Position numbers and translations under genes: made by a program
Assembly (NCBI GenBank): GCA_029820945.1
Contig: JALGUJ010000003.1
Span: forward strand, 1 to 64,000
Direction of reading: 5' to 3'
Length of the DNA stretch: 64,000 nucleotides
Source: Candidatus Zipacnadia bacterium
GTDB taxonomy: Bacteria; Armatimonadota; Zipacnadia; Zipacnadales; UBA5352
Shown here: piece by piece, positions 1-64,000 of the stretch
Layout of the letters: the number at the start of each line of letters is the position of its first letter
How positions within the stretch are numbered: position 1 is the stretch's first letter
Notes under the pieces: generated by a model
What the model saw: only the letters and a program-made list of their open reading frames with translations
What the model was told of the DNA's origin: nothing
Databases searched by the model: none

Positions 1-1181
1 AGCGTGAAGCCAGCGCCAAATCCCAGGTACGACGGACGCAGGGCCTCAGGGGCGATGTCCATCAGGTAGTTGGTGTACCCGATCATCAGACTCGCCATAA
101 ACATCCCGGCTCCGACAAAGGCCAACCCGAGGACGGCCACTTGCAGATTGACCTGCCCGCCCGCAACCTGCAGGGGAACATCCCAGTCGCCATATGCCGC
201 GACGGTCGCAACGGCGGTGGCGAGAAGGACGGACGAGACCGCCATCAGGACGGCGTTGCGGTTGCCGACCCGATCGGAGACCTGCCCGACCAGCGCCGAT
301 CCGGCGAACTCCGCGGCGACCTGCAACCCCAGGAAGGTCGCGGCCACCTGGTCGGAGAGTCCCCAGACCTCCGTCGCGAAAACGATGAAGAAGGGCCGCA
401 CGGCCGCAGCCAGGCCCATCAGAAGCCGCACGCGGATCAGCCGGCGATAGCTGCGGTCCCTGTGAACGATCCGCCATCCGCGTGCCAGATGCTGCCGCCA
501 GCTCAGCCGGTGGCGGGAGGAGCGCGAGCGCGCCTCCCTCACCTGTGCGAACAAGATCCAGCCGACCGCAGCACCCAGCACGGACACGCCGAAGAGCACA
601 CCGAAGTTGCGGGGGAAGTCGAAGGGACTGTCCGGCCCGATCATGTAGCCCACGAAGGGGGTCACCAGGACGAGCACGATGGCGAGCGCGCCCATGCGCC
701 GCCACATCTGGAGGCTGCCCCGCCGGGTGGTGGGTATGGACTTCGCGAGTACGTCGTTGAAGGTGAGCCAGGCGAGCGCGCCGCCCGCCGAGTGCCCCAT
801 CAGGCCTACGACGACGACGGCAAGGACCAGAGTATCGGGCATCGCCCCGCCCCACCACAGGGCAATCGCGATGCAACCCAGCATGCTGCCGCGTATCAGC
901 GCCGACAGCATGTAGACCGGCTTCTTGTACTCGCGCGTGTCCAGGGTGCGGGCGGCCACCACCTGCACGAAGGTCCGCACGACCATCCCCAGGCCTATCA
1001 CCAGGCCGACCACCCACGCCGCGTCCGACAGCTTGTGCACCAGCAGTGGGATGATGGTCCCCTGGTCGGCCATGCGAGACGCGGACATCGCCATGACGCC
1101 GTTGGCGATCGCCAGGCGGTAAGTGCGGACATTGAGTGGGACGAGCATGTCGCTGCCGTGGTTGTGGCGCTCATCCGACAC
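1..1181 (-). CDS. MFS transporter, C-terminus truncated by window start
   Basis: Reverse-strand frame reads ...ERHNHGSDMLVPLNVRTYRLAIANGVMAMSASRMADQGTIIPLLVHKLSDAAWVVGLVIGLGMVVRTF...GNRNAVLMAVSSVLLATAVATVAAYG...FMASLMIGYTNYLMDIAPEALRPSYLGFGAGFTL; many hydrophobic TM segments; runs off the window edge. Start GTG 1181 or ATG 1148 is uncertain. Confidence 0.8.
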   Translation of the reverse strand, partial: MSDERHNHGSDMLVPLNVRTYRLAIANGVMAMSASRMADQGTIIPLLVHKLSDAAWVVGLVIGLGMVVRTFVQVVAARTLDTREYKKPVYMLSALIRGSMLGCIAIALWWGGAMPDTLVLAVVVVGLMGHSAGGALAWLTFNDVLAKSIPTTRRGSLQMWRRMGALAIVLVLVTPFVGYMIGPDSPFDFPRNFGVLFGVSVLGAAVGWILFAQVREARSRSSRHRLSWRQHLARGWRIVHRDRSYRRLIRVRLLMGLAAAVRPFFIVFATEVWGLSDQVAATFLGLQVAAEFAGSALVGQVSDRVGNRNAVLMAVSSVLLATAVATVAAYGDWDVPLQVAGGQVNLQVAVLGLAFVGAGMFMASLMIGYTNYLMDIAPEALRPSYLGFGAGFT

Positions 1182-1583
1182 GGTTTCGGTGCATCCTCTC
1201 GTTCAGCGAAGGGGGCGGCCGCGGGCGCGCCACGATCAGGATTAGGCGTGCAGACCCGGTCTCCTTCATTGCGCCCGGCGCGACACCTCTGTGCCGTCTC
1301 GTTGTAGTCCAGATTCGTCTGCTCAGTACTCGGCGACTGACTCAATACTCCAGGGGAGAGAACTGGTCACCGCACCATAGCGGAAACCAGGCGTAGCGCC
1401 AGGTCCTGGTCCCATGCGTAACGAGCACGTTCCGGTGCATCGAGCAGGTGCCCGCCGTCGAGCCTCGCACGGCCTTCCCCGACGCCCTGTGGCTTTGGGA
1501 AGCACGCGCGGAGGACTGCTGGGAGCCGCGAGGAAATGGCTGCCGCCGCTTGACTGAAGCCACCCCGCAAAGGAGCTCTCCGC

Positions 1584-2990
1584 ATGAATCTGGTGCTGAT
1601 CTGTTCGGACACATTCCGCTGGGACTACCTGGGTTGCTACGGCAACGAGTGGATAGAGACGCCGAACCTCGACGCGCTGGCGAGTGAGTCGGCGCTCTAC
1701 GAGCAGGCCTTCGCCGAGGGCCTGCCAACCCTGCCCGCCCGCCGGGTGATGGTCACCGGCCGGCGCATCATCCCCTTCGAGTACCACCCCCAGCACAGCG
1801 ACAAGGTGACCGTGCCCGGGTGGCACCCGCTGTACCTGCAGGATGTGACGCTGGCCGAGCGGCTGCTGGCCAGTGGCTACGCGACCTGCATGGTCACCGA
1901 TGTCTACCACATGATGAAGCCGGACAAGAACTTCCACCGGGGCATGGAGTACTGGTACTGGGTGCGTGGCGTGGAGGACGACAGGTACAACTGGCGCGAC
2001 CCCGAGCGCGTCAAGGACGTCTGGCCGACTGTCGCGAGCTGGGGTCAGAAGCTGGACGACCCGCGCCACTGGCTGGTGCAGCACATCAACGGCCGCGTGC
2101 AGTGGCAGGACGAGCGCGACAGCTTCGCCGGTCGCGTCATGACCAGGGCGAGCGAGTGGGTGCGCGGCTTCCGGGGCGACTACCCCTTCTTCATGTGGAT
2201 CGACATGTTCGATCCCCACGAGCCGTGGGATCCGCCGATGGAGTACGGGAAGCGGTACGACCCGAACTTCGATCCCTACAAGTCGGCCTTCCCGCCCGGG
2301 ACCAGGGCGGATATGAGCGAGGAGGACTTCCGCACCATCAGGGCCGGCTACGCGGGCGAGTGCACGCTGGTTGACGCCTGGGTGGGCAGGTTCCTCGATG
2401 TGCTGGCGGAAGAGGACCTGCTCGAGGAGACCATCATCGTCTTCACCTCGGACCACGGCTGCATGATGGGTGAGCAGGACGAGATCCACAAGGGCAGCAC
2501 GCGGATACGGAACCAGGTGACGCAGGTTCCGCTGCTGATCCGCCACCCGTCGGGCGAGGCAGCCGGCGCGCGGGTGAAGGGCTTCGTGCAGCACCAGGAC
2601 ATCATGCCCACGGTGCTGTCGATGATGGGCGAGGAGGTGCCGGAGCGCTGTAACGGCGAGAACATCTGGCCGCTGGCGGTGGAAGGGCGCGACAGCGAGC
2701 GCGAGCAGATCATCAGCGCCTTCGGCTGGCACGCGTCGGTGCGGAACCAGGCATGGAACTACATCGCGCCCTGGGCCCAGCCGCCTGAGAGCCGGGGCGG
2801 CGGTCGCACGGAGCTGTACAACCTGCAGGAGGATCCCGAGGAACTGCACGACGTGATCGAGGACCACCCCGAGGTCGCGGAGGAGATGCAGCAGTGGATG
2901 GACGACTACATGGCAGAGCACCGGGCGGAGACGACTGGGGATCTCGGGCCCGGTCAAACCGGCCCGCCGCACGACCAGGCCTACATCTGA
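1584..2990 (+). CDS. Sulfatase/alkaline-phosphatase-superfamily hydrolase with Thr at the nucleophile position
   Basis: MNLVLICSDTFRWDYLGCYGNEWIETPNLDALA N-terminus, EGLPTLPARRVMVTG nucleophile region, FTSDHGCMMGEQ metal motif typical of PF00884. Confidence 0.92.
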   Translation: MNLVLICSDTFRWDYLGCYGNEWIETPNLDALASESALYEQAFAEGLPTLPARRVMVTGRRIIPFEYHPQHSDKVTVPGWHPLYLQDVTLAERLLASGYATCMVTDVYHMMKPDKNFHRGMEYWYWVRGVEDDRYNWRDPERVKDVWPTVASWGQKLDDPRHWLVQHINGRVQWQDERDSFAGRVMTRASEWVRGFRGDYPFFMWIDMFDPHEPWDPPMEYGKRYDPNFDPYKSAFPPGTRADMSEEDFRTIRAGYAGECTLVDAWVGRFLDVLAEEDLLEETIIVFTSDHGCMMGEQDEIHKGSTRIRNQVTQVPLLIRHPSGEAAGARVKGFVQHQDIMPTVLSMMGEEVPERCNGENIWPLAVEGRDSEREQIISAFGWHASVRNQAWNYIAPWAQPPESRGGGRTELYNLQEDPEELHDVIEDHPEVAEEMQQWMDDYMAEHRAETTGDLGPGQTGPPHDQAYI

Positions 2991-3904
2991 GGCGACGCGG
3001 GCACGGGCAGCTCGACGTCGGCCATGATGATCTCGGGCTCGGTCGCGGTGCGCGCGCGGGCCAGTATGCCGACGCCCTCGGGCTGCGCCGGATCGGGCGA
3101 GAGAATCCAGCTCTGGCCCTGGAAGGGGAGACCGGCCAGCGACCCGACGGCGAAGGGCTCCACGCCCGGGACCCCAAGCTCGCGCACACGTGCGTAGAGG
3201 CCCTCCTTGCGCTCCGCGAGCACATCGTCGGTCCAGATCTCCGGGTTGGCCGAGGGCACGAGCAGCACCTGGGCGCCCTGGGCCACGAGACGCGCCGTCA
3301 GCTCCGCGTCCCAGGCGTCGAAACACACCAGGGGACCGATGACGCCCAGCGGCGTCTCCCACACGGTCAACTCCTCGCGGCGACCGGGCGTCAGGTGCAG
3401 CCCATCCTGGGCCTCCAGTGGGATCAGGTTCACCTTGTCCGCGGTACCGAGCACCCCGCCATCGGGGCCGAAGAGGTGGAATGTGTTGTACACGGCCTCG
3501 TCGCCCGCCCCCTCATGTGGCAGCAGGATGCTGCCGGCGGCGATGTGGACCCCATGGGCCGCGGCGAGGTCCGAGAAGGTGTCCACGTAGGCCTCCCTCA
3601 TGCGGGCCGCCGCGGACAGCAGCAGCGCGCGCGGCGGCGACAACGACGGACGGAATAGCCCCCGCAGGAGTGCGCCTGGGTGGTAGACGGAAACGAGGGC
3701 CACCACCTGTCTCAGGGACCTGCCATGCACCGCAAGCGGCGCTCCCAGCGCCACCAGGCCGGTGCCGACGTCCTCGGGGAACACGATCAGGTCGGGCTCG
3801 TGGCGCATGGCCCGTGCGACGGCGTCCGCAATCTGGCGGCGGAAGGGCTCCAGCTCCGTGTAGAAGTGAATGGATGTTTGAACGGCTGCAATCTTGGCGA
3901 TCAT
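2981..3904 (-). CDS. Carbon-nitrogen hydrolase (nitrilase superfamily amidase)
   Basis: E-K-C type motifs: LIVFPEDVGTGL, DKVNLIPLEAQDG, PLVCFDAWDAEL. Converges on the sulfatase with a 10-bp 3' overlap. Confidence 0.85.
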   Translation of the reverse strand: MIAKIAAVQTSIHFYTELEPFRRQIADAVARAMRHEPDLIVFPEDVGTGLVALGAPLAVHGRSLRQVVALVSVYHPGALLRGLFRPSLSPPRALLLSAAARMREAYVDTFSDLAAAHGVHIAAGSILLPHEGAGDEAVYNTFHLFGPDGGVLGTADKVNLIPLEAQDGLHLTPGRREELTVWETPLGVIGPLVCFDAWDAELTARLVAQGAQVLLVPSANPEIWTDDVLAERKEGLYARVRELGVPGVEPFAVGSLAGLPFQGQSWILSPDPAQPEGVGILARARTATEPEIIMADVELPVPASPQM

Positions 3905-4055
3905 GTTGACGGTACGGTCGACTCAAGCGGACAGGATTGTGCCCGTGTCCTCACCTTCGCGGGGGCAACGGCGAGACCCTCCAAGTGGCGGACTCACGTC
4001 ATCTGCGCAATAGGCTGAAGTTCTGCCACAATGTGACGATAAGTCTACTGGGGTG

Positions 4056-4086
4056 TATTGACAACAGTCAATAGCAAGGGTAACAT
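4056..4086 (+). promoter_or_regulatory. Sigma70-like promoter with palindrome overlapping the -35 box
   Basis: TTGACA (4058-4063), 17-nt spacer, TAACAT (4081-4086); perfect inverted repeat TATTGAC-AACA-GTCAATA (4056-4073). Lies upstream of the 4168 start. Confidence 0.7.
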
Positions 4087-4167
4087 CGGCATGAGGGCTA
4101 TTGGGGACGGCTTGCACAAACGATTGCGTCCGCACAAGTGCGCTGAGGACAGCCTGGGTGGATCCAA

Positions 4168-7100
4168 GTGACACCGTACATGCACGGCCCCGTGGCCAGC
4201 AGCGCTCATCACCTGCTTAACGTCATCGACTTCGTTTGTCTCGGCGCAGGTGCTTACCTTCTGTTGGTCTTCTTCGAGAAGGGGCGTCGCCTCGGCCACC
4301 TCCTGATCGCCATGGGCCTTGCGGTGCTGGCCCTGCGCCTGGTGACCGAGCAGATGTTCATGGGTCAGCAGGAGCTGCGGTTCGCTGCCCTGACCCTCTC
4401 ACTGGCGGTCGCGGCCTTCATCATCTCGTGGGGCACGGTCGCCCTGGTTGACCGCGGGCGCCCGGTGGCCGGGGCAGAGGCGGTGCCCAAGTCCCTTGTG
4501 GTTGTTGCGGGGACGATCGCCATCCTCGGTACGGTCACCGTGTGGGCGCTGCCCTTCTGGGATCCGCTCCGAGAGCTTGCGAGGTCCGCGTCCTCGGATA
4601 GCGCCTTCTTGACCTTTGAGAAGGGACTGCAGGTGGCGGCGGCCGTTGCGCTGCTGGCGTGCGCCTGGATAACCTGGGAGCGGCAGACCGCCGGTCCCGC
4701 GCTGTCGCGGATGCTGGGGGCGGCCTATTCCTGCTGGGCCGTGGCGGCCATCCTGGGCCTCACCCCGCTGCTCTCCCACGAGGGTGGCCCCTGGCTGCAG
4801 CGCGGGATTCAGGTGCTCGGCAGCCTCTTCCTGGGCAATGCGGTGACGGTCTACGCCTACCGCTCTGAGCGGGTGGCTGCGCAGCGCCAGAAGCGGCTGG
4901 CCCTGATCGATCAGGTGGTGAGCGCGGCGATCGCGGCGCCGCGTCTCGAGCCGATGATTGTCGCGGCCACCGACGCGGTCCGCCGGCTGCTCGAGGCGCA
5001 CGCGGTCGTCGCGTATCTCGTCAATGGTGAGCGCACCGGGCTCGCCAAGGCGTGCGAGGCGGGCGCCGAGACAGTGCTTCCCGAGCACCTCGGGATGGCG
5101 GACGATCACCCGATCATCCACGCCCTCATTAGCCAGGAGCCCGTCACTCTCGACATCGACGCGGGCGACCGCAGCCACGCAAGTGGAGCTTACCCCGGCG
5201 TGGCGGCCCCCCTGAGCAGCCTCGACGCGCCCGTTGGCGTCCTCGTGGTGGTCATGCCGCGAGAGGAGCAGGTCAGGGAGGAAGACACCGAGACGCTGGG
5301 CAGGGCTGCGGCGCACTTGGGCATCATGGTGCAGCAGATGATGCTCCTCGAGGGCGTGCGCGAGGCGCGCGACCGATGGCAGCAGACATTCGACAGCATC
5401 GCGGAGCTGGTAACGGTCCACGACGTGGACGGGCGCATCGTCGCGGCAAACATGGCCGTCCAGGAGTTCGCCGGGCTCAGCGAGGAGCAGATGGTGGGGG
5501 AGCAGCTCTGCGACCTGTTCGGGCCGGAGTACGCCGACCAGCAGGAGATGCTGACGAAGTGCATCCGCACCGGGGCGTCTCCGGGGACGAGCGTGCGCCA
5601 GACGCGGGGCCGCACGCATCAGGTGCAGGTCTCACTCCTGCGGGACGATACGGGCGCGGTCTACGGCTGCGTGCGAGTAGCGCGCGATATCACCTCCAGA
5701 TGGCGGGCCGAAGAGCGGCTCGCCCAGTCCGAGCGACGCTACCGTGAGCTGGCCGAGAACGCGCACGATATTATCTTCACGCACGACCTCGAAGGCAACT
5801 TCCTGTATGTGAACCGTGCGGCCGTGCAGGTGTTGGGGTACAGCAAAGAGCAGTTCTCGCGCCTCCGCATCTGGGACATCATCGCCCCCGAGTCCATCGC
5901 GGGCGCGCGGTCGTACGTGGAGAACCTGATCGACGGCCGCGCCCAGGACGACCATGTCGAGCTGCGCATGATGTGCGCCGACGGTCGGGTCGCCATCGTC
6001 CAGCTCCGTGGGAACCTGCTGCGCCGCGGCGGCGAGCACCAGGTGATCCACGGGACCGCCCGAGACGTCACCGCCGAGACGCAGCTCACCGCCCAGCTCA
6101 TGCAGGCCGATCGACTGGCCTCCGTGGGCACGCTCATCGCCGGCATCGCGCATGACCTCAACAACCCGCTCACAACGATCAGCGGTTACGCGGACCTGCT
6201 CAAGATGGATCTGCAACAGACCGAGCACGGTGAGTTCGCCGCGAGGATTACGGAGGAGGCGGAGCGGTGCAGGGACGTGGCGAGGAATCTGCTCAACTTC
6301 GCGCGGCAGACCGATGAGCCGATGCTGACCTTCGACCTCAACGCGCTCATCCGCGGCGTCTGTGACCTGCGAGCCTATGACCTGCGTGCCGCTCACATCC
6401 AGGTGGAGCAGGACCTCCAGCCGCTCCCGCAGATCGTCGCGGACTACGGGCAGATCCAGCAGGTCGTCTACAACCTGGTTGATAACGCCTACTACGCGAT
6501 GCAGCAGCAGGGGGGTGGAGTCCTGACCGTCGCGACGGAGGCCGATGGTGATCAGGTCCGACTCCGAGTGTCAGACACAGGGCCGGGGCTGGCCGAGGAT
6601 GTGCGGGATCGCATCTTCGAGCCGTTCTTCACGACCAAGCCCCGCGGGGAGGGAACCGGCCTGGGTCTGAGCATCTGCCGGCGCATCCTGACGGACCACG
6701 GTGGGGAGATAGAAGCCACCAGCGGTCCAGAGGGGGGCTGCAGCTTCACGGTCTCCCTGCCCGTGGGCGAGGCCACGCCGGGACACGAGCGTGAGGAGCC
6801 ACCCGCTGCGGCCTCGACCCCGCAGCGCGCTCGCGTGCTCTTCATCGACGACGAGCGGGCCCTGGGCTCGCTCGTGACGGAGTACCTGGGACGCCGGGGG
6901 CACGAGGTGGCCGTGACTGAAAGCGCTGAGGCCGGCCTGGAGATGGCACTGGCCGACAGCTACGACGTGATCATCTGCGACATGCGGCTGCCGGGCATGA
7001 GCGGCGAGGACTTCTGCGTCAAGCTCCTCGAGCAACGGCCGACCGCCGCCGATCGGATACTCGTCGCAACCGGCGACCTGCTCAGCCCGCAGACCCAGGC

Positions 7101-7212
7101 CTTCTTCGATCGCACGGGCCTGCCGCACATCCACAAGCCCTTCCAGCTCCAGGACCTGGAGAGGATCATCGCCGACGTGATGGCGGGCCGACGCGTGCGT
7201 TCGGGCTCGTAG
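4168..7212 (+). CDS. Hybrid sensor histidine kinase (TM region, GAF-like, two PAS, HisKA, HATPase_c, receiver domain)
   Basis: N-terminal TM helices; PAS segments (QTFDSIAELVTVHDVDGRIVAAN, RELAENAHDIIFTHDLEGNFLYVN); H-box GIAHDLNNPLTTISGYADLL; N/G boxes (VDNAYYAM, DTGPGL, GTGLGLSICRRI); REC domain VLFIDDERALG...VIICDMRLPGMSG. GTG start. Confidence 0.95.
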   Translation: MTPYMHGPVASSAHHLLNVIDFVCLGAGAYLLLVFFEKGRRLGHLLIAMGLAVLALRLVTEQMFMGQQELRFAALTLSLAVAAFIISWGTVALVDRGRPVAGAEAVPKSLVVVAGTIAILGTVTVWALPFWDPLRELARSASSDSAFLTFEKGLQVAAAVALLACAWITWERQTAGPALSRMLGAAYSCWAVAAILGLTPLLSHEGGPWLQRGIQVLGSLFLGNAVTVYAYRSERVAAQRQKRLALIDQVVSAAIAAPRLEPMIVAATDAVRRLLEAHAVVAYLVNGERTGLAKACEAGAETVLPEHLGMADDHPIIHALISQEPVTLDIDAGDRSHASGAYPGVAAPLSSLDAPVGVLVVVMPREEQVREEDTETLGRAAAHLGIMVQQMMLLEGVREARDRWQQTFDSIAELVTVHDVDGRIVAANMAVQEFAGLSEEQMVGEQLCDLFGPEYADQQEMLTKCIRTGASPGTSVRQTRGRTHQVQVSLLRDDTGAVYGCVRVARDITSRWRAEERLAQSERRYRELAENAHDIIFTHDLEGNFLYVNRAAVQVLGYSKEQFSRLRIWDIIAPESIAGARSYVENLIDGRAQDDHVELRMMCADGRVAIVQLRGNLLRRGGEHQVIHGTARDVTAETQLTAQLMQADRLASVGTLIAGIAHDLNNPLTTISGYADLLKMDLQQTEHGEFAARITEEAERCRDVARNLLNFARQTDEPMLTFDLNALIRGVCDLRAYDLRAAHIQVEQDLQPLPQIVADYGQIQQVVYNLVDNAYYAMQQQGGGVLTVATEADGDQVRLRVSDTGPGLAEDVRDRIFEPFFTTKPRGEGTGLGLSICRRILTDHGGEIEATSGPEGGCSFTVSLPVGEATPGHEREEPPAAASTPQRARVLFIDDERALGSLVTEYLGRRGHEVAVTESAEAGLEMALADSYDVIICDMRLPGMSGEDFCVKLLEQRPTAADRILVATGDLLSPQTQAFFDRTGLPHIHKPFQLQDLERIIADVMAGRRVRSGS

Positions 7213-7242
7213 TCGGCGGCGCGGCCCCCCACGCCAGCGGGC

Positions 7243-9339
7243 TCAGTCACCGACGCTGAAGTTGACCGTCTGCTCGTTCACCACCACGTCGCCGGCCCCC
7301 AGCAGTCGGGCGGTCACCGAGTAGCTGTCGGCAATGCCGATAAGCAAGACCCTCAGATTCACCTCATTGCCGGCCTGCCACGTCCCGTCGTTCGCGGCCA
7401 CGGCCGTGCCCTCCGCCAACTGGCCGGAGAGGAAGGCCTCCCGGTACCGGACCAGCCAGTGCACTCGCGATCCTGCCGGCGCGGTGCCTGCCGGCGTGAT
7501 GCGCTCGGCCGTCCGCGCCCCCTGCGCGGGCGTGGTAATGGCGAACGGGATCTCGGCCGGCGGCCGGATAGTGAGCCGCTGGGGGATCTGCGCATCGTGC
7601 ACGGTGCCGTCCGCGGCGGTGAAGTGAAGGGTGACGAGGACGTTTTCGGCCCGGTCGCCCTGCTGGACGGTGTAGCTGCCCACGTAGGTAGTGGTGTCCG
7701 GCTGACGCTGCATCGGGACGCCTCGCCGCACGTCGCCGATGTCGAAGCTGGCGCCCTGGCCGGCCTCGGCGACGGTCATGGTGACCGTCAGCTCATCGCC
7801 GGGGACGAGCGGTGCCTGTGCGCTGTGCTGCCCGGTGAGGATGCCGCCGGCGGCCTGCGCCTGAGTCGTGAACTGCCACGTCTGCGTGGCACGATTGCCG
7901 GCCAGGTCATACACCTCAACGGTGACGCTGTGCACGCCCCGGGCCAGCTCGTCAGGGCGGTAGGTAATCTGGGTGGCCGTGACCTGCGCATCGGCCGTCA
8001 CGTCGCGGCCGTCGAAGGTCATCGTCACCCTTGACCGGTCGATGCCCGCCGGCCCGCGGTCCGCGTAGCGGGCGTTCACGGTGGGCCGCGCCGCAGTGAC
8101 GGTCGCGTTGCGCGCGGGCAGCATCTCCTCGATGCTCGGGGCCGCCGTGTCCACGGTGACGGGCGTATTGCTGTCAACGGCATCGGACTGCGCCCCGCCG
8201 GCTTCCAGCCGGGCGGTGAGGTGGCGTCCGGCGATCTCCATGCCGTTGGGCACGGTGAACGACGTGGTGTAGACCCCCGGCTGGACCTCCGGGAGGGCGG
8301 CGGTGAGGCCTGTGTCCGCAAGGGCGACGTTGGCCCGGGCGCCGGCGCTCCCCAGGACCGTCAACTCCATCGTCTCGCCGGCCGCCAGGGGTCCGTCATA
8401 GCGCGGGATTACGAAGGCGGCGATGGTCGGCCGGTCGGAGGCCGGCGGCTGAGTGTTGCCCGGCCGCTGTGAGAGGATGCCCCAGACCTCGTTGGTGCTC
8501 GGGTTCAGGCGCAGGATGGCGGCCTCGCCCACCACGCCGAGCAGATGCAGCACCCCGCCGTCGGAGCCGTAGGCCCGAATGCCCGCGCCCACGCCGAAGG
8601 TCTGGCCGGTGTCGAGGGTCAGTTGGTTGCCGGAAACGGCCGTCACCGTGCCCAGCGCCTGGGCGTAGCCGGCACGCACCGTCTGCGCCAGGCCATCCGG
8701 GTCGAGCCCGAGGTCGAGAAGGTCGCCGGGTTCGAGGTCCGAGGGCGCGACGCCACTGGGAGTGGCGTCCCGGCGCCCGCGGGTGAAACGGGCGTCCCGC
8801 GCGGCCTGCACCTGCTGGAGTGCGACCTCGCCGATCGGCCGCACCAGAAGCGTGTCGCCCTCGACGTCCAGGAATGTGGCGGCCACGTGTCTCAGCTCCA
8901 CGGGAGGCTCGGGAGATGTGAGCACGAGGCTCAGGGCCTCCCTGTCCCAGTTCACGTGGAAACCAAGACGTCTGGCGGTCTCCGGGCCGGGCACGTAGGG
9001 CACGCCGTTGAGCGTCTGCACGGCCCATGGCGCGTTCTCGCGCTCCCCGTTAACCAGCACCCAGCCGCGGTCACGGACCATCTGAATCGTTGCGCCGCGG
9101 AACCTGACGTCCAACTGCAGCGTATCATCGGACCACGTGACGTCCGCGCCCAGCGCGCGGAGGAACGACTCCGCTGGCAGCATCGGGAAGACCATGTCAA
9201 CCATGAGGATCGGCCCGTCAAAGGCCATGGGCTCCCCATCAAGCGTAACCTCCACGTTGCGGACGTTGGGCTGGCCGAAGCAGGCGGTGATCGAGAAGGT
9301 GAGGACGGACACGATCAGTGCGCCTCTCGCGCGTGCCAT
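7243..9339 (-). CDS. Secreted protein with copper-amine-oxidase-N-like stalk domain and Ig-like repeats
   Basis: Signal peptide MARARGALIVSVLTFSITACFGQ; EVTLDGEPMAFDGPILMVDMVFPMLPAESFLRALGADVTWSDDTLQLDV resembles CuAO N1-like domains; Ig-like MLPARNATVTAARPTVNARYADRGPAGIDRSRVTM. Start set at ATG 9339 after SD GGAGGTGG. Confidence 0.75.
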   Translation of the reverse strand: MARARGALIVSVLTFSITACFGQPNVRNVEVTLDGEPMAFDGPILMVDMVFPMLPAESFLRALGADVTWSDDTLQLDVRFRGATIQMVRDRGWVLVNGERENAPWAVQTLNGVPYVPGPETARRLGFHVNWDREALSLVLTSPEPPVELRHVAATFLDVEGDTLLVRPIGEVALQQVQAARDARFTRGRRDATPSGVAPSDLEPGDLLDLGLDPDGLAQTVRAGYAQALGTVTAVSGNQLTLDTGQTFGVGAGIRAYGSDGGVLHLLGVVGEAAILRLNPSTNEVWGILSQRPGNTQPPASDRPTIAAFVIPRYDGPLAAGETMELTVLGSAGARANVALADTGLTAALPEVQPGVYTTSFTVPNGMEIAGRHLTARLEAGGAQSDAVDSNTPVTVDTAAPSIEEMLPARNATVTAARPTVNARYADRGPAGIDRSRVTMTFDGRDVTADAQVTATQITYRPDELARGVHSVTVEVYDLAGNRATQTWQFTTQAQAAGGILTGQHSAQAPLVPGDELTVTMTVAEAGQGASFDIGDVRRGVPMQRQPDTTTYVGSYTVQQGDRAENVLVTLHFTAADGTVHDAQIPQRLTIRPPAEIPFAITTPAQGARTAERITPAGTAPAGSRVHWLVRYREAFLSGQLAEGTAVAANDGTWQAGNEVNLRVLLIGIADSYSVTARLLGAGDVVVNEQTVNFSVGD

Positions 9340-9536
9340 TCTGCGGCCACCTCCATCTGCGCACGAACGACTCGTGCTCTTCACGCATATGCCCTTCGCC
9401 GCCGCCCATGCGCGAACCTGCATGGGGCCCCGGACACGGCGCTGCGGTTGACGGTGATGGGCGCGGGTGGTAAGCTTTTCCGGCGTTGCCGCGCCACCCT
9501 GGTGCCGAACACCCGCCGAGCTGGGGGTCGCACACC

Positions 9537-12107
9537 GTGCCATCGCTCACCACCGAGTTCATCGGGCTCTCGCTGCGAAGCCCGATGATTGCCGGCTCAG
9601 CAGCCATCACCAAGGACCTCGAACAGATGCGGCGAGCCGAGGACGCCGGCGCGGGCGCCGTCGTCATGAAGGGCTTCTCCGACATCGTTGAGATGCGGAC
9701 CTCACCCGCCCCCCGGTACCGCATCATCGAGCACGAGCTCGCCGCTCGCGACGCATTCACCTTCTACTCCTACGAGCAGGCCAGCGCCTTCGACGCGCAC
9801 GAGTACGCCGAGGAGGTGGCGCGCGCCGTCGAGGCGCTCTCCATCCCCGTCATCGCGAACATCGACTGCCAGACGCTCGAGAGCTGGCTCGAGACCACAG
9901 CGATCATCGCCGAGGCCGGGCCCGCCGCGCTCGAGATTAACGTCTCCTGCCCGCACGGCTCGATCGCGTTCAGCGGCCAGGACGTGGAGCGACGCATCCT
10001 CGAGGTCGTGGCGGCGGTGCGGAAGCAGATCTCGCTCCCGCTCGTGGTGAAGCTGACGCCGCAGCTCACGTCACCGATGAGCTTCGTCGCGGCCATCGAG
10101 GAGATCGGCGTCGAGGCCGTGACCATGTTCAATCGCTTCACGGGCCTGGAGGTGAACGTCGAGTCCGGACGGCCGGTCATGCATGGGGGCTATGCCGGCC
10201 ACGGCGGGCCATGGTCGCGCAACTTCGTGCTGCGCTGGGTGAGCGCCATCGCGCCCACGACCTCGCTGCAGATCAGCGCCAGCGGAGGCGTCTCAGAGCC
10301 TGAGCACGCGCTCGCCTACGTGTTGGGCGGCGCGGACACCGTCCAGGTCTGCACCGGCATCTACATGGAGGGCTGGGACATCCTCACGCGGCTCAACGCT
10401 CAGCTCCTCGAGTTCATGGTGCAGCAGGGGGTCGAGACGCTCGACGAGATCCGCGGGAGCCTCACCGACCGCATCGTCGCGCTGGAGGACGTGGACCGCC
10501 GGCACCTGATTGTGGCGGAGATCCAGCCCCGGGGCACGCCGCCCTGCCGGTGGGAGTGCCCGATCAACGAGGATGTGCAGGGCTACCTCGACCTCATTGC
10601 CCAGGGGAAGTATGACCACGCCCTGCGGCTGATCAAGCAGAACCACCCGTTTCCAGGGGTGCTGGGTCGATGCTGCCACCACCCATGCGAGACGGCCTGC
10701 ACGCGTAGCGAGGTGGATGACCCGATCGCGATCGCCGCGCTGAAGCGCTTCGCGGCGGACCACGGCGGCCGCTACCTGCCGGAGACACCGGCACCGCCCG
10801 CCTGGGAAGACGAGCGGGTCGCCATCGTCGGCGCCGGTCCCGGCGGACTCACGGCCGCGTACCGACTGGCGCTGATGGGCTACCGCTCCACGGTCTTCGA
10901 GCGACTACCGGTGCCAGGCGGCATGCTGTCCGTGGGGATCCCCGAGTATCGCCTGCCGCGCGCGGTGGTCGAGCATGAGATCGGGGAGATCGAGTCCCTG
11001 GGCGTAGAGATTCGGACCGGCGTGTCGATCGGCCAGGACCTCACTATCGACGACCTGCGGGAGCAGGGCTACTCGGCCGTGCTGCTGTGCGTCGGCGGGC
11101 ACCGGCAGCGCAAGCTGGGTGTGCCGGGCGAGGACCTGGCGGGTGTCATCGATGGCGTGAGGCTCCTGCGCGAGCACAACCTCGGCGAGGACGTCGCGCT
11201 CGGCCCCCACGTAGTCATCATCGGCGGCGGCGACGTCGCGGTGGACAGCGCCCGGGTGGCCGCCAGGCTGACGGAGCGCGTGACCCTCGTCTACCGCCGG
11301 CGCTTCGAGGACATGCCGGCCCGCCGCGAGGAGGTCGAGGAGGCGCTGGAGGAGGGTGTGGAGCTGCTCGATCAGCTTCAGCCAACCGAGATCCTGGGAG
11401 AGGACGGGCGGGCGACGGCGGTGCGCTGCGTGCACACGCGGCCCACCGCGGCCGGCGTCGATGGGCGCGTGGGCTTCGGGCTGATCGAGGGCTCGACGGA
11501 GACCATCGACTGCGACACGGTGGTGGTCGCCATCGGCCAGCTTCCCGACATCGCATGGCTCAAGGCGTTGGGCCTCCATAAGTTGTGCTCGGGCGACAGA
11601 GTGGCGGCCGACCCCGAGACCGGTGCAACCTGCGAGGCGGATATCTTCGCCTGTGGTGACTGCGTCACCGGTCCTGGGCCGCTGGTCGAGGCGGTGGCGG
11701 CGGGAAAGCGAGCGGCCTTCACCATCGCCGCCTTCCTGCGCGGTGAGGAGATGGCGCCACCGGAGCCGGCGCTGGAGCCGGTCGAGCCCGAGGACGTGAT
11801 CCGCGACAGCGAGCCGATCGTGCTGACGCGACGCCAGCGCATGTCCCGGCGGCCGGCTGAGCAACGCGTTCGCGACTTCGACGAGGTCGCGCTGGGCCTC
11901 CCCGAGGAGATCGCGCGGGCTGAGGCGCAGCGCTGCATGGACTGCGGGCGGTGCGGGAACTGCGGTGACTGCATGCGCGTCTGTCCGTGGCGAGCCATCG
12001 AGCGCGTCGATGATGTCATGCAGGTCGATCCGGAGGCGTGCGATAGCTGCGGCCTGTGCGTGCTGATCTGCGCCCAGAAGGCGATTGAGCTGGTGGATCG
12101 GGGGTAG
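9537..12107 (+). CDS. Fusion flavoprotein: DHODH-like FMN domain, GltD-like Fer4_20/FAD-NAD(P) module, C-terminal two [4Fe-4S] ferredoxin domain
   Basis: FMN barrel LSLRSPMIAGSAAITKD...EINVSCPHGSIAF...ISASGGV...GGADTVQVCTG; CRWECPINEDVQGYLDLIAQGKYDHALRLIKQNHPFPGVLGRCCHHPCETACTR; FAD VAIVGAGPGGLTAAYRLALMGY; NAD(P) VVIIGGGDVAVDSAR; CGNCGDCMRVCPWRAI...CDSCGLCVLICAQKAI. GTG start inferred. Confidence 0.9.
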   Translation: MPSLTTEFIGLSLRSPMIAGSAAITKDLEQMRRAEDAGAGAVVMKGFSDIVEMRTSPAPRYRIIEHELAARDAFTFYSYEQASAFDAHEYAEEVARAVEALSIPVIANIDCQTLESWLETTAIIAEAGPAALEINVSCPHGSIAFSGQDVERRILEVVAAVRKQISLPLVVKLTPQLTSPMSFVAAIEEIGVEAVTMFNRFTGLEVNVESGRPVMHGGYAGHGGPWSRNFVLRWVSAIAPTTSLQISASGGVSEPEHALAYVLGGADTVQVCTGIYMEGWDILTRLNAQLLEFMVQQGVETLDEIRGSLTDRIVALEDVDRRHLIVAEIQPRGTPPCRWECPINEDVQGYLDLIAQGKYDHALRLIKQNHPFPGVLGRCCHHPCETACTRSEVDDPIAIAALKRFAADHGGRYLPETPAPPAWEDERVAIVGAGPGGLTAAYRLALMGYRSTVFERLPVPGGMLSVGIPEYRLPRAVVEHEIGEIESLGVEIRTGVSIGQDLTIDDLREQGYSAVLLCVGGHRQRKLGVPGEDLAGVIDGVRLLREHNLGEDVALGPHVVIIGGGDVAVDSARVAARLTERVTLVYRRRFEDMPARREEVEEALEEGVELLDQLQPTEILGEDGRATAVRCVHTRPTAAGVDGRVGFGLIEGSTETIDCDTVVVAIGQLPDIAWLKALGLHKLCSGDRVAADPETGATCEADIFACGDCVTGPGPLVEAVAAGKRAAFTIAAFLRGEEMAPPEPALEPVEPEDVIRDSEPIVLTRRQRMSRRPAEQRVRDFDEVALGLPEEIARAEAQRCMDCGRCGNCGDCMRVCPWRAIERVDDVMQVDPEACDSCGLCVLICAQKAIELVDRG

Positions 12108-12191
12108 CCCGGCCGCCGTCCGCCCATCAGGATCCCAGGGACTACCCCCGACGCGACAGCGCCCCCAATCCGTTCAGGAGGCCCGGAGGGG

Positions 12192-12662
12192 CTAGCCCGG
12201 CCACTCGCCGGAGAGGACCCGCTGCCAGCGGTGGACGGCGCGCTCCTGGAGTTCGGTCTGTATCGAGCCCGGACGCACGCGGCGAACCCGGTCGATGGCC
12301 TCCTCCGCCCCCATGCCCCTGCTGACCAGGTAGCAGGCGATCATGGTGCCGGTCCGCCCGAGCCCCGCGAGGCAGTGCGTCCCCACGCCGACGCCGCCGC
12401 GCACCGCCTGGTCGACGAACTCCACGTAGCGCTCGATCTGCTCGGTCTCCGGCGGCGTCATGTCCTCCACGGGCAGGTGCAGCACACGGAACCGCCGGGC
12501 CGCCGCCAGCTCACGCGGTAGCTCCTCCGTCAGCGACACGATGGCCCCGATGCCCTCCTCCGCGAGGAAGTCGAGATCGCGGAGGGCCAGAGCCGAGAAG
12601 GCCGCCAGCTCGCCCTCGATCACCCAGTCCACCTGGTAGGCCCAGGCACGGTCATTCGGCAT
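12192..12662 (-). CDS. Dual-specificity protein phosphatase
   Basis: C-terminal part of the long ORF contains HCLAGLGRTGTMIACYLVSRGMGAEEAIDRVRRVRPGSIQT (HCxxGxxRTG P-loop). Start MPNDRAWAYQVDWVIEGELAAF chosen at 12662, overlapping the upstream gene by 11 bp. Confidence 0.85.
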   Translation of the reverse strand: MPNDRAWAYQVDWVIEGELAAFSALALRDLDFLAEEGIGAIVSLTEELPRELAAARRFRVLHLPVEDMTPPETEQIERYVEFVDQAVRGGVGVGTHCLAGLGRTGTMIACYLVSRGMGAEEAIDRVRRVRPGSIQTELQERAVHRWQRVLSGEWPG

Positions 12663-13572
12663 CGGATTCGTGCTGCTCCTTGGAACGCCTGGCGGCCTCG
12701 GCTGCGAGCCCGTCGGCGCGCTGGTTCTCCTCGCGAGGCACGTGTACGCAGTCAAACTCGTCGAGCCTGGCAATGAGTTTGCTCGCCCGGCGATACAGGG
12801 GTCGGAGATGCCCGGCCTTGACGCGGTACTCTCCGGTGAGCTGTCTGACCACGAGCTGACTGTCCATACGCGCCTGCAGCCGGCGGACGCCCTGTCGCTG
12901 GGCCTCGTGCAGGCCCATGATGAGCGCTCGGTACTCGGCGACGTTGACGGTCGTGGGCGGGAGGGGCACCGAGCCCTCCGCGAGCGTTTGCCCGGTAACG
13001 GTCTCCAGCACAAAGCCTGCTCCGGCCGGACCGGGGTTGCCCAGCGACGCCCCGTCGGAGTAAAGCACCGCCTCGGCCACCTCGCCCGCCCGCGGCTGTC
13101 GCTCCAGCGAGACCTCCCGTGCGCCCTCGAAGCGCACCGTGCGACAGGCGCCGCGCAGAGGCTCCAGCCCCTCCGTGACCCGCGCGACGACGACTCCAGG
13201 CCGCCACCCCTGTGGCGTGAGCGGACGGCCCCGGTCGCCGTAGAAGACCGCCACCGTCGCGCCGGTGGCGCGCGGCTCGCCCCCCAGGTCCTCCTCATCG
13301 ACCGGGGGCGGCAGCAGCAGCACCTCGCCCGGCGCGGGCCGGTCGGTCTCGTTCTCGACCGGGATCTGCCCGCCCCGCGGCTCGCCGTGGCGCTCGGGCA
13401 CGTGGACGATGACGGCGGGGCCGGCGTAGATCGCGTGCACGGCTCTTCCCACGAAGGGCGTCGCGAGCAGCCCCCAGAGCAGGTCCGATGCCCCGGGGGC
13501 GGCATCGTCGCAGAGCCGGGCGCGGGCCTCAGTCTGCAGGTCGCGAAAGCTGATCCGGATCAGGCGGCTCAT
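12652..13572 (-). CDS. DUF3830 (cyclophilin-like) domain fused to RNase HI-type domain
   Basis: N-term MSRLIRISFRDLQTEARARLCDDAAP...VENETDRPAPGEVLLLPPP...VAVFYGDRGRP resembles DUF3830; C-term YSDGASLGNPGPAGAGF, NVAEYRALIMGL, MDSQLVVRQLTGEY, ENQRADGLAAEA carry the RNase H D/E/D/D residues. Confidence 0.8.
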   Translation of the reverse strand: MSRLIRISFRDLQTEARARLCDDAAPGASDLLWGLLATPFVGRAVHAIYAGPAVIVHVPERHGEPRGGQIPVENETDRPAPGEVLLLPPPVDEEDLGGEPRATGATVAVFYGDRGRPLTPQGWRPGVVVARVTEGLEPLRGACRTVRFEGAREVSLERQPRAGEVAEAVLYSDGASLGNPGPAGAGFVLETVTGQTLAEGSVPLPPTTVNVAEYRALIMGLHEAQRQGVRRLQARMDSQLVVRQLTGEYRVKAGHLRPLYRRASKLIARLDEFDCVHVPREENQRADGLAAEAARRSKEQHESDAE

Positions 13573-14581
13573 CGTCGGTCCCGACGAGGGGCTGCGGGGC
13601 CTCGGGAGCAGCGAACAGCGGCTGTGCCTCACCGCTCGCGGCGCGGGCGGCAAGCTGCGGCTCGCCGATGGCCTCAGCCATCATCGTCAGGTCGAAACCC
13701 TCCTTCCGCATGCGCAGGTCGTAGTAGATCAGCACGGTGCCCACGATCTGGATGGGCTGCAGCAGGAGTTGGGCGGCGGCGGACAGCGCGCTGAGCACCG
13801 CCTGCGTCACACCGAAGGGGATGCCCTGCACGAAGTACGCAGCCGCCTGGGCCGGCCACACGACGATGCCGGTGAGCATGACCACGAACAGCCACAGGAG
13901 CCCGAGTGAGACCAGTATGCGCCAGAAGTGCCCGCCTGTGAGCTCCCAGCTTCGTTGCAGCGCGTGGATCGGCCCCACCTCCTCGAGGACGACCGCGAGC
14001 GGACCGAAGAAGAGCTTGATCACAATGACCAACATCACGTGGACCATGACCAGCGCCACGATGACGCCGAGGACCACCGCCGCGACCGGCGCTGCATTGC
14101 CGCCGAGGGAGGCGGCGCCGGCAATGAGCAGCGCGGTCGGGATGGTCACTGCAGTCACGACCACGCCGACGACAAGGGCCGTGAACAGGGCGACGGCGAT
14201 CAGGCTCGGCCAACGGCGCAGCGCGAAGGCGTAGGCGTCGGCCACCGAGGTCTCGGCGCCGAGGTAGTACTCGGCTACAGCCTTGGCGATGGCGGCCTGC
14301 ACCAGGGGCATCGACAGCCAGAAGAGGATGACCAGGAGCCCGTAGGCGGCGAGGCCGACAACCCCGAAGCCCCGGTCCGGCAGCGGCCCGGTGACGTCCA
14401 GGCCCTGGAACACCAGCGCAGCGGCAACCACGTTCAGAACACCCAGAGGGACGTAGACCACCGCGCCGATGCGCACGATCCGCCCGAAGTACCGGGTGTA
14501 CAGCCGCACGATGGCGTCCAGCAGGTCGGCCAGGTTCAGCGGCTTCAACTCGAATACCGCATCCCGTGCCTCGTCAGACAT
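13529..14581 (-). CDS. Polytopic membrane protein (glycerophosphodiesterase membrane-domain-like)
   Basis: MSDEARDAVFELKPLNLADLLDAIVRLYTRYFGRIVRIGAVVYVPLGVLNVVAAALVF followed by several TM helices and GPIHALQRSWELTGGHFWRILVSLGLLW. Confidence 0.7.
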   Translation of the reverse strand: MSDEARDAVFELKPLNLADLLDAIVRLYTRYFGRIVRIGAVVYVPLGVLNVVAAALVFQGLDVTGPLPDRGFGVVGLAAYGLLVILFWLSMPLVQAAIAKAVAEYYLGAETSVADAYAFALRRWPSLIAVALFTALVVGVVVTAVTIPTALLIAGAASLGGNAAPVAAVVLGVIVALVMVHVMLVIVIKLFFGPLAVVLEEVGPIHALQRSWELTGGHFWRILVSLGLLWLFVVMLTGIVVWPAQAAAYFVQGIPFGVTQAVLSALSAAAQLLLQPIQIVGTVLIYYDLRMRKEGFDLTMMAEAIGEPQLAARAASGEAQPLFAAPEAPQPLVGTDDEPPDPDQLSRPAD

Positions 14582-14584
14582 CTG

Positions 14585-15616
14585 CTAGTCACCCCCTGCG
14601 ACCAACACATTCTCGCCCGCGCCGCAGATTCCTGTTCCGGCGGGCACAGACCCGTCCTCCTCGACGATGACGTGCCGCAGATCGCAGCCATTCCCGACGC
14701 ACGCGCCAGGGAAGAGCATGGCCTGCGACACCGTGGCGCCGTCGCCCACCGAGGCCCCGGCCATGACGACCACGTTCGGGCCTATCCGCGCATTGCCCAC
14801 GACCGCGTCGGGTCCGAGAAGTACCGGCGGAATGAGCTCGGCTCGCGGCCCAAGCCGGGCCTCCGGATGGAAGAGGAGCCCGGAGTGGGAGATGTGGCTG
14901 ATGATCCGGGCGGAGACGGCCAGGGCGGTGCCGGGGCGCGCGACATCCGACCAGTAGCCCTCGACTACGCAGGACCTGATGGTCACGCCCTGTTCGAGCA
15001 TGGTCTGGATCGCGGACGGCACCTCCAGCTCCCCACGTTCGGACATCTCCGTTTCGTCCAGTATGTCCAGGAGCTCGGGCCCGAACACGAAGAGACCCGC
15101 GTTGTTGAAGTTGGTGCTCGAGGTGCCACGCTCGGGCTTCTCGATGATGCGCGTGACGCGGCCGTGCTCGACGTAGACCGCCGCGCCCTCCCAGGGGTCA
15201 TCGACCCGGTTGACGGAGAGGATCGCGTCCGGCTGCTCGACCCGGTAGAGGCGCATCAGGTTGCGGTAGTTGTCGGGCGGGATGATGATGTCTCCCCACC
15301 CGAGCACGAAGCGCTCGCGGCCGATGAAGTCGCGGGCGAGCAGCACCGCCGCGCCCGTGCCGCCATAGTGCTCCTGCCAGACGTAGTGGAGGCGGCAGCC
15401 CAGGCGCGTGCCGTCGCCGAGGCGCTCCTGGATCTGCTCGCCGAGGTGGCCGATAACCAGGCAGATGTCGCGCACGCCCGCCGAGGCCAGGCCGCCGACG
15501 ATGTGCTCGATGATGGGCCTGCCCGCGACCGGGACCAGCGGCTTGGGCCGTCTGTGGGTGAGGGGGCGCATCCGCGTTCCCTCGCCGGCGGCGAGGATGA
15601 CGGCCTTGAGGCTCAT
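14585..15616 (-). CDS. Sugar-1-phosphate nucleotidyltransferase with C-terminal left-handed beta-helix (hexapeptide) region
   Basis: MSLKAVILAAGEGTRMRPLTHRRPKPLVPVAGRPIIEHI signature; GYWSDVARPGTALAVSARI; hexapeptide-like VLLGPDAVVGNARIGPNVVVMAGASVGDGATV. Start 15616 gives a 4-bp overlap with the upstream MFS gene. Confidence 0.92.
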   Translation of the reverse strand: MSLKAVILAAGEGTRMRPLTHRRPKPLVPVAGRPIIEHIVGGLASAGVRDICLVIGHLGEQIQERLGDGTRLGCRLHYVWQEHYGGTGAAVLLARDFIGRERFVLGWGDIIIPPDNYRNLMRLYRVEQPDAILSVNRVDDPWEGAAVYVEHGRVTRIIEKPERGTSSTNFNNAGLFVFGPELLDILDETEMSERGELEVPSAIQTMLEQGVTIRSCVVEGYWSDVARPGTALAVSARIISHISHSGLLFHPEARLGPRAELIPPVLLGPDAVVGNARIGPNVVVMAGASVGDGATVSQAMLFPGACVGNGCDLRHVIVEEDGSVPAGTGICGAGENVLVAGGD

Positions 15617-16842
15617 TGTCCGGTCACCTCCAGGTGGTTGCGGGCGGCGCGCCTGGCGATGCTGCCGCGCATCTGGCGCCAGGCCAGGTAGACCGCGGCG
15701 GCCACGGCGGCGAAGACGAGCGCGGCCATGATGTAGGGCTCGCGCAGGCCGAGCACGTCCGCGACGAAGCCACCTGAGAGCGGCCCGAGGAAGACACCGC
15801 TGCCGAGCACAGCCTCGTGGATGCCGGTTCGCGCGCCGCGGGAGACGGCCTGGCCCTCCAGGCTGTAGTAGAGGCTCGAGACGTATGTCACGCCCGCGCC
15901 CATGCCACCGAGGGCGAAGGCCGCGGCGAAGGACCACGGGGAGCGCGCGAAGTAGGCCAGCAGCCAGGCGCCGCCACCCGCTCCCAGGGCGACCATCAGC
16001 GGCCACAGACGGTACTGCCAGCCCGAGCGATTGCGCAAGTAGGCGAACATGGCGAGCTGCCCGGCGAGGAAGGTCGCCACCGTCGCGCCGATCGTGGACT
16101 GGTGCAGGCCCATCTCGGTGCCGAGCTTGGTGAAGACCACGATGTTGAGGCCCCGGCCGAACCAGCTCGCGAAGTTCGCGATCCAGGCCAGATGCAGGAA
16201 GCGCCGGGCCACGTCGCCGTCGGGGCGCTTGTGATCGCGCTCCTCGGGCGCCTCCTCTCCCCCACCCTCCACCTCATCGGGGATGGTCTGCAGCAGCACG
16301 AGCAGGCCGAGGACCAGGGCGGCGGCGATGGTGAAGGGAGCGCCCGTTCCCAGATGCCACGCGACGCCGGCCAGCACGGGGCCGCACATCAGCCCGACCG
16401 TCCAGGCGATGTTGAAGCCGCCGATGTTCTGGACCAGGCGCTCTCGGCCCCCCACCGTCACCTCTGACAGCCAGGCCTGCAGGGGCGGCCAGAACATGGC
16501 GATGGCCGAGCCCGAGAAGGGCAGAATGGCGAGAAGTTGCAGCGGTGAGCTCGCCTGCGTCATCGACAGCCAGGCGATGGCGCAGACCAGACAGCCGACG
16601 CTCACGAGCAGGCGCCGGCCCAGGTGATCGGAGAGACGCCCGGTGACGAGGCACAGGAGTGTGTAGGCGAGCGGACTGATAGTGCCCAGCCAGCCGAGGA
16701 CGCTCGGGCGTGCCTGCAGATGGTTGCCGAGGAACTGCACGCCCATGCCCATCATGGCCACGGCCAGGTCCATGACGAGGGCCGCGATGAGGATGCGATG
16801 CACCGGGCTGAGCCGTGGAGCCGGATTTGGCCCGTCGGTCAC
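15613..16842 (-). CDS. MFS transporter
   Basis: VTDGPNPAPRLSPVHRILIAALVMDLAVAMMGMGVQFLGNHLQARPSVLGWLGTISPLAYTLLCLVTGRLSDHLGRRLLVSVGCL, about 12 TM segments. GTG start overlaps the upstream stop (GTGA). Confidence 0.88.
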   Translation of the reverse strand: MTDGPNPAPRLSPVHRILIAALVMDLAVAMMGMGVQFLGNHLQARPSVLGWLGTISPLAYTLLCLVTGRLSDHLGRRLLVSVGCLVCAIAWLSMTQASSPLQLLAILPFSGSAIAMFWPPLQAWLSEVTVGGRERLVQNIGGFNIAWTVGLMCGPVLAGVAWHLGTGAPFTIAAALVLGLLVLLQTIPDEVEGGGEEAPEERDHKRPDGDVARRFLHLAWIANFASWFGRGLNIVVFTKLGTEMGLHQSTIGATVATFLAGQLAMFAYLRNRSGWQYRLWPLMVALGAGGGAWLLAYFARSPWSFAAAFALGGMGAGVTYVSSLYYSLEGQAVSRGARTGIHEAVLGSGVFLGPLSGGFVADVLGLREPYIMAALVFAAVAAAVYLAWRQMRGSIARRAARNHLEVTGQ

Positions 16843-17618
16843 GAGTCCGCTCCTTCGTCGCCCGACCGATCGCAGGGCAGGCAGAGCCCCTCGCGCATCC
16901 GCCGGTAGGCGAGAGCGGCAAGGTGCTCGAGGTTCTCGATATCCGCCGCGTTGTAGCGCACGAGCAGGTCGAGCGATTCGTCGCGGCCGTGGCAGTACTC
17001 CCGCCACAGGCGCACCGCATCCCAGCCATCCAGCCCGGCGACATCACCGGGACGGTCGATCCCGACCCTCGTCTCGATGGCCTTGAGGCCCCCGCGCAGC
17101 CCGATGCGGCGCAGCACGTGCATGAGGTCGAGATGCAACTGATCGAGCTGAAGGCCGGGGAAGCGGCGGCGGAGGAATGGCAGGTCGAAGCTGGAGCCGT
17201 TGAAGGTCACGATCATCGAGTACCCTGCGATGACCTCAGGGAACTCGTCGAGGTTGTCGCCAGCGATGAAGCTGGTGGTACGCGAGCCGTCGTAGAGGCC
17301 GACCACGGTGACCGTGTCCGCACCGCTGCAGCCGGTGGTCTCGATATCGAGGTAGGCGGTCCTGGGGCGGAAGTCGGCCCAGGCGCGCCACTGCTCGGAG
17401 CTGCTCAGAGCCCGAGCGAAGTGGCGGTGGTCGCCGCGACGGAGGCTGTGCAGTGACTCCTCGATCAGGCGGCATGTCTGGCCCCATCGCGCGGGCGAGA
17501 AGCCGCCGGGAGAATGGGCATTGAGGGCGCGAGGCCAGGTCAGGATCCCCTGCTCCCACAGCGAGCGCTCGGTGGCGGGGCCGATCCCGGGAAGATGAAC
17601 GAAGGTGTGCTCGAGCAT
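16839..17618 (-). CDS. RNase H-like 3'-5' exonuclease (YprB-type) with N-terminal helix-hairpin-helix-like segment
   Basis: MLEHTFVHLPGIGPATERSLWEQGI (HhH-like); TAYLDIETTGCSGADTVTVVGLYDG, MIVTFNGSSFDLPFLRRRFP, YNAADIENLEHLA (DEDD-type exonuclease motifs). Confidence 0.85.
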   Translation of the reverse strand: MLEHTFVHLPGIGPATERSLWEQGILTWPRALNAHSPGGFSPARWGQTCRLIEESLHSLRRGDHRHFARALSSSEQWRAWADFRPRTAYLDIETTGCSGADTVTVVGLYDGSRTTSFIAGDNLDEFPEVIAGYSMIVTFNGSSFDLPFLRRRFPGLQLDQLHLDLMHVLRRIGLRGGLKAIETRVGIDRPGDVAGLDGWDAVRLWREYCHGRDESLDLLVRYNAADIENLEHLAALAYRRMREGLCLPCDRSGDEGADS

Positions 17619-17622
17619 GGTC

Positions 17623-18678
17623 TCAGCCGAGCACCTCTCGGAGGGCATCGCAGACGCGCCTGGTGTCCTCGCGGGTGACCTGCACGTGCGTGACGAGGCG
17701 GATGGCGACGTCGCTGCGGCAGATTGCGAGGATGTCGTAATCGGCAAGGGCGCGACAGAGCGACGGGGCGTCGAGGTCCTCGCGGCGCACCTCCAGGTTG
17801 ACCATGTTCGTCTGGACGGTCTCGAGATCGACGTCGATGCCGGGCAGCTCGGCGAGAGTCTCGCCGATCGTCCTGGCGTTCTCGTGGTCCTCGTGCAGGC
17901 GGCCGGGCGCGGTCTCCAGAGCCACGCGGGCGGCCGCTGCCATGACGCCCGCCTGGCGCATGGCGCCGCCCACCACGTTGCGCACGTGGCGCGCCCGCTC
18001 GATGAACTCCCGGCTGCCACAGATCATCGACCCCACCGGTGCGCCGAGGCTCTTGGAGAAGCAGAACTGCACGCTGTCCACGGGCGTCACGAGCTCGGCC
18101 GGCTCGACGCCCCGCGCCACCGCCGCGTTGAAGATGCGGGCGCCGTCGAGGTGCACCGGAATGCCATGGCCGTGGGCGACATCACACAGCGCGCGGGTCT
18201 GCTCGACGGTGAGCGCCACGCCGCCGGCCATGTTGTGCGTGTTCTCCAGCTCCAGAAGGCCGGTCGCGCCCCTGTGCACGTTGGAGCCGTCGGAGATGGC
18301 CGCCTCGACGGCCTCCGGGCTCATGACGCCGCGGTTGCCGGGGATGGTGCGCGGCAGCAGCCCGCAGATGGCCGAGATGCCGCCACCCTCCCACAGGTAT
18401 ACGTGGGCCAGGCGTTCGAGGATGACCTCCTGCCCCGGCTCGGTCAGGCTCTTGATGGCGACGAGGTTGCCCATGGTGCCGGAGACGACGAATAGGCCGG
18501 CCTCCTTGCCCAGGAGCTCGGCGCACATCTGCTCCAGACGACTGACTGTGGGGTCCTCACCGGCCTTGTCGTCGCCGACCTCAGCCTCGGCCATGGCGCG
18601 GCGCATCTCGTCGGTTGGGAGGGTCTTGGTGTCGCTGCGCAGGTCTATGGTATTGGTGCCAGGGATGGGCATTTGCAC
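17623..18678 (-). CDS. ltaE: Low-specificity L-threonine aldolase-type PLP enzyme (beta-eliminating lyase family)
   Basis: [61 protein letters not shown] lysine region [20 protein letters not shown]. Confidence 0.92.
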
Positions 18679-18702
18679 CGGGCCTCCTGGTGGCCGTCAA
18701 CA

Positions 18703-18735
18703 GAGAAAACGGCCGCGGACGGTGCTCCGCGGCCG
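18703..18735 (-). terminator. Rho-independent terminator of the minus-strand gene ending at 18756
   Basis: Perfect 10-bp stem CGGCCGCGGA (18710-18719) / TCCGCGGCCG (18726-18735), 6-nt loop; minus strand continues TTTTCTC. Confidence 0.8.
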
Positions 18736-18755
18736 CACATTCGGCTCTCGCAGAA

Positions 18756-19400
18756 CTATATCTTGCGCGGTCGCAGCCGCGCTCGTCTGACCAGGAACGC
18801 GACGAAGCGGTAGGTCGGATAGCCGACGAGACAGACGAGGAAGACGATGGCGTCCCAGCGCACGGCCTTCGCCGTGGCCTTTACCTCGTATTCCTCCTTA
18901 TCCGCGGTGAAGCTCCACACGGCGTGGCGCCCGTCCACACTCGCGGCGGGGCTGGTGCTCTCTATCGTGCCCGGCATGGTCAGGCGGTACTCGAACTGAG
19001 TCACCGGTGCGGCGGCCCGCTCCCTCTCGTTGCCGAGGAAGTCAACCTTGATGGTCTCCTGCCAAGTGTAGTAAGTGACGAATGAGAGGGGTCGCCGGAC
19101 GATGTCGTATGCGACCGCCTGCACGTCATGGCCCGCCGCGAGGTTGTGCTTCTGGGTGCTCCGGTAGACCTTCACGCTGTCGGTGGACATCTGCACGCCG
19201 TCGCCGTGGTAGCCGCGGGTCATTTCCCCCGCCCACTTGACCAGCTCCTCACGCAGCGAGCTGTCACCGGAGACCTGCACGCGGCGAACCCCCGAGAGGT
19301 CCCCGTACATCCTCGTGGTCACCACGACCTGGTCGGAGTTCAGCAGCAGGACGAAGGGAATCGTGATCAGCAGTGACGTTCGCGGTGCTCTCGTCACCAT
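18756..19400 (-). CDS. Membrane-anchored protein of unknown function
   Basis: MVTRAPRTSLLITIPFVLLLNSDQVVVTTRMYGDLSGVRRVQVSGDSSLREELVKWAGE...; C-terminal TM WDAIVFLVCLVGYPTYRFVAFLVRRARLRPRKI. Confidence 0.6.
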   Translation of the reverse strand: MVTRAPRTSLLITIPFVLLLNSDQVVVTTRMYGDLSGVRRVQVSGDSSLREELVKWAGEMTRGYHGDGVQMSTDSVKVYRSTQKHNLAAGHDVQAVAYDIVRRPLSFVTYYTWQETIKVDFLGNERERAAAPVTQFEYRLTMPGTIESTSPAASVDGRHAVWSFTADKEEYEVKATAKAVRWDAIVFLVCLVGYPTYRFVAFLVRRARLRPRKI

Positions 19401-19416
19401 CCGTCCTCCTCCACGC

Positions 19417-20100
19417 TCAGAAGGTGACCTGCTCATCGTCCTCTTCGTCCGCGAACAGCTCCGGGTCGTCCGCCAGATCCGCTGTCTCCTCCTCCGCCGG
19501 CGGCCCCGCGTCCTCCGGCTCCTCGAACTCGATGTCGTCCACGAATGCAGTGGCGTCGGGCCACTGCTCCTGGGCGTCCGGAGCCTCGGAGTCTTGGTCG
19601 GCGAGCTCGGCGGCGGCCTCCTCGGCGGTCAACTCCTCCGCCGCGAGCGCTTCCTCCTCGGCAAGGGCCTCCTCATCGAGCAGCGCCTCCGCCGCCACGA
19701 GCTCCGCCACCGCGACCTCCTCCGCCGCGGCCTCCTCGGCGGCGCGCGCGCGCTTGGCGCGCACCTCCAGCAGCCAGGCGGTCACCATGCCGAGCAGGAA
19801 GAGCACCACGAAGACAACGGCCCTGGGCGCATCGAGGTAGAGGCCGAAGAAGTTGATGCGCAACGGCGCCCAATTGCCGATGATAAACATGACCAGGACG
19901 AGCGCCAGCAGAGTCCATCCGAAGGTGCGCCAGTCCGGTGCCGGCAGCCGGATCCTCTCCACCGCAGCGCGGCATCGCTCGATCGTCCTGGCCACGAGTC
20001 CCGGCTTGCGCGGCCCGGCCGTGCGTGCCCCTTCCTCGCGTTCGCCCGCCTCATGAGCGGCCGCCATCCGGTCCTTGAGCCCCGCATCCTCGTTCGCCAC
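19417..20100 (-). CDS. LapA/DUF1049-like membrane protein with acidic Ala/Glu-rich C-terminal tail
   Basis: TM pair WRTFGWTLLALVLVMFIIGNWAPLRINFFGLYLDAPRAVVFVVLFLLGMVTAWLLEVRAKRAR, then low-complexity EEAAAEEVAVAELVAAEALLDEEALAEEEALAAEELTAEEAAAE. GTG 20100 start preferred because of SD AGGAG and the upstream promoter. Confidence 0.7.
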   Translation of the reverse strand: MANEDAGLKDRMAAAHEAGEREEGARTAGPRKPGLVARTIERCRAAVERIRLPAPDWRTFGWTLLALVLVMFIIGNWAPLRINFFGLYLDAPRAVVFVVLFLLGMVTAWLLEVRAKRARAAEEAAAEEVAVAELVAAEALLDEEALAEEEALAAEELTAEEAAAELADQDSEAPDAQEQWPDATAFVDDIEFEEPEDAGPPAEEETADLADDPELFADEEDDEQVTF

Positions 20101-20144
20101 GAAGGCACTCCTCTCTCCAACGGGCCGTACAGGCATGCCGGAGC

Positions 20145-20174
20145 ATTATAGGGCGGCGCCTTCGGCCGAGTCAA
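20145..20174 (-). promoter_or_regulatory. Sigma70-like promoter (minus strand)
   Basis: On the minus strand TTGACT (20174-20169), 18-nt spacer, TATAAT (20150-20145), upstream of the GTG at 20100. Confidence 0.65.
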
Positions 20175-20310
20175 GCCAGTGCCCGCCGGGGGGCCATCCT
20201 CCGGTCGCGGGTGGCGGGCGAGGGCCAAGCAGCGATTCCCGAGAAGGGAGCCCCGGCGTCTGCGGTGAAACCCAGCGCGGTCCGGCAAGCAGTATGACTG
20301 GAGGCCCGAC

Positions 20311-21414
20311 ATGACGTCGCGAGAGCGGATGCTGGCGGCCTTTCGCATTGAGGAGACCGACCACTTCCCGATGTACGTGCGGGGAGTGCGAGTCTGGGAC
20401 CAGCAGTGGTGCGAGAGCCGCCACGAGAGCTACCGGCCGGTCATCGAGGCCGTGCGCGAGCACGGTGACTACGAGGTGGGCTTCGGGCTGGGCGGCGGGC
20501 CGCTGCTGACCGCGCACCCAATCGAGAGCGAGAGCACGAGCGAGGACGTGGGCGACTGGATCATCCAGCGCACCACGATGCACACGCCCGCCGGCGACCT
20601 ACACGCCGCGCGCAAGATCAGCACGCGCGGCCTCCCGGGCCTGCAGGTCGAGTACTTCGTCAAAACCCTGGAGGACCTCGACAGGCTGCTGTCGGTGCCT
20701 TACGAGCCCGTGCGCCCCGACCTGTCGCGCTTCTTCGAGCTGGATGAGGAGATCGGCGACGACGGGATCGTGATGTGCGCAATGCCCGTGCCGATCTACA
20801 GCCTGGCGCTGCTCACCGGCTCGGACCTGCTGGCGGTGTGGTCGCTCACCGAGCGGCAGAGGGTCAATGAGATGGTGGAGGTCTTCCTGGAGCGCACGCT
20901 GGACATGATCGACCACGCCATCGCCGGGGGCGTCGGACCGATCTTCTGCAGCCTGGGGGAGGAGTTCATGACGCCGCCGCTGGCGGGCCCGCGCGACTTC
21001 CGGGAGTTCGTGGTCGAGCCCGGCCGCCAGATCCGCGACCGCCTGCGCCAGGCCGGGATGCTCCGGCACATCCACTGCCACGGGCCACTCAACGACATCC
21101 TGGAGGAGTTCGTGGAGCTGGGCGCCAACTGCCTGCACCCCATCGAGGGGCCGCCGCTGGGCGACGTGCCCTTCGAGGACGCCAAGCGGCGTATCGGCGA
21201 CCGCGTCTGCCTGGAGGGCAACATCCAGATCGGCGACCTCTACCACGATCCGACCGACGTTCTCGTCGAGAAGGTCAAGCGAACCATCGATGTCGGGGTC
21301 CCGGGCGGAGGGTTCATCCTCTGCCCCACCGCCTCACCCCACACCGCCGAGCTGACGCCGCAGACGGTGAAGAACTACGTCGCCATGGTTCAGACCGCGG
21401 CCGAGATGTGGTAG
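20311..21414 (+). CDS. Uroporphyrinogen decarboxylase (URO-D)/MtaA-like family protein
   Basis: MTSRERMLAAFRIEETDHFPMYVRGVRVWDQQW...CLEGNIQIGDLYHDPTDVLVEKVKRTIDVGVPGGGFILCPTASPHTAELTPQTVKNYVAMVQTAAEMW, URO-D-like fold signatures. Confidence 0.82.
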   Translation: MTSRERMLAAFRIEETDHFPMYVRGVRVWDQQWCESRHESYRPVIEAVREHGDYEVGFGLGGGPLLTAHPIESESTSEDVGDWIIQRTTMHTPAGDLHAARKISTRGLPGLQVEYFVKTLEDLDRLLSVPYEPVRPDLSRFFELDEEIGDDGIVMCAMPVPIYSLALLTGSDLLAVWSLTERQRVNEMVEVFLERTLDMIDHAIAGGVGPIFCSLGEEFMTPPLAGPRDFREFVVEPGRQIRDRLRQAGMLRHIHCHGPLNDILEEFVELGANCLHPIEGPPLGDVPFEDAKRRIGDRVCLEGNIQIGDLYHDPTDVLVEKVKRTIDVGVPGGGFILCPTASPHTAELTPQTVKNYVAMVQTAAEMW

Positions 21415-21424
21415 CCACCGCCGC

Positions 21425-22090
21425 CTATCGATCGCCCTCCCGGACCTCGATGCGCGGCGGGGCCCAGCGCACCTCCGGTCGGGGGCGGTTGAGCTCCTCC
21501 TCAGTGCGCAGGTCGAACTCGGCCATCTGCTCCAGGCCATCCACGGAGAACTGGCGCAGCAGGTAGCCGCGCAGCGCGTAGATGAAGTCACCCTCGGCGC
21601 TGAACTGCAGGTGCACCGGCACCATGGCGGGGTCCGGGCGGCTGAGGGCCTCTCCCGGGCCGGCCTCACCGCCACGCTCCTCCTCAGCGCGGAGGTCAAC
21701 CTGCGCCTGGAGCTGCAGGTCGTCGGCGGCGAGATACTGGTAGAGCATCCAGCCGCGGGCGACGTAGACGTAGTCGCCCACCACATGCATTTCGGCCGGG
21801 ACCATCTCCGGACCGGGCGGGATGCGCCGGAACTGCCCCGCCCCGTCGCCGGCGATGGAGATGACGTAGCCCCTCGCGCCGGGGCGCTCGTGAGCCAGCT
21901 CCCGGAAGTGCCGGGCGCGCTCCCGCTCCAGTCGGGCCTGGTCGCCCTCCGGGCCCTCACCGGCCTCGGCCGGCTCGCGGTCGGCGTCGGCGGCCTCGGC
22001 CGGCTCGGCGTCACTCCAGGCGCCGCAGGCAAGTGCGCACACCAGCAGTGTGAGCATCAGCAGCCTCGTAGCACGGCAAGCCGTCAACAT
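21425..22090 (-). CDS. Secreted/lipoprotein-like protein with internal tandem repeat
   Basis: Signal MLTACRATRLLMLTLLVCALACGAW; two repeats VVGDYVYVARGWMLYQYLAADDLQLQAQVDLRAEEE and SAEGDFIYALRGYLLRQFSVDGLEQMAEFDLRTEEE. Confidence 0.7.
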   Translation of the reverse strand: MLTACRATRLLMLTLLVCALACGAWSDAEPAEAADADREPAEAGEGPEGDQARLERERARHFRELAHERPGARGYVISIAGDGAGQFRRIPPGPEMVPAEMHVVGDYVYVARGWMLYQYLAADDLQLQAQVDLRAEEERGGEAGPGEALSRPDPAMVPVHLQFSAEGDFIYALRGYLLRQFSVDGLEQMAEFDLRTEEELNRPRPEVRWAPPRIEVREGDR

Positions 22091-22109
22091 GCCACTCCTC
22101 TCCTTCGCG

Positions 22110-22895
22110 TCAGTCAACTATGTCGCGCAGATACGCGAGGTTGTAGTTACCCGCCTCCAGCGGGTCATCGGTCGGCGGGGTCTCCAGGATCAGCCAGCCG
22201 TCGTACCCGATGTCGCGCAGCGTGTCCACGCACAGCGGGATGTCCACGATTCCGTCACCGAGCAGGTCCGCCTCGCGGTCCTTGACGTGGACCACGCCGA
22301 TTAGCTCGGCGAGGTACTCGATCTCGGCCACGGCATCATTGCCGAAGGCGCAGGCGTTGCCGATATCGTAGTAAGTGAGCACGTTCGGGCTGCTGACGCC
22401 GTCGGTCAGGCTCTTGAGGTCCTCGGCCGACTGGCCGCAGCCGCGGCCCACGTTCTCGAGGCAGAGGCTGACTCCCGCCTGCTCGGCCACGGGTGCGATG
22501 GCCCGCATCTCGCGGATCCAGCGCGCCTGGCACTCCTCGTAGCTGATCTCCTCCTCGGCCGGCGTGACGGGGACGAGGATCCACCGGGCCCCGAGGTCGG
22601 CCGCCGCCTCAATGCCGGCGGCTAGCAGATGGCGGGCGGTCTCGAGCAGCTCCTCCCCGCTGGCGGCGGGGCTGTACTGCCAGAGCGCGCCGATGCACAG
22701 CGACGGCACCTCGACCCCCGTCTTCTCCGAGAGCGCCCTGATGCGCTCCCGCCCCGCCTCCGACAGCACGAGCTCATCCTCGTACTCGGCGCGGATGTCG
22801 AGCTCCACGCCGTCGAAGCCTATCTGCGCGGCCTGCTCGAACAGCTCGTCCATCTCCGGGAAACCCATCGATCCGTTGCGAATGCCGATCTTCAT
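22110..22895 (-). CDS. Sugar phosphate isomerase/epimerase (xylose isomerase-like TIM barrel)
   Basis: MKIGIRNGSMGFPEMDELFEQAAQIGFDGVELDIRAEYEDELVLSEAGRERIRALSEKTGVEVPSLCIG...CLENVGRG...YYDIGNACAFGND...VHVKDREADLLGDGIVDIP. Confidence 0.88.
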   Translation of the reverse strand: MKIGIRNGSMGFPEMDELFEQAAQIGFDGVELDIRAEYEDELVLSEAGRERIRALSEKTGVEVPSLCIGALWQYSPAASGEELLETARHLLAAGIEAAADLGARWILVPVTPAEEEISYEECQARWIREMRAIAPVAEQAGVSLCLENVGRGCGQSAEDLKSLTDGVSSPNVLTYYDIGNACAFGNDAVAEIEYLAELIGVVHVKDREADLLGDGIVDIPLCVDTLRDIGYDGWLILETPPTDDPLEAGNYNLAYLRDIVD

Positions 22896-22989
22896 ACGGT
22901 CATCTCCTCATGCGACCCTTCATTGCGACGGCCCAGCGCCCACGCTTGCCGGGCGCCGGGCCGCGTGTCACGGATAGCCGTCCGGAACG

Positions 22990-24120
22990 CTACTTCGACA
23001 GGCCCACCGGCTCGCGGAAGCGATGGGCCAGATGGCGCAGATGCTCACCGAACGTCTCGGCGTCGGCGATGCCGCCGTGCTCCCACACACCGACGAGCCA
23101 GGCGTGATAGCGGTTCCGGTCCGACTTCAGCCGAACGACGTACGCGTCGTCCTCCTCGGGCAACACGTCCCAGGTCAGGAACCACTCGGGATCGAAGATG
23201 ACGGCCAGGCCGGTCTGCCCGATGATGTCGGGCTGCTGGCCGATCAGCCCCAGGATGCCCTCTGACGCCGCGCCCAGGAAGACTTCCGGGTGAGGGATGC
23301 GGCGGACGCCCAGCCCGAAGGGGCCGCCTCCGGGACGGAGCTGATCGACCTCGAAGCGCGCGTCGATGAAGTCATGGTGCGCGTAGACGAAGTAGCGGAT
23401 CACGGCATTGAAGACGCCACCCGGCGGTGCCTGCCAGCCCGCCACCGTCACCTCCAGGCCGGCGCGAACGGGGCCGTCGCACAGCTCGCGGTACTCGTAC
23501 CCATCGTTCTCGCTGGCCAGAGGCCGGCTGTCGCCGATGATCGGCCCGCCGAGGCCCATGCTGCTCCCCACCAGCAGGTAGTCCACGGCGACGGGGTTGT
23601 CCTCGTGGTAGTTGACGCCCTCGAGGTCGTCAAGCGACAGGCGCCAGGCCTCGGGGCGCTTGCCGTAGAGGTCCCACTGCAGCGAGCCGGGCAAGCCGGC
23701 CGGGGCGTAGATGCCGTAGAGCCCGAACCCCATGCGGTCGGTGTCCAGGGCCGCGTAGCCGTCGTATCGCCAGCTCGTGCGCGCGTCGGCCCGGTCGCCT
23801 GAGCCGGACCACGACCGGGCTGCATCGACCCAGACCCGCAGGCTCTGCTCGGGCGCGAGATTGAGGATCATCACGAGCTCGTCGCCCACTCCGTCGCCGT
23901 CGAGGTCATCGATCTGAACGGGGATGACGGCGCCGCCGGGCAGCACTCCCTGGACCGTGCCGGGGGCCAGGGCCTGGCCGAGCAGGGAGGCGGGGCCTAC
24001 GCAGATAGCGTTGGGCCGCGGTGCGTCGAGCGGATTGGCTGCGATCAGGGTCACGGGCTCCGTGCCCCCCGCCGCCGCGAGCGCGAGAATGCAGGCGAGG
24101 ACGCTGCACGTCCTGATCAT
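22990..24120 (-). CDS. Secreted DUF4861-like protein
   Basis: Signal MIRTCSVLACILALAAAGG; PLDAPRPNAICVGPASLL...IPVQIDDLDGDGVGDELVMILNLAPEQSLRVWVDA...VNYHEDNPVAVDYLLVGSSMGLGGPII resembles DUF4861. Confidence 0.72.
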   Translation of the reverse strand: MIRTCSVLACILALAAAGGTEPVTLIAANPLDAPRPNAICVGPASLLGQALAPGTVQGVLPGGAVIPVQIDDLDGDGVGDELVMILNLAPEQSLRVWVDAARSWSGSGDRADARTSWRYDGYAALDTDRMGFGLYGIYAPAGLPGSLQWDLYGKRPEAWRLSLDDLEGVNYHEDNPVAVDYLLVGSSMGLGGPIIGDSRPLASENDGYEYRELCDGPVRAGLEVTVAGWQAPPGGVFNAVIRYFVYAHHDFIDARFEVDQLRPGGGPFGLGVRRIPHPEVFLGAASEGILGLIGQQPDIIGQTGLAVIFDPEWFLTWDVLPEEDDAYVVRLKSDRNRYHAWLVGVWEHGGIADAETFGEHLRHLAHRFREPVGLSK

Positions 24121-24431
24121 GCGAAGCCCCTCCCGGTAGGCACCGCTGCCGGCCCATTCGGCGACGACAAGGGTCGCGCCCTCGACCCCGAGGACGCAGA
24201 TCCTCTCCGCCTCGTCGATGTGCTCGCCAGCGGGCGCCCGAGGTACAGAAGCAGGGCCGTGGCGACCACGAAGGCGGCCCACGGCGCCCACACCACGCCC
24301 GGCAGCAATGCGGACAGAAGGGCCGCCACGAAGCACCCACCTCCGACCCAGAGCATGAACAGCGTCCCTGAGAGCAGGTCGATGATCAGCGCGATTACGC
24401 CGGCGATGATCCAGATGCCGTAGGTCGCCAT
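24117..24431 (-). CDS. NfeD-like membrane protein, apparently frameshifted in its C-terminal part
   Basis: MATYGIWIIAGVIALIIDLLSGTLFMLWVGGGCFVAALLSALLPGVVWAPWAAFVVATALLLYLGRPLA; then the GC3-favoured reading switches to GEHIDEAERICVLGVEGATLVVAEWAGSG in the frame of ORF 22990..24336. Confidence 0.6.
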   Translation of the reverse strand: MATYGIWIIAGVIALIIDLLSGTLFMLWVGGGCFVAALLSALLPGVVWAPWAAFVVATALLLYLGRPLASTSTRRRGSASSGSRARPLSSPNGPAAVPTGRGFA

Positions 24432-24459
24432 CTCCTTACCTCCCCGTAGTCCTCTGGCC

Positions 24460-25515
24460 TCAGAACGTCTTCAAGGTGGCATCCAGCCTGCCGATGAAGG
24501 CCAGCGAGTAGGCCTGAAAGAACACGCTGACCGGCAGCATCAGGCAATTGGCGATATACGAGACCACGGCCATGCCCAGCCCGACGACGATGACGGCGGG
24601 CACGGCCAGGTAGACCATGGAGCCGGACATCGATGCACCGAAGGCGCCCACCGCGGCGAAGAGGCCCCCCAGCGACAGGGCCGGCAGGATAAGCAGCAGC
24701 GCCGCCACCATGCCGACGATCCCCGCCACGAAGCCAGCGCCGATCGCCAGCAGCATCCTCAGCACGTAGAACAGCACGACCTCCCAGAACCTGCCGCGCC
24801 ACGCCCGGCCCACCAGGCGCCAGCCCGCGAAGACCCCGCAGCCTCCGGCGTACATCGCCGGCACCAGCAAGTCCTCCGTGAGCGCCAGCAGAAGCGCGAA
24901 TCCCAGCACCGCCACGAATCCTGCCCCCAGCAGCGCCAGTATCCCGCCGACGCCCAGAGCGGTCGGCAGCAGCTCGCCGCTGCCCAGCATCCCCCCGCTG
25001 GCGACGAGGGGCACCACGGCCAGGGCCACCATCAGCAGTCCCACGAGCCCGATCGCAAGGTACCAGCCCATCAGGGACAGGCCCTCACCCGCGTGACGCC
25101 GGGTAGAGGCCCCCAGTGCCGGCTCCGCCGGCGCCGCCACGCAGTCCACGAACACGAAGCGAAAGACGCTGCGGATGTACAGGACCGCCAGAGAGACGAC
25201 TATCCAGATGAGCAGCAGCCCTATGGCCAACACGGCCAGGTTCGCCAGGTTGTCGCCGAACCATCGCAGAGCGTTGCCCACGGCCTCGAGCGCTTCGCGG
25301 CCACCAAGCACAGCGCCCGGCCCCTGCTCCGCACCTGATGACGGCACGGCGGGCGGACAGCCGTTGAAGCCCGCCGAGCCCTGCAGCACTGACGCCCCCA
25401 GCATGGCGACGAAGCCGAACTTCAGCCACCTGGCGGGGTCGAAGCGCTCGAAGAGCAACTCGCGCGTGCGCCCCCATGCGTCCCGTATGCTGTCAGTGAC
25501 TATGGAGCTGTCCAT
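24460..25515 (-). CDS. Polytopic membrane protein (GPDPase membrane-domain-like)
   Basis: MDSSIVTDSIRDAWGRTRELLFERFDPARWLKFGFVAMLGASVLQG... with about 6 TM helices; similar in layout to the 13529 gene. Confidence 0.7.
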   Translation of the reverse strand: MDSSIVTDSIRDAWGRTRELLFERFDPARWLKFGFVAMLGASVLQGSAGFNGCPPAVPSSGAEQGPGAVLGGREALEAVGNALRWFGDNLANLAVLAIGLLLIWIVVSLAVLYIRSVFRFVFVDCVAAPAEPALGASTRRHAGEGLSLMGWYLAIGLVGLLMVALAVVPLVASGGMLGSGELLPTALGVGGILALLGAGFVAVLGFALLLALTEDLLVPAMYAGGCGVFAGWRLVGRAWRGRFWEVVLFYVLRMLLAIGAGFVAGIVGMVAALLLILPALSLGGLFAAVGAFGASMSGSMVYLAVPAVIVVGLGMAVVSYIANCLMLPVSVFFQAYSLAFIGRLDATLKTF

Positions 25516-25599
25516 GTCGGTTGGGTGGGGCGGCGCGACCACACTCAGATTAGCCGTGCTCCGGCCCGAGACCTGCTTCCCCCGCTGCAATTCCACGGC

Positions 25600-25628
25600 T
25601 TGACAACCGACTCGGCGGGCGGTATCCT
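25600..25628 (+). promoter_or_regulatory. Sigma70-like promoter
   Basis: TTGACA (25600-25605), 17-nt spacer, TATCCT (25623-25628), 40 nt upstream of ATG 25669. Confidence 0.65.
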
Positions 25629-25668
25629 GCGGGCGTCATCCCAGAGCGGCTGAGGAGGCCCGTTCGCC

Positions 25669-26607
25669 ATGCTGGAGGCCTACCACCTCAAGGGCATCGT
25701 CCCCCCAACGACCACGCCGCTGACCGAGTACGAGACCATCGACCGCGACGCCGTCGGCCGGCTCATGGACTGGTTTGTGGACGCCGGGGTGACCGCAGTT
25801 TTCGCCCTCGGCTCGTCCGGGGAGGGCCCCGGGCTGACGCGTGAGATGCGCCTGGAGATGGTGGACGCGTGCGCGGATGCTCTCGGCGGGCGCCTGCCGC
25901 TGCTGGCCGGCGTCTCGTCTCCCTCCTTCCAGGAGAGCGTGCTGCAGGCCGGGGAGGTCGCGGAGCGCGGGGCCGACGCCGTCGTCGCGACCTGCCCCTA
26001 CTACTTCCTCTACGGCCAGCAGCAACTCTTCGATTACTTCACCGCGCTGGCCGACGCGAGCCCGCTGCCGCTGCTGGTCTACGACATCCCCTCGCGGAGC
26101 GACAATGAGCTCGAGATCGACACGGTGCTGCGGCTGGCCGACGACGAGCGGATCGTGGGCCTCAAGGACAGCACCGGGAACATCGAGCGCGGCATCGGCA
26201 TCGTCAACGCCCTCGGCGGCCGGGATGACTTCGTGATGATGCAGGGCTCGGAGCGGCTCCTGGCCCCGGCCCTGCTCATGGGCTACCAGGGCGCGGTAAT
26301 GGGCATGGCCAACGCCTGCCCGAAGCTGTGCGTGGCGCTGCACGAGGCGGGCACCGCGGGTGACGTCGCGCGCACCCGCGAGCTGCAGGAGACACTCAAC
26401 GGCGTCTTCCCCTACTTCTTCGCGGCCGAGCCGGGCACGCGCAACGTGGGCAGCATCGTCGGCGCCATGAAGACCGCACAGGAGCTGCAGGGCCTGTGCA
26501 GCCGCCGGCTCCTCTTCCCCGCCCGCCCGATCAGCGATGGAGACGTGCAACGCATTAAGGCCTACCTCGACCCCATCGCGGAGGCCGGCTGGATTGAGTA
26601 CGCCTGA
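25669..26607 (+). CDS. Dihydrodipicolinate synthase/N-acetylneuraminate lyase family aldolase
   Basis: LKGIVPPTTTPLTEYETIDRDAVGRLMDWFVDAGVTAVFALGSSGEGPGLTREMR; VYDIPS; Schiff-base lysine IVGLKDSTGN. Confidence 0.92.
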   Translation: MLEAYHLKGIVPPTTTPLTEYETIDRDAVGRLMDWFVDAGVTAVFALGSSGEGPGLTREMRLEMVDACADALGGRLPLLAGVSSPSFQESVLQAGEVAERGADAVVATCPYYFLYGQQQLFDYFTALADASPLPLLVYDIPSRSDNELEIDTVLRLADDERIVGLKDSTGNIERGIGIVNALGGRDDFVMMQGSERLLAPALLMGYQGAVMGMANACPKLCVALHEAGTAGDVARTRELQETLNGVFPYFFAAEPGTRNVGSIVGAMKTAQELQGLCSRRLLFPARPISDGDVQRIKAYLDPIAEAGWIEYA

Positions 26608-26635
26608 GCCGCAACAGCGGGGGCCTCGCGACGCC

Positions 26636-29392
26636 CTACTCCTGCAGCGGCTCGATCGCGACGTTGTCCAGGTAGAAGATCCCCTCGCCATCGGCGATGC
26701 TGGCGAAGACCACCCGCTCCAGGCGCCGGAACTGCGGAGACGCGTGCGGGACCTGCAGGCTCACCGGCTCCTCTCCCTGCACGGTCACGGTCATGGGCGT
26801 CGCGCCCGGCGCATCCGCGCCCAGCGTGAGCAGCAGCTCGATCGTCACCCAGGTGTCGAAGGGGAGGCGCGCCAGCGCATCCTCCCGCGAGCGCAGCTCT
26901 CCCTCCTCCGTGATGGTCAGCATCGGGCCGCTGAAGTACTCCGTCTCACCCGTGTCTGAGTACTGCCTGGGATCGACGTAGAGCCTCGGTGGCGTCTCGG
27001 CGCTGAGGCGCAGGTCGAAGCTGAGCCGTACCGCGCCCTCATCGTGGTCGAGGGAGTAGTAGATGCGCGGCAGCCAGATGGCCCGCAGGTCGGGCGCGTC
27101 CGAGACCTTCAGGCTGTGCTCTCCGCCGGCCGCCTGCTCATCAGTGACCCTGATGCGCGCCTCGCCATCCTCCATCGCGTCTCCGTGGCGTGGCTTGCGG
27201 CCGACCACGTCGATCTCGAAGTCCTCCACCACGGGCCGCGGCGGCTGCGTGTAGAGCAGCGGCTCCTCGCGCACCACGCCCTCCTCGATGTCCACCGGCC
27301 AGGTTGCCCGCAGATCGTCCTCGTAGCAGCCGATGCGCTCCACCGGGATGGCGTCGAAGCCCAGCGCCCAGCCCGGCGAGTCCTGGGCGAGGCGATAGTC
27401 ATCGGCCTCCGGGTCGATGAACCGGGGCGGGGCCAGCGCCGACCCCTCGTCGAGGCCGTAGGCCATCCACGCCTCCCACGTCCCGAACTCCTCGGCCCCG
27501 TAGCCGAGCGAGACCATCGCGGGGCGTCCGTGCGTCCAGACCAGGTTGCGGGTGATCGCCAGCGAGCCGTCCACCCACTTGGTGCTGCGGTAGACGAGCG
27601 CGCCGTCGATGTCGTGCACCAGGACATTGCTCGCGAAGACGTTGCCGGAGATCGGCGTGTCCCGGATCGGCGCCTGCTCCAGAGCCGCGATAGGTGCGTC
27701 TACCACGATGTTGCCGCGCACGATGTTGTCGCTGCCGCCGTGCAGCATCACGCCGGCGCGGCCCACGCGCGCGATGATGTTGCCCTCGACCGTGGTGCCG
27801 CAGGTGAAGTCGTCCAGGTAGACGCCCCAGGAGTAGTAGGGCGACTGGAAGGTGCGGCTGGTATAAGGGTAGCCGTAGCCGATCGTGTCGAAGATGCGGT
27901 TGTGGCGGATGATGTTGCCCCGCAGCTCGAGGTTGCGCTGGCACATGCGGATGGCGCCGCCGTCACAGGTCTCGAGCATCGTCCGGCGGATGTCGTTGAG
28001 CTCCGCGACGTTGTCCACGCCCTTGATGAAGATGGCATTGCGCGGCGCGTCATGGAGCGTGTTGCGACTCGCCGCGTTCGCCTCGCCCCAGAGGTTGATG
28101 CAGGCGCAGTCCTTGTCGTAGAGCCCGGTGTTGCGTACGTGGTTGTTCTCCGCGGCATTGCGGTCGCCGTAGAGGAAGATGCCGTCCGAGCCGCAGTCAC
28201 TCACGTCGCAGCCCACCACGCGGCACTCGACACAGGGGTCGTTGAAGAGGATATTCTGGCCGCCGCCGGCCACGCCGCCCGAGAAGCCCTCGGCAAGCGT
28301 GACGCGCGGGTTGCCCACCTCCTCATGGGCGCTGGCCACGGCACCGAGGTTGATGCCGACGTTGCCGATGTCGCGCACCGTGCAGCCCAGCACCTCGGAC
28401 TCCCGTGCCCCCGTGAGGACGATGCCGTTCTGGCGCGACTGTTCCACCGTGAGCCCGCGCAGCACGATGTGCTCGACCGGGGCCGGCTGGGGCGCGTCCT
28501 CGGGCAGTGGCGCGTCGTGGCGCCCGCCGCTGAATCCGACCTTGAGGTACTCGTGCGGATACGGCAGCGCGCCGCGAACCTCGATGATCGTGTCCAGCAC
28601 CGGGACCGTGACGTCGCCGTCGGCGGGAGCGGCACCGTCGGGTGGCATGAAGTACAGCCGGTCGGTCTCGTACTCCAGGAACCACTCACCAGGCGCGTCC
28701 AGCGCCCCGAGCAGGTTCTGCACGAAGTACCGGTTCATGCGCTCGAAGTGCCGCCGCACGCGGCGGGTGGTGATGATCCGATGCTCGCGATCGACCTGGG
28801 CGATCGGGGTCAGGGCGAAGTTCCAGCCGCGGCCGAAGACCGTCCAGATCTCGGCCTGCGAGATGTCCTCCCACGCGTCGAACGGAATGTCGCCCTCGGC
28901 GTAGATGAGCTGCTCGAAGGGCCGCGGTGCCTTGTCCCACACGTAGATGAAGCCGCCGGTGCGGGGGTGCTCGGGGTCGAAGTTGGGGTGGCGCGCCAGG
29001 TGCTGGCGCTTACCGCGGTAGAAGAGCTGGTGGAAGCGCGCGCCGCCCAGCCCCTGTGCGGGGAGGTCGGCCACGTAGATGCCGTCGCGCCAGGGCTCCC
29101 AGCCGGTCACCGCGCGGGAGCCGCGGATGACGACCTCCGCGCCGGGAGCGGCCGCGATGGTGGTCGGAGCGTCGGCGCTCCCGCTGTGCTCGGGCGTGAG
29201 GCGAAGCGGCTCGGGCAGGGCGTACACGCCCGCGCCGATGAGGAGCGTACCGCCCGGCCGCAACTGCGCGGCCGCCTCGCAGACCGCTGCGCCCGAGGCG
29301 AGGGGATCCTCGGCCACGGACTCAACTCGACGTTCAACGGCGTGTGCCACGCATGCTACCAGCAGGAGCACGATCAGCAGTGCCGCCCGCAT
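26636..29392 (-). CDS. Secreted right-handed parallel beta-helix protein (pectate-lyase-like) with C-terminal concanavalin-like region
   Basis: Signal MRAALLIVLLLVACVAHA; repeated NxxxxN/GGSDNIVRGNIVVDAP, EGNIIARVGRAGVMLHGG coils; C-term WVTIELLLTLGADAPGATPMTVTVQGEEPVSL. Confidence 0.85.
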   Translation of the reverse strand: MRAALLIVLLLVACVAHAVERRVESVAEDPLASGAAVCEAAAQLRPGGTLLIGAGVYALPEPLRLTPEHSGSADAPTTIAAAPGAEVVIRGSRAVTGWEPWRDGIYVADLPAQGLGGARFHQLFYRGKRQHLARHPNFDPEHPRTGGFIYVWDKAPRPFEQLIYAEGDIPFDAWEDISQAEIWTVFGRGWNFALTPIAQVDREHRIITTRRVRRHFERMNRYFVQNLLGALDAPGEWFLEYETDRLYFMPPDGAAPADGDVTVPVLDTIIEVRGALPYPHEYLKVGFSGGRHDAPLPEDAPQPAPVEHIVLRGLTVEQSRQNGIVLTGARESEVLGCTVRDIGNVGINLGAVASAHEEVGNPRVTLAEGFSGGVAGGGQNILFNDPCVECRVVGCDVSDCGSDGIFLYGDRNAAENNHVRNTGLYDKDCACINLWGEANAASRNTLHDAPRNAIFIKGVDNVAELNDIRRTMLETCDGGAIRMCQRNLELRGNIIRHNRIFDTIGYGYPYTSRTFQSPYYSWGVYLDDFTCGTTVEGNIIARVGRAGVMLHGGSDNIVRGNIVVDAPIAALEQAPIRDTPISGNVFASNVLVHDIDGALVYRSTKWVDGSLAITRNLVWTHGRPAMVSLGYGAEEFGTWEAWMAYGLDEGSALAPPRFIDPEADDYRLAQDSPGWALGFDAIPVERIGCYEDDLRATWPVDIEEGVVREEPLLYTQPPRPVVEDFEIDVVGRKPRHGDAMEDGEARIRVTDEQAAGGEHSLKVSDAPDLRAIWLPRIYYSLDHDEGAVRLSFDLRLSAETPPRLYVDPRQYSDTGETEYFSGPMLTITEEGELRSREDALARLPFDTWVTIELLLTLGADAPGATPMTVTVQGEEPVSLQVPHASPQFRRLERVVFASIADGEGIFYLDNVAIEPLQE

Positions 29393-29416
29393 GGTCGTCT
29401 CACCTCTCGAGGGTCG

Positions 29417-30475
29417 CTACCCTGCCGCCTGCTGCCGGGCGCGCTGGAGAATCGGGTAGTAGATCTGGTAGATTCGCTCCAGAGTGGCCGGGATGTCGAT
29501 GCCGAACTGACATGAGGCGGCGCACTCCTCGCGCAGCTCGCAGGTCGCGCACTGCTCGATGGCCTGCAGGTCGCGGTCCCAGCCGCGCTCGAGGGCCTCC
29601 TCGATCCCGTGGCGCTGGTAGAGCAGGTCCATGATCATCAGGCGGCTGATCTCCACGCCCTTGGGGCACTCGTGGTGGCGGTAGCAGAGCCGGCAGTAGT
29701 GGGGGAGGCGCGCCAGGCGCATCTCGTCGAGGATCCGGTGTTCCTCCTCGCTCAGCGGCTCGAACGGCTCGCCCAGCGCGGCGTTCGCCTCGATCTCGAA
29801 ACGCCGCCACATGCCGGGGACGGCGGTGTGTACGCCCTCCTGCGAGAGCACCCAGCGTAGCGCCAGGTCGGCGTGGGCGGCGAGCAGGCATCCGCCCAGC
29901 GGCTTGAGCACGGCGACCCCGATGTTGTCCCGACTGGCTCTGGGCAGCACTTCATCCACCATCCGGCGGTTAACGTAGTTGAGCATGATGAGCACGACGT
30001 CCACCAGGCCGGTCTCGAGGCCGGACATGATGACGTCGGGGTTATGGCCGGTGATTCCGATGAAGCGGATCTTGCCCGCATCGCGCGCTTCGTCCAGCGC
30101 CTCGAAGGCGCCGCCGGGCGCCAGGCACTCGTCCAGGTCCTGCGGCTGGTGCAGCTCGTGGCACTGGTAGACGTCGATGTAGTCGGTGCCCAGGGTCTGG
30201 AGGCTGGTATCGATCGCCTCTGCCATCTCCTCCCTGGTGTGCGACAGGTCTCGGGAGCAGATGATCACCTCATCGCGCCGCCCCTGGATCGCCTCGCCAA
30301 GGCGCTCCTCGCACCTTGTGTAGGCGCGGGCGGCGTCGAAGTAGTTGATTCCCAGGTCCATGCCGAGGCGGTACAGCTCCACCGCCTCCTCGCGTCGCGG
30401 CCGGCGGATGGGGATGCCGCCGAAGCCGATGACCGATACCTCGAGTCCGGTACGTCCGAGTGTGCGCGTCTGCAT
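29417..30475 (-). CDS. Aldo/keto reductase with C-terminal Cys-rich Fe-S-like domain
   Basis: MQTRTLGRTGLEVSVIGFGGIPIRRPRREEAVELYRLGMDLGINYFDAARAYTRCEERLGEAI; C-terminal Cys clusters YCRLCYRHHECPKGVEIS and CATCELREECAASCQFGIDIP. Confidence 0.9.
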   Translation of the reverse strand: MQTRTLGRTGLEVSVIGFGGIPIRRPRREEAVELYRLGMDLGINYFDAARAYTRCEERLGEAIQGRRDEVIICSRDLSHTREEMAEAIDTSLQTLGTDYIDVYQCHELHQPQDLDECLAPGGAFEALDEARDAGKIRFIGITGHNPDVIMSGLETGLVDVVLIMLNYVNRRMVDEVLPRASRDNIGVAVLKPLGGCLLAAHADLALRWVLSQEGVHTAVPGMWRRFEIEANAALGEPFEPLSEEEHRILDEMRLARLPHYCRLCYRHHECPKGVEISRLMIMDLLYQRHGIEEALERGWDRDLQAIEQCATCELREECAASCQFGIDIPATLERIYQIYYPILQRARQQAAG

Positions 30476-30546
30476 TCGTTCGTGTCCTCTCTGTCCCAGC
30501 GCGCGGTGCGCGCTGTTCGCCTGTGTGAGTGTCACAATGTTCGGTG

Positions 30547-33500
30547 CTATGGTGCCACCTCCACGAGCATGCCGTCACCTGTGCCGAGCGCGATTGCGTT
30601 CCCGGCATCGGCCGCCATTGCGCTTATGCGCGAGCCCAGGTCCACGCCCTTGACGACGTCGCCCGTGGGGCTGAGATGATACGCGTGCCCGCTTTCGAGG
30701 CCAACCATGAGCCCGCTCGGTACGACCTGCAGGCCCGTGATCGCAGCACCGAACCTGCGCGAGTAGAGCACCTCGCCGGCGGCGGAGATGCACACAACCC
30801 ATCCGTTCGCCATGCCGGCCACGACCTCCACGCCGTCGGCCGGGGCGAAGTCGCCGACCGCCACGTCGCGGATGAAGTGACTGCGTGGCCTGGCCGGTCC
30901 GAAGGCGCGCTGCCAGCGCACGGTGCTGCCGTCGGCCGTGAAGGCGCGGACGTCATTCCAGTGTCCCGTGTGAGCGACGACGACCTCCTGCACACCGTCG
31001 CCGTCCAGGTCAACGGCGTGCAGCGAGCCGATGCCCTTCTGCATCCACGCCTGCATGCGCGTGGCGCCCTCGGCGACGGCGGTGTAGGCGCCATTGGTGA
31101 CAAGCGTGCGGTCCGCGTCCAGTACCGAGACATTGGAGTATCCCGCGACGTGCTTTCCCACCAGCACCCTCGGCCCCTCTGGGTGCTGCAGCAGTGCCAG
31201 CTCCCGCACGTCGCCCCACTGAATGGGCACTCGGGCCAGCAGTTCGCCACCAAGCGACCAGTACTCGACCGTGCTGGGCCGGCCGACCACGATCTCAAGC
31301 TCGCCCGCGCCGGTCACATCCGCGACCATCAGCGAGAGAATCCCCGGCTTCCGCTGCGGGTCCGTGAACCACGGGGCCTCGTAGCGGTCCCCCACCTTGA
31401 ATGTCTCTGAGACGTGCGACGGGCGCTCCCACACCAGATCGCCGCCGGCGTCCCACGCGCGGAGCATGTCGTCATCCCCACCGCCGACCACGCGCACCTC
31501 GCCGGGAGCATCAGGCGGCAGTGCCTCCAGCGCGTTGAGCTTCGCGGGCAGCTCCAGGCTCCGGAACGGCGCCTCCTGGCCGTGGCGCACAAGATGCAGG
31601 GCGGGCTGCTCGGTAGCCGCCCAGAGCACCTCGCCCGCCTGCAGGACATGGGTGACCGGCGCGCCGAGATCGACCTGCCACTCGGGCTCGAGCTCCTCGA
31701 GCGCGGCGACCTGCGGCGGCTCGGGGGCCGCCGGAGGCTCAAGACGCTCCTCGAGCGACGAGAGCGCGGCCTCGATCCGCCCGGCGACATCCTCCCGCGG
31801 TGTCGCGCCCTCAATGACGTGAGTGCCCGGCGGGATGCGCAGCGTCACCAACACCGCATCATGTGGACGGTCCACCTCCGCCCCATCCAGCGTCGGTCGT
31901 GCATCCTCGGAAAGAGCCAGCGCAAGCTGCAGCTCCTCGTCGGCCTGCAGGTGCACGGTGCGGTCCTCCAGCCGCCACACGAGCGAGACGGGCCTCGTGG
32001 CGTCAACCAGCACCCGCTCGCCGGTGAGCGAGCTCCCCCCCATGAGGCAGATGACGTCCGGGCCGATCAGGGAGAGCGCGCCGCGGAGCTCCAGGCCGCC
32101 TTCATCGGCCGCAGCGGTCATGAAGGGCCCCGCGCCCACGACGCCGCGCAGGTCTCCGGTGATCAGCGCCGCGCTCTCCCCGACCGGCAGCATCCCGATG
32201 CGGAACTGGCGCGCGCTCTCCTCATGGTAGATGACGTTCACGAACCCGAGCGTTTCGTCCTGCGCCAGCTCCACGTTGCGCTGCTGGTTGAGGATGCCGC
32301 CTTCGATCGAGGTCATCGCCGGTTGCGCGCACACAAATGTGGCGTGCATCCCGCCGGCGTTCTGGCCGCCGAACACGCCGTCGGGCGCGAGGATGCCCGG
32401 TCCCATGGGCCTCCAGCGGCAGGTGACCTCGAACTCACCGGGCTCGCGCGCGGTCACGGCGTCGGCCACGATCGCGAACTCGTCGTCCACCCACAGGAGG
32501 TCGCGACGCCACGAGGAGAACGCCTCGTCGGGGACCGTGCTGCGCACCCACGCAATGCCGTCGAGCGCGACGGCCGCGTCAAGGCGCGCGGCCTTCGGCA
32601 CCCGGAGTTCGCTCATGCCGTCGCGCAGGATGGTGACCATATTCTCGTAGCCGTCCAGCGCGAACCGGTCGGTGAACCGCAGGTACTTGATGGACGAGAC
32701 GTGGTGGGGGTTGCGCCCGCCGCCATCGAAGCCGTCCAGCAGCAGATAGCCGTCATCGGGGCCGAGGCCGGTCCGGTAGCTGAGGAATTGGTAGCCCTCC
32801 GCCGCAGTGAAGGGCGCGCCGACGCGATCGGCGTGCGGCTGAGCCAACGGCATCACGGAGATGCGCCCTATCAGGTCACTCGGCGGGGCGACCTCGATCT
32901 GCGGCCCCGGCCACCATGACTGGCCGATGCGGAAGCGGTCCATGTCGAAGCCGGCCTGCCGCACCAGCCAGGCGTAGCGGCCGTCATCGAGCAGCCAGCT
33001 CGCGCGGTGCATCAGGCTCAGCGTCTGGCAGCGATTGCTCTGTTCGTGCGCGCGGCCCGTCCATAGCATCTCCTGTGAGCTCATCATGGTGCGCGCGTTG
33101 CCGCTGTCCACGTACGTCTGTGGATCGGCCAGATGCCAGTACTCCAGCACCGGCTCGATCGAGGTGTTCACCCAGCCCAGGGTGTCCAGCTCCCCCCAGG
33201 TGGGATGTTGCAGCCACCAACTGAAGGCATCGCGCACGTTCTGGAGGCGGGTCTGCCACCGGGGAGCGGGGTAGTACTTGGCGAAGTAGCGGCTCCCCGT
33301 GTAGATGCAGAGCAGGTCGTAGGAGCCGTGGCGGCTGGTGCCGCGCGGCGGTGAGTAGTCGTCCTCGGCGTCGATGAAGTCCTGATGCGCGCGCAGCTCA
33401 TTCGTGATGCGCAGCCGCGTCTCGTCGTCGAGCAGCGGGCTCTCCTCGACCAGGTCCCAGATCATATCCATGACGTGCGCGCGGTAGTGGTAGTTCTCAA

Positions 33501-34809
33501 CCAGCGGGTGCAGCATCGAGTAGAACGCCTCGCTGGTCCGCACCTCGACGGGGACGTCCTCGGGGTCGGGGAGAGCGAGTCGAACGAACTCGCGAAGGTA
33601 CTCCTCCTCCCCGGTCATGTAGTAGAGGGCGGCCTGGATGGAGATGGGGTTCCAGCCGAAGTAAGTCGTGGGGGCGTAGCCGTAGCCCGTGCCGTCGGGG
33701 CGCTCGCGGTAGCTGTCACGCCAGCCGTAGACGGTCTCGCCGATCTGCGGCGGCTCCAGGCCCTCGCCCAGCTCGATCTCCATCAGCCAGCCGAGGCTGA
33801 GATCGCCGTCGTCGGGAAGCAGCTCCGCAAGCCGCCGCGCGGCCTTCAGGACGCCCTCATCGTCGCTGCCGCCGACCAGGATGACGTTGTGGCCGGTGGC
33901 GTAGGGGTTGTGCAGGGAGCGGACGACGAAGCCGCCGGCCCCGGGGTACTTGAGGTCGAGGTACGTATAGTACTCGCGGTAGAGCTCGTGCATGAAGCGG
34001 GAGGTCGCCATGTTGCCCAGGACGATGACCGGCCGCTGCGCCAGCACCTCCTGGCAGGCCTCGGCGTCGCCGAGCACCGGCAGCTCACAGCCCGCCGCCC
34101 GGCGCACGGCCTCCTGGATCGCGGCGACCGCCTCCTCGTAGCGGCCGGCCCGCGGCGCCACGATCGCGGCAACCGGGTCTCCCTGGTTCACCAGCGGCGT
34201 CACGATGCACAGATCCTTAAGCTGGGTGTAGGGCCGGTGGCCCTCATCCCCGGCGACGAGCCGGACGGCGTCCACGAAGAACACGTAGGTGCCGGTGTCG
34301 CCCTCTGGCGGTCGCCACGCGAGCTTGAGGCGCGCCGGATGGCCCTCCACCGGCTCGAGCCCACCCAGTCCCACGCTGAGCTCATTCCAGGCCCCCGGCT
34401 GCGGCTGCCTGAGGGCGCCTGCACTGACCCTCTCGTCGCCCTGATACAGTGACAGATTGACCGTGCCCGGAGGCATGTCGGCCGCCTCGGGCGGCACCCA
34501 GACCTGCATCTGCAGCAGGGGGAACTCGAGGGCCGACGCGTCCAACGGCAGGTCCAGCGCGAGGGCGGGCCACCAGGGGTTCTGCGGATCGAATGTGACC
34601 TCCACGCGCAGCGACTGCTCTCCCTCCGCAACGACCTCCGTGCTCGATCCTGTGGTCAGACAGACGTCCCCGCCATCTCCCCACGCGGCGAAGGCACTCG
34701 CCTCCCGGCCGTCAGGGATCAGCACGCGCGTCTCTTGAGCCATCGCCTCGGATGGTGCTGTGAGTACCACGAGCAAGCAGATCAGGAGCACAGTGGATGG
34801 CAACTGCAT
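30547..34809 (-). CDS. Very large secreted carbohydrate-active protein: beta-rich N-term, alpha/alpha-toroid and heparinase II/III-like middle, C-terminal propeller-like repeats
   Basis: Signal MQLPSTVLLICLLVVLTAPSEAMAQ; VILVGGSDDEGVLKAARRLAELLP; SFDxxxHH-like FDGGGRNPHHVSSIKYLRF; C-term HAVDLDGDGVQEVVVAHTGHWNDVRAFTADGSTVRWQRAFG and VGGGDDDMLRAWDAGGDLVWE repeats. Confidence 0.7.
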   Translation of the reverse strand: MQLPSTVLLICLLVVLTAPSEAMAQETRVLIPDGREASAFAAWGDGGDVCLTTGSSTEVVAEGEQSLRVEVTFDPQNPWWPALALDLPLDASALEFPLLQMQVWVPPEAADMPPGTVNLSLYQGDERVSAGALRQPQPGAWNELSVGLGGLEPVEGHPARLKLAWRPPEGDTGTYVFFVDAVRLVAGDEGHRPYTQLKDLCIVTPLVNQGDPVAAIVAPRAGRYEEAVAAIQEAVRRAAGCELPVLGDAEACQEVLAQRPVIVLGNMATSRFMHELYREYYTYLDLKYPGAGGFVVRSLHNPYATGHNVILVGGSDDEGVLKAARRLAELLPDDGDLSLGWLMEIELGEGLEPPQIGETVYGWRDSYRERPDGTGYGYAPTTYFGWNPISIQAALYYMTGEEEYLREFVRLALPDPEDVPVEVRTSEAFYSMLHPLVENYHYRAHVMDMIWDLVEESPLLDDETRLRITNELRAHQDFIDAEDDYSPPRGTSRHGSYDLLCIYTGSRYFAKYYPAPRWQTRLQNVRDAFSWWLQHPTWGELDTLGWVNTSIEPVLEYWHLADPQTYVDSGNARTMMSSQEMLWTGRAHEQSNRCQTLSLMHRASWLLDDGRYAWLVRQAGFDMDRFRIGQSWWPGPQIEVAPPSDLIGRISVMPLAQPHADRVGAPFTAAEGYQFLSYRTGLGPDDGYLLLDGFDGGGRNPHHVSSIKYLRFTDRFALDGYENMVTILRDGMSELRVPKAARLDAAVALDGIAWVRSTVPDEAFSSWRRDLLWVDDEFAIVADAVTAREPGEFEVTCRWRPMGPGILAPDGVFGGQNAGGMHATFVCAQPAMTSIEGGILNQQRNVELAQDETLGFVNVIYHEESARQFRIGMLPVGESAALITGDLRGVVGAGPFMTAAADEGGLELRGALSLIGPDVICLMGGSSLTGERVLVDATRPVSLVWRLEDRTVHLQADEELQLALALSEDARPTLDGAEVDRPHDAVLVTLRIPPGTHVIEGATPREDVAGRIEAALSSLEERLEPPAAPEPPQVAALEELEPEWQVDLGAPVTHVLQAGEVLWAATEQPALHLVRHGQEAPFRSLELPAKLNALEALPPDAPGEVRVVGGGDDDMLRAWDAGGDLVWERPSHVSETFKVGDRYEAPWFTDPQRKPGILSLMVADVTGAGELEIVVGRPSTVEYWSLGGELLARVPIQWGDVRELALLQHPEGPRVLVGKHVAGYSNVSVLDADRTLVTNGAYTAVAEGATRMQAWMQKGIGSLHAVDLDGDGVQEVVVAHTGHWNDVRAFTADGSTVRWQRAFGPARPRSHFIRDVAVGDFAPADGVEVVAGMANGWVVCISAAGEVLYSRRFGAAITGLQVVPSGLMVGLESGHAYHLSPTGDVVKGVDLGSRISAMAADAGNAIALGTGDGMLVEVAP

Positions 34810-35059
34810 GGCGCGGCACCTCCAATGACTCACGTGCAGCTCACGTCTGTGGCTTCGCCCGCCGAGCGCCCGAGGCCTCCCGCGCGCATCAAGCGGCCGA
34901 CTAAGCCAACCCCGCGGCCCTTCCCGCCTGCACGAGGCGTGCCGGGAGGAATGACGCAAGCCCGCGTGGAATATCAGTCCGACGCGTGCTGGGCGGCCGC
35001 GCAGCGTGGCGAAGCGGCGCGCGGTCAACCCGAAGGACCGCCGCACAAGGCGCCCCAAT

Positions 35060-35680
35060 ATGCCACAGAGCAAACAGGTACCCGACCCGACATTGCTGCG
35101 CATCTGCAGATACCTGCGCATCCTTGAGCGCGCTGAGGAGCCCACCATCTCCTCGGCGGCCATCGCGGAAGCGGCCGGCGTCAACGCCGCGCAGGTGCGC
35201 AAGGACCTCTCGTTCTTCGGCGAGTTCGGCCAGCCCGGCGTGGGCTATGACGTCGAGCAGCTTCACGCCTCGCTCAAGCAGTTGATGGGGCTCGACCGCG
35301 AGCGGGAGGTCGTCGTGGTCGGCGCGGGCGCGCTGGGCTCGGCGCTGATCAACTACCCCGGCTTCCGGGAGCGCGGCTTCCGGGTCGTCGCGGTCTTCGA
35401 CAACAACCCGGCGAAGGTCGGACACCGGCTCCGCGGCTACGAGGTCATTGCCTTCGACCGCCTGGCCGACACCATCGCCGACGAGCATGTGAGCATCGGG
35501 ATCATCGCCGTGCCGCGCGCCGCTGCGCAGGACGTCGCTGATGCGCTTATTGGCGCGGGCGTGATGGGGATCCTCAACTTCGCTCCGATCACGCTGAAGG
35601 TCCCCGACGAGGTCACCGTGCGCAACGTGGACCTGACCCTCCAGCTCGAGACCCTCTCCTACCACCTCGAGGTGGACTGA
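35060..35680 (+). CDS. rex: Redox-sensing transcriptional repressor Rex
   Basis: ICRYLRILERAEEPTISSAAIAEAAGVNAAQVRKDLSFFGEFGQPGVGYDVEQLHASLKQLMGLDREREVVVVGAGALGSALINYPGFRERGFRVVAVFDNNPAKVG is a canonical Rex wHTH plus NAD(H) Rossmann signature. Alternative start at 35006. Confidence 0.95.
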   Translation: MPQSKQVPDPTLLRICRYLRILERAEEPTISSAAIAEAAGVNAAQVRKDLSFFGEFGQPGVGYDVEQLHASLKQLMGLDREREVVVVGAGALGSALINYPGFRERGFRVVAVFDNNPAKVGHRLRGYEVIAFDRLADTIADEHVSIGIIAVPRAAAQDVADALIGAGVMGILNFAPITLKVPDEVTVRNVDLTLQLETLSYHLEVD

Positions 35681-35686
35681 CCGGCC

Positions 35687-37633
35687 TCACACCAGCAGCA
35701 CCGCGTAGGTGTCAACATCGAGCACGTTGAGGGAGCCATCGCGGATGGCCTCGGTCCGCACATGCTCGTCGGGCGTCAGCAGCTCCATGTCAGGCCAGTA
35801 TGGCTTCAGCCAGACGGCCAGGCGGATGTTGATCGGTGCGGCGCGATTGGTGTTGGCGTAGTTGAGCAGGTGGACGGCTATGCGGTCGTCGAGGGTGCGG
35901 TACGCGCCGACGCCGATGTACTCCCCCGCCGAAGCGACGACGGGAAGCCCGCGTGGAAGCGCGCGCAAGACCACGGTCTCGATCTCCTCGTGCGCCTCCG
36001 GCAGGTAGGGGTAGAGCGGGCTCACCCTCCCCTCAGGTCCGGCGGGCGCGCGCTCGGGAGCGTTGGGCAGGTGGACGACGCGCTCGTGATCGTAGAGGTC
36101 CGCCAGGGCATCCACCGGGCGCTCGCGGTAGTGCTCGTCGAAGCGCCCCGGCTCTCCGGTGAGGAGCAGCACCCCGCCGCCGTCGAGGTGCGCACGCAGC
36201 GCGGCGACCTCCGCGTCGCTCAGCAGCCGCTGGTTCGGCACGCAGAGCAGCTCCACGTCGAACTCCGTGCCGCCCTCGATCCCCAGGATCACGTCGAACG
36301 GGATCTGATGCTGCAGCAACACCTGCTCGAGGCCCTGCAGGTGGGCGAGGGCGATCTCGCGGTCAAAGTCGCAGGACGCGGGCGCGTAGAAGACGCCCAC
36401 GTTCGCCAGCGACCTCGAGCCGACGTAGAGCTCCTCGTGCTCGGCGAGGAAGGTCATGTACCGGCGCAGAGCCGGGCCGCGCTGCGGGTCCTGGTAGAGC
36501 GTCCGGCCCTCTCTCCCCCAGGGCCGGTTGGCCCAGGTGGCGGGGAAGGGGTGGCCGCCGTAGCAGGCCGACTCGGCGATGGAGAGCTTGACCTCCTGCG
36601 GGGTCTGCGGCGCGCGGTAGCCGCTCTCGTCGCGGATCCACGCCGTCACGAAGGTCGGCACATCCAGCGCCGAGCACTGCTTGATGTGGCGAGCGCAGCA
36701 GACCAGCCGCCCGTCCTCCTCGACCCGCGGCATCTCGTGGCTCTCCGAGGTCGCCAGGTCGAGGTAGTCGCCGACCCAGGGCATGATGCGATCGCGGTCC
36801 GGCCGGCTGAGCTGGGGGGCGTGCGGGTAGGTCGCGAAGATCGCGTCCTCCTTCACGGACTTGGCGTGCGCGTAGAGCTGGCGCAGGCGCCGGTGCATGG
36901 TCTCGCAGCGGAAGTGCAGCCATGCCTGATACATGGGATCGCGGCCGGCGATGTGTGGCGGCGGCAGCGCGTGGTCGAAGTGCGGCAGGCCGAACAGCTC
37001 GCGCTCCCGGCCCTCGTAACGCTCGCGCAGGAACTGTCTGAACGCCGCCACGCAGCGGTCGCAGTAGCACGAGTAGGTGGTCCCGTCCCACTCGACGCCG
37101 TCGAGGCCGACCTCGGTCAGCCCATGCGTGATGACGCGCTTGAGGTAGTCGATGAAGGTGTCGCTGGTCAGGTCGCCCTGCCAGCGGAAGTAGCCGCTCC
37201 CCCCGTAGTAACGTCGGGCGCCGTCGGGGCCGTACTGCACGTGGCTCTCCAGGTCCAGGATCTCGTCCAGCATCGCCTCGGGGTAGACGGTGGTCATCTG
37301 GCAGTAGCCGAGCACGTGGATGCCGTGCGCATGGCAAAGCTCCACCAGCTCTCGCGCGCGCTCCTGCTGCTCGACCTCGGCCTGCAGGCCGAAGCCCTTG
37401 TAGTAGTGCGTGGTGATCAGGTTGATGCCCATCTCGGCCATCGCGGAGACGTGCTCCTCGGAGTGCAGGTAGTCCCACCATGCCGGCGCCCAGATCGCCC
37501 GTCCGTTGACGCCACCCGAGGTGCTGCCGGCGCGCACGTACATCTCCGGCGGCTCCCATCCGCCCCACGCCCAGCGGATCCTGCCGCGCTCGAACCAGTC
37601 CGGCAGCCGTCCCGGCTTCGTCCACGACTCCAT
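35687..37633 (-). CDS. Hypothetical glycoside hydrolase (GHL6/beta-galactosidase-like TIM barrel with trimerisation-like domain)
   Basis: NLITTHYYKGFGLQAEVEQQERARELVELCHAHGIHVLGYCQ...VGLDGVEWDGTTYSCYCDRCVAAFRQFL; GATase-like LSDAEVAALRAHLDGGGVLLLTGEPGRFDEH. No evident signal peptide. Confidence 0.75.
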   Translation of the reverse strand: MESWTKPGRLPDWFERGRIRWAWGGWEPPEMYVRAGSTSGGVNGRAIWAPAWWDYLHSEEHVSAMAEMGINLITTHYYKGFGLQAEVEQQERARELVELCHAHGIHVLGYCQMTTVYPEAMLDEILDLESHVQYGPDGARRYYGGSGYFRWQGDLTSDTFIDYLKRVITHGLTEVGLDGVEWDGTTYSCYCDRCVAAFRQFLRERYEGRERELFGLPHFDHALPPPHIAGRDPMYQAWLHFRCETMHRRLRQLYAHAKSVKEDAIFATYPHAPQLSRPDRDRIMPWVGDYLDLATSESHEMPRVEEDGRLVCCARHIKQCSALDVPTFVTAWIRDESGYRAPQTPQEVKLSIAESACYGGHPFPATWANRPWGREGRTLYQDPQRGPALRRYMTFLAEHEELYVGSRSLANVGVFYAPASCDFDREIALAHLQGLEQVLLQHQIPFDVILGIEGGTEFDVELLCVPNQRLLSDAEVAALRAHLDGGGVLLLTGEPGRFDEHYRERPVDALADLYDHERVVHLPNAPERAPAGPEGRVSPLYPYLPEAHEEIETVVLRALPRGLPVVASAGEYIGVGAYRTLDDRIAVHLLNYANTNRAAPINIRLAVWLKPYWPDMELLTPDEHVRTEAIRDGSLNVLDVDTYAVLLV

Positions 37634-37794
37634 CGTGATGGCCTCCTCGGCACGCTCTAAGTCGCAACACAGTCACGAGCCCCATTTCCGCGCCGGCAGG
37701 CCCGATTCCTGTCATTGTCGGCTCGCCGGCAGGGATGCGTGAGCCGACGCGAGAATACTGGCGCAACTTCATCACGCTGCGAGGTCGTGGGATC

Positions 37795-40700
37795 ATGTCG
37801 CGTCTCACGCGATGGTTGGGGCTACTGGTCGCGCTCTCGTTGTGCTCGCCGCTTCGCGCGCAGGGCGAGCAGGTGCTGGCGAACCCGGGCTTCGAGCAGC
37901 TCGACGACGCCGGCCGACCGTCCGGCTGGCAGGTGGACGAGGGCCTGCAGGTGCTGGGCGGAGCGGACGTGGTCGGCGGCGAGCACGCGGTTCGCGTCCG
38001 CTACCAGAGCGGCCTGCGGCAGGATCTGAGGGTCCAGGCGGGTGAGATCTACCGCATTGAGGGCTCCACGCGTCGCCCGCCGGGCGAGGCGCCACTGACC
38101 GGGCGTGTCCTGATCCGCTGGCTCGACGATGACGGCGCGAAGGTCAGGGGCAACACGGACTACCACCACACCGCAGGCACCGAGTGGGCGCGCTTCACGC
38201 ACATCATCTCCATCCCCGACGGCTGCACGCACATTCACCTCGTGGTCGATGGCCCCTACCAGACCGCGGACTGGTTCGACTTCGACGAGCTGAGCATGGT
38301 GCGCACCAGCCGGCTGGCCTCCATCGACACGCGGGCTCTTGAGGCGTGCAGCAGGCCCCTGAGGGCCGTGCGCGTTGCCGACTGCGGTTCCTTCGCGCTG
38401 CTCCGACTTCCCGGGTCGATGGAGGCGCCCTACGACGGCAAGGTGGAGACCTTCGCCACCATGAGCCCATACGTGGAGCGCCCCAACCCGCACACCGAGG
38501 TGGACTTCGACTTCACCTTCCACCGGCCCGAGGAGGTCGACCTCTGCCTGATCCACACCGTCGCCGATCCTCTCGAGCGCGCGACCCTTCTCGCGGACGT
38601 TGACGGCCGGTGGCGCGAGGTCGCACGCATCGAGAACGGTCTGCGCACGCTGCTGGCGGCCAGCTTCGACCCGGTCGAGACCCGGTGCATGCGACTGCGC
38701 ATCCACAAGCGGCCTGAGGATGAGACCATCAGCCTCAATGAAGTGCAGTTCTTCGGGCCTGGGACCGGGGGAATCGACGACCTGGCGGCGCTGCAGCGGG
38801 CCCAGGCGCCGCCCCAGGACTTCGCCGAGGTGCTGGAGCACGCGAGCGGCTCGGGCGGGCCCGCCGCTGTCGCGGTCGAGGGTGGCGGTGGCGGGGAGGT
38901 GGACCTGCGGGCCGGTCACACGGTGGAGATACTGCTGCCGCGAGCGGAGACAGAGGTCGGCCTTGATCGAGTGGCGGCCAGCCTGGCCTGTGAGGGCAGT
39001 GAGCCGGGCCGCGCCGTCGAGGTCGCGCTGATGTCGCCGAATACCCGGGACCGGAACATCCGCTCCATCCACCTCGGGGACCGCGTGCTGACGGGGAGGC
39101 ACGCTCGAGGGCTGAGCGCGCCGCCGAACATCGACCTGCGGGCGTTGGCGCGCATCGTGGTGCCCCTCGTTCCGGGCGAGCAGAACGCAGTGGCCAGCAT
39201 CGACGTGGACATTCCGGACATGATCGTCCGGCCGGGCGAGCGCGTGTGGCTGCGCGTCACGCCGCTGCAGGATGAGACGGTGCTGCTGGACGAGAGCGGC
39301 GCCGCTGCGGTGGAGATACCCGCAGAAGAGGCGCTCCCGGAGTACCTGCCCGACCTGGAGCGCATTCTGCGGCGCGCCTACGCGCAGTGCTCCGAGGCGC
39401 ACGTGTACGACGGCGCGCAGGGCATGCGCGAGGCGATGGCCCTGGTGCGGCTGCTACGCGAGGTGCAGGCGCTCGACCCCGACAACGAGGCCGCGCGCAG
39501 GATCGAGCACCGCATCTTCCGCACGCGCGAGCGCGTCGAACTCGAACGCCCCGGGCCCGTCGACGCGCCGGACTGGGCGGTCTGGCAGCGCAGGCTCCTG
39601 CAGGAGTACACGCGGATCGTGCACTGGTGGATCGACACCCGCCAGATCTCGACTGGGGAGCTGGGCGGGGCGTGGGCGGACGATACTGAGCTGTCATGCG
39701 AGTGGGCCTTCCTGCCGCTGGCGACCGGGGACGAGAAGGTGCGGGACTCGCTGGCGCTGGTCGCGGAAGGGGTCTGGAAGGTCGTCGGCGAGGGCGGCTA
39801 CAGCCCTCGCACGATGGACGCCGAGCACGCGGCGGAGTACGTGACGCTCTCGCAGCCGCAGATGATGCTCCTCGATTACGGGGACCCCCTGTACATCGAG
39901 CGCTGCATGCGCATGATCAAGCACATGGAGTGGTGGACGCTCATCAACGAGCAGGGGCACCGCCACTTCCGCTCGTACATGTTCAACGCGACCTCAATCG
40001 ACGACAGCGAGGGCCATGACTTCGACCACGTGCACACCGCCTACGCGGCCAAGCCCGGCTTCTACGCCGCGTGGTACTCGGCGAACGAGCAGCCGCGCGG
40101 ATGGCTGACCGAGTGGGCGTGGGGCTGGCACGCGGCGGCGATGAGCACAGACAAGGGCAAGCCCGCAGGCGCCATCCCGTACGACGTGCACGCGAGGACC
40201 GGTGAGATCGCGCCGTACACCGACCGCTGGGACCGCAGCGCCTACATGAACGACGGCCTCAGCCAGGTGAAGGACCTCTTCATCGGCGCGTGGGACTGGA
40301 CGGGCGATCCGGCCGTCCTTGAGCCTCTCCGCTACCATCAGGGCGGCGGGCGCGCCGCGGACATGACATGGCGCATGCTCTCGGGCGATACGGCTCGCGA
40401 CGAGCAGATCATCGAGAGCGCCGAGCGGATGATCGAGGAGAACCAGAGGCTGAACGGGAGCGATGAGGAGAACTCGTGGTCGGCCTACAACATGTACAGC
40501 GAGCTCCGCTACTACTGGGCCTGGTGGGCGACCGGCGAGATGCGGTATCTGGTGGAGGGCCTGCAGGAGCAGTGCCGCAACATCGAGCGGATGCGCTGGC
40601 TCATCACCGAGGCCGAGCCCTACACCGACCGGGCGTACATCCCCGGCGACCGCCTGCTCCCCTTCATGATGCTGGGCGGCAGCGCGGGCGAGGTGCGCGC

Positions 40701-41373
40701 GACCTACCCCGACCTGGCGGTGAGCTGGGAACGGCTGTGGAGGCGGGAAGAGCCGCAAGCCCGGCTCCGGGAGGGCACCGGCACCGACGTCGCAACGCTC
40801 GTCACCGAGCGCACGGCCGAGGCATTCACCGTGCTGGCGCACTCCTTCGCGGACGCACCCCTCGCCGTGGTCATGCGCACCTGGAGCGTCCCCGCGGGGC
40901 ACTGGGCGGTCACGCTCGGGATCGATACGGACGCGGACGGATTCGCAGACGAGACGCTCGGCGAGCGCCACGTCGAGCTGTTCCGCTATGCGGCGCTGCC
41001 GATCACGCTCCGGCCTGGTGTCACGACGGTCATTACGGCACGGCTGATCGAGCCCGGCGAGGACATCAGGGCCCGAGCGGACCTCGCGATCTCCGAGCGC
41101 GACCTTCGACGCGAGGGCGATCAGATCGCGGTCACCGTGCACAACATCGGGGCGAGCGACGTGCCTGCGGGTGTGCAGGTCGTCGCCGAGGATGCCGACG
41201 GTCGGGCAGTCGAGACCATCACTCTCCCGGCGATCCCGGCGCCGGTCAGATGCGTTCCGAGCACGGTCGAGGTGCGACTCGGGGCCGCGAAGCTCGCCCG
41301 GATCAGGCTTGATGCGGACGACACCGTGCCTGAGATCACTGAGTGCAACAACGAGCTGGCGGTCAGACCGTAG
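37795..41373 (+). CDS. Large secreted protein with N-terminal CBM-like regions, alpha-helical catalytic-like core, C-terminal CARDB domain
   Basis: Signal MSRLTRWLGLLVALSLCSPLRAQG; NPGFEQLDDAGRPSGWQVDEG; helical core with WAFLPLATGDEKVRDSLALVAEGVWK; CARDB RADLAISERDLRREGDQIAVTVHNIGASDVPAGVQV...DDTVPEITECNNELAV. Confidence 0.7.
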   Translation: MSRLTRWLGLLVALSLCSPLRAQGEQVLANPGFEQLDDAGRPSGWQVDEGLQVLGGADVVGGEHAVRVRYQSGLRQDLRVQAGEIYRIEGSTRRPPGEAPLTGRVLIRWLDDDGAKVRGNTDYHHTAGTEWARFTHIISIPDGCTHIHLVVDGPYQTADWFDFDELSMVRTSRLASIDTRALEACSRPLRAVRVADCGSFALLRLPGSMEAPYDGKVETFATMSPYVERPNPHTEVDFDFTFHRPEEVDLCLIHTVADPLERATLLADVDGRWREVARIENGLRTLLAASFDPVETRCMRLRIHKRPEDETISLNEVQFFGPGTGGIDDLAALQRAQAPPQDFAEVLEHASGSGGPAAVAVEGGGGGEVDLRAGHTVEILLPRAETEVGLDRVAASLACEGSEPGRAVEVALMSPNTRDRNIRSIHLGDRVLTGRHARGLSAPPNIDLRALARIVVPLVPGEQNAVASIDVDIPDMIVRPGERVWLRVTPLQDETVLLDESGAAAVEIPAEEALPEYLPDLERILRRAYAQCSEAHVYDGAQGMREAMALVRLLREVQALDPDNEAARRIEHRIFRTRERVELERPGPVDAPDWAVWQRRLLQEYTRIVHWWIDTRQISTGELGGAWADDTELSCEWAFLPLATGDEKVRDSLALVAEGVWKVVGEGGYSPRTMDAEHAAEYVTLSQPQMMLLDYGDPLYIERCMRMIKHMEWWTLINEQGHRHFRSYMFNATSIDDSEGHDFDHVHTAYAAKPGFYAAWYSANEQPRGWLTEWAWGWHAAAMSTDKGKPAGAIPYDVHARTGEIAPYTDRWDRSAYMNDGLSQVKDLFIGAWDWTGDPAVLEPLRYHQGGGRAADMTWRMLSGDTARDEQIIESAERMIEENQRLNGSDEENSWSAYNMYSELRYYWAWWATGEMRYLVEGLQEQCRNIERMRWLITEAEPYTDRAYIPGDRLLPFMMLGGSAGEVRATYPDLAVSWERLWRREEPQARLREGTGTDVATLVTERTAEAFTVLAHSFADAPLAVVMRTWSVPAGHWAVTLGIDTDADGFADETLGERHVELFRYAALPITLRPGVTTVITARLIEPGEDIRARADLAISERDLRREGDQIAVTVHNIGASDVPAGVQVVAEDADGRAVETITLPAIPAPVRCVPSTVEVRLGAAKLARIRLDADDTVPEITECNNELAVRP

Positions 41374-41514
41374 CTGGCCGCTTCGGCCCCCGGCCTTTCG
41401 CTGTGGCCCCGATCCGGTTATCATGAGCCTGTCCGCCCGTCGGCGCCGCCGCGTAGAGCTCTCGCCTGCTCCTGTGGGTCGCCGACCCGATTGCTTCTGG
41501 TCCCGGCTGATGCC

Positions 41515-43365
41515 ATGAAACGAATCATCGTCGCCAACTCCGCACTCGCCTACCCCCCGCCACCCGAGAGTGTCCTGCAGCCGGGCGACGCTGTGCTGCC
41601 TCTGGTCGAGCGCTTCGAGGACGCCCTGTTCATGTCACTGCCCGGCTACGAGCTGCAGGAGCGCTTCCCCGAGTGGAACCTGGAGGTGCGGGCGCTGGCG
41701 AGGTCGCTGGGCGATCTGCTGCCCGAGTGGGTGACCCGTCCCGTGCCGGCCTGGGGGCACTCGGCATGGGACACCGCGGTGGATCACTTCGTCAAGTACT
41801 CCCTCGGGCCCATCCTCTGCAACGCCGAGCTTGCCCGCCAGGCCGCGCGCAACGAACCGGACGAGGTGGTGGCGTGGGAGCTGCCGCATCGTGCCGGCTG
41901 GTGGTCGGGGCGCGAGCTGGTCGCCGACGTCGCGCACGCCATAGCAGCCGAGTCCGGCGCACACCTCGAGCTGCGCACTGCGAGCTGGCGACGGGCCGTG
42001 CGGGATCTGGTCCAGCCCGGCCTCTCCCTGGCGCATGGGATCGGCTACTTCCGCCGCGCGAGGTCGGCTCCGGGGCCCGAGCCCACTGAATGCGACGTGC
42101 TCATCGCGATCACCGGGCCCACGGTCGTGCCGTTGTTCGACCGGGTGGCTCGTAGGCTGCAGGACGAGCACGACCTGCGCGTGCAGGGCATCGACGTGCC
42201 GATCGAGGGGCCGGGCGCGATGATCCGTGAGGGTGAGCTCCCGCGCGCGAGTCTGCATGCGCTGCTCGACGGTGGCCTTCTACGCCGGGGCGCGATGGAC
42301 GCCGTGGCCGGAGCGCGCACGACTGGAGGCCTGAGCCGGGCGCTGGCGGGGTTCGAGCCGCTGCGCGACCTCCCGGCGCCCCTGCGATCGGCGCTGGTCA
42401 GACGGCTGCGCGCGACGCTGGCGCGCACCGTCCCCGAGTGCCTGCTGCACGCCCGGCTGTGGGAGCGCGCGCTCGACGCCGCGCGCCCCTCGGTGTTCGC
42501 GGGTTACAACGCCTACGGCGTGCCCCTGGCGCCGGGGGTGCTGCAGGCGCGCCATCGCGGCATCCCGGCGGTGATGCTCCAGCACGGGATGTTCGGCACC
42601 TACTTCAAGGCCGGGGCCCTGCTACCATATGACGAGCTCATGGTCCTCGGCCCATACGCACGCGAGGTACTCGCCCCGCTTGCGAGCCGCCACACGAGCT
42701 TCTTTGAGACGGGCCACTCCCAGTTCGACGATCTTTGCCAAGAACCAGAGCTGGGGCGCGAAGCGGCTGCGTTGCGGAAAGAGCTTCTGAAGGAACACAA
42801 GCACCTCGTACTCGCGACCACCCAGCCCATCGAGGTGCGCCTGCGAGAGAACGAGTCACGCTGGTGGCTGGAGCTGCTGGGGGAAGCGTGTCGCGGCGAG
42901 CAGGCACTGCTGGCCATAAAGCCCCATCCAGACGAGAATGCCATGCTGGTGCACTACCGAGAGATCGCCGAGCGCATGCCCGATACGGTGCGCGTGATTC
43001 GCCACGGAGAGGTGCCACTGAGGCTCTTGATCGCGGCATGCGACCTGCTTGCAACCAGGTTCTCAACGACAGCAGTGGAGGCCGCGCTGCTCAGCACGCC
43101 CGTCATGACGGTGAACCTCGGCGGCGGGGCCGATCGGTATCCCTACGTTGACGAAGGTGCTGCCGAGGGCGTATACTCGCCCCAGGAGATGTACCCTACG
43201 TTGCACAGGCTGCTATCCGAGCCCCAGGCCCGCCGAGGTCTGATCGCGGGCCAACGACGGTTCCTCGACCGCCACCTCGGGTTTCGGGATGGCAGAGCCA
43301 CCGAGCGCATCGCCTCCCGTATCGCCCTTTGGGCCGGAGGCAAGGGCTCGACCCGACAAGGGTGA
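41515..43365 (+). CDS. GT-B type glycosyltransferase (CDP-glycerol/capsule glycosyltransferase-like)
   Basis: FAGYNAYGVPLAPGVLQARHRGIPAVMLQHGMFGTYFKAGALLPYDELMVLGPYAREVL...LAIKPHPDENAMLVHYREI...LRLLIAACDLLATRFSTTAVEAALLSTPVMTVNL. Confidence 0.78.
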   Translation: MKRIIVANSALAYPPPPESVLQPGDAVLPLVERFEDALFMSLPGYELQERFPEWNLEVRALARSLGDLLPEWVTRPVPAWGHSAWDTAVDHFVKYSLGPILCNAELARQAARNEPDEVVAWELPHRAGWWSGRELVADVAHAIAAESGAHLELRTASWRRAVRDLVQPGLSLAHGIGYFRRARSAPGPEPTECDVLIAITGPTVVPLFDRVARRLQDEHDLRVQGIDVPIEGPGAMIREGELPRASLHALLDGGLLRRGAMDAVAGARTTGGLSRALAGFEPLRDLPAPLRSALVRRLRATLARTVPECLLHARLWERALDAARPSVFAGYNAYGVPLAPGVLQARHRGIPAVMLQHGMFGTYFKAGALLPYDELMVLGPYAREVLAPLASRHTSFFETGHSQFDDLCQEPELGREAAALRKELLKEHKHLVLATTQPIEVRLRENESRWWLELLGEACRGEQALLAIKPHPDENAMLVHYREIAERMPDTVRVIRHGEVPLRLLIAACDLLATRFSTTAVEAALLSTPVMTVNLGGGADRYPYVDEGAAEGVYSPQEMYPTLHRLLSEPQARRGLIAGQRRFLDRHLGFRDGRATERIASRIALWAGGKGSTRQG

Positions 43366-46287
43366 ATGGCTGCGATGGGATCGACGCGCGAGACTCTCAA
43401 GGTGCTCATCGCACGCGTTTGTGGCGACTTGATGCCGGACGCCGTCCCAGACGAGGCCCGACTGGGCGATCCGGCTCAATGGGATTCGCTGGCACACGTC
43501 GCACTGATGACGCTTATAGAGGAGACCTTCGGCAGGCCCGTCGGCCCGGTGGAAATGGCGGGCCTGACATCACTTGAGGAGATTGAGCGCTGGCTCGCAC
43601 GCGCGAGCGGCGCGGAGGTGTCCTCGCCGGCGCCGACGAGGCCTGAGGTCGCTGACGCGCTCCGGTCCGTCGGCCTCGCGGCAGGGGACCTGGTGATGGT
43701 GCATGCCTTCACTGCCGCGCTGGGCATCACAGCGCGCGCAGACCGCGTCCTTATCGACGCGTTGCTCGACGTCCTCGGTCCCGAACGCACACTGGTACTG
43801 CCTGCATTCACCTACTCGTTCTGCCAAACAGGGATCTTCGAGCCTGATCGTTCACCGTCTGAGGTCGGCATCGCGGCCGACACGCTCCGTCGGGAGTACT
43901 CCGGCCTGCGCAGCCGGTGTCCTATCTTCTCCGTCGTGGCGGTCGGACCGCTCGCGCCTGAGATCGGCGCGCTGCGTCCCGAGACGACCTTCGGTCCGGA
44001 CAGCATCTTCGGCCTGATGCTGGAACGGCAGGGGAAGCTCTGCGCCATCGGTGTTGGCTATGACCGGGTCACCTTCAACCACTACGTCGAGGAGGAGCTG
44101 CAAGTCCCCTACCGCTACTGGAAGCGGTTCGAGGGGGTAATCAGGAGTGGTGGGAGGGACGAACCGGTTGGCGTCGATTACTACGTGCGAAGCCTCGATC
44201 CTGAGGCCGAGCAGGACTTCATGCCGGCACATCGGCTGGTGTCGGGCCAGAGCTTCTCAGGACATGCGACGGTGGGCGGCGCGCAGATACACTGCGCTCC
44301 CGCTCAGGACTACCATCGTGTGCTCCGAGGCGCAATGGACGCAGACCCCCTGCTGTTGCTTACTCCTCAGGCCCGGCGGCACTGGGATGGCGACCAGGCC
44401 CCACGGAAGGTCGCGGGTCTACGCGACGACCCGGGCGACGCGCGCGATGAGTTCGCGACCGCCCGAAGGCTCGCGGAGGCGCTGGCCGCGGACGGTGAGC
44501 CCGCGGAGGCGCATCGGGTATTGGTCGAGGCCGCAGCAGCCGCGGGCGACTACGCGACGCTGACCGGCGCGTGCCGGTGGGCACGCAGACTCCTGCCCGT
44601 GGCAGAGGCTAACCAAGTCGCACCAGTGAAGGTGTCCTGGACGGGCTCGGCGACGCTCCATCCGCTCGCCGAGGCCTGTGAGACCTACGTTCGCGCCTCA
44701 GGGATCATACCCGAGACGATCGTCGGTGAGTTCGGCCAGTTCCGCGGGGAGTTGGCTGAAGCCGCAAGCGATGCGGACGTGATCTTCGTACGGGTAGCAC
44801 CGGAGGCGCTCCGGCCTGAGCTTGACGGATGGCGCTACGGTGGGGGCGATCCCCAGATCGCACGTGCTGCGGCGCGGGAGCTATGTGTGCTTGTGCAGCG
44901 GTGGCTCGAGGATTGCCAAGGACACGCGGTGATCCATCTGACGACGCCGTGGCACCACTCGGCGATGGGCCTCGCGGACAGCCAGCTCGCCGACGGGTCG
45001 CGGGCAGTCGCCGCCACGTTCAACACTGAGCTGGTGGAGTGCGCAGTTGACCATGTCCGGCTTCATGTGCTTGACGAGACGCCGGTGGTGCTCCAGACTC
45101 GCGGGCGCGCCTACGACGCGGACCTGTACTACCACGCGGGCATCGACCTGTCGGGGCCTGCGATCGCAGCGGTGGGGCGTGAGGCGGCGCGATTCGTTGT
45201 CGCGACGCGTCGGCCGCCGGTCAAGTGCATCGTGACCGACCTGGACAACACCCTATGGGGTGGAACAGTCGGTGAGGACGGCGTCAACGGCCTCTCACTC
45301 GCCGGCGAGTACCCTGGCGAGGCGCACCGAGAGCTGCAGCGCTGGCTGCTGGCGCATCACAGGGCCGGAATCTTGCTCGCGATCTGCAGCAAGAACGAGC
45401 GGTCGGACGGCCTGGCGCCCTTCCAGCAGCGTCCCGACATGATTCTGAGCCCCGAACACTTCGCGGCGATCAGCATCGACTGGCGCCCCAAGCCCAGCCG
45501 CATCCTGGAGATCGCGCAGGAGTTGAATATCGGCGTGGACTCGGTCGCATTCATCGACGACTCGCCCTTCGAGCGGGCGGCGGTGCGCGAGGCTCTGCCA
45601 GAGATCACCGTGCCCGAGCTGCCGCGGCACGTATCCCGGTGGATCGAGCATTTGTCCGAGCTCCACCTTTCCGACATGCTGCTCCTGACCGAGGAGGATC
45701 GGCGGCGGGCCTCGATGTACGCTGAGCAGCGCAAGCGAGAGCACCTCGCAGAGACCGTCGAGGACATGACGGCATTCCTGAACGGCCTCGGCAGCGTGGC
45801 GGCCCTGCATTTCGATGACCCGGCGATCGTGGCCCGGACGGCTCAGCTCTGCGCCCGGACGAATCAGTTCAACCTCAGCTCGCGGCGTCACTCCGAAGGG
45901 CAGATCTCCCGGTTCATCGACGACGAGAGTGCCCGAGTCATCCAGATGTCCGCCGGCGACCGCTTCGGGGAACTCGGCGTAGTCGGAATCGCTATTGTGC
46001 TCGGGGCCGGAGAGACCGCTGAGCTGGATACGTTGCTTCTGAGCTGCCGGGCACTTGGCCGAGGTCTTGAGCACGCGCTGCTTTCGGAGGCCTGGCGTGT
46101 GGCGAGCGATGAGCTGGGGGCGACGACACTACTCGCACAGTGGCTCGACAACGGTCGCAACGGACAGGTGCGCGAGTTCATGGAGGCAGTTGGTGCACAC
46201 GCGGAGCACGTGACGGGCGAGTCCGTCACCTACCGTATTGAGCGCCCTGTTGACTGGCCCGAGCACATCGAGCGCGCCGAGGCTTGA
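43366..46287 (+). CDS. Multidomain fusion: acyl carrier protein, AAC(3)-like acetyltransferase, FkbH-type protein (SGNH-like, HAD-IIIC, GNAT-like)
   Basis: ACP phosphopantetheine site GDPAQWDSLAHVALM; AAC(3)-like GLAAGDLVMVHAFTAALG...LVLPAFTYSF...GKLCAIGVGYDRVTFNHYVEE; HAD-IIIC VKCIVTDLDNTLWGGTVGEDGVNGLSL, ICSKNERSDG, VAFIDDSPFERAAVREALPEI; GNAT-like FGELGVVGIAIVLGAGETAELDTLLLSCRALGRGLEHALLSEA. Starts immediately after the upstream stop (TGAATG). Confidence 0.88.
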   Translation: MAAMGSTRETLKVLIARVCGDLMPDAVPDEARLGDPAQWDSLAHVALMTLIEETFGRPVGPVEMAGLTSLEEIERWLARASGAEVSSPAPTRPEVADALRSVGLAAGDLVMVHAFTAALGITARADRVLIDALLDVLGPERTLVLPAFTYSFCQTGIFEPDRSPSEVGIAADTLRREYSGLRSRCPIFSVVAVGPLAPEIGALRPETTFGPDSIFGLMLERQGKLCAIGVGYDRVTFNHYVEEELQVPYRYWKRFEGVIRSGGRDEPVGVDYYVRSLDPEAEQDFMPAHRLVSGQSFSGHATVGGAQIHCAPAQDYHRVLRGAMDADPLLLLTPQARRHWDGDQAPRKVAGLRDDPGDARDEFATARRLAEALAADGEPAEAHRVLVEAAAAAGDYATLTGACRWARRLLPVAEANQVAPVKVSWTGSATLHPLAEACETYVRASGIIPETIVGEFGQFRGELAEAASDADVIFVRVAPEALRPELDGWRYGGGDPQIARAAARELCVLVQRWLEDCQGHAVIHLTTPWHHSAMGLADSQLADGSRAVAATFNTELVECAVDHVRLHVLDETPVVLQTRGRAYDADLYYHAGIDLSGPAIAAVGREAARFVVATRRPPVKCIVTDLDNTLWGGTVGEDGVNGLSLAGEYPGEAHRELQRWLLAHHRAGILLAICSKNERSDGLAPFQQRPDMILSPEHFAAISIDWRPKPSRILEIAQELNIGVDSVAFIDDSPFERAAVREALPEITVPELPRHVSRWIEHLSELHLSDMLLLTEEDRRRASMYAEQRKREHLAETVEDMTAFLNGLGSVAALHFDDPAIVARTAQLCARTNQFNLSSRRHSEGQISRFIDDESARVIQMSAGDRFGELGVVGIAIVLGAGETAELDTLLLSCRALGRGLEHALLSEAWRVASDELGATTLLAQWLDNGRNGQVREFMEAVGAHAEHVTGESVTYRIERPVDWPEHIERAEA

Positions 46288-46329
46288 GCACAATGTGAGC
46301 GAGCATACGGCCGGGCCCCGGGAGGCCAG

Positions 46330-47604
46330 ATGGTGATCGACCTCATCCGACGCGTATATCCGCTTAACCGCGCACTGGTATCTGACGACTACGACCGCGC
46401 GCTACAGATCGTGGGCGAGCGCCTGGAGATGACGGTTCACGAATACCCCTCCGGAGAGCAGTGCTGGACATGGCGAATTCCGCAGAAGTGGACAGTCAAT
46501 GAAGCCTGGGTCGAGGCTGAGGGCGAGCGCATCATCGACTTCGCCGACCATCCGCTCCACCTCTGGACGGGATCGCTGCCGGTGGACATGATGGTTTCGC
46601 GGGAGGAGCTTGTCGAGCATCTCGCGTGGCAGGAGGATCTTCCCGACGCCATCCCGTACCGCTTCAACTTCTACCAGCTGACATGGGGCTTCTCGATCTC
46701 CTACCGGCAACTGCGCACCCTGGAAGCCGACCAGTATCACGTCTACATCGACACGGAGTACTCGGACGGCTATCTCAAGGTGGGGGAGGCGACTGTGGAG
46801 GGCGAGTCTGACGAGGTGGTCGTGTTGATGGGACACCTCGACCACCCCGCTCAGGCGAATGATGGGCTGTCGGGGGTTGCGGTAGGCGTCGAGCTGATGA
46901 ACTGGCTGCGCGAGCGTGACAACCACTACACGTACACCTTCCTGGTCCTCCCGGAGACCATCGGCTCAATCGCGTTCTTCAGTCACAACATGGACATCAT
47001 CCCGCGCTGCCGCTGCGGCATATTCCTCGAGATGATGGGCAATGAAGGCCAGTTCGCCCTGCAGCACTCCCGGCAGCACGATGACTTCATCGACCGGGCC
47101 GCGCGGCGTGCTCTGATCGATCGCTTCGGAGAGGGCAACTTCAGCGAGGGCGCATTTCGGCAGGTCGTTGGCAATGATGAGATGGTGCTGAACGGGCCGG
47201 GCCTGAACGTCCCCACCGTGTCCATCTCCCGCTGGCCCTACCCGCAGTACCACACGCAGTTCGATAACCTCGACATCATCTCCAAGGAGCGCCTGGAGGA
47301 ATCACGCGACGTCATCAAGGATATCATCGGCATCGTGGAGCGCGACTTCGTCCCCCGACGGAAGTTTACCGGCCCTATCTTCCTGTCCGGCTACGGACTC
47401 TGGGTTGACTATAGCGACAACTTCGCCCTTAACCGCGCCATCGAGCAGGTCATGCTCTCCCTCGAAGGCGACCAGAGCATCCTGGACATCGTGGATAAGA
47501 CGAGCGTGACCTACGACGAGATCTACGACTTCGTGCAGCGCACCGTGGACCTGGACCTCGCCGAGTCCATCGGTCGAGGCGCCGACCTCGACCGGCCGGA
47601 CTGA
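46330..47604 (+). CDS. DUF4910/DUF2172 aminopeptidase-like (M28-like) protein
   Basis: YPLNRALVSDDYDRALQIVGERLEMTVHEYPSGEQCWTWRIPQKWTVNEAWVEA; GHLDHPAQANDGLSGVAVGVELMNWL; LPETIGSIAFFS; WPYPQYHTQFDNLDII. Confidence 0.88.
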   Translation: MVIDLIRRVYPLNRALVSDDYDRALQIVGERLEMTVHEYPSGEQCWTWRIPQKWTVNEAWVEAEGERIIDFADHPLHLWTGSLPVDMMVSREELVEHLAWQEDLPDAIPYRFNFYQLTWGFSISYRQLRTLEADQYHVYIDTEYSDGYLKVGEATVEGESDEVVVLMGHLDHPAQANDGLSGVAVGVELMNWLRERDNHYTYTFLVLPETIGSIAFFSHNMDIIPRCRCGIFLEMMGNEGQFALQHSRQHDDFIDRAARRALIDRFGEGNFSEGAFRQVVGNDEMVLNGPGLNVPTVSISRWPYPQYHTQFDNLDIISKERLEESRDVIKDIIGIVERDFVPRRKFTGPIFLSGYGLWVDYSDNFALNRAIEQVMLSLEGDQSILDIVDKTSVTYDEIYDFVQRTVDLDLAESIGRGADLDRPD

Positions 47605-47756
47605 CCACGACCCGCATCGCCAGCCACCTCGCCCACCTCGCCGCGCCGCCGGCCGACTGATCCGCCACCGCCGTCGTCTCTGCGGAGGCGGCCCCGCTCC
47701 GGGCGACGAAGTCCCACGTGAACCGGGCTATCCGCAGTGCCGACGGAGTGATCGAC

Positions 47757-50117
47757 GTGAATGGCCTGAGATCGGCTGCGATGCTCAGCCTCGTGCTGCT
47801 CGCGGCAAGCGCCGCGCTCGCCGTCACCGTGGTCGCCCCCGGAGAGGAGCCGCTGCCCGTCGTGCTCGCATCCGACGCCATCCCCGCCGAGCAGACCGCG
47901 GCGGAGGAGCTGGCGTCCTACCTCGGACGCATCGCGGGCCGCGAGTTCGAGGTCATCGTTGAGGGAGAGGTCGGCGACGGAGCCGGCATCTTCGTCGGCC
48001 CGACCGCGCGCGCGGCCGAGCTGGGCATCGACCACCGTGCGCTCGGGCCGGAGGAGTGGGCGGTCCGGACTGCCGGCGACGACCTGATCGTGGCCGGCGG
48101 GCGGCCGCGCGGCACGCTCTACGCCGCCTACCACCTGCTCGAGGATGTGCTGGGCGTGCATTGGTGGACGCCCTGGGACGAGAGCGTTCCGAGCATCCCG
48201 ACGATCGACCTCGGCGAGCTCGATCTGCGCGGAGAGCCCGTGCTGCAGTACCGCGACATCTACCGCGTCTACGGCTATGACGAGGGCCGGTTCGCCGCGC
48301 ACAACCGGCTGAACCGCATGGGCGACCCGCCGATACACGCGCGGTACGGCGGGGGCATGGACTACGGACCGCCCTACCACGTGCACACGTTCTATCTCTA
48401 CTTCCCGCCCGACCAGTACTTCGAGGATCACCCCGATTGGTACTCGCTCATCGACGGCAAGCGCAACGCGGAGCGCAAGCAGCTCTGCCTGACCAACCAG
48501 GAGCTGCGCGAGGCGTTCCTGGGGAAGCTCCGGGCCTTCATCGAGGAGAGCCGCAAGCAGGCGGCCGAGCGCGGCGGCCCGCCCCCTCGCGTGTTCTCGG
48601 TCTCGCAGAACGACTGGCGGGGCGCCTGCCAGTGCGAGAGCTGCCAGGCCATCGTTGAGCGCGAGGGCTCCGAGGCCGGACCGCTGCTGGACTTCGTGAA
48701 CTTCCTCGCGGACGGGATCGCGGAGGACTACCCCGACGTCTACCTGAGCACGCTGGCGTACCAGTACACCCAGCAGCCGCCGACGAGCATCCGCCCGCGC
48801 GAGAACGTCATCGTGCGCCTGTGCGACACCACGAGCACATTCACGCGCGCCATCACCGACCCCGAGAACGAGCAGTTTCGCGACATTCTGCTCTCGTGGG
48901 CGGAGATTGCGGACAACCTGCGCATCTGGGACTACGCGGTGACCTACGCCCGGCCCCGCGGACTGCCGATGCCGAGCGTGCAGACCTACGGGCCGGACTT
49001 CCGCTTCTACGCCGAGCACAACGTCGAGGGCGTCTTCACGGAGCTGGAGTTCCCGGTCAGGGCGGACATGCGCGACCTGAAGGTCTGGATGATGTGCAAG
49101 CTCCTCGAGGACCCGTACGCCGACTACGATGGGCTGCTGGCGACCTTCACCGAGGGCTTCTACGGCCCCGCCGGGCCGATGGTCCGGGAGTATCTGGCCG
49201 CGCTGCAGGCCGCCTCCGAGGCCCGTCCGAGTCACATCAGCATGGGCGCGTCGCTGCCGTCGTACGGCACCTACCTGACGCTCGAATTCGTGCGGCACGC
49301 GCACGCGATCTTCGACCGCGCCGAGGCGGCGGTGGCGGACGAGGAGACGCTCCTGCAGCGCGTTCGCCACGCCAGGATGCCGCTCGACCGCGCGACGGTG
49401 ATGCTGGCGCGGCCGCTCTCGCGCGAATGGGTGCAGCGGGGGAACGACCCGGCGGAGCTGCCCTTCGAGCGCCAGGCCATCGGCGAACGCTACAGCGCAA
49501 CGTGGCTGGCGGAGGTGGAGCGGCGGCTGCCCGAGTCACAGCGCGCGCAGTCGCGGGCCGAGCTGGAGGAGGAGTTGACGCGATACACGGCGCTGCCCGA
49601 GTTCGTACCGCTGCCGGAGAAGTTCGCCGACGTGCCGCCCGAGCGCGTCTTCGACTTCACCGCGGATCAGTCGCGGAACTGGAAGGACATCGTGAAGGTG
49701 GTGCGCGACGAGGAGGCGGAGAGCGGGATCACCAACCGGCTTCAGTTCCCCACGGCCATCGACACCGAGAAGCATCCGGTCGAGCGCTACGAGCTGCCCA
49801 TGCCCTGGGGCCTGTACGACGTGCGCAACAAGAAGGGGCGAGCCAGCGCCCAGATCAGGGCCGAGGACGTCCCCGGGCCGGGCTATCACTGGTACCGGAT
49901 GGGCAGCTTCGAGATCGGGCCCTCCTACTACCTGTACTTCTTCTGGAGCTGGATCATCCAGGTAGACATCGACTCCGCGTGGGACGCCGAAAGGCCCGAC
50001 CGGGAGTTCGAGATCTGGGCGCGGATCAAGTTCGAGGGGCCGGCCTTCCCGCACGGTGACGAGGCCGACGCGAACGCCATCTGCGTGGAGCGCGTGGTGC
50101 TGGTGGGGCAGGAGTAA
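47757..50117 (+). CDS. Secreted DUF4838 protein (alpha-glucuronidase N-like/GH20b-like)
   Basis: Signal AAMLSLVLLAASAALA; LASDAIPAEQTAAEELASYLGRIAGREFEV...TAGDDLIVAGGRPRGTLYAAYHLLEDVLGVHWWTPWDESVP; ACQCESCQAIVEREGSEAGPLLDFVNFLADGI. GTG start inferred. Confidence 0.88.
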   Translation: MNGLRSAAMLSLVLLAASAALAVTVVAPGEEPLPVVLASDAIPAEQTAAEELASYLGRIAGREFEVIVEGEVGDGAGIFVGPTARAAELGIDHRALGPEEWAVRTAGDDLIVAGGRPRGTLYAAYHLLEDVLGVHWWTPWDESVPSIPTIDLGELDLRGEPVLQYRDIYRVYGYDEGRFAAHNRLNRMGDPPIHARYGGGMDYGPPYHVHTFYLYFPPDQYFEDHPDWYSLIDGKRNAERKQLCLTNQELREAFLGKLRAFIEESRKQAAERGGPPPRVFSVSQNDWRGACQCESCQAIVEREGSEAGPLLDFVNFLADGIAEDYPDVYLSTLAYQYTQQPPTSIRPRENVIVRLCDTTSTFTRAITDPENEQFRDILLSWAEIADNLRIWDYAVTYARPRGLPMPSVQTYGPDFRFYAEHNVEGVFTELEFPVRADMRDLKVWMMCKLLEDPYADYDGLLATFTEGFYGPAGPMVREYLAALQAASEARPSHISMGASLPSYGTYLTLEFVRHAHAIFDRAEAAVADEETLLQRVRHARMPLDRATVMLARPLSREWVQRGNDPAELPFERQAIGERYSATWLAEVERRLPESQRAQSRAELEEELTRYTALPEFVPLPEKFADVPPERVFDFTADQSRNWKDIVKVVRDEEAESGITNRLQFPTAIDTEKHPVERYELPMPWGLYDVRNKKGRASAQIRAEDVPGPGYHWYRMGSFEIGPSYYLYFFWSWIIQVDIDSAWDAERPDREFEIWARIKFEGPAFPHGDEADANAICVERVVLVGQE

Positions 50118-50144
50118 CGACAAAGCATCACAGGAGGGGGAAAC

Positions 50145-51298
50145 ATGTACAACCCGTTCGGCAAGCCTGTGGATGAGTTGACTGAGGACGATCTGCTGCA
50201 AACGCTACCCGGTAAGCGTGAGAGCTGGATCTACGAGTATAAGGGCCCTGACAAGCTCAAGGACATGAAGAGCATCCCCGGTCCATAGCTTCGTTTGCGA
50301 ACTGGCACGGGGGCTGGCTATTCATCGGCATAGAGGAAGGGGAGGACGGAGAACCGGTGCTCGCTGACATTCAGGGCATCCCGGCTGACGAGCAATGCCT
50401 CTCAGAACGTGTGTACCAGACATGTCATTCCAATCTCTCTCCTGCCCCGTACGTGAGCTGTGGCGAGATCCGACTTAGCTCTGGGCACTGGGTGCTCGCG
50501 ATCCACATCCCGCAGAGCCCGAACCCGCCCCACATCATGATGAGCAGCGGAAGAGTACACGTGCGCTCAGGCAACACGACGAACCCCGTTAGCGTGGTCA
50601 AGGACCGCGGTGAACTTGACAGGCTCTATGAAAGAGCACGTGAGAACAGGGAAGGAGTCCAAGCGCTGCTCGACGCGCACGGAAGGGGTAGGAGCTTCCT
50701 TGAGGAGGTGGTTCAGAACGCTCGCCGCTATCAGCAGGAGGAGATCACGCCCATTGCAGCTTTCTGCCTCCTCGCCTACCCTGAGACCCGCCTACCAGAG
50801 CTCCTCGCGTTCTCGTCAGCGATTCCCCCGACTACAGACATCGCGAACCGCATCTTCAACGAGGCAGACGAGCCAGCACGAAGCTGGGCCAGGTACGTTG
50901 GTGGGACCGGCAGCACGAAGTGGCTGGACCACCATCGCTGTCAAACGATCAGCGCCCGATTCGGTAGCTTGTTCTATGTTGATCGCTTTGGCCAGGTTGC
51001 CCATGCCCAGTTCACCGCGATGCTGCACGCCCTCACAGGCAGCCCGGACCCCATATGTGCTCAGGAATGCGCCGATCAGCTAGAAGGTTTCGCTGCGGGG
51101 GTTGAATTCGTGTACCGCGAATGGGGCTACCTCGGGCCTGTAACGCTGATGTGTCGCATGCAACTTGCAGACGGAAGTCAACGCCCGCCTGTCCAGTTTA
51201 GCGCGGCTGCACTGGAATTGGCAGACACGGCAAGATGCATCCACAACGACGTCTTGCGTGACCTGCGACGACTCGCGGGCCTGAATGACGTCGGATAG
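50145..51298 (+). pseudogene. AlbA_2/Schlafen-type putative DNA-binding protein, frameshifted
   Basis: Strong SD (caggaggggg) then ATG 50145: MYNPFGKPVDELTEDDLLQTLPGKRESWIYEYKGPDKLKDMKSIPGP stop TAG 50286-50288; the other frame continues SIASFANWHGGWLFIGIEEGEDGEPVLADIQGIP (AlbA_2 signature) to 51298. Confidence 0.75.
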
Positions 51299-51384
51299 CA
51301 CTTACTCAAGGCACGTACCCCTGGGCCGTTCGCCCTGGCTCAATGATGTGCTTGGCTAGCTGGGACACGCTTGCGACGGTCTCG

Positions 51385-53655
51385 TTACTGCTGCAGGGCC
51401 TGCTTCATGCTCACGATCGCCGCGGCCAGCCCGTCGCGCGCCTCATCTACGGCACGCACGTCCAGCGTGTAGGGCTCATCGTTCGCGCCACGCACCGACG
51501 GCCAGCGCTCGACCAGCGACAGGGCGGCGTCAAGGGCCTCGCGCCCGACCGCAGCGGCGTCGGCCCTTCCTGCGTCCTCGAGTTGCCGCGCGAGGTCATC
51601 TGCCAGGGCCATGTACTCGTAGTCCTCCAGGCCCTCGCGGAACAGCTCCCAGCGGATCGAGTCGATGGGCGTGGGCTCGTCGGGCGCGCGCGGCGGATAG
51701 AGCAGCACGCCGGAGCTCCCGACGCCCGCCGTCCACGGGTCTTCGACCTCGCCGCGCCAGCAGACCGTGCCCCACCACGAGTAGGTGCCGTCCACCGCGT
51801 ACTTGCGCAGCAGCCAGGGCCAGAGGCGGACGCGGATGGGCCGGTGGTCGGGGTAGTTCACCGCGTTGTTGTAGACCAGGATCCGGTCGCCGTCCGCCCT
51901 CGCAGCCTCGATCTTCGGCACGGCCCGGTCCCAGGAGTCGGTGTGCAGGATCCAGACGTGCGTGACGTCCAGCAGCTCCGCGGCGGGGGCGCTGACGGTC
52001 TGCGCGATGCGCAGCTCCGGCTCGACGTTCAGGAGCAGCTCGCTCAGCGCCCGGATGCCGTTGCGGGTCGGCTCGTGGTTAAGCCTGGGCTCGTCGATGA
52101 ACCGCACGGTCGGCTCTTGGAAGAGATCGGCGTCCCTGAGCGCGGTGCAGAGCTTCGTGATCCAGTCGCGGAAGGGCCGCTCGAACTGCGGGTTGAGCTG
52201 CGTCAGCGCGTCGTTGGCGAAGATGGGGATGCCCTGCCACTGCGCGTCGCGGGGCATGATGTGCTCGCCGCCATGGCCAATCCAGAGGGCCGGGAGGTCG
52301 AAGCGGCGCGCGCCCAGCTCATCGCGCATGAAGGCGAGGTGCTCGAGGTACTCCTCGAGGTCCACCGTCACGCTGTCGCCCTGCACTTGCGGCTTCGGGA
52401 CCACGCCGGGCGCGCAGCGGCTGCGATGATCGTAGAAGTCCTGGTAGTAGCGCGCCAATACCATGTCCGGGTCGCCGCTCTCGCGCTCGAGCACGATCCC
52501 GAAGCGGAAGCCGGAGCGCACGTCGATGGTGGGCCGCTCGGGGATGAGGAAGTCATGTACGTGCAGGCGCAGCGGCACGGCGCAGACCTCATCGCCGGCC
52601 GCCGTCAGCGCGACCTGGCCCTCGTAGTCGCCCGGCTCCTGGTCGCGCGGCACGTGGAGTGTGAACCAGAAGCCCTGGTTGTGGCCGGCGGGGATGTCAA
52701 CGGGAAGACGCTCCGTCAGCGGGTCGGGGTTAAGGCCCTTGTGACCGTAGGGGCCCATCGGCCGCTGGATGTCCACCGTCTCGATCAGGCGGCAGTGCAG
52801 GTGCTCGCCCGACAGCGTCGCGGGACCTGCCAGATCTCCCCAGGTGAAGGCGACATTGCGCGCCCCACCGGTCGGCGTAACCGCGACCTGGAAGGACTCG
52901 TACTCGCCGAGCGCTGCGGACAGCTCGATGGCCTGCAGCGGCTCGCCCGTGGGCAGGTCGCGGTCCGGCAGGATCTTGCGGTTCTCGCTGTCGGTCCACA
53001 GGACGCCGCCCGGGAACTGCCGCAGCACGCGCGCCGTGTCCTCGATCTCCCGCGGCTTGCGGCCCACGACGATGACGTCATCGATCCACGCGCGGCAGCC
53101 GGGCACCTCAGTCACCAGCTTGATCAGCAGCGAGACGGCCTGCTCGCCCTCAGGGGCGATGAAGTCGCCCACGTCGGCGCGCACCCAGCCCCGCTCGTCG
53201 GCGCCGCCCACCCACTCCCCCGCCACGAACTCGCCGCGCCGGTCATGCGGCACGGTGACCACCGGCCGATAGAGCAGGCTCTCCATCTCTCGCTCGCCGA
53301 CCGGATAGCGGACGAAGCAGGTGATGCGGCTGGGCCCGCCCTCGGCGCGGTAGTGCAGGCTGAGGCTGTAGACGCCACCGGGCTCTACGGGGACCACCGT
53401 GCTCCAACCGCCGTTGAGGCCCTCGAGGCCGAGGCTCCGGGAGCCGCTGTGGGCCTGGTCATCGGCCCACCAGCCGCGCGAGTCCTGCCACGAGTAGAAG
53501 CCCCACTCGGCCGGCTCGCCGGCCGCGCCCTCCTCGAAGCTCGGGTTCGGCGCGAGGCTCTCGACCGCGGCTTCCTGCGCCCCCGCCCGGCAGCCGGCCA
53601 GCAGCGCCAGGCCGAGGGCGGCGATGGCGGCACACGCGATAGCGGCCCTGGACAT
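51385..53655 (-). CDS. DUF4091 (GH123-like) lipoprotein with N-terminal CBM-like domain
   Basis: Lipobox MSRAAIACAAIAALGLALLAGC; NPSFEEGAAGEPAEWGFYSWQ; VHVPRDQEPGDYEGQVALTAAG; SIRWELFREGLEDYEYMALADDLARQLE (DUF4091). Confidence 0.85.
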   Translation of the reverse strand: MSRAAIACAAIAALGLALLAGCRAGAQEAAVESLAPNPSFEEGAAGEPAEWGFYSWQDSRGWWADDQAHSGSRSLGLEGLNGGWSTVVPVEPGGVYSLSLHYRAEGGPSRITCFVRYPVGEREMESLLYRPVVTVPHDRRGEFVAGEWVGGADERGWVRADVGDFIAPEGEQAVSLLIKLVTEVPGCRAWIDDVIVVGRKPREIEDTARVLRQFPGGVLWTDSENRKILPDRDLPTGEPLQAIELSAALGEYESFQVAVTPTGGARNVAFTWGDLAGPATLSGEHLHCRLIETVDIQRPMGPYGHKGLNPDPLTERLPVDIPAGHNQGFWFTLHVPRDQEPGDYEGQVALTAAGDEVCAVPLRLHVHDFLIPERPTIDVRSGFRFGIVLERESGDPDMVLARYYQDFYDHRSRCAPGVVPKPQVQGDSVTVDLEEYLEHLAFMRDELGARRFDLPALWIGHGGEHIMPRDAQWQGIPIFANDALTQLNPQFERPFRDWITKLCTALRDADLFQEPTVRFIDEPRLNHEPTRNGIRALSELLLNVEPELRIAQTVSAPAAELLDVTHVWILHTDSWDRAVPKIEAARADGDRILVYNNAVNYPDHRPIRVRLWPWLLRKYAVDGTYSWWGTVCWRGEVEDPWTAGVGSSGVLLYPPRAPDEPTPIDSIRWELFREGLEDYEYMALADDLARQLEDAGRADAAAVGREALDAALSLVERWPSVRGANDEPYTLDVRAVDEARDGLAAAIVSMKQALQQ

Positions 53656-53744
53656 GCCTCTCTCACGCTCCTCCACGTCTCGCGAGGCGGACGGCGCATG
53701 GGCCGCGGGTGGGTCGATCTCGCCGGCCTGTACGCGCGACCGGC

Positions 53745-54701
53745 TCAGCGGACCTCGAACCGCAGAGCCGCGTCGAGCACCCAGGCCCAGAAGCCGCCGC
53801 CCTCGAGCGTCCGTCCCTCGTCCATGTTGTCGTGGAAGCTCTCCTCGGTCACGTTCAGCCGGCAGATGTACTCCCCCGGAGGCAATCGCAGCGAGCCGAC
53901 CCCCGGCCGGTCAGGCTCCCACTCGCCGAAGAGGCCGATGCTCTCGATGGCGCCCGCCTCAGTCGCCTCGTAGCCGTAAGCCAGACGGCGCAACTCGTAC
54001 CAGCGAGGTGGCCCGTCGCGGTACCCGCGCTCCCTCTGCCCCACCCGCCAGAGCACGTGCAGACTGCTGTCGAGCGCGAACTGGTGCTCGGCGCCGCCAT
54101 GTCCATCGGTCACGAACCAGTCGAAGAGCAGGTACCCGCGCACCGAGTGCCCGGCCTCCAGATGCCGGGCCAGCTCCGCGTCGGGCACGTTCCACCGGCA
54201 GTCCTCGCACCACCAGCGTCCCAGGTGGCCGAGCTGCCAGCTCGACCAGGTCCGCGCATCCTGCGCGTTGTCCTCCTCAAGCGCGCCGCTGATGGGCTTC
54301 GCGCCCACCAGCTTGAGCTGGTAGGCGAACCAGGGCTTGAGGCCGCAAGCGCGCACAGCGCCCTGTAGCGTCGGGGCCGGGGAGTGGTACCGCACCTCGA
54401 CGCGGCGCCGGTCGGCGTCGGCGTAGTCAAAGTCGGCGCGCAAGGCCTCCGCGTAGGGCACGCCCGCTATGTCGCGCCAGCGTTGCCGCTGAGGGGCGTG
54501 CATCTGCACTGGCGCAAGCGTCTCCTCGCTGGTCTCGCCGACCATGACTCTCGCCTCATCGGTGCCGGGCTCCGGGATATGCTGGCGCGGGAGGGTGGAA
54601 CACCCCGCGGTCAGCGTAATCCAGACGAGGAGCGCGGCCGGCCCACAAAGAGCCGGCTGCCGCGCCCGGCGGAAGCCCCCATCTCTGTTCGTGGGACTCA
54701 T
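53745..54701 (-). CDS. Lipoprotein of unknown function
   Basis: Lipobox LLVWITLTAGCSTLP; conserved-looking WWCEDCRWNVPDAELARHLEAGHSVRGYLLFDWFVTDGHGG. Confidence 0.6.
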   Translation of the reverse strand: MSPTNRDGGFRRARQPALCGPAALLVWITLTAGCSTLPRQHIPEPGTDEARVMVGETSEETLAPVQMHAPQRQRWRDIAGVPYAEALRADFDYADADRRRVEVRYHSPAPTLQGAVRACGLKPWFAYQLKLVGAKPISGALEEDNAQDARTWSSWQLGHLGRWWCEDCRWNVPDAELARHLEAGHSVRGYLLFDWFVTDGHGGAEHQFALDSSLHVLWRVGQRERGYRDGPPRWYELRRLAYGYEATEAGAIESIGLFGEWEPDRPGVGSLRLPPGEYICRLNVTEESFHDNMDEGRTLEGGGFWAWVLDAALRFEVR

Positions 54702-54820
54702 GGTTCATCCCCACCGCGCTGAGGACCCCGGAGGTGGCTCGAGCGCGCCCGCTGCTCCCCTGTACGGTCAGACGCGCGAGCATGTTGCCCGCGCGTGTGC
54801 GTCACGTGAACACGCCCGGC

Positions 54821-55447
54821 CTACTCGCTGGGCTGCGAGGGAACCCAGGCAATGGCGTTATCCACCTGCTGCTCCTTGGCCCACTTCACGTGTCCGTCCA
54901 CGAAGCCCCAGATGACGCCATCGTTATGCCGTTGCGGCCAGTTGTTGCCGGTGAAGCTGTTGTCGTCCGGCGCGCCGCAGATGTCGTTGCCGATGTCGTT
55001 GACGTACCAGTCACCATCGGTACCGGTCTTCCCATTGGCGCCGATCGCCTCGGGCCGCACGTCACCGCACAGCACCTTGACAGAGGGATCCCAGAAGTTC
55101 CCGAGGCCTTGGCCGGAGGCCAGGAAGCTCATGCCGTATCCGGGCCCCTTGTCCTTGCGGTCCGGGCAATACAGGATCTGGCGATTACGCGTGTATGGGA
55201 AGATCGCGTTGTACCACTGCGAATCGGGCTCGCCGGCCGCAGCCTGCCCCGCCGGGAGGATCTCGTCGAAATCCTGAGCGTACATGTTCATGGCGAGACA
55301 GAGCTGCTTGACGTTGGAGATGCAGGCGGCCTGTCTTCCCTTGCCCCTCGCTCGGGAGAATACGGGGAACAGGATGGAGGCCAGGATTGAGATGATCGCT
55401 ATGACGACCAGAAGCTCGATGAGAGTAAAACCTGTGCGCTTGTGCAT
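54821..55447 (-). CDS. Type II secretion/DUF1559-like pseudopilin
   Basis: MHKRTGFTLIELLVVIAIISILASILFPVFSRARGKGRQAACISNVKQLCLAMNMYAQDFD; C-term RHNDGVIWGFVDGHVKW. Confidence 0.92.
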   Translation of the reverse strand: MHKRTGFTLIELLVVIAIISILASILFPVFSRARGKGRQAACISNVKQLCLAMNMYAQDFDEILPAGQAAAGEPDSQWYNAIFPYTRNRQILYCPDRKDKGPGYGMSFLASGQGLGNFWDPSVKVLCGDVRPEAIGANGKTGTDGDWYVNDIGNDICGAPDDNSFTGNNWPQRHNDGVIWGFVDGHVKWAKEQQVDNAIAWVPSQPSE

Positions 55448-55606
55448 TGAGGACGCCTCCTTCGGCTTCACGCCCCCGAACGGGACGCGATGGTGCTGCC
55501 ACCTGGAATAACAAACACAGTGCGCGCCAACAAGTTTCGCCGCGGCGCAGCAAATGCCTCCGTACGGGCCCGCTCTCGCCGCTTCGGGCGATTCGTCACG
55601 CGGCCA

Positions 55607-58321
55607 TCAGCCGGCGGCGGGCGCCGACTCGACCACGAGCGTGACATCGCAGGGATAGCGTCCCGCGCGCGAGCTGTATACCGCGAGCCCGCCCCTGTCC
55701 GCCCCCGAATCCTCAGACGCGATACGCACCGTCACGATTCCATCCGCGGCGGCCGCCGCCGCTCTCTCGGCCGAGAGGTCCACCCGCACAAGCTGCCCGT
55801 ATCGCCCCAGCAGCCCGTGCATGTGTGACAGCGCGCCGCGGGAGTCGGCCGGCTGGTTCGGCAACGCGAGTACCGCGGCCTCCGCACGGCCGATCGCTAT
55901 CCGCGCCCTGGACGGCCAGCGTTCCGCTTCGGTCTGCGGCGCCCCGGCGCGCGCGCTGGACAGCTCCACGAGCAGGTGCAGGGCCGCGATGCGCCTCGGA
56001 TCGAGGTCCTCGGGCAGATCGAAGCTGTACTCCACCGAGCCGTCGCCCAGTCCCGCCAGGAGGTGGACGTCGCCCTCGACCTCGCCGCGCTCGATGTCAC
56101 CCTCGAAGGCGGCGTCGCAGTCGCCCGCAGTCTTGCGCAGCACGACGGCGCCATCCTGGGACGCCGCATGTTCGCCGACGACCTCAAAGAAGCAGAAGTT
56201 CATCGCCGCCGGCCTGCCCCGCCCGTCGTCAAGCACGGCCTCGACGCGGGCGAGGCCGGGCTCGTCGGGCAGCGTCAGCTCGATCGCGGCGGAATCGCCG
56301 CTAACGGCCGCCGGTCTGGTCCTGCGCACCAGGGCGCGCGCGCGGCCGAGACGGCCAGTGAAGGTGGCGCTCCAGCGCACGCGCCGGGCAAGCTCGGCCG
56401 CACGCGCGGACGGCCGCAGAAAGACCGGGACCGTCACGCGGTCGCCGGGCGCAGCCGTGCGCGCGGGCGGGCAGTCGAAGCCCACGAACAGCTCCCCGAG
56501 GATCAGCGCCGGATGGTAGCCGAACTGCTTCGGGGAGCGATCGTAGTTGTAGAGCCCGTTGTGCTCCCACTCGATGTCCGTCAGCTCGGTGTAGACGTAG
56601 CCGCAGATCTCCTCATGCTTGCGCAGCTCGTTGGTGAGGAAGAGCAGGCACCAGGAGACGTCGAGGTCGCCCATGCGCGCTGAGATGCCCCCGTACTCGC
56701 TGTTGAGCAGCGGCTGGCCGCCCTGGCGGCTGCCGCCGGCGAAGTTGAACTGCGAGCCCGGATGCGTCTGCTCCACGACCTCCTCGATGTGCTCCCGCGC
56801 CTGGTCGTAGTCGTTGAGGTAGAAGTGCCAGCTATTGATGTCGGTGACGATGTGGTCGCGCAGGCAGGCCGAGTTGTCCTCCACAAGCCGCGTCGAGTCC
56901 ATCTCGCCGGTGGCCTCATAGCACTCGCGCACCCACTGCTGTCGCTCCGGCATTTGAGCGTACTCGCGACCACCCAGGCCCCAGGTCTCGTTGAAGAGGC
57001 ACCAGGCGATGATGCTCGGGTGGTTGAAGTCGCGCGTCATGGTCCCGCGGAGGTTACGCTCCCAGCGGTCCCTCGCCAGCTCCGAGTAGCCGTCATAGCC
57101 GAAGTTGGGCATATCGCACATCAGCAGAATGCCCACACGGTCCGCCCAATAAAGGTAGCGGGGGTCGGGCGTCTTGACGTGCAGCCGGAGGAAGTTGAGC
57201 CCGGCCTCGCGGGCCAGGACCAGGTCGCGCCGGATGGCGGCATTGCTGGGATGCGTGTAGACCCCCTGCGGATGGAAGCTCTGATCCAGCGCCCCGCGCA
57301 GATAGATTGGCTCCCCATTCAAGCGGATGTATGCCGGCCCATCCTCGCCCAGAGGGCCGACATCGACGTCGCGCATGCCGAACTGCGTGTGCACCTCGTC
57401 GATAGCCCGGCCGCCCTGCAGGAGCCGCACGCGCAGCCGGTACATGTGAGGGCTTTCTGGTGCCCAGGGGATGGGGGCGCGGATGTGCGCGCTCAGTCGC
57501 ACCTGGCCGTGATCGTCCAGCGGCACGGGGCCAAGCTCGGCCACGGTCAGGCCCGTCGAGGTGCGCACGGCGGCGGCGACGGCCAGGTCCGCGGCGCCCT
57601 CGGGCACGTGAGTTCTGACTGTAACGGTCGCAAGCCCCCCGGCCAGGTGCGGCTGCACCTGAATGGCATCGATGTGCGCGGCCGCCCGCGGCTCAAGCCA
57701 CACCGTCTGCCAGATGCCACTCGTGGGCGTATACCAGCTCGGCACCTGCTTGCCCAGCGGCTTGCGGCTCTCGTCCTGGGGGTCGTGCACGCGGATGACG
57801 AGGGTGTTCTCACCCCCAACCAGCGCATCCGTGACATCGAAGCTCACGGGCAGGTAGCCGCTCTCCGCCTCCCCGACCGGGACGCCGTTGACCCAGGCGC
57901 GCAGCTCCCAGTCCGCGGCGCCGACGTTCAGGAAGACGCGGTGGCCCTGCCACCGGGCGGGCACGATGAACGAGCGCCGGTACCAGCCAACGGTCTGCCG
58001 CGGCGCCTCGCGGTAGTTCTCGACGGTGACCGAGGTCGGGTCCAGGTAGGCCTCGCGGCTGAACCAGCAGCCGTTGCCCGCCTGTTCCCCGGTCCCCCAC
58101 GCCAGGTGGCTCTCCCACGGGAAAGGCACCACGATGGTGCGCGGGAAGCTCTCTGCGCCGCTCTCGTGCAGGCCCCGGGCGGGCCCGCGGTCATCGGGAT
58201 CAAAGCTGAACTGCCACGGTCCGTTAAGGTTCAGCCAGTCGATGCCGGGCCGCAGGCCACGGTGGAAGTCGGGCCGCGGGTGTTCAGGACGTGGCACAGC
58301 ATGGCTGCCGGGACGGCTCAT
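55607..58321 (-). CDS. Glycoside hydrolase family 2 enzyme
   Basis: GIDWLNLNGPWQFSFDPDDRG...VPFPWESHL...WYRRSFIVPARWQGHRVFLNVGAADWELRAWVNGVPVGEAESGYLPVSFDVT...LRLHVKTPDPRYLYWADRVGILLMCDMPNFGYDG...HPSIIAWCLFNETWGL. Confidence 0.93.
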   Translation of the reverse strand: MSRPGSHAVPRPEHPRPDFHRGLRPGIDWLNLNGPWQFSFDPDDRGPARGLHESGAESFPRTIVVPFPWESHLAWGTGEQAGNGCWFSREAYLDPTSVTVENYREAPRQTVGWYRRSFIVPARWQGHRVFLNVGAADWELRAWVNGVPVGEAESGYLPVSFDVTDALVGGENTLVIRVHDPQDESRKPLGKQVPSWYTPTSGIWQTVWLEPRAAAHIDAIQVQPHLAGGLATVTVRTHVPEGAADLAVAAAVRTSTGLTVAELGPVPLDDHGQVRLSAHIRAPIPWAPESPHMYRLRVRLLQGGRAIDEVHTQFGMRDVDVGPLGEDGPAYIRLNGEPIYLRGALDQSFHPQGVYTHPSNAAIRRDLVLAREAGLNFLRLHVKTPDPRYLYWADRVGILLMCDMPNFGYDGYSELARDRWERNLRGTMTRDFNHPSIIAWCLFNETWGLGGREYAQMPERQQWVRECYEATGEMDSTRLVEDNSACLRDHIVTDINSWHFYLNDYDQAREHIEEVVEQTHPGSQFNFAGGSRQGGQPLLNSEYGGISARMGDLDVSWCLLFLTNELRKHEEICGYVYTELTDIEWEHNGLYNYDRSPKQFGYHPALILGELFVGFDCPPARTAAPGDRVTVPVFLRPSARAAELARRVRWSATFTGRLGRARALVRRTRPAAVSGDSAAIELTLPDEPGLARVEAVLDDGRGRPAAMNFCFFEVVGEHAASQDGAVVLRKTAGDCDAAFEGDIERGEVEGDVHLLAGLGDGSVEYSFDLPEDLDPRRIAALHLLVELSSARAGAPQTEAERWPSRARIAIGRAEAAVLALPNQPADSRGALSHMHGLLGRYGQLVRVDLSAERAAAAAADGIVTVRIASEDSGADRGGLAVYSSRAGRYPCDVTLVVESAPAAG

Positions 58322-58500
58322 GATGTCACTCCCGCATCGTCGTCCGGGACCCTAACGACCCGCCGAGTGTTAGTAACGCCACTGACCCGCACCGGGGCGC
58401 GGGGCGTGAGCGCGATAGACGTTCCCCCATGCGCTCTCCGGAACCTCCTCTGGTGAAAGGCGAGGGAGAATCGCATTCCCGAGGAGGAGTCGGGGGCGCG

Positions 58501-58506
58501 TATGAT
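58501..58506 (+). promoter_or_regulatory. Possible -10 element upstream of the wHTH/KaiC-SBP operon
   Basis: Locally AT-rich TATGATAAAATGAATG in a GC-rich context, 78 nt upstream of ATG 58584; no convincing -35 box. Confidence 0.3.
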
Positions 58507-58583
58507 AAAATGAATGTACACTGGCTCCCGATCGGTCTTCGCGGGGGTGCTCGTCGCTCCAGAGCCGGGCGCGGATGGTTGCC

Positions 58584-58973
58584 ATGGACGATCGCGTGAG
58601 ACAGTTCATCGAGGAGATCGCGCAGGACCTGGTGGGTCTGGACGTCGCTCTGTTCTACCAGGCTAATCCGCGGGCGTTCGACACGGCCTCGGGGATAGCG
58701 CTTCGTACCCACCGCTCCCTGAAGGACGTCGAGCCGGCTCTGCAGCGGATGAGCGAGCGGGGCTACCTTGAGGTGCTCTCCCGCGGCGACGGCCGCTACC
58801 AGGTCTTCGCGCTATCACCGGCGCCTGAGGTCTGGCGCACGCTCTGCCACGTCAGCGAGGCCTACCACGAGGATCCCGAGGCCCGCAAGGAGATCATCCT
58901 GATGCTGGTGCAGCGGCGGCTTCAGCGCCGCACGGCGGGGCAGAATACGGGGGGGAGTGGACCCGATGGCTGA
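58584..58973 (+). CDS. Small winged-helix-like regulatory protein
   Basis: MDDRVRQFIEEIAQDLVGLDVALFYQANPRAFDTASGIALRTHRSLKDVEPALQRMSERGYLEVLSRGDGRYQVFALSPAPEV: helix-turn-helix then beta-wing pattern. Stop overlaps the next start by 8 bp. Confidence 0.7.
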   Translation: MDDRVRQFIEEIAQDLVGLDVALFYQANPRAFDTASGIALRTHRSLKDVEPALQRMSERGYLEVLSRGDGRYQVFALSPAPEVWRTLCHVSEAYHEDPEARKEIILMLVQRRLQRRTAGQNTGGSGPDG

Positions 58974-61593
58974 GCTGGTTGGCACCGGCATCGGCGGCCT
59001 GGACACCATCCTGGGAGGGGGGCTGCGTCAGGGCTCCTGCACGCTGCTGGAGGGCATCCCCGGCACCGGGAAGACCACCATCGGCCTCTGCTTCCTCTAC
59101 CACGGCGCCGCGAACGACGGCGATCCCGGCATCGCCATCACCTTCGAGCAGTTCCCCCAGCAGATGGTGGACGATGCCGCCCAGTTCGGCTGGGACATCC
59201 CCGCCCTCGAGCGCCAGGGGCTCATGCGCATCATGTGCACCTCGCCCGATGTCTTCCTCGACCAGCTCAGCGAGGTGGGCGGGGTGGTCGATCGGCTGGT
59301 CTCCGAGATGGGCGCGAGGCGGGTGCTGATCGACAGCGCCTCGCACCTGGCCCAGATCAGCGAGGATCCGAGCAAGCTACGCGCGCTCTTCTACAGCATG
59401 ATCAACGGCCTCAAGCGCGCCGGCCTGACCACGATCGTCACCAAGGAGCTCGAGTCCCCGGAGGTGGCGCAGATCCCGTTCGAGGAGTACCTCTGCGACA
59501 CCGTCGTGCGGCTCGATAATGTGATGGTGGGGGGCTTCCGGCGCCGCCGCTACATCGAGGTCGTGAAGTCGCGCGGGCAGGCCCACCGGCTCGGGCGGCA
59601 CGGCTTCGAGCTCGGCCCTGAGGGCCCGAAGGTCTACCCCCGCTACCACGCTGAGGCCAGCATGGCCGCCGAAGCCTGCCCGGTGCGGAAGCTGACCACC
59701 GGCGTGGAGGGCCTCGACCGCATGCTCGCCGGGGGATTGCTGGTGGGCAGCTCGACGCTGGTGGCGGGGAGCGCCGGCGTGGGCAAGACCACGCTGGGCC
59801 TGCAGTTCATCTGCGAGGGGGCGGCCCACGGCGAGCCGGGCGTCTATGTGACCTTCGAGGAGTCGCCCGCGAAGCTCGCCTGCCAGGCCGCGGGCTTCGG
59901 GCTCGACCTCGAAGGGTTACGCGAGAGCGGCATGGTGACCGTAGTCCACGAGCTGCCGACCACGGTCCGGCTTGAGAAGCTGCTGCTGCAGTTGGCCGAT
60001 GAGATCGACCGCATCGGCGCGACGCGGCTGGTCTTCGACAGCCTGACCGATCTCGACATGGCCTTCGCCGATGAGGACAATGTGCGCGAGGCGGTCTACA
60101 ACCTGGTGAGCATGCTCGCCGCCCGGTGCGTCACCAGCATCGTGGTCAGCGAGGTGCCCGAGCTGTTCGGCCAAACCTACGTCACCGCCGAGCACCTCTC
60201 CATCATCGTGGACGGCATTATCCTGATGAAGTACCTGGAACTCGAGAGCGAGATCCAGCGCGCCGTCTCCGTGCTGAAAATGCGCGGCTCCGAGCACGAC
60301 ACCGGCATCTGGCGCTATGTCATCGAGAGCCAAGGGATTGACGTGCTGAGCCGGTTCGAAGGCGCGGAGGGGCTGATGGTGGGGGCCGCGCGCACCACCA
60401 GCATCGCGCTGTCGGTGCGCAGCTTTAGCGAGTTCGACGAGCAGCTCAACGCCGAGCTGCTGGAGCGCTTCTCGCAGATTCACCCCAACGTCTCCCCCGT
60501 CTCCTTGAACCTGCCGTACAACCCCGACGAAGCGCTGGAGACGATCCGCACGGCGCTGCGGGCGGAGACCACCCAGCTCTCAGTGGCACCGATGTGCCTG
60601 TACTGGACCCCGGAGGTCGTGGCGACGGGCAGGCTGCGCGAACTCGATGATCTCCTCTCCGCCGAGGAGATCGACCAGCACATGGCCGAGGTCGTCGAGC
60701 CGGGGACCGGCGATGGTCACCTCTATGGCATTCCCGCCATCGCGCTCTGCGGCGCCCTGCTGTATCGGCGCGACCTGCTGGACAAGCACGGCTTCCAGGC
60801 GGCGCCGATCACCTGGGAGGAGCTCATCGAGCAGGCGAGCAAGGTGCTCGCCGATGAGGGTCGCGACGACCTCATCGGCTTCCAGTTCCCGGCCTACATG
60901 TATGAGGGTCTGAGCACCTCCTTCCTGACGAACCTGTGGAGCAACGGCGGCTCGGTCGTGGGCGAGGGCGGGCGATGCGCGCTCGACAGCGAGGCCGCAC
61001 TGGAGGCCCTCCGCTTCATCCGCTCGCTCATACACGAGCACGGCATCACGCCGCAGACTGTGACCGGCTACAACGGCGGGCTCGAGCCGCAGCAGGACTT
61101 CATCGAGGGCCGCACGCTCTTCCTCTATATGCTCCCCAGCGTGCTGCAGGAGGTCAACCGCCCTGACAGCCCGCTGCTGGGCAGGGCCGGGCTGGCCGGC
61201 CCGCCGCATGGGCCGCGCGGCGACCGTGGCTACAGCTTCCTGGGCGGCTGGCACTTCGGCATCCCCGTCAACGCCAAGGCCCCCGTGGCAGCGGGGCAGT
61301 TCATCCAGTTCATGACCAGCAGCGAGGTGCAGAAGGAGCGGGCCGTGCGCGGGGGCCCGCTGCCCACCATCAGCAACCTCTACCGCGACCCGGAGGTCCT
61401 GGCCTTCAACCCCCACTATCCGATCGTCTACGAGCTAATCCGCAGCGCGCGCAAGCGCCACGAGATCCCCAACTACCTGCAGGTCTCTCGCCTTATGCAG
61501 CAGCACCTGCATCCGGTGCTGACCGGCGACGCGGAGCCCGAGGCCGCTTTGGACGAGCTGTACGGCAAGGTCCGCGGGCTTATCGAGCAGTAG
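58966..61593 (+). CDS. Tandem KaiC/RAD55-like ATPase fused to a family-1 extracellular solute-binding-protein domain
   Basis: KaiC1 GIGGLDTILGGGLRQGSCTLLEGIPGTGKTTIG, RVLIDSASHL; KaiC2 GVEGLDRMLAGGLLVGSSTLVAGSAGVGKTTLG, RLVFDSLTDL, IILMKYLELESEIQRAVSVLKMRGSEHD; SBP LYGIPAIALCGALLYRRDLLDKHGFQAAPITWEELIEQASKVL...FIEGRTLFLYMLPSVLQEV...GWHFGIPVNAKAPVAAGQFIQFMTSSEVQKERAVRGGPLPTISNLY. Confidence 0.9.
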   Translation: MAELVGTGIGGLDTILGGGLRQGSCTLLEGIPGTGKTTIGLCFLYHGAANDGDPGIAITFEQFPQQMVDDAAQFGWDIPALERQGLMRIMCTSPDVFLDQLSEVGGVVDRLVSEMGARRVLIDSASHLAQISEDPSKLRALFYSMINGLKRAGLTTIVTKELESPEVAQIPFEEYLCDTVVRLDNVMVGGFRRRRYIEVVKSRGQAHRLGRHGFELGPEGPKVYPRYHAEASMAAEACPVRKLTTGVEGLDRMLAGGLLVGSSTLVAGSAGVGKTTLGLQFICEGAAHGEPGVYVTFEESPAKLACQAAGFGLDLEGLRESGMVTVVHELPTTVRLEKLLLQLADEIDRIGATRLVFDSLTDLDMAFADEDNVREAVYNLVSMLAARCVTSIVVSEVPELFGQTYVTAEHLSIIVDGIILMKYLELESEIQRAVSVLKMRGSEHDTGIWRYVIESQGIDVLSRFEGAEGLMVGAARTTSIALSVRSFSEFDEQLNAELLERFSQIHPNVSPVSLNLPYNPDEALETIRTALRAETTQLSVAPMCLYWTPEVVATGRLRELDDLLSAEEIDQHMAEVVEPGTGDGHLYGIPAIALCGALLYRRDLLDKHGFQAAPITWEELIEQASKVLADEGRDDLIGFQFPAYMYEGLSTSFLTNLWSNGGSVVGEGGRCALDSEAALEALRFIRSLIHEHGITPQTVTGYNGGLEPQQDFIEGRTLFLYMLPSVLQEVNRPDSPLLGRAGLAGPPHGPRGDRGYSFLGGWHFGIPVNAKAPVAAGQFIQFMTSSEVQKERAVRGGPLPTISNLYRDPEVLAFNPHYPIVYELIRSARKRHEIPNYLQVSRLMQQHLHPVLTGDAEPEAALDELYGKVRGLIEQ

Positions 61594-61844
61594 CCTCCCC
61601 CGGGGGACATTCCAGCGATGTCCGCATGCCCACGGCGAGACCCTCGTCAGCCCTACGGCCGGCGCCGGGCGACTGCCGCGGCATTGCTCGCACTCTGCGT
61701 CGTCTCTCCGGCGTACTGCCAGAGCAGCTACCTCTGGCACGAGATCGAGGACCTCATCACCGCGCGGGATTGGCTGACCTTCACCCGAGTCACCAAGGCG
61801 GGCTTGCCGGATCGCCTCAAGCGGCGTTGCGCGGCAGCGGACGT

Positions 61845-62927
61845 CTACTTGATCTTCACGGCCCGGCCCGAATCGGCGGACTTGTACATGGCGTCCAGGA
61901 TCTTCATGATGCGCAGGCCGTCGGTCGCGGGCGAGATGGGCTCCTCGCCCTCGATCAGGCAGTCCACGAAGTGCTGCACCGCCGTGTGCCGGCCCATGGC
62001 CTCATCGGGCTCAAGCTTGACGACGCGATCGACGGCCTCGTCCTGCTCCTGGGTGTAGATCTCGAGGGTGTCGATGGCCGTGTCGTCGATGCCGTCCACG
62101 GCGAAGACGCGCTCGAGGCTGGCGCCCGCCTCGGTGCCCATGAGCGTGGAGTAGACCCACTCACGCTTGATGCGCGATGCCCATGAGGCCTCGAGCAGGA
62201 TCGTCTGGCCGCCGGCGAACTTGAGCATGCCCACCGCCATGTCCTCGACGTCGAAGGTGCCCTTCGGGTCGGGGGTGCCCCACGGCCCCAGGCCCTCCAT
62301 CTGCGGCCCGAAGACCGAGTAGGTGGAGGCCAGGCACAGCTCCGGCTCGGGGTTGCCCATCAGCCACATGGTCAGGTCGAGCATGTGCACGGCCAGGTCG
62401 ATCAGCGGTCCGCCGCCGGCGACCTCCTCGCTGGTGAACCAGCTTCCCCAGCCGGGGATGCCGTTGCGGCGGATCCAGCCGCAGCGGGCGAAGTAGATGT
62501 CGCCGAATGTCCCCGCGTCCACGTGCCCCTTGAGCATCTTCGCCTCGGGGCGGAAGCGGTTGTTGAACTGGATCATCAGCGTCAGGCCCGCCTTCTCGGC
62601 GGCGTCCACCATTCGCTGCCCCTCCCTGGCGGTGCGCGCCAGGGGCTTCTCACAGAGCACGTTCTTGCCCGCCTTGAGGCAGCCGATGGTGAGCGGCGCA
62701 TGGAACTTGTTCGGCACGCAGACGCTGACGCAGTCCAGGTCGAGCTCCAGCATGTCCTCGTAGTCGGTGAAGAGTTCCTCGATTCCGTACTCCTCGCCGG
62801 TCTCCGCGAGCAGCTCCTCGTTGAGGTCGCAGAGCGCAACGACCTCGGCGTCTTCGTGGGCCTGGTAGCCCTCGATGTGATAGGTGCCGATTCCGGCGCC
62901 GATGACTCCGGCCTTGATCTTCGCCAC
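61845..62927 (-). CDS. Gfo/Idh/MocA family oxidoreductase
   Basis: MAKIKAGVIGAGIGTYHIEGYQAHEDAEVVALCDLNEELLAETGEEYGIEELFTDYEDMLELDLDCVSVCVPNKFHAPLTIGCLKAGKNVLCEKPLARTAREGQRMVDAAEKAG. Confidence 0.95.
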   Translation of the reverse strand: MAKIKAGVIGAGIGTYHIEGYQAHEDAEVVALCDLNEELLAETGEEYGIEELFTDYEDMLELDLDCVSVCVPNKFHAPLTIGCLKAGKNVLCEKPLARTAREGQRMVDAAEKAGLTLMIQFNNRFRPEAKMLKGHVDAGTFGDIYFARCGWIRRNGIPGWGSWFTSEEVAGGGPLIDLAVHMLDLTMWLMGNPEPELCLASTYSVFGPQMEGLGPWGTPDPKGTFDVEDMAVGMLKFAGGQTILLEASWASRIKREWVYSTLMGTEAGASLERVFAVDGIDDTAIDTLEIYTQEQDEAVDRVVKLEPDEAMGRHTAVQHFVDCLIEGEEPISPATDGLRIMKILDAMYKSADSGRAVKIK

Positions 62928-63101
62928 TTCACGAGCCTCCCTGTATGCAGATGGCCTCTATCAATCGCCAACTCGCCACCCGGACCCTTCGACGCGCGGG
63001 CGGCGTCACCTCTCCGCATCCCTGAGCAGGTGCCAACGCACAAGCCGCGAAGGATATCCCAGCCTTGGGGTCGCAGCGCCACTGCGAGGAGTGACGGAGA
63101 C

Positions 63102-64000
63102 GTGGCCCGGTACGAGACGCTCTTCTCCCCCGCCCGCATCGGCACGTTGGAGCTGCCCAACCGCGTGGTCATGGCGCCTATGGGCACCGGCTACGCCGAC
63201 GAGGATCATTGCGTGACCCAGCGGCTGATCGCCTATCACGTGGCGCGCGCGCAGGGCGGCGTGGGCCTGCAGATCGTCGAGCACACCGCCGTCCATCCGC
63301 TCGGGCTTACCGGCGAACGCATGCTCGCGATCTACGATGACGAGATGATCCCCGGCCTGCAGGCCCTCACCGATGCCGTGCACGAGGCGGGCGGCCGCAT
63401 CGCGCTGCAGCTCCAGCACGGCGGCCGCCAGGCCAACGCCGAGGTGATCGGGCGCCGGCCGCTTTCGCCGTCCGCGGTGAGCGTACACGGGGGCGGCCAG
63501 CCGGAGAAGATGAGCGAGCAGCAGATCCTGGAGACCGTGCAGGCATTCGGCGAGGGCGCGCGCCGGGCGATGGAGGCGGGCTTCGACGGCATCGAGGTGC
63601 ACATGGCGCACGGCTACCTAGGCTGCTCGTTCCTCTCGCCGCTGCTCAACCGCCGCGACGACGACTGGGGCGGCGACACCGAGCGGCGAACGCGCTTCGC
63701 CCGCGAGGTGCGGGCCGCGATCATCGAGCGCTGCGGCGATGACTTCCCGTGCTGGTGCCGCATCTCGGCCGACGAGCTGGTGGAGGGCGGCACCGACCTC
63801 GACGAGGCGCGCCGGTTCGCTCCACTGCTTCAGGATGCGGGCTACCAGGCGATCCACGTCTCCGTGTGCATCGGCGAGACGGCGCGCTTCGCATCGGCTC
63901 CGTACTACGTCGAGCCCGGCCACCTCATCGAGTACGCAGAGGGCATCCGCGAGGTGGTCAACGTGCCCGTCATCGGCGTGGGCAGGATCCTGGAGCCGGA
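63102..64000 (+). CDS. NADH:flavin oxidoreductase (Old Yellow Enzyme family), truncated by window end
   Basis: GTG start after GGAG; VARYETLFSPARIGTLELPNRVVMAPMGTGYADEDHCVTQRLIAYHVARAQGGVGLQIVEHTAV...LQLQHGGRQANAEVIG...AGFDGIEVHMAHGYLGCSFLSPLLNRRDDDWGGDTERRTRF. Not in the supplied track because it has no stop in the window. Confidence 0.93.
   Translation, partial: MARYETLFSPARIGTLELPNRVVMAPMGTGYADEDHCVTQRLIAYHVARAQGGVGLQIVEHTAVHPLGLTGERMLAIYDDEMIPGLQALTDAVHEAGGRIALQLQHGGRQANAEVIGRRPLSPSAVSVHGGGQPEKMSEQQILETVQAFGEGARRAMEAGFDGIEVHMAHGYLGCSFLSPLLNRRDDDWGGDTERRTRFAREVRAAIIERCGDDFPCWCRISADELVEGGTDLDEARRFAPLLQDAGYQAIHVSVCIGETARFASAPYYVEPGHLIEYAEGIREVVNVPVIGVGRILEP

Follow-up and report, generated by a model that had tools for sequence, protein, structure and literature searches.

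The KaiC protein of cyanobacteria is a tandem-domain ATPase with a pair of Walker A motifs, catalytic glutamates and a dual phosphorylation site (S431/T432), and KaiA acts on its A-loop. In archaea, KaiC proteins are proposed to be signalling hubs and carry lineage-specific sensor fusions, such as KaiC-REC and HalOD1-KaiC (PMC5847659), and in the case of Haloferax CirA/CsmR a KaiC homologue has been proposed to tune a transcription factor (PMC13286277). The signals which feed KaiC hubs are largely an open question. Substrate-binding proteins (SBPs) such as MalE3, TMBP and alphaGBP, the nearest relatives of the domain described below, bind alpha-disaccharides (PMC12096829). Lobe closure and binding have been linked to the Asp70 position, a stacking Trp and a hinge Arg, both in these SBPs and in LpqY (PMC7949145, PMC12096829), and Arg404 of LpqY is required for trehalose binding (PMC7949145).

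The window, by which we mean the whole stretch of 64,000 nucleotides of Candidatus Zipacnadia DNA analysed here, encodes a double KaiC which continues into an SBP, directly preceded by a gene for a winged-helix protein. With cyanobacterial KaiC the fusion shares the tandem domains, the Walker A pair, the catalytic Glu and the equivalent of S431 (Z about 41 over 450 residues), whereas no KaiA or KaiB was detected in the genomes, T432 is replaced by Ile or Val, and an SBP stands where the KaiA-binding tail would be. Like the archaeal hubs, it would combine hub use of KaiC with a sensor domain confined to a narrow lineage and a functional link to a transcription factor (PMC5847659, PMC13286277); unlike them, it is bacterial, has gained an entire SBP and has its MarR-like partner encoded directly upstream. 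An earlier note on this DNA knew of no described family with a KaiC-SBP architecture, and this holds provisionally, as we found no description of such a fusion with a MarR-like partner in the searchable literature and the paper on the Zipacnadia genomes makes no mention of KaiC. KaiC hubs with sensor fusions are known, while the combination of KaiC-SBP and MarR-like partner is apparently new, a provisional statement. A whole, structurally predictable ligand receptor at the KaiA site makes the question of what feeds a KaiC hub testable at the bench.

Architecture of the KaiC-SBP protein

One open reading frame on the forward strand (58966-61593) encodes, without internal stop, a protein of 875 amino acids (P0001). 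Its start may be GTG 58957 or ATG 58966, with GGGGGGGAG 8 nt 5' of the ATG, and it ends at 61593. Pfam finds two KaiC stretches (PF06745, 7e-104) followed by SBP_bac_8 (6e-22) and SBP_bac_1 (7e-21), and the same KaiC and SBP_bac_8/SBP_bac_1 families are present in 21/21 aligned homologues. By comparison with the sequences of solved structures, residues 1-479 match cyanobacterial KaiC (E 1e-72 to 1e-83) and residues 497-874 match MalE3 (E 1e-52) and TMBP (E 1e-48). In an AlphaFold model based on 21 homologues (pLDDT 84), residues 477-873 superimpose on maltose-bound MalE3 with Z 47.1 and an rmsd of 2.3 Å over 387 residues, and residues 1-474 on KaiC with Z about 41, and by this comparison the two-lobed SBP fold is complete. 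Pfam, structure alignment and full-length relatives thus agree with the earlier note, which had read this frame as two RecA/KaiC domains followed by an intact SBP.

The layout given in that note also stands, with refined limits. The CI domain comprises residues 1 to about 228 (58966-59649, forward strand; Walker A GIPGTGKTT, 59053-59079) and the CII domain residues about 240-463 (59683-60354, forward strand; Walker A GSAGVGKTT, 59767-59793). The link to the SBP (residues about 464-477, 60355-60396, forward strand) corresponds, by alignment to KaiC, to the A-loop region. It is flexible and belongs, with pLDDT below 50 at residues 467-480, to the regions modelled with least confidence. The SBP domain, of the cluster-D type, occupies residues 477-875 (60394-61590, forward strand), as assigned from the sequence and structure match to MalE3 and from Pfam in 21/21 homologues. 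G473 and A474 of P0001 align with residues 492-493 of the Thermosynechococcus elongatus KaiC, and the SBP starts directly after them.

SBPs of ABC importers have a two-lobed fold, an export signal and a nearby permease and ATPase; of these we recognised only the fold in P0001. The highest 19-residue hydropathy means fall inside the P-loop or core domains, and at the N-terminus and in the linker the maxima are 1.00 and 0.92, so that the hydropathy scan, together with the position of the SBP after KaiC, gave no indication of a signal peptide or transmembrane segment. The other SBPs checked in Zipacnadia genomes have mostly hydrophobic, lipoprotein-type leaders. Neither a BPD_transp_1 permease nor an ABC_tran ATPase was found on contig C82, which contains the window, in agreement with what the earlier note had stated for both the missing leader and the missing transporter genes.

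The upstream winged-helix gene and a proposed switch

Directly 5' of the fusion, on the forward strand, lies a gene for a 132-aa winged-helix (MarR-like) protein (58575-58973), which shares 8 nt with the start of KaiC-SBP and which the earlier note had overlooked. A homologue is found in this position at every fused gene with upstream sequence available, and also at the SBP-less KaiC of Candidatus Zipacnadum vermilionense (G016); more distant relatives precede three SBP-less KaiCs. As the winged-helix gene is also found before SBP-less KaiCs, the regulator and the double KaiC look like an older module, to which the SBP was probably added later. The AlphaFold model of the 132-aa protein (pLDDT 91) has the winged-helix order of elements, and its top Foldseek matches are almost all MarR-family regulators (probability 1.00, E only about 1e-3). 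No Pfam family scored above its cut-off (MarR_2, 13.8 bits against 27, E 0.066). The protein shares a predicted fold and its size with MarR-family regulators and differs from them in lacking a Pfam match above cut-off and in lying beside a KaiC wherever seen here. We consider it the likely output partner of KaiC-SBP.

An operator for the winged-helix protein 5' of the two-gene unit was rejected as a candidate, since no common palindrome or conserved operator was found there. Separately, an element of the form GAAC-N15/16-GTGTT, which by its sequence resembles an ECF-sigma-type promoter, occurs once per locus and nowhere else there in five loci of family f1 (L034, L035, L036, L037 and L052), 176-222 nt 5' of where the winged-helix gene begins; in the window it is degenerate, near 58340-58370.

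We favour, with roughly even confidence, the reading that the fusion is a cytosolic ligand-gated KaiC switch which acts with its MarR-like winged-helix partner on transcription. In this mechanism, the KaiC half would form the usual hexamer and display six SBPs from its CII face, and a small cytosolic molecule would close the SBP lobes. Closure, transmitted via the A-loop, could then change CII ATPase activity or autophosphorylation of S412 (60199-60201), the invariant counterpart of KaiC S431, and the changed hexamer would alter DNA binding by the winged-helix protein, giving a transcriptional response. We infer that the SBP acts on the A-loop, and control of KaiC by the SBP is compatible with the data because the SBP sits at the A-loop and both P-loops are intact.

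Several lines of evidence argue for the switch: the architecture is present in 23 of the 46 genomes of the class, with a single gain and a single loss on the KaiC tree; purifying selection acts on the SBP, which belongs to a subfamily never seen unfused in 151 genomes of the phylum and has 47 fusion-specific positions; the winged-helix gene lies immediately 5' at all testable fused loci; the SBP begins at the KaiC A-loop; and there is precedent for KaiC homologues working with transcription factors and for lineage-specific sensor fusions (PMC13286277, PMC5847659). Against it stand the low confidence of the CII-SBP link, which means that mechanical coupling and relative domain placement are not predicted by the model, the lack of a conserved operator upstream, the weak Foldseek E-value (about 1e-3) of the winged-helix protein, and the loss of canonical ligand residues, which is also compatible with an SBP that has ceased to bind small molecules.

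The binding pocket and its possible ligands

The fusion shares the whole SBP fold with MalE3, TMBP and alphaGBP (PDB 6dtq, 1eu8 and 6j9w; Z 46-47, 27-31% identity), together with the equivalents of TMBP W295 and R364 and the motifs YEGL and LLYxRxDLL. It differs from them in lacking a signal peptide or a transporter on the contig, in being fused to an ATPase and in having the equivalents of R49, D70, D123, W257 and Y259 replaced. Residue equivalences in the pocket rest on sequence alignment. By this alignment, alphaGBP R49 corresponds to A/V523 in the fusion, and the TMBP/alphaGBP Asp70 position is taken by an invariant cysteine, C544 (60595-60597, forward strand). L594, at TMBP Asp123/alphaGBP Asp118, is L, V, A or T in homologues and is followed by C595, which is Cys in 20/21 (L594-C595, 60745-60750, forward strand). 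M-L-P-S 722-725 (61129-61140, forward strand) replaces the sugar-stacking N-W-P-Y, such that TMBP W257 becomes L723 and Y259 becomes S725; W257 and Y259 we take to be the residues which stack on the sugar. TMBP W295/alphaGBP W287 is retained as W762 and R364/R356 as the hinge residue R831, both invariant, and we take LpqY Arg404 as the counterpart of R364/R831. Thus, from the residue set associated with alpha-disaccharides (R49, D70, D118/D123, W257, W287/W295 and R356/R364), the fusion retains only the counterparts of W295 and R364. Mutants of alphaGBP at R49, D118, W287 and R356 are present in the PDB, according to their entry titles.

Alongside these replacements, 47 positions are invariant in fused SBPs and rare in exported ones, and W547 in the aligned cleft is invariant, as is C544. 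The invariance of W762, R831, C544 and W547 suggests that the pocket is still under selection, and on the aligned residues we read the pocket as rebuilt and not simply decayed, a change which points to one of two outcomes, a new ligand or a role in protein binding. Judged from the same residues, the ligand is unlikely to be a conventionally bound disaccharide. Conserved cysteines at the pocket (C544 and C595) make a thiol-, metal- or redox-linked ligand a candidate. A fuller version of the switch, in which this would be the first cytosolic SBP-gated KaiC transcription switch, with an internalised receptor, a cysteine-based pocket for a thiol-, metal- or redox-linked ligand, replacement of KaiA at the A-loop and control of a MarR-like regulator in anaerobic sediment bacteria, we consider improbable as a whole. 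Relocation of an SBP fold from the cell surface into the cytosol, together with rebuilding of its pocket, would represent a route to intracellular sensing for which we found no described example here.

The main alternative is that the SBP has lost small-molecule binding and acts as a rigid protein-protein arm, for example tethering the winged-helix protein or another partner to the KaiC ring. The replacement of all the R49, D70, D123, W257 and Y259 equivalents fits such an arm, as does the strict conservation of the fold and of the 47 fusion-specific positions, and the winged-helix-KaiC pair persists after SBP loss (L053, the locus of G016). The pocket Trp (W762), the hinge Arg (R831) and, in the cleft, C544 and W547 are invariant, however, and we regard the arm as possible but on the unlikely side.

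A further alternative, put forward in the earlier note, is that of a cytosolic sugar sensor, in which mono- or oligosaccharide binding by the SBP gates KaiC. In its favour, the closest solved relatives, MalE3, TMBP and alphaGBP, bind alpha-disaccharides (PMC12096829), and there is a GH2-family glycoside hydrolase gene, in the window on the reverse strand at 55607-58297. In one f4 genome, as in the window's family, GH2 is the divergent neighbour of the unit, and in a second f4 genome it lies within 4.5 kb. In the window's family, the two-gene unit lies back to back with this gene, near a GH123-like gene and others. Elsewhere the flanks differ, with peptidase S24, glycosyltransferase 9, heparinase-like and chemotaxis genes, and the sole constant neighbour among the loci examined is the winged-helix gene. 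Because the flanks differ between families, the glycan-degrading neighbourhood described in the earlier note is real for the window's family, with GH2 also linked in two f4 genomes, and fails in the other families examined; it is not a property of the fusion family. As the sugar-binding residues are replaced, the acidic and aromatic ones by Cys, aliphatic residues and Ser, and as most other families examined have no glycan genes beside the fusion gene, a sugar ligand is not supported, and we find the sugar sensor decidedly improbable.

Two observations on the surroundings of these genes stand apart. Upstream of the unit, the window has a run of glycan-related genes (47718-58297) for DUF4838/GH67-N-like, GH123-like and GH2 proteins and a DUF1559 pseudopilin-like protein. 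In G042, a second double KaiC without SBP lies about 4 kb 3' of the fused KaiC-SBP (L048:11051-16664), beside genes for an MCP, a CheA-like kinase and a response regulator, possibly a KaiC-chemotaxis signalling cluster.

The KaiC half, distribution and origin of the fusion

By its two domains, intact Walker A motifs and catalytic Glu, the fusion belongs to the KaiC ATPase family (PF06745). Across 21 homologues, the Walker A motifs of CI and CII are both invariant, as are E61 and E299; residue 62 is Q in P0001 and Q or E in homologues, and E298 is present in 19/21. I413, at the position of KaiC T432, is Ile in 18/21 and Val in 3/21, so that the S431/T432 dual phosphorylation site of KaiABC is not preserved. 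KaiA was found in 0/11 genomes, all draft assemblies, and no KaiB scored above cut-off in the 11 draft genomes, while the Synechococcus elongatus control was detected. The lack of detectable KaiA and KaiB, together with the Ile/Val at T432, leads us to conclude that the fusion is a KaiC ATPase and not a member of a KaiABC clock. A clock- or timer-like KaiC with the SBP in place of KaiA would fit the double KaiC with its intact P-loops and retained S431 equivalent, and the location of the SBP at the A-loop, the KaiA site; with KaiA in 0/11 genomes, no KaiB above cut-off and the T432 equivalent being Ile or Val in 21/21, we consider it very improbable. Two other Armatimonadota KaiCs (L066:3038-4786 and L048:14916-16664) end in related C-terminal extensions, about 67-69 residues long and containing a QPLTFI motif.

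The fusion was found in 23 of the 46 genomes of the class, as one copy each, either full-length or cut by contig ends; carriers comprise 10/10 genomes of the window's family and members of f2, f3, f4, f6 and f8. An alignment-based scan of named genomes placed it only in Armatimonadota/Zipacnadia/WS1, uncultured and poorly known bacteria, a result which relied on exact short motifs, such that divergent fusions elsewhere could escape; with a single sequence as the query, the named-genome scan gave no match. At E <= 1e-60, no unfused member of the fused SBP subfamily was found in 151 Armatimonadota genomes. Values of dN/dS are low (0.03-0.32) and about equal in the KaiC and SBP halves, which indicates purifying selection on the SBP as well as on the ATPase.

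Placing the fusion label on the KaiC tree, which has 23 fused rows, takes two changes, and we interpret these as a single gain and a single loss. The SBP was lost in Candidatus Zipacnadum vermilionense, whose KaiC stops cleanly at the domain border. We rejected this genome as a pre-fusion ancestor: G016 nests beside G031, its sister on the KaiC tree, which retains the SBP, and therefore the SBP was lost in G016.

The earlier note had named an assembly-induced fusion of separate genes as a caution, and this was not seen, as the homologues in 23 of the 46 class genomes are fused; the same fusion in independent genomes excludes chance or misassembly. That the protein is an annotation or assembly fusion of two genes, or that the SBP is really exported, has nothing in its favour beyond that caution and is barely conceivable, given an in-frame fusion repeated in 23 independent genomes, no leader or transmembrane segment in the fusion and an SBP subfamily never seen unfused.

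Candidates for second SBP fusions were also discarded. Frames of 805 and 836 aa are SBPs with their own leaders and no KaiC, the 805-aa frame having a permease domain, and an 839-aa frame (L079) is SBP only in Pfam, likewise without KaiC. Some KaiC genes have unusual structures. In family f11, the SBP-less KaiCs at L072:2932-5089 (G046) and L073:2723-4895 (G060) have a CII-like part which also matches a second overlapping frame, as if these genes were split or frameshifted. In G017, the KaiC-SBP gene (L049) spans both ends of contig C49 (12,726 bases), at 10664-12724 and 5-550, and C49 may therefore be a circular contig or the product of a collapsed assembly.
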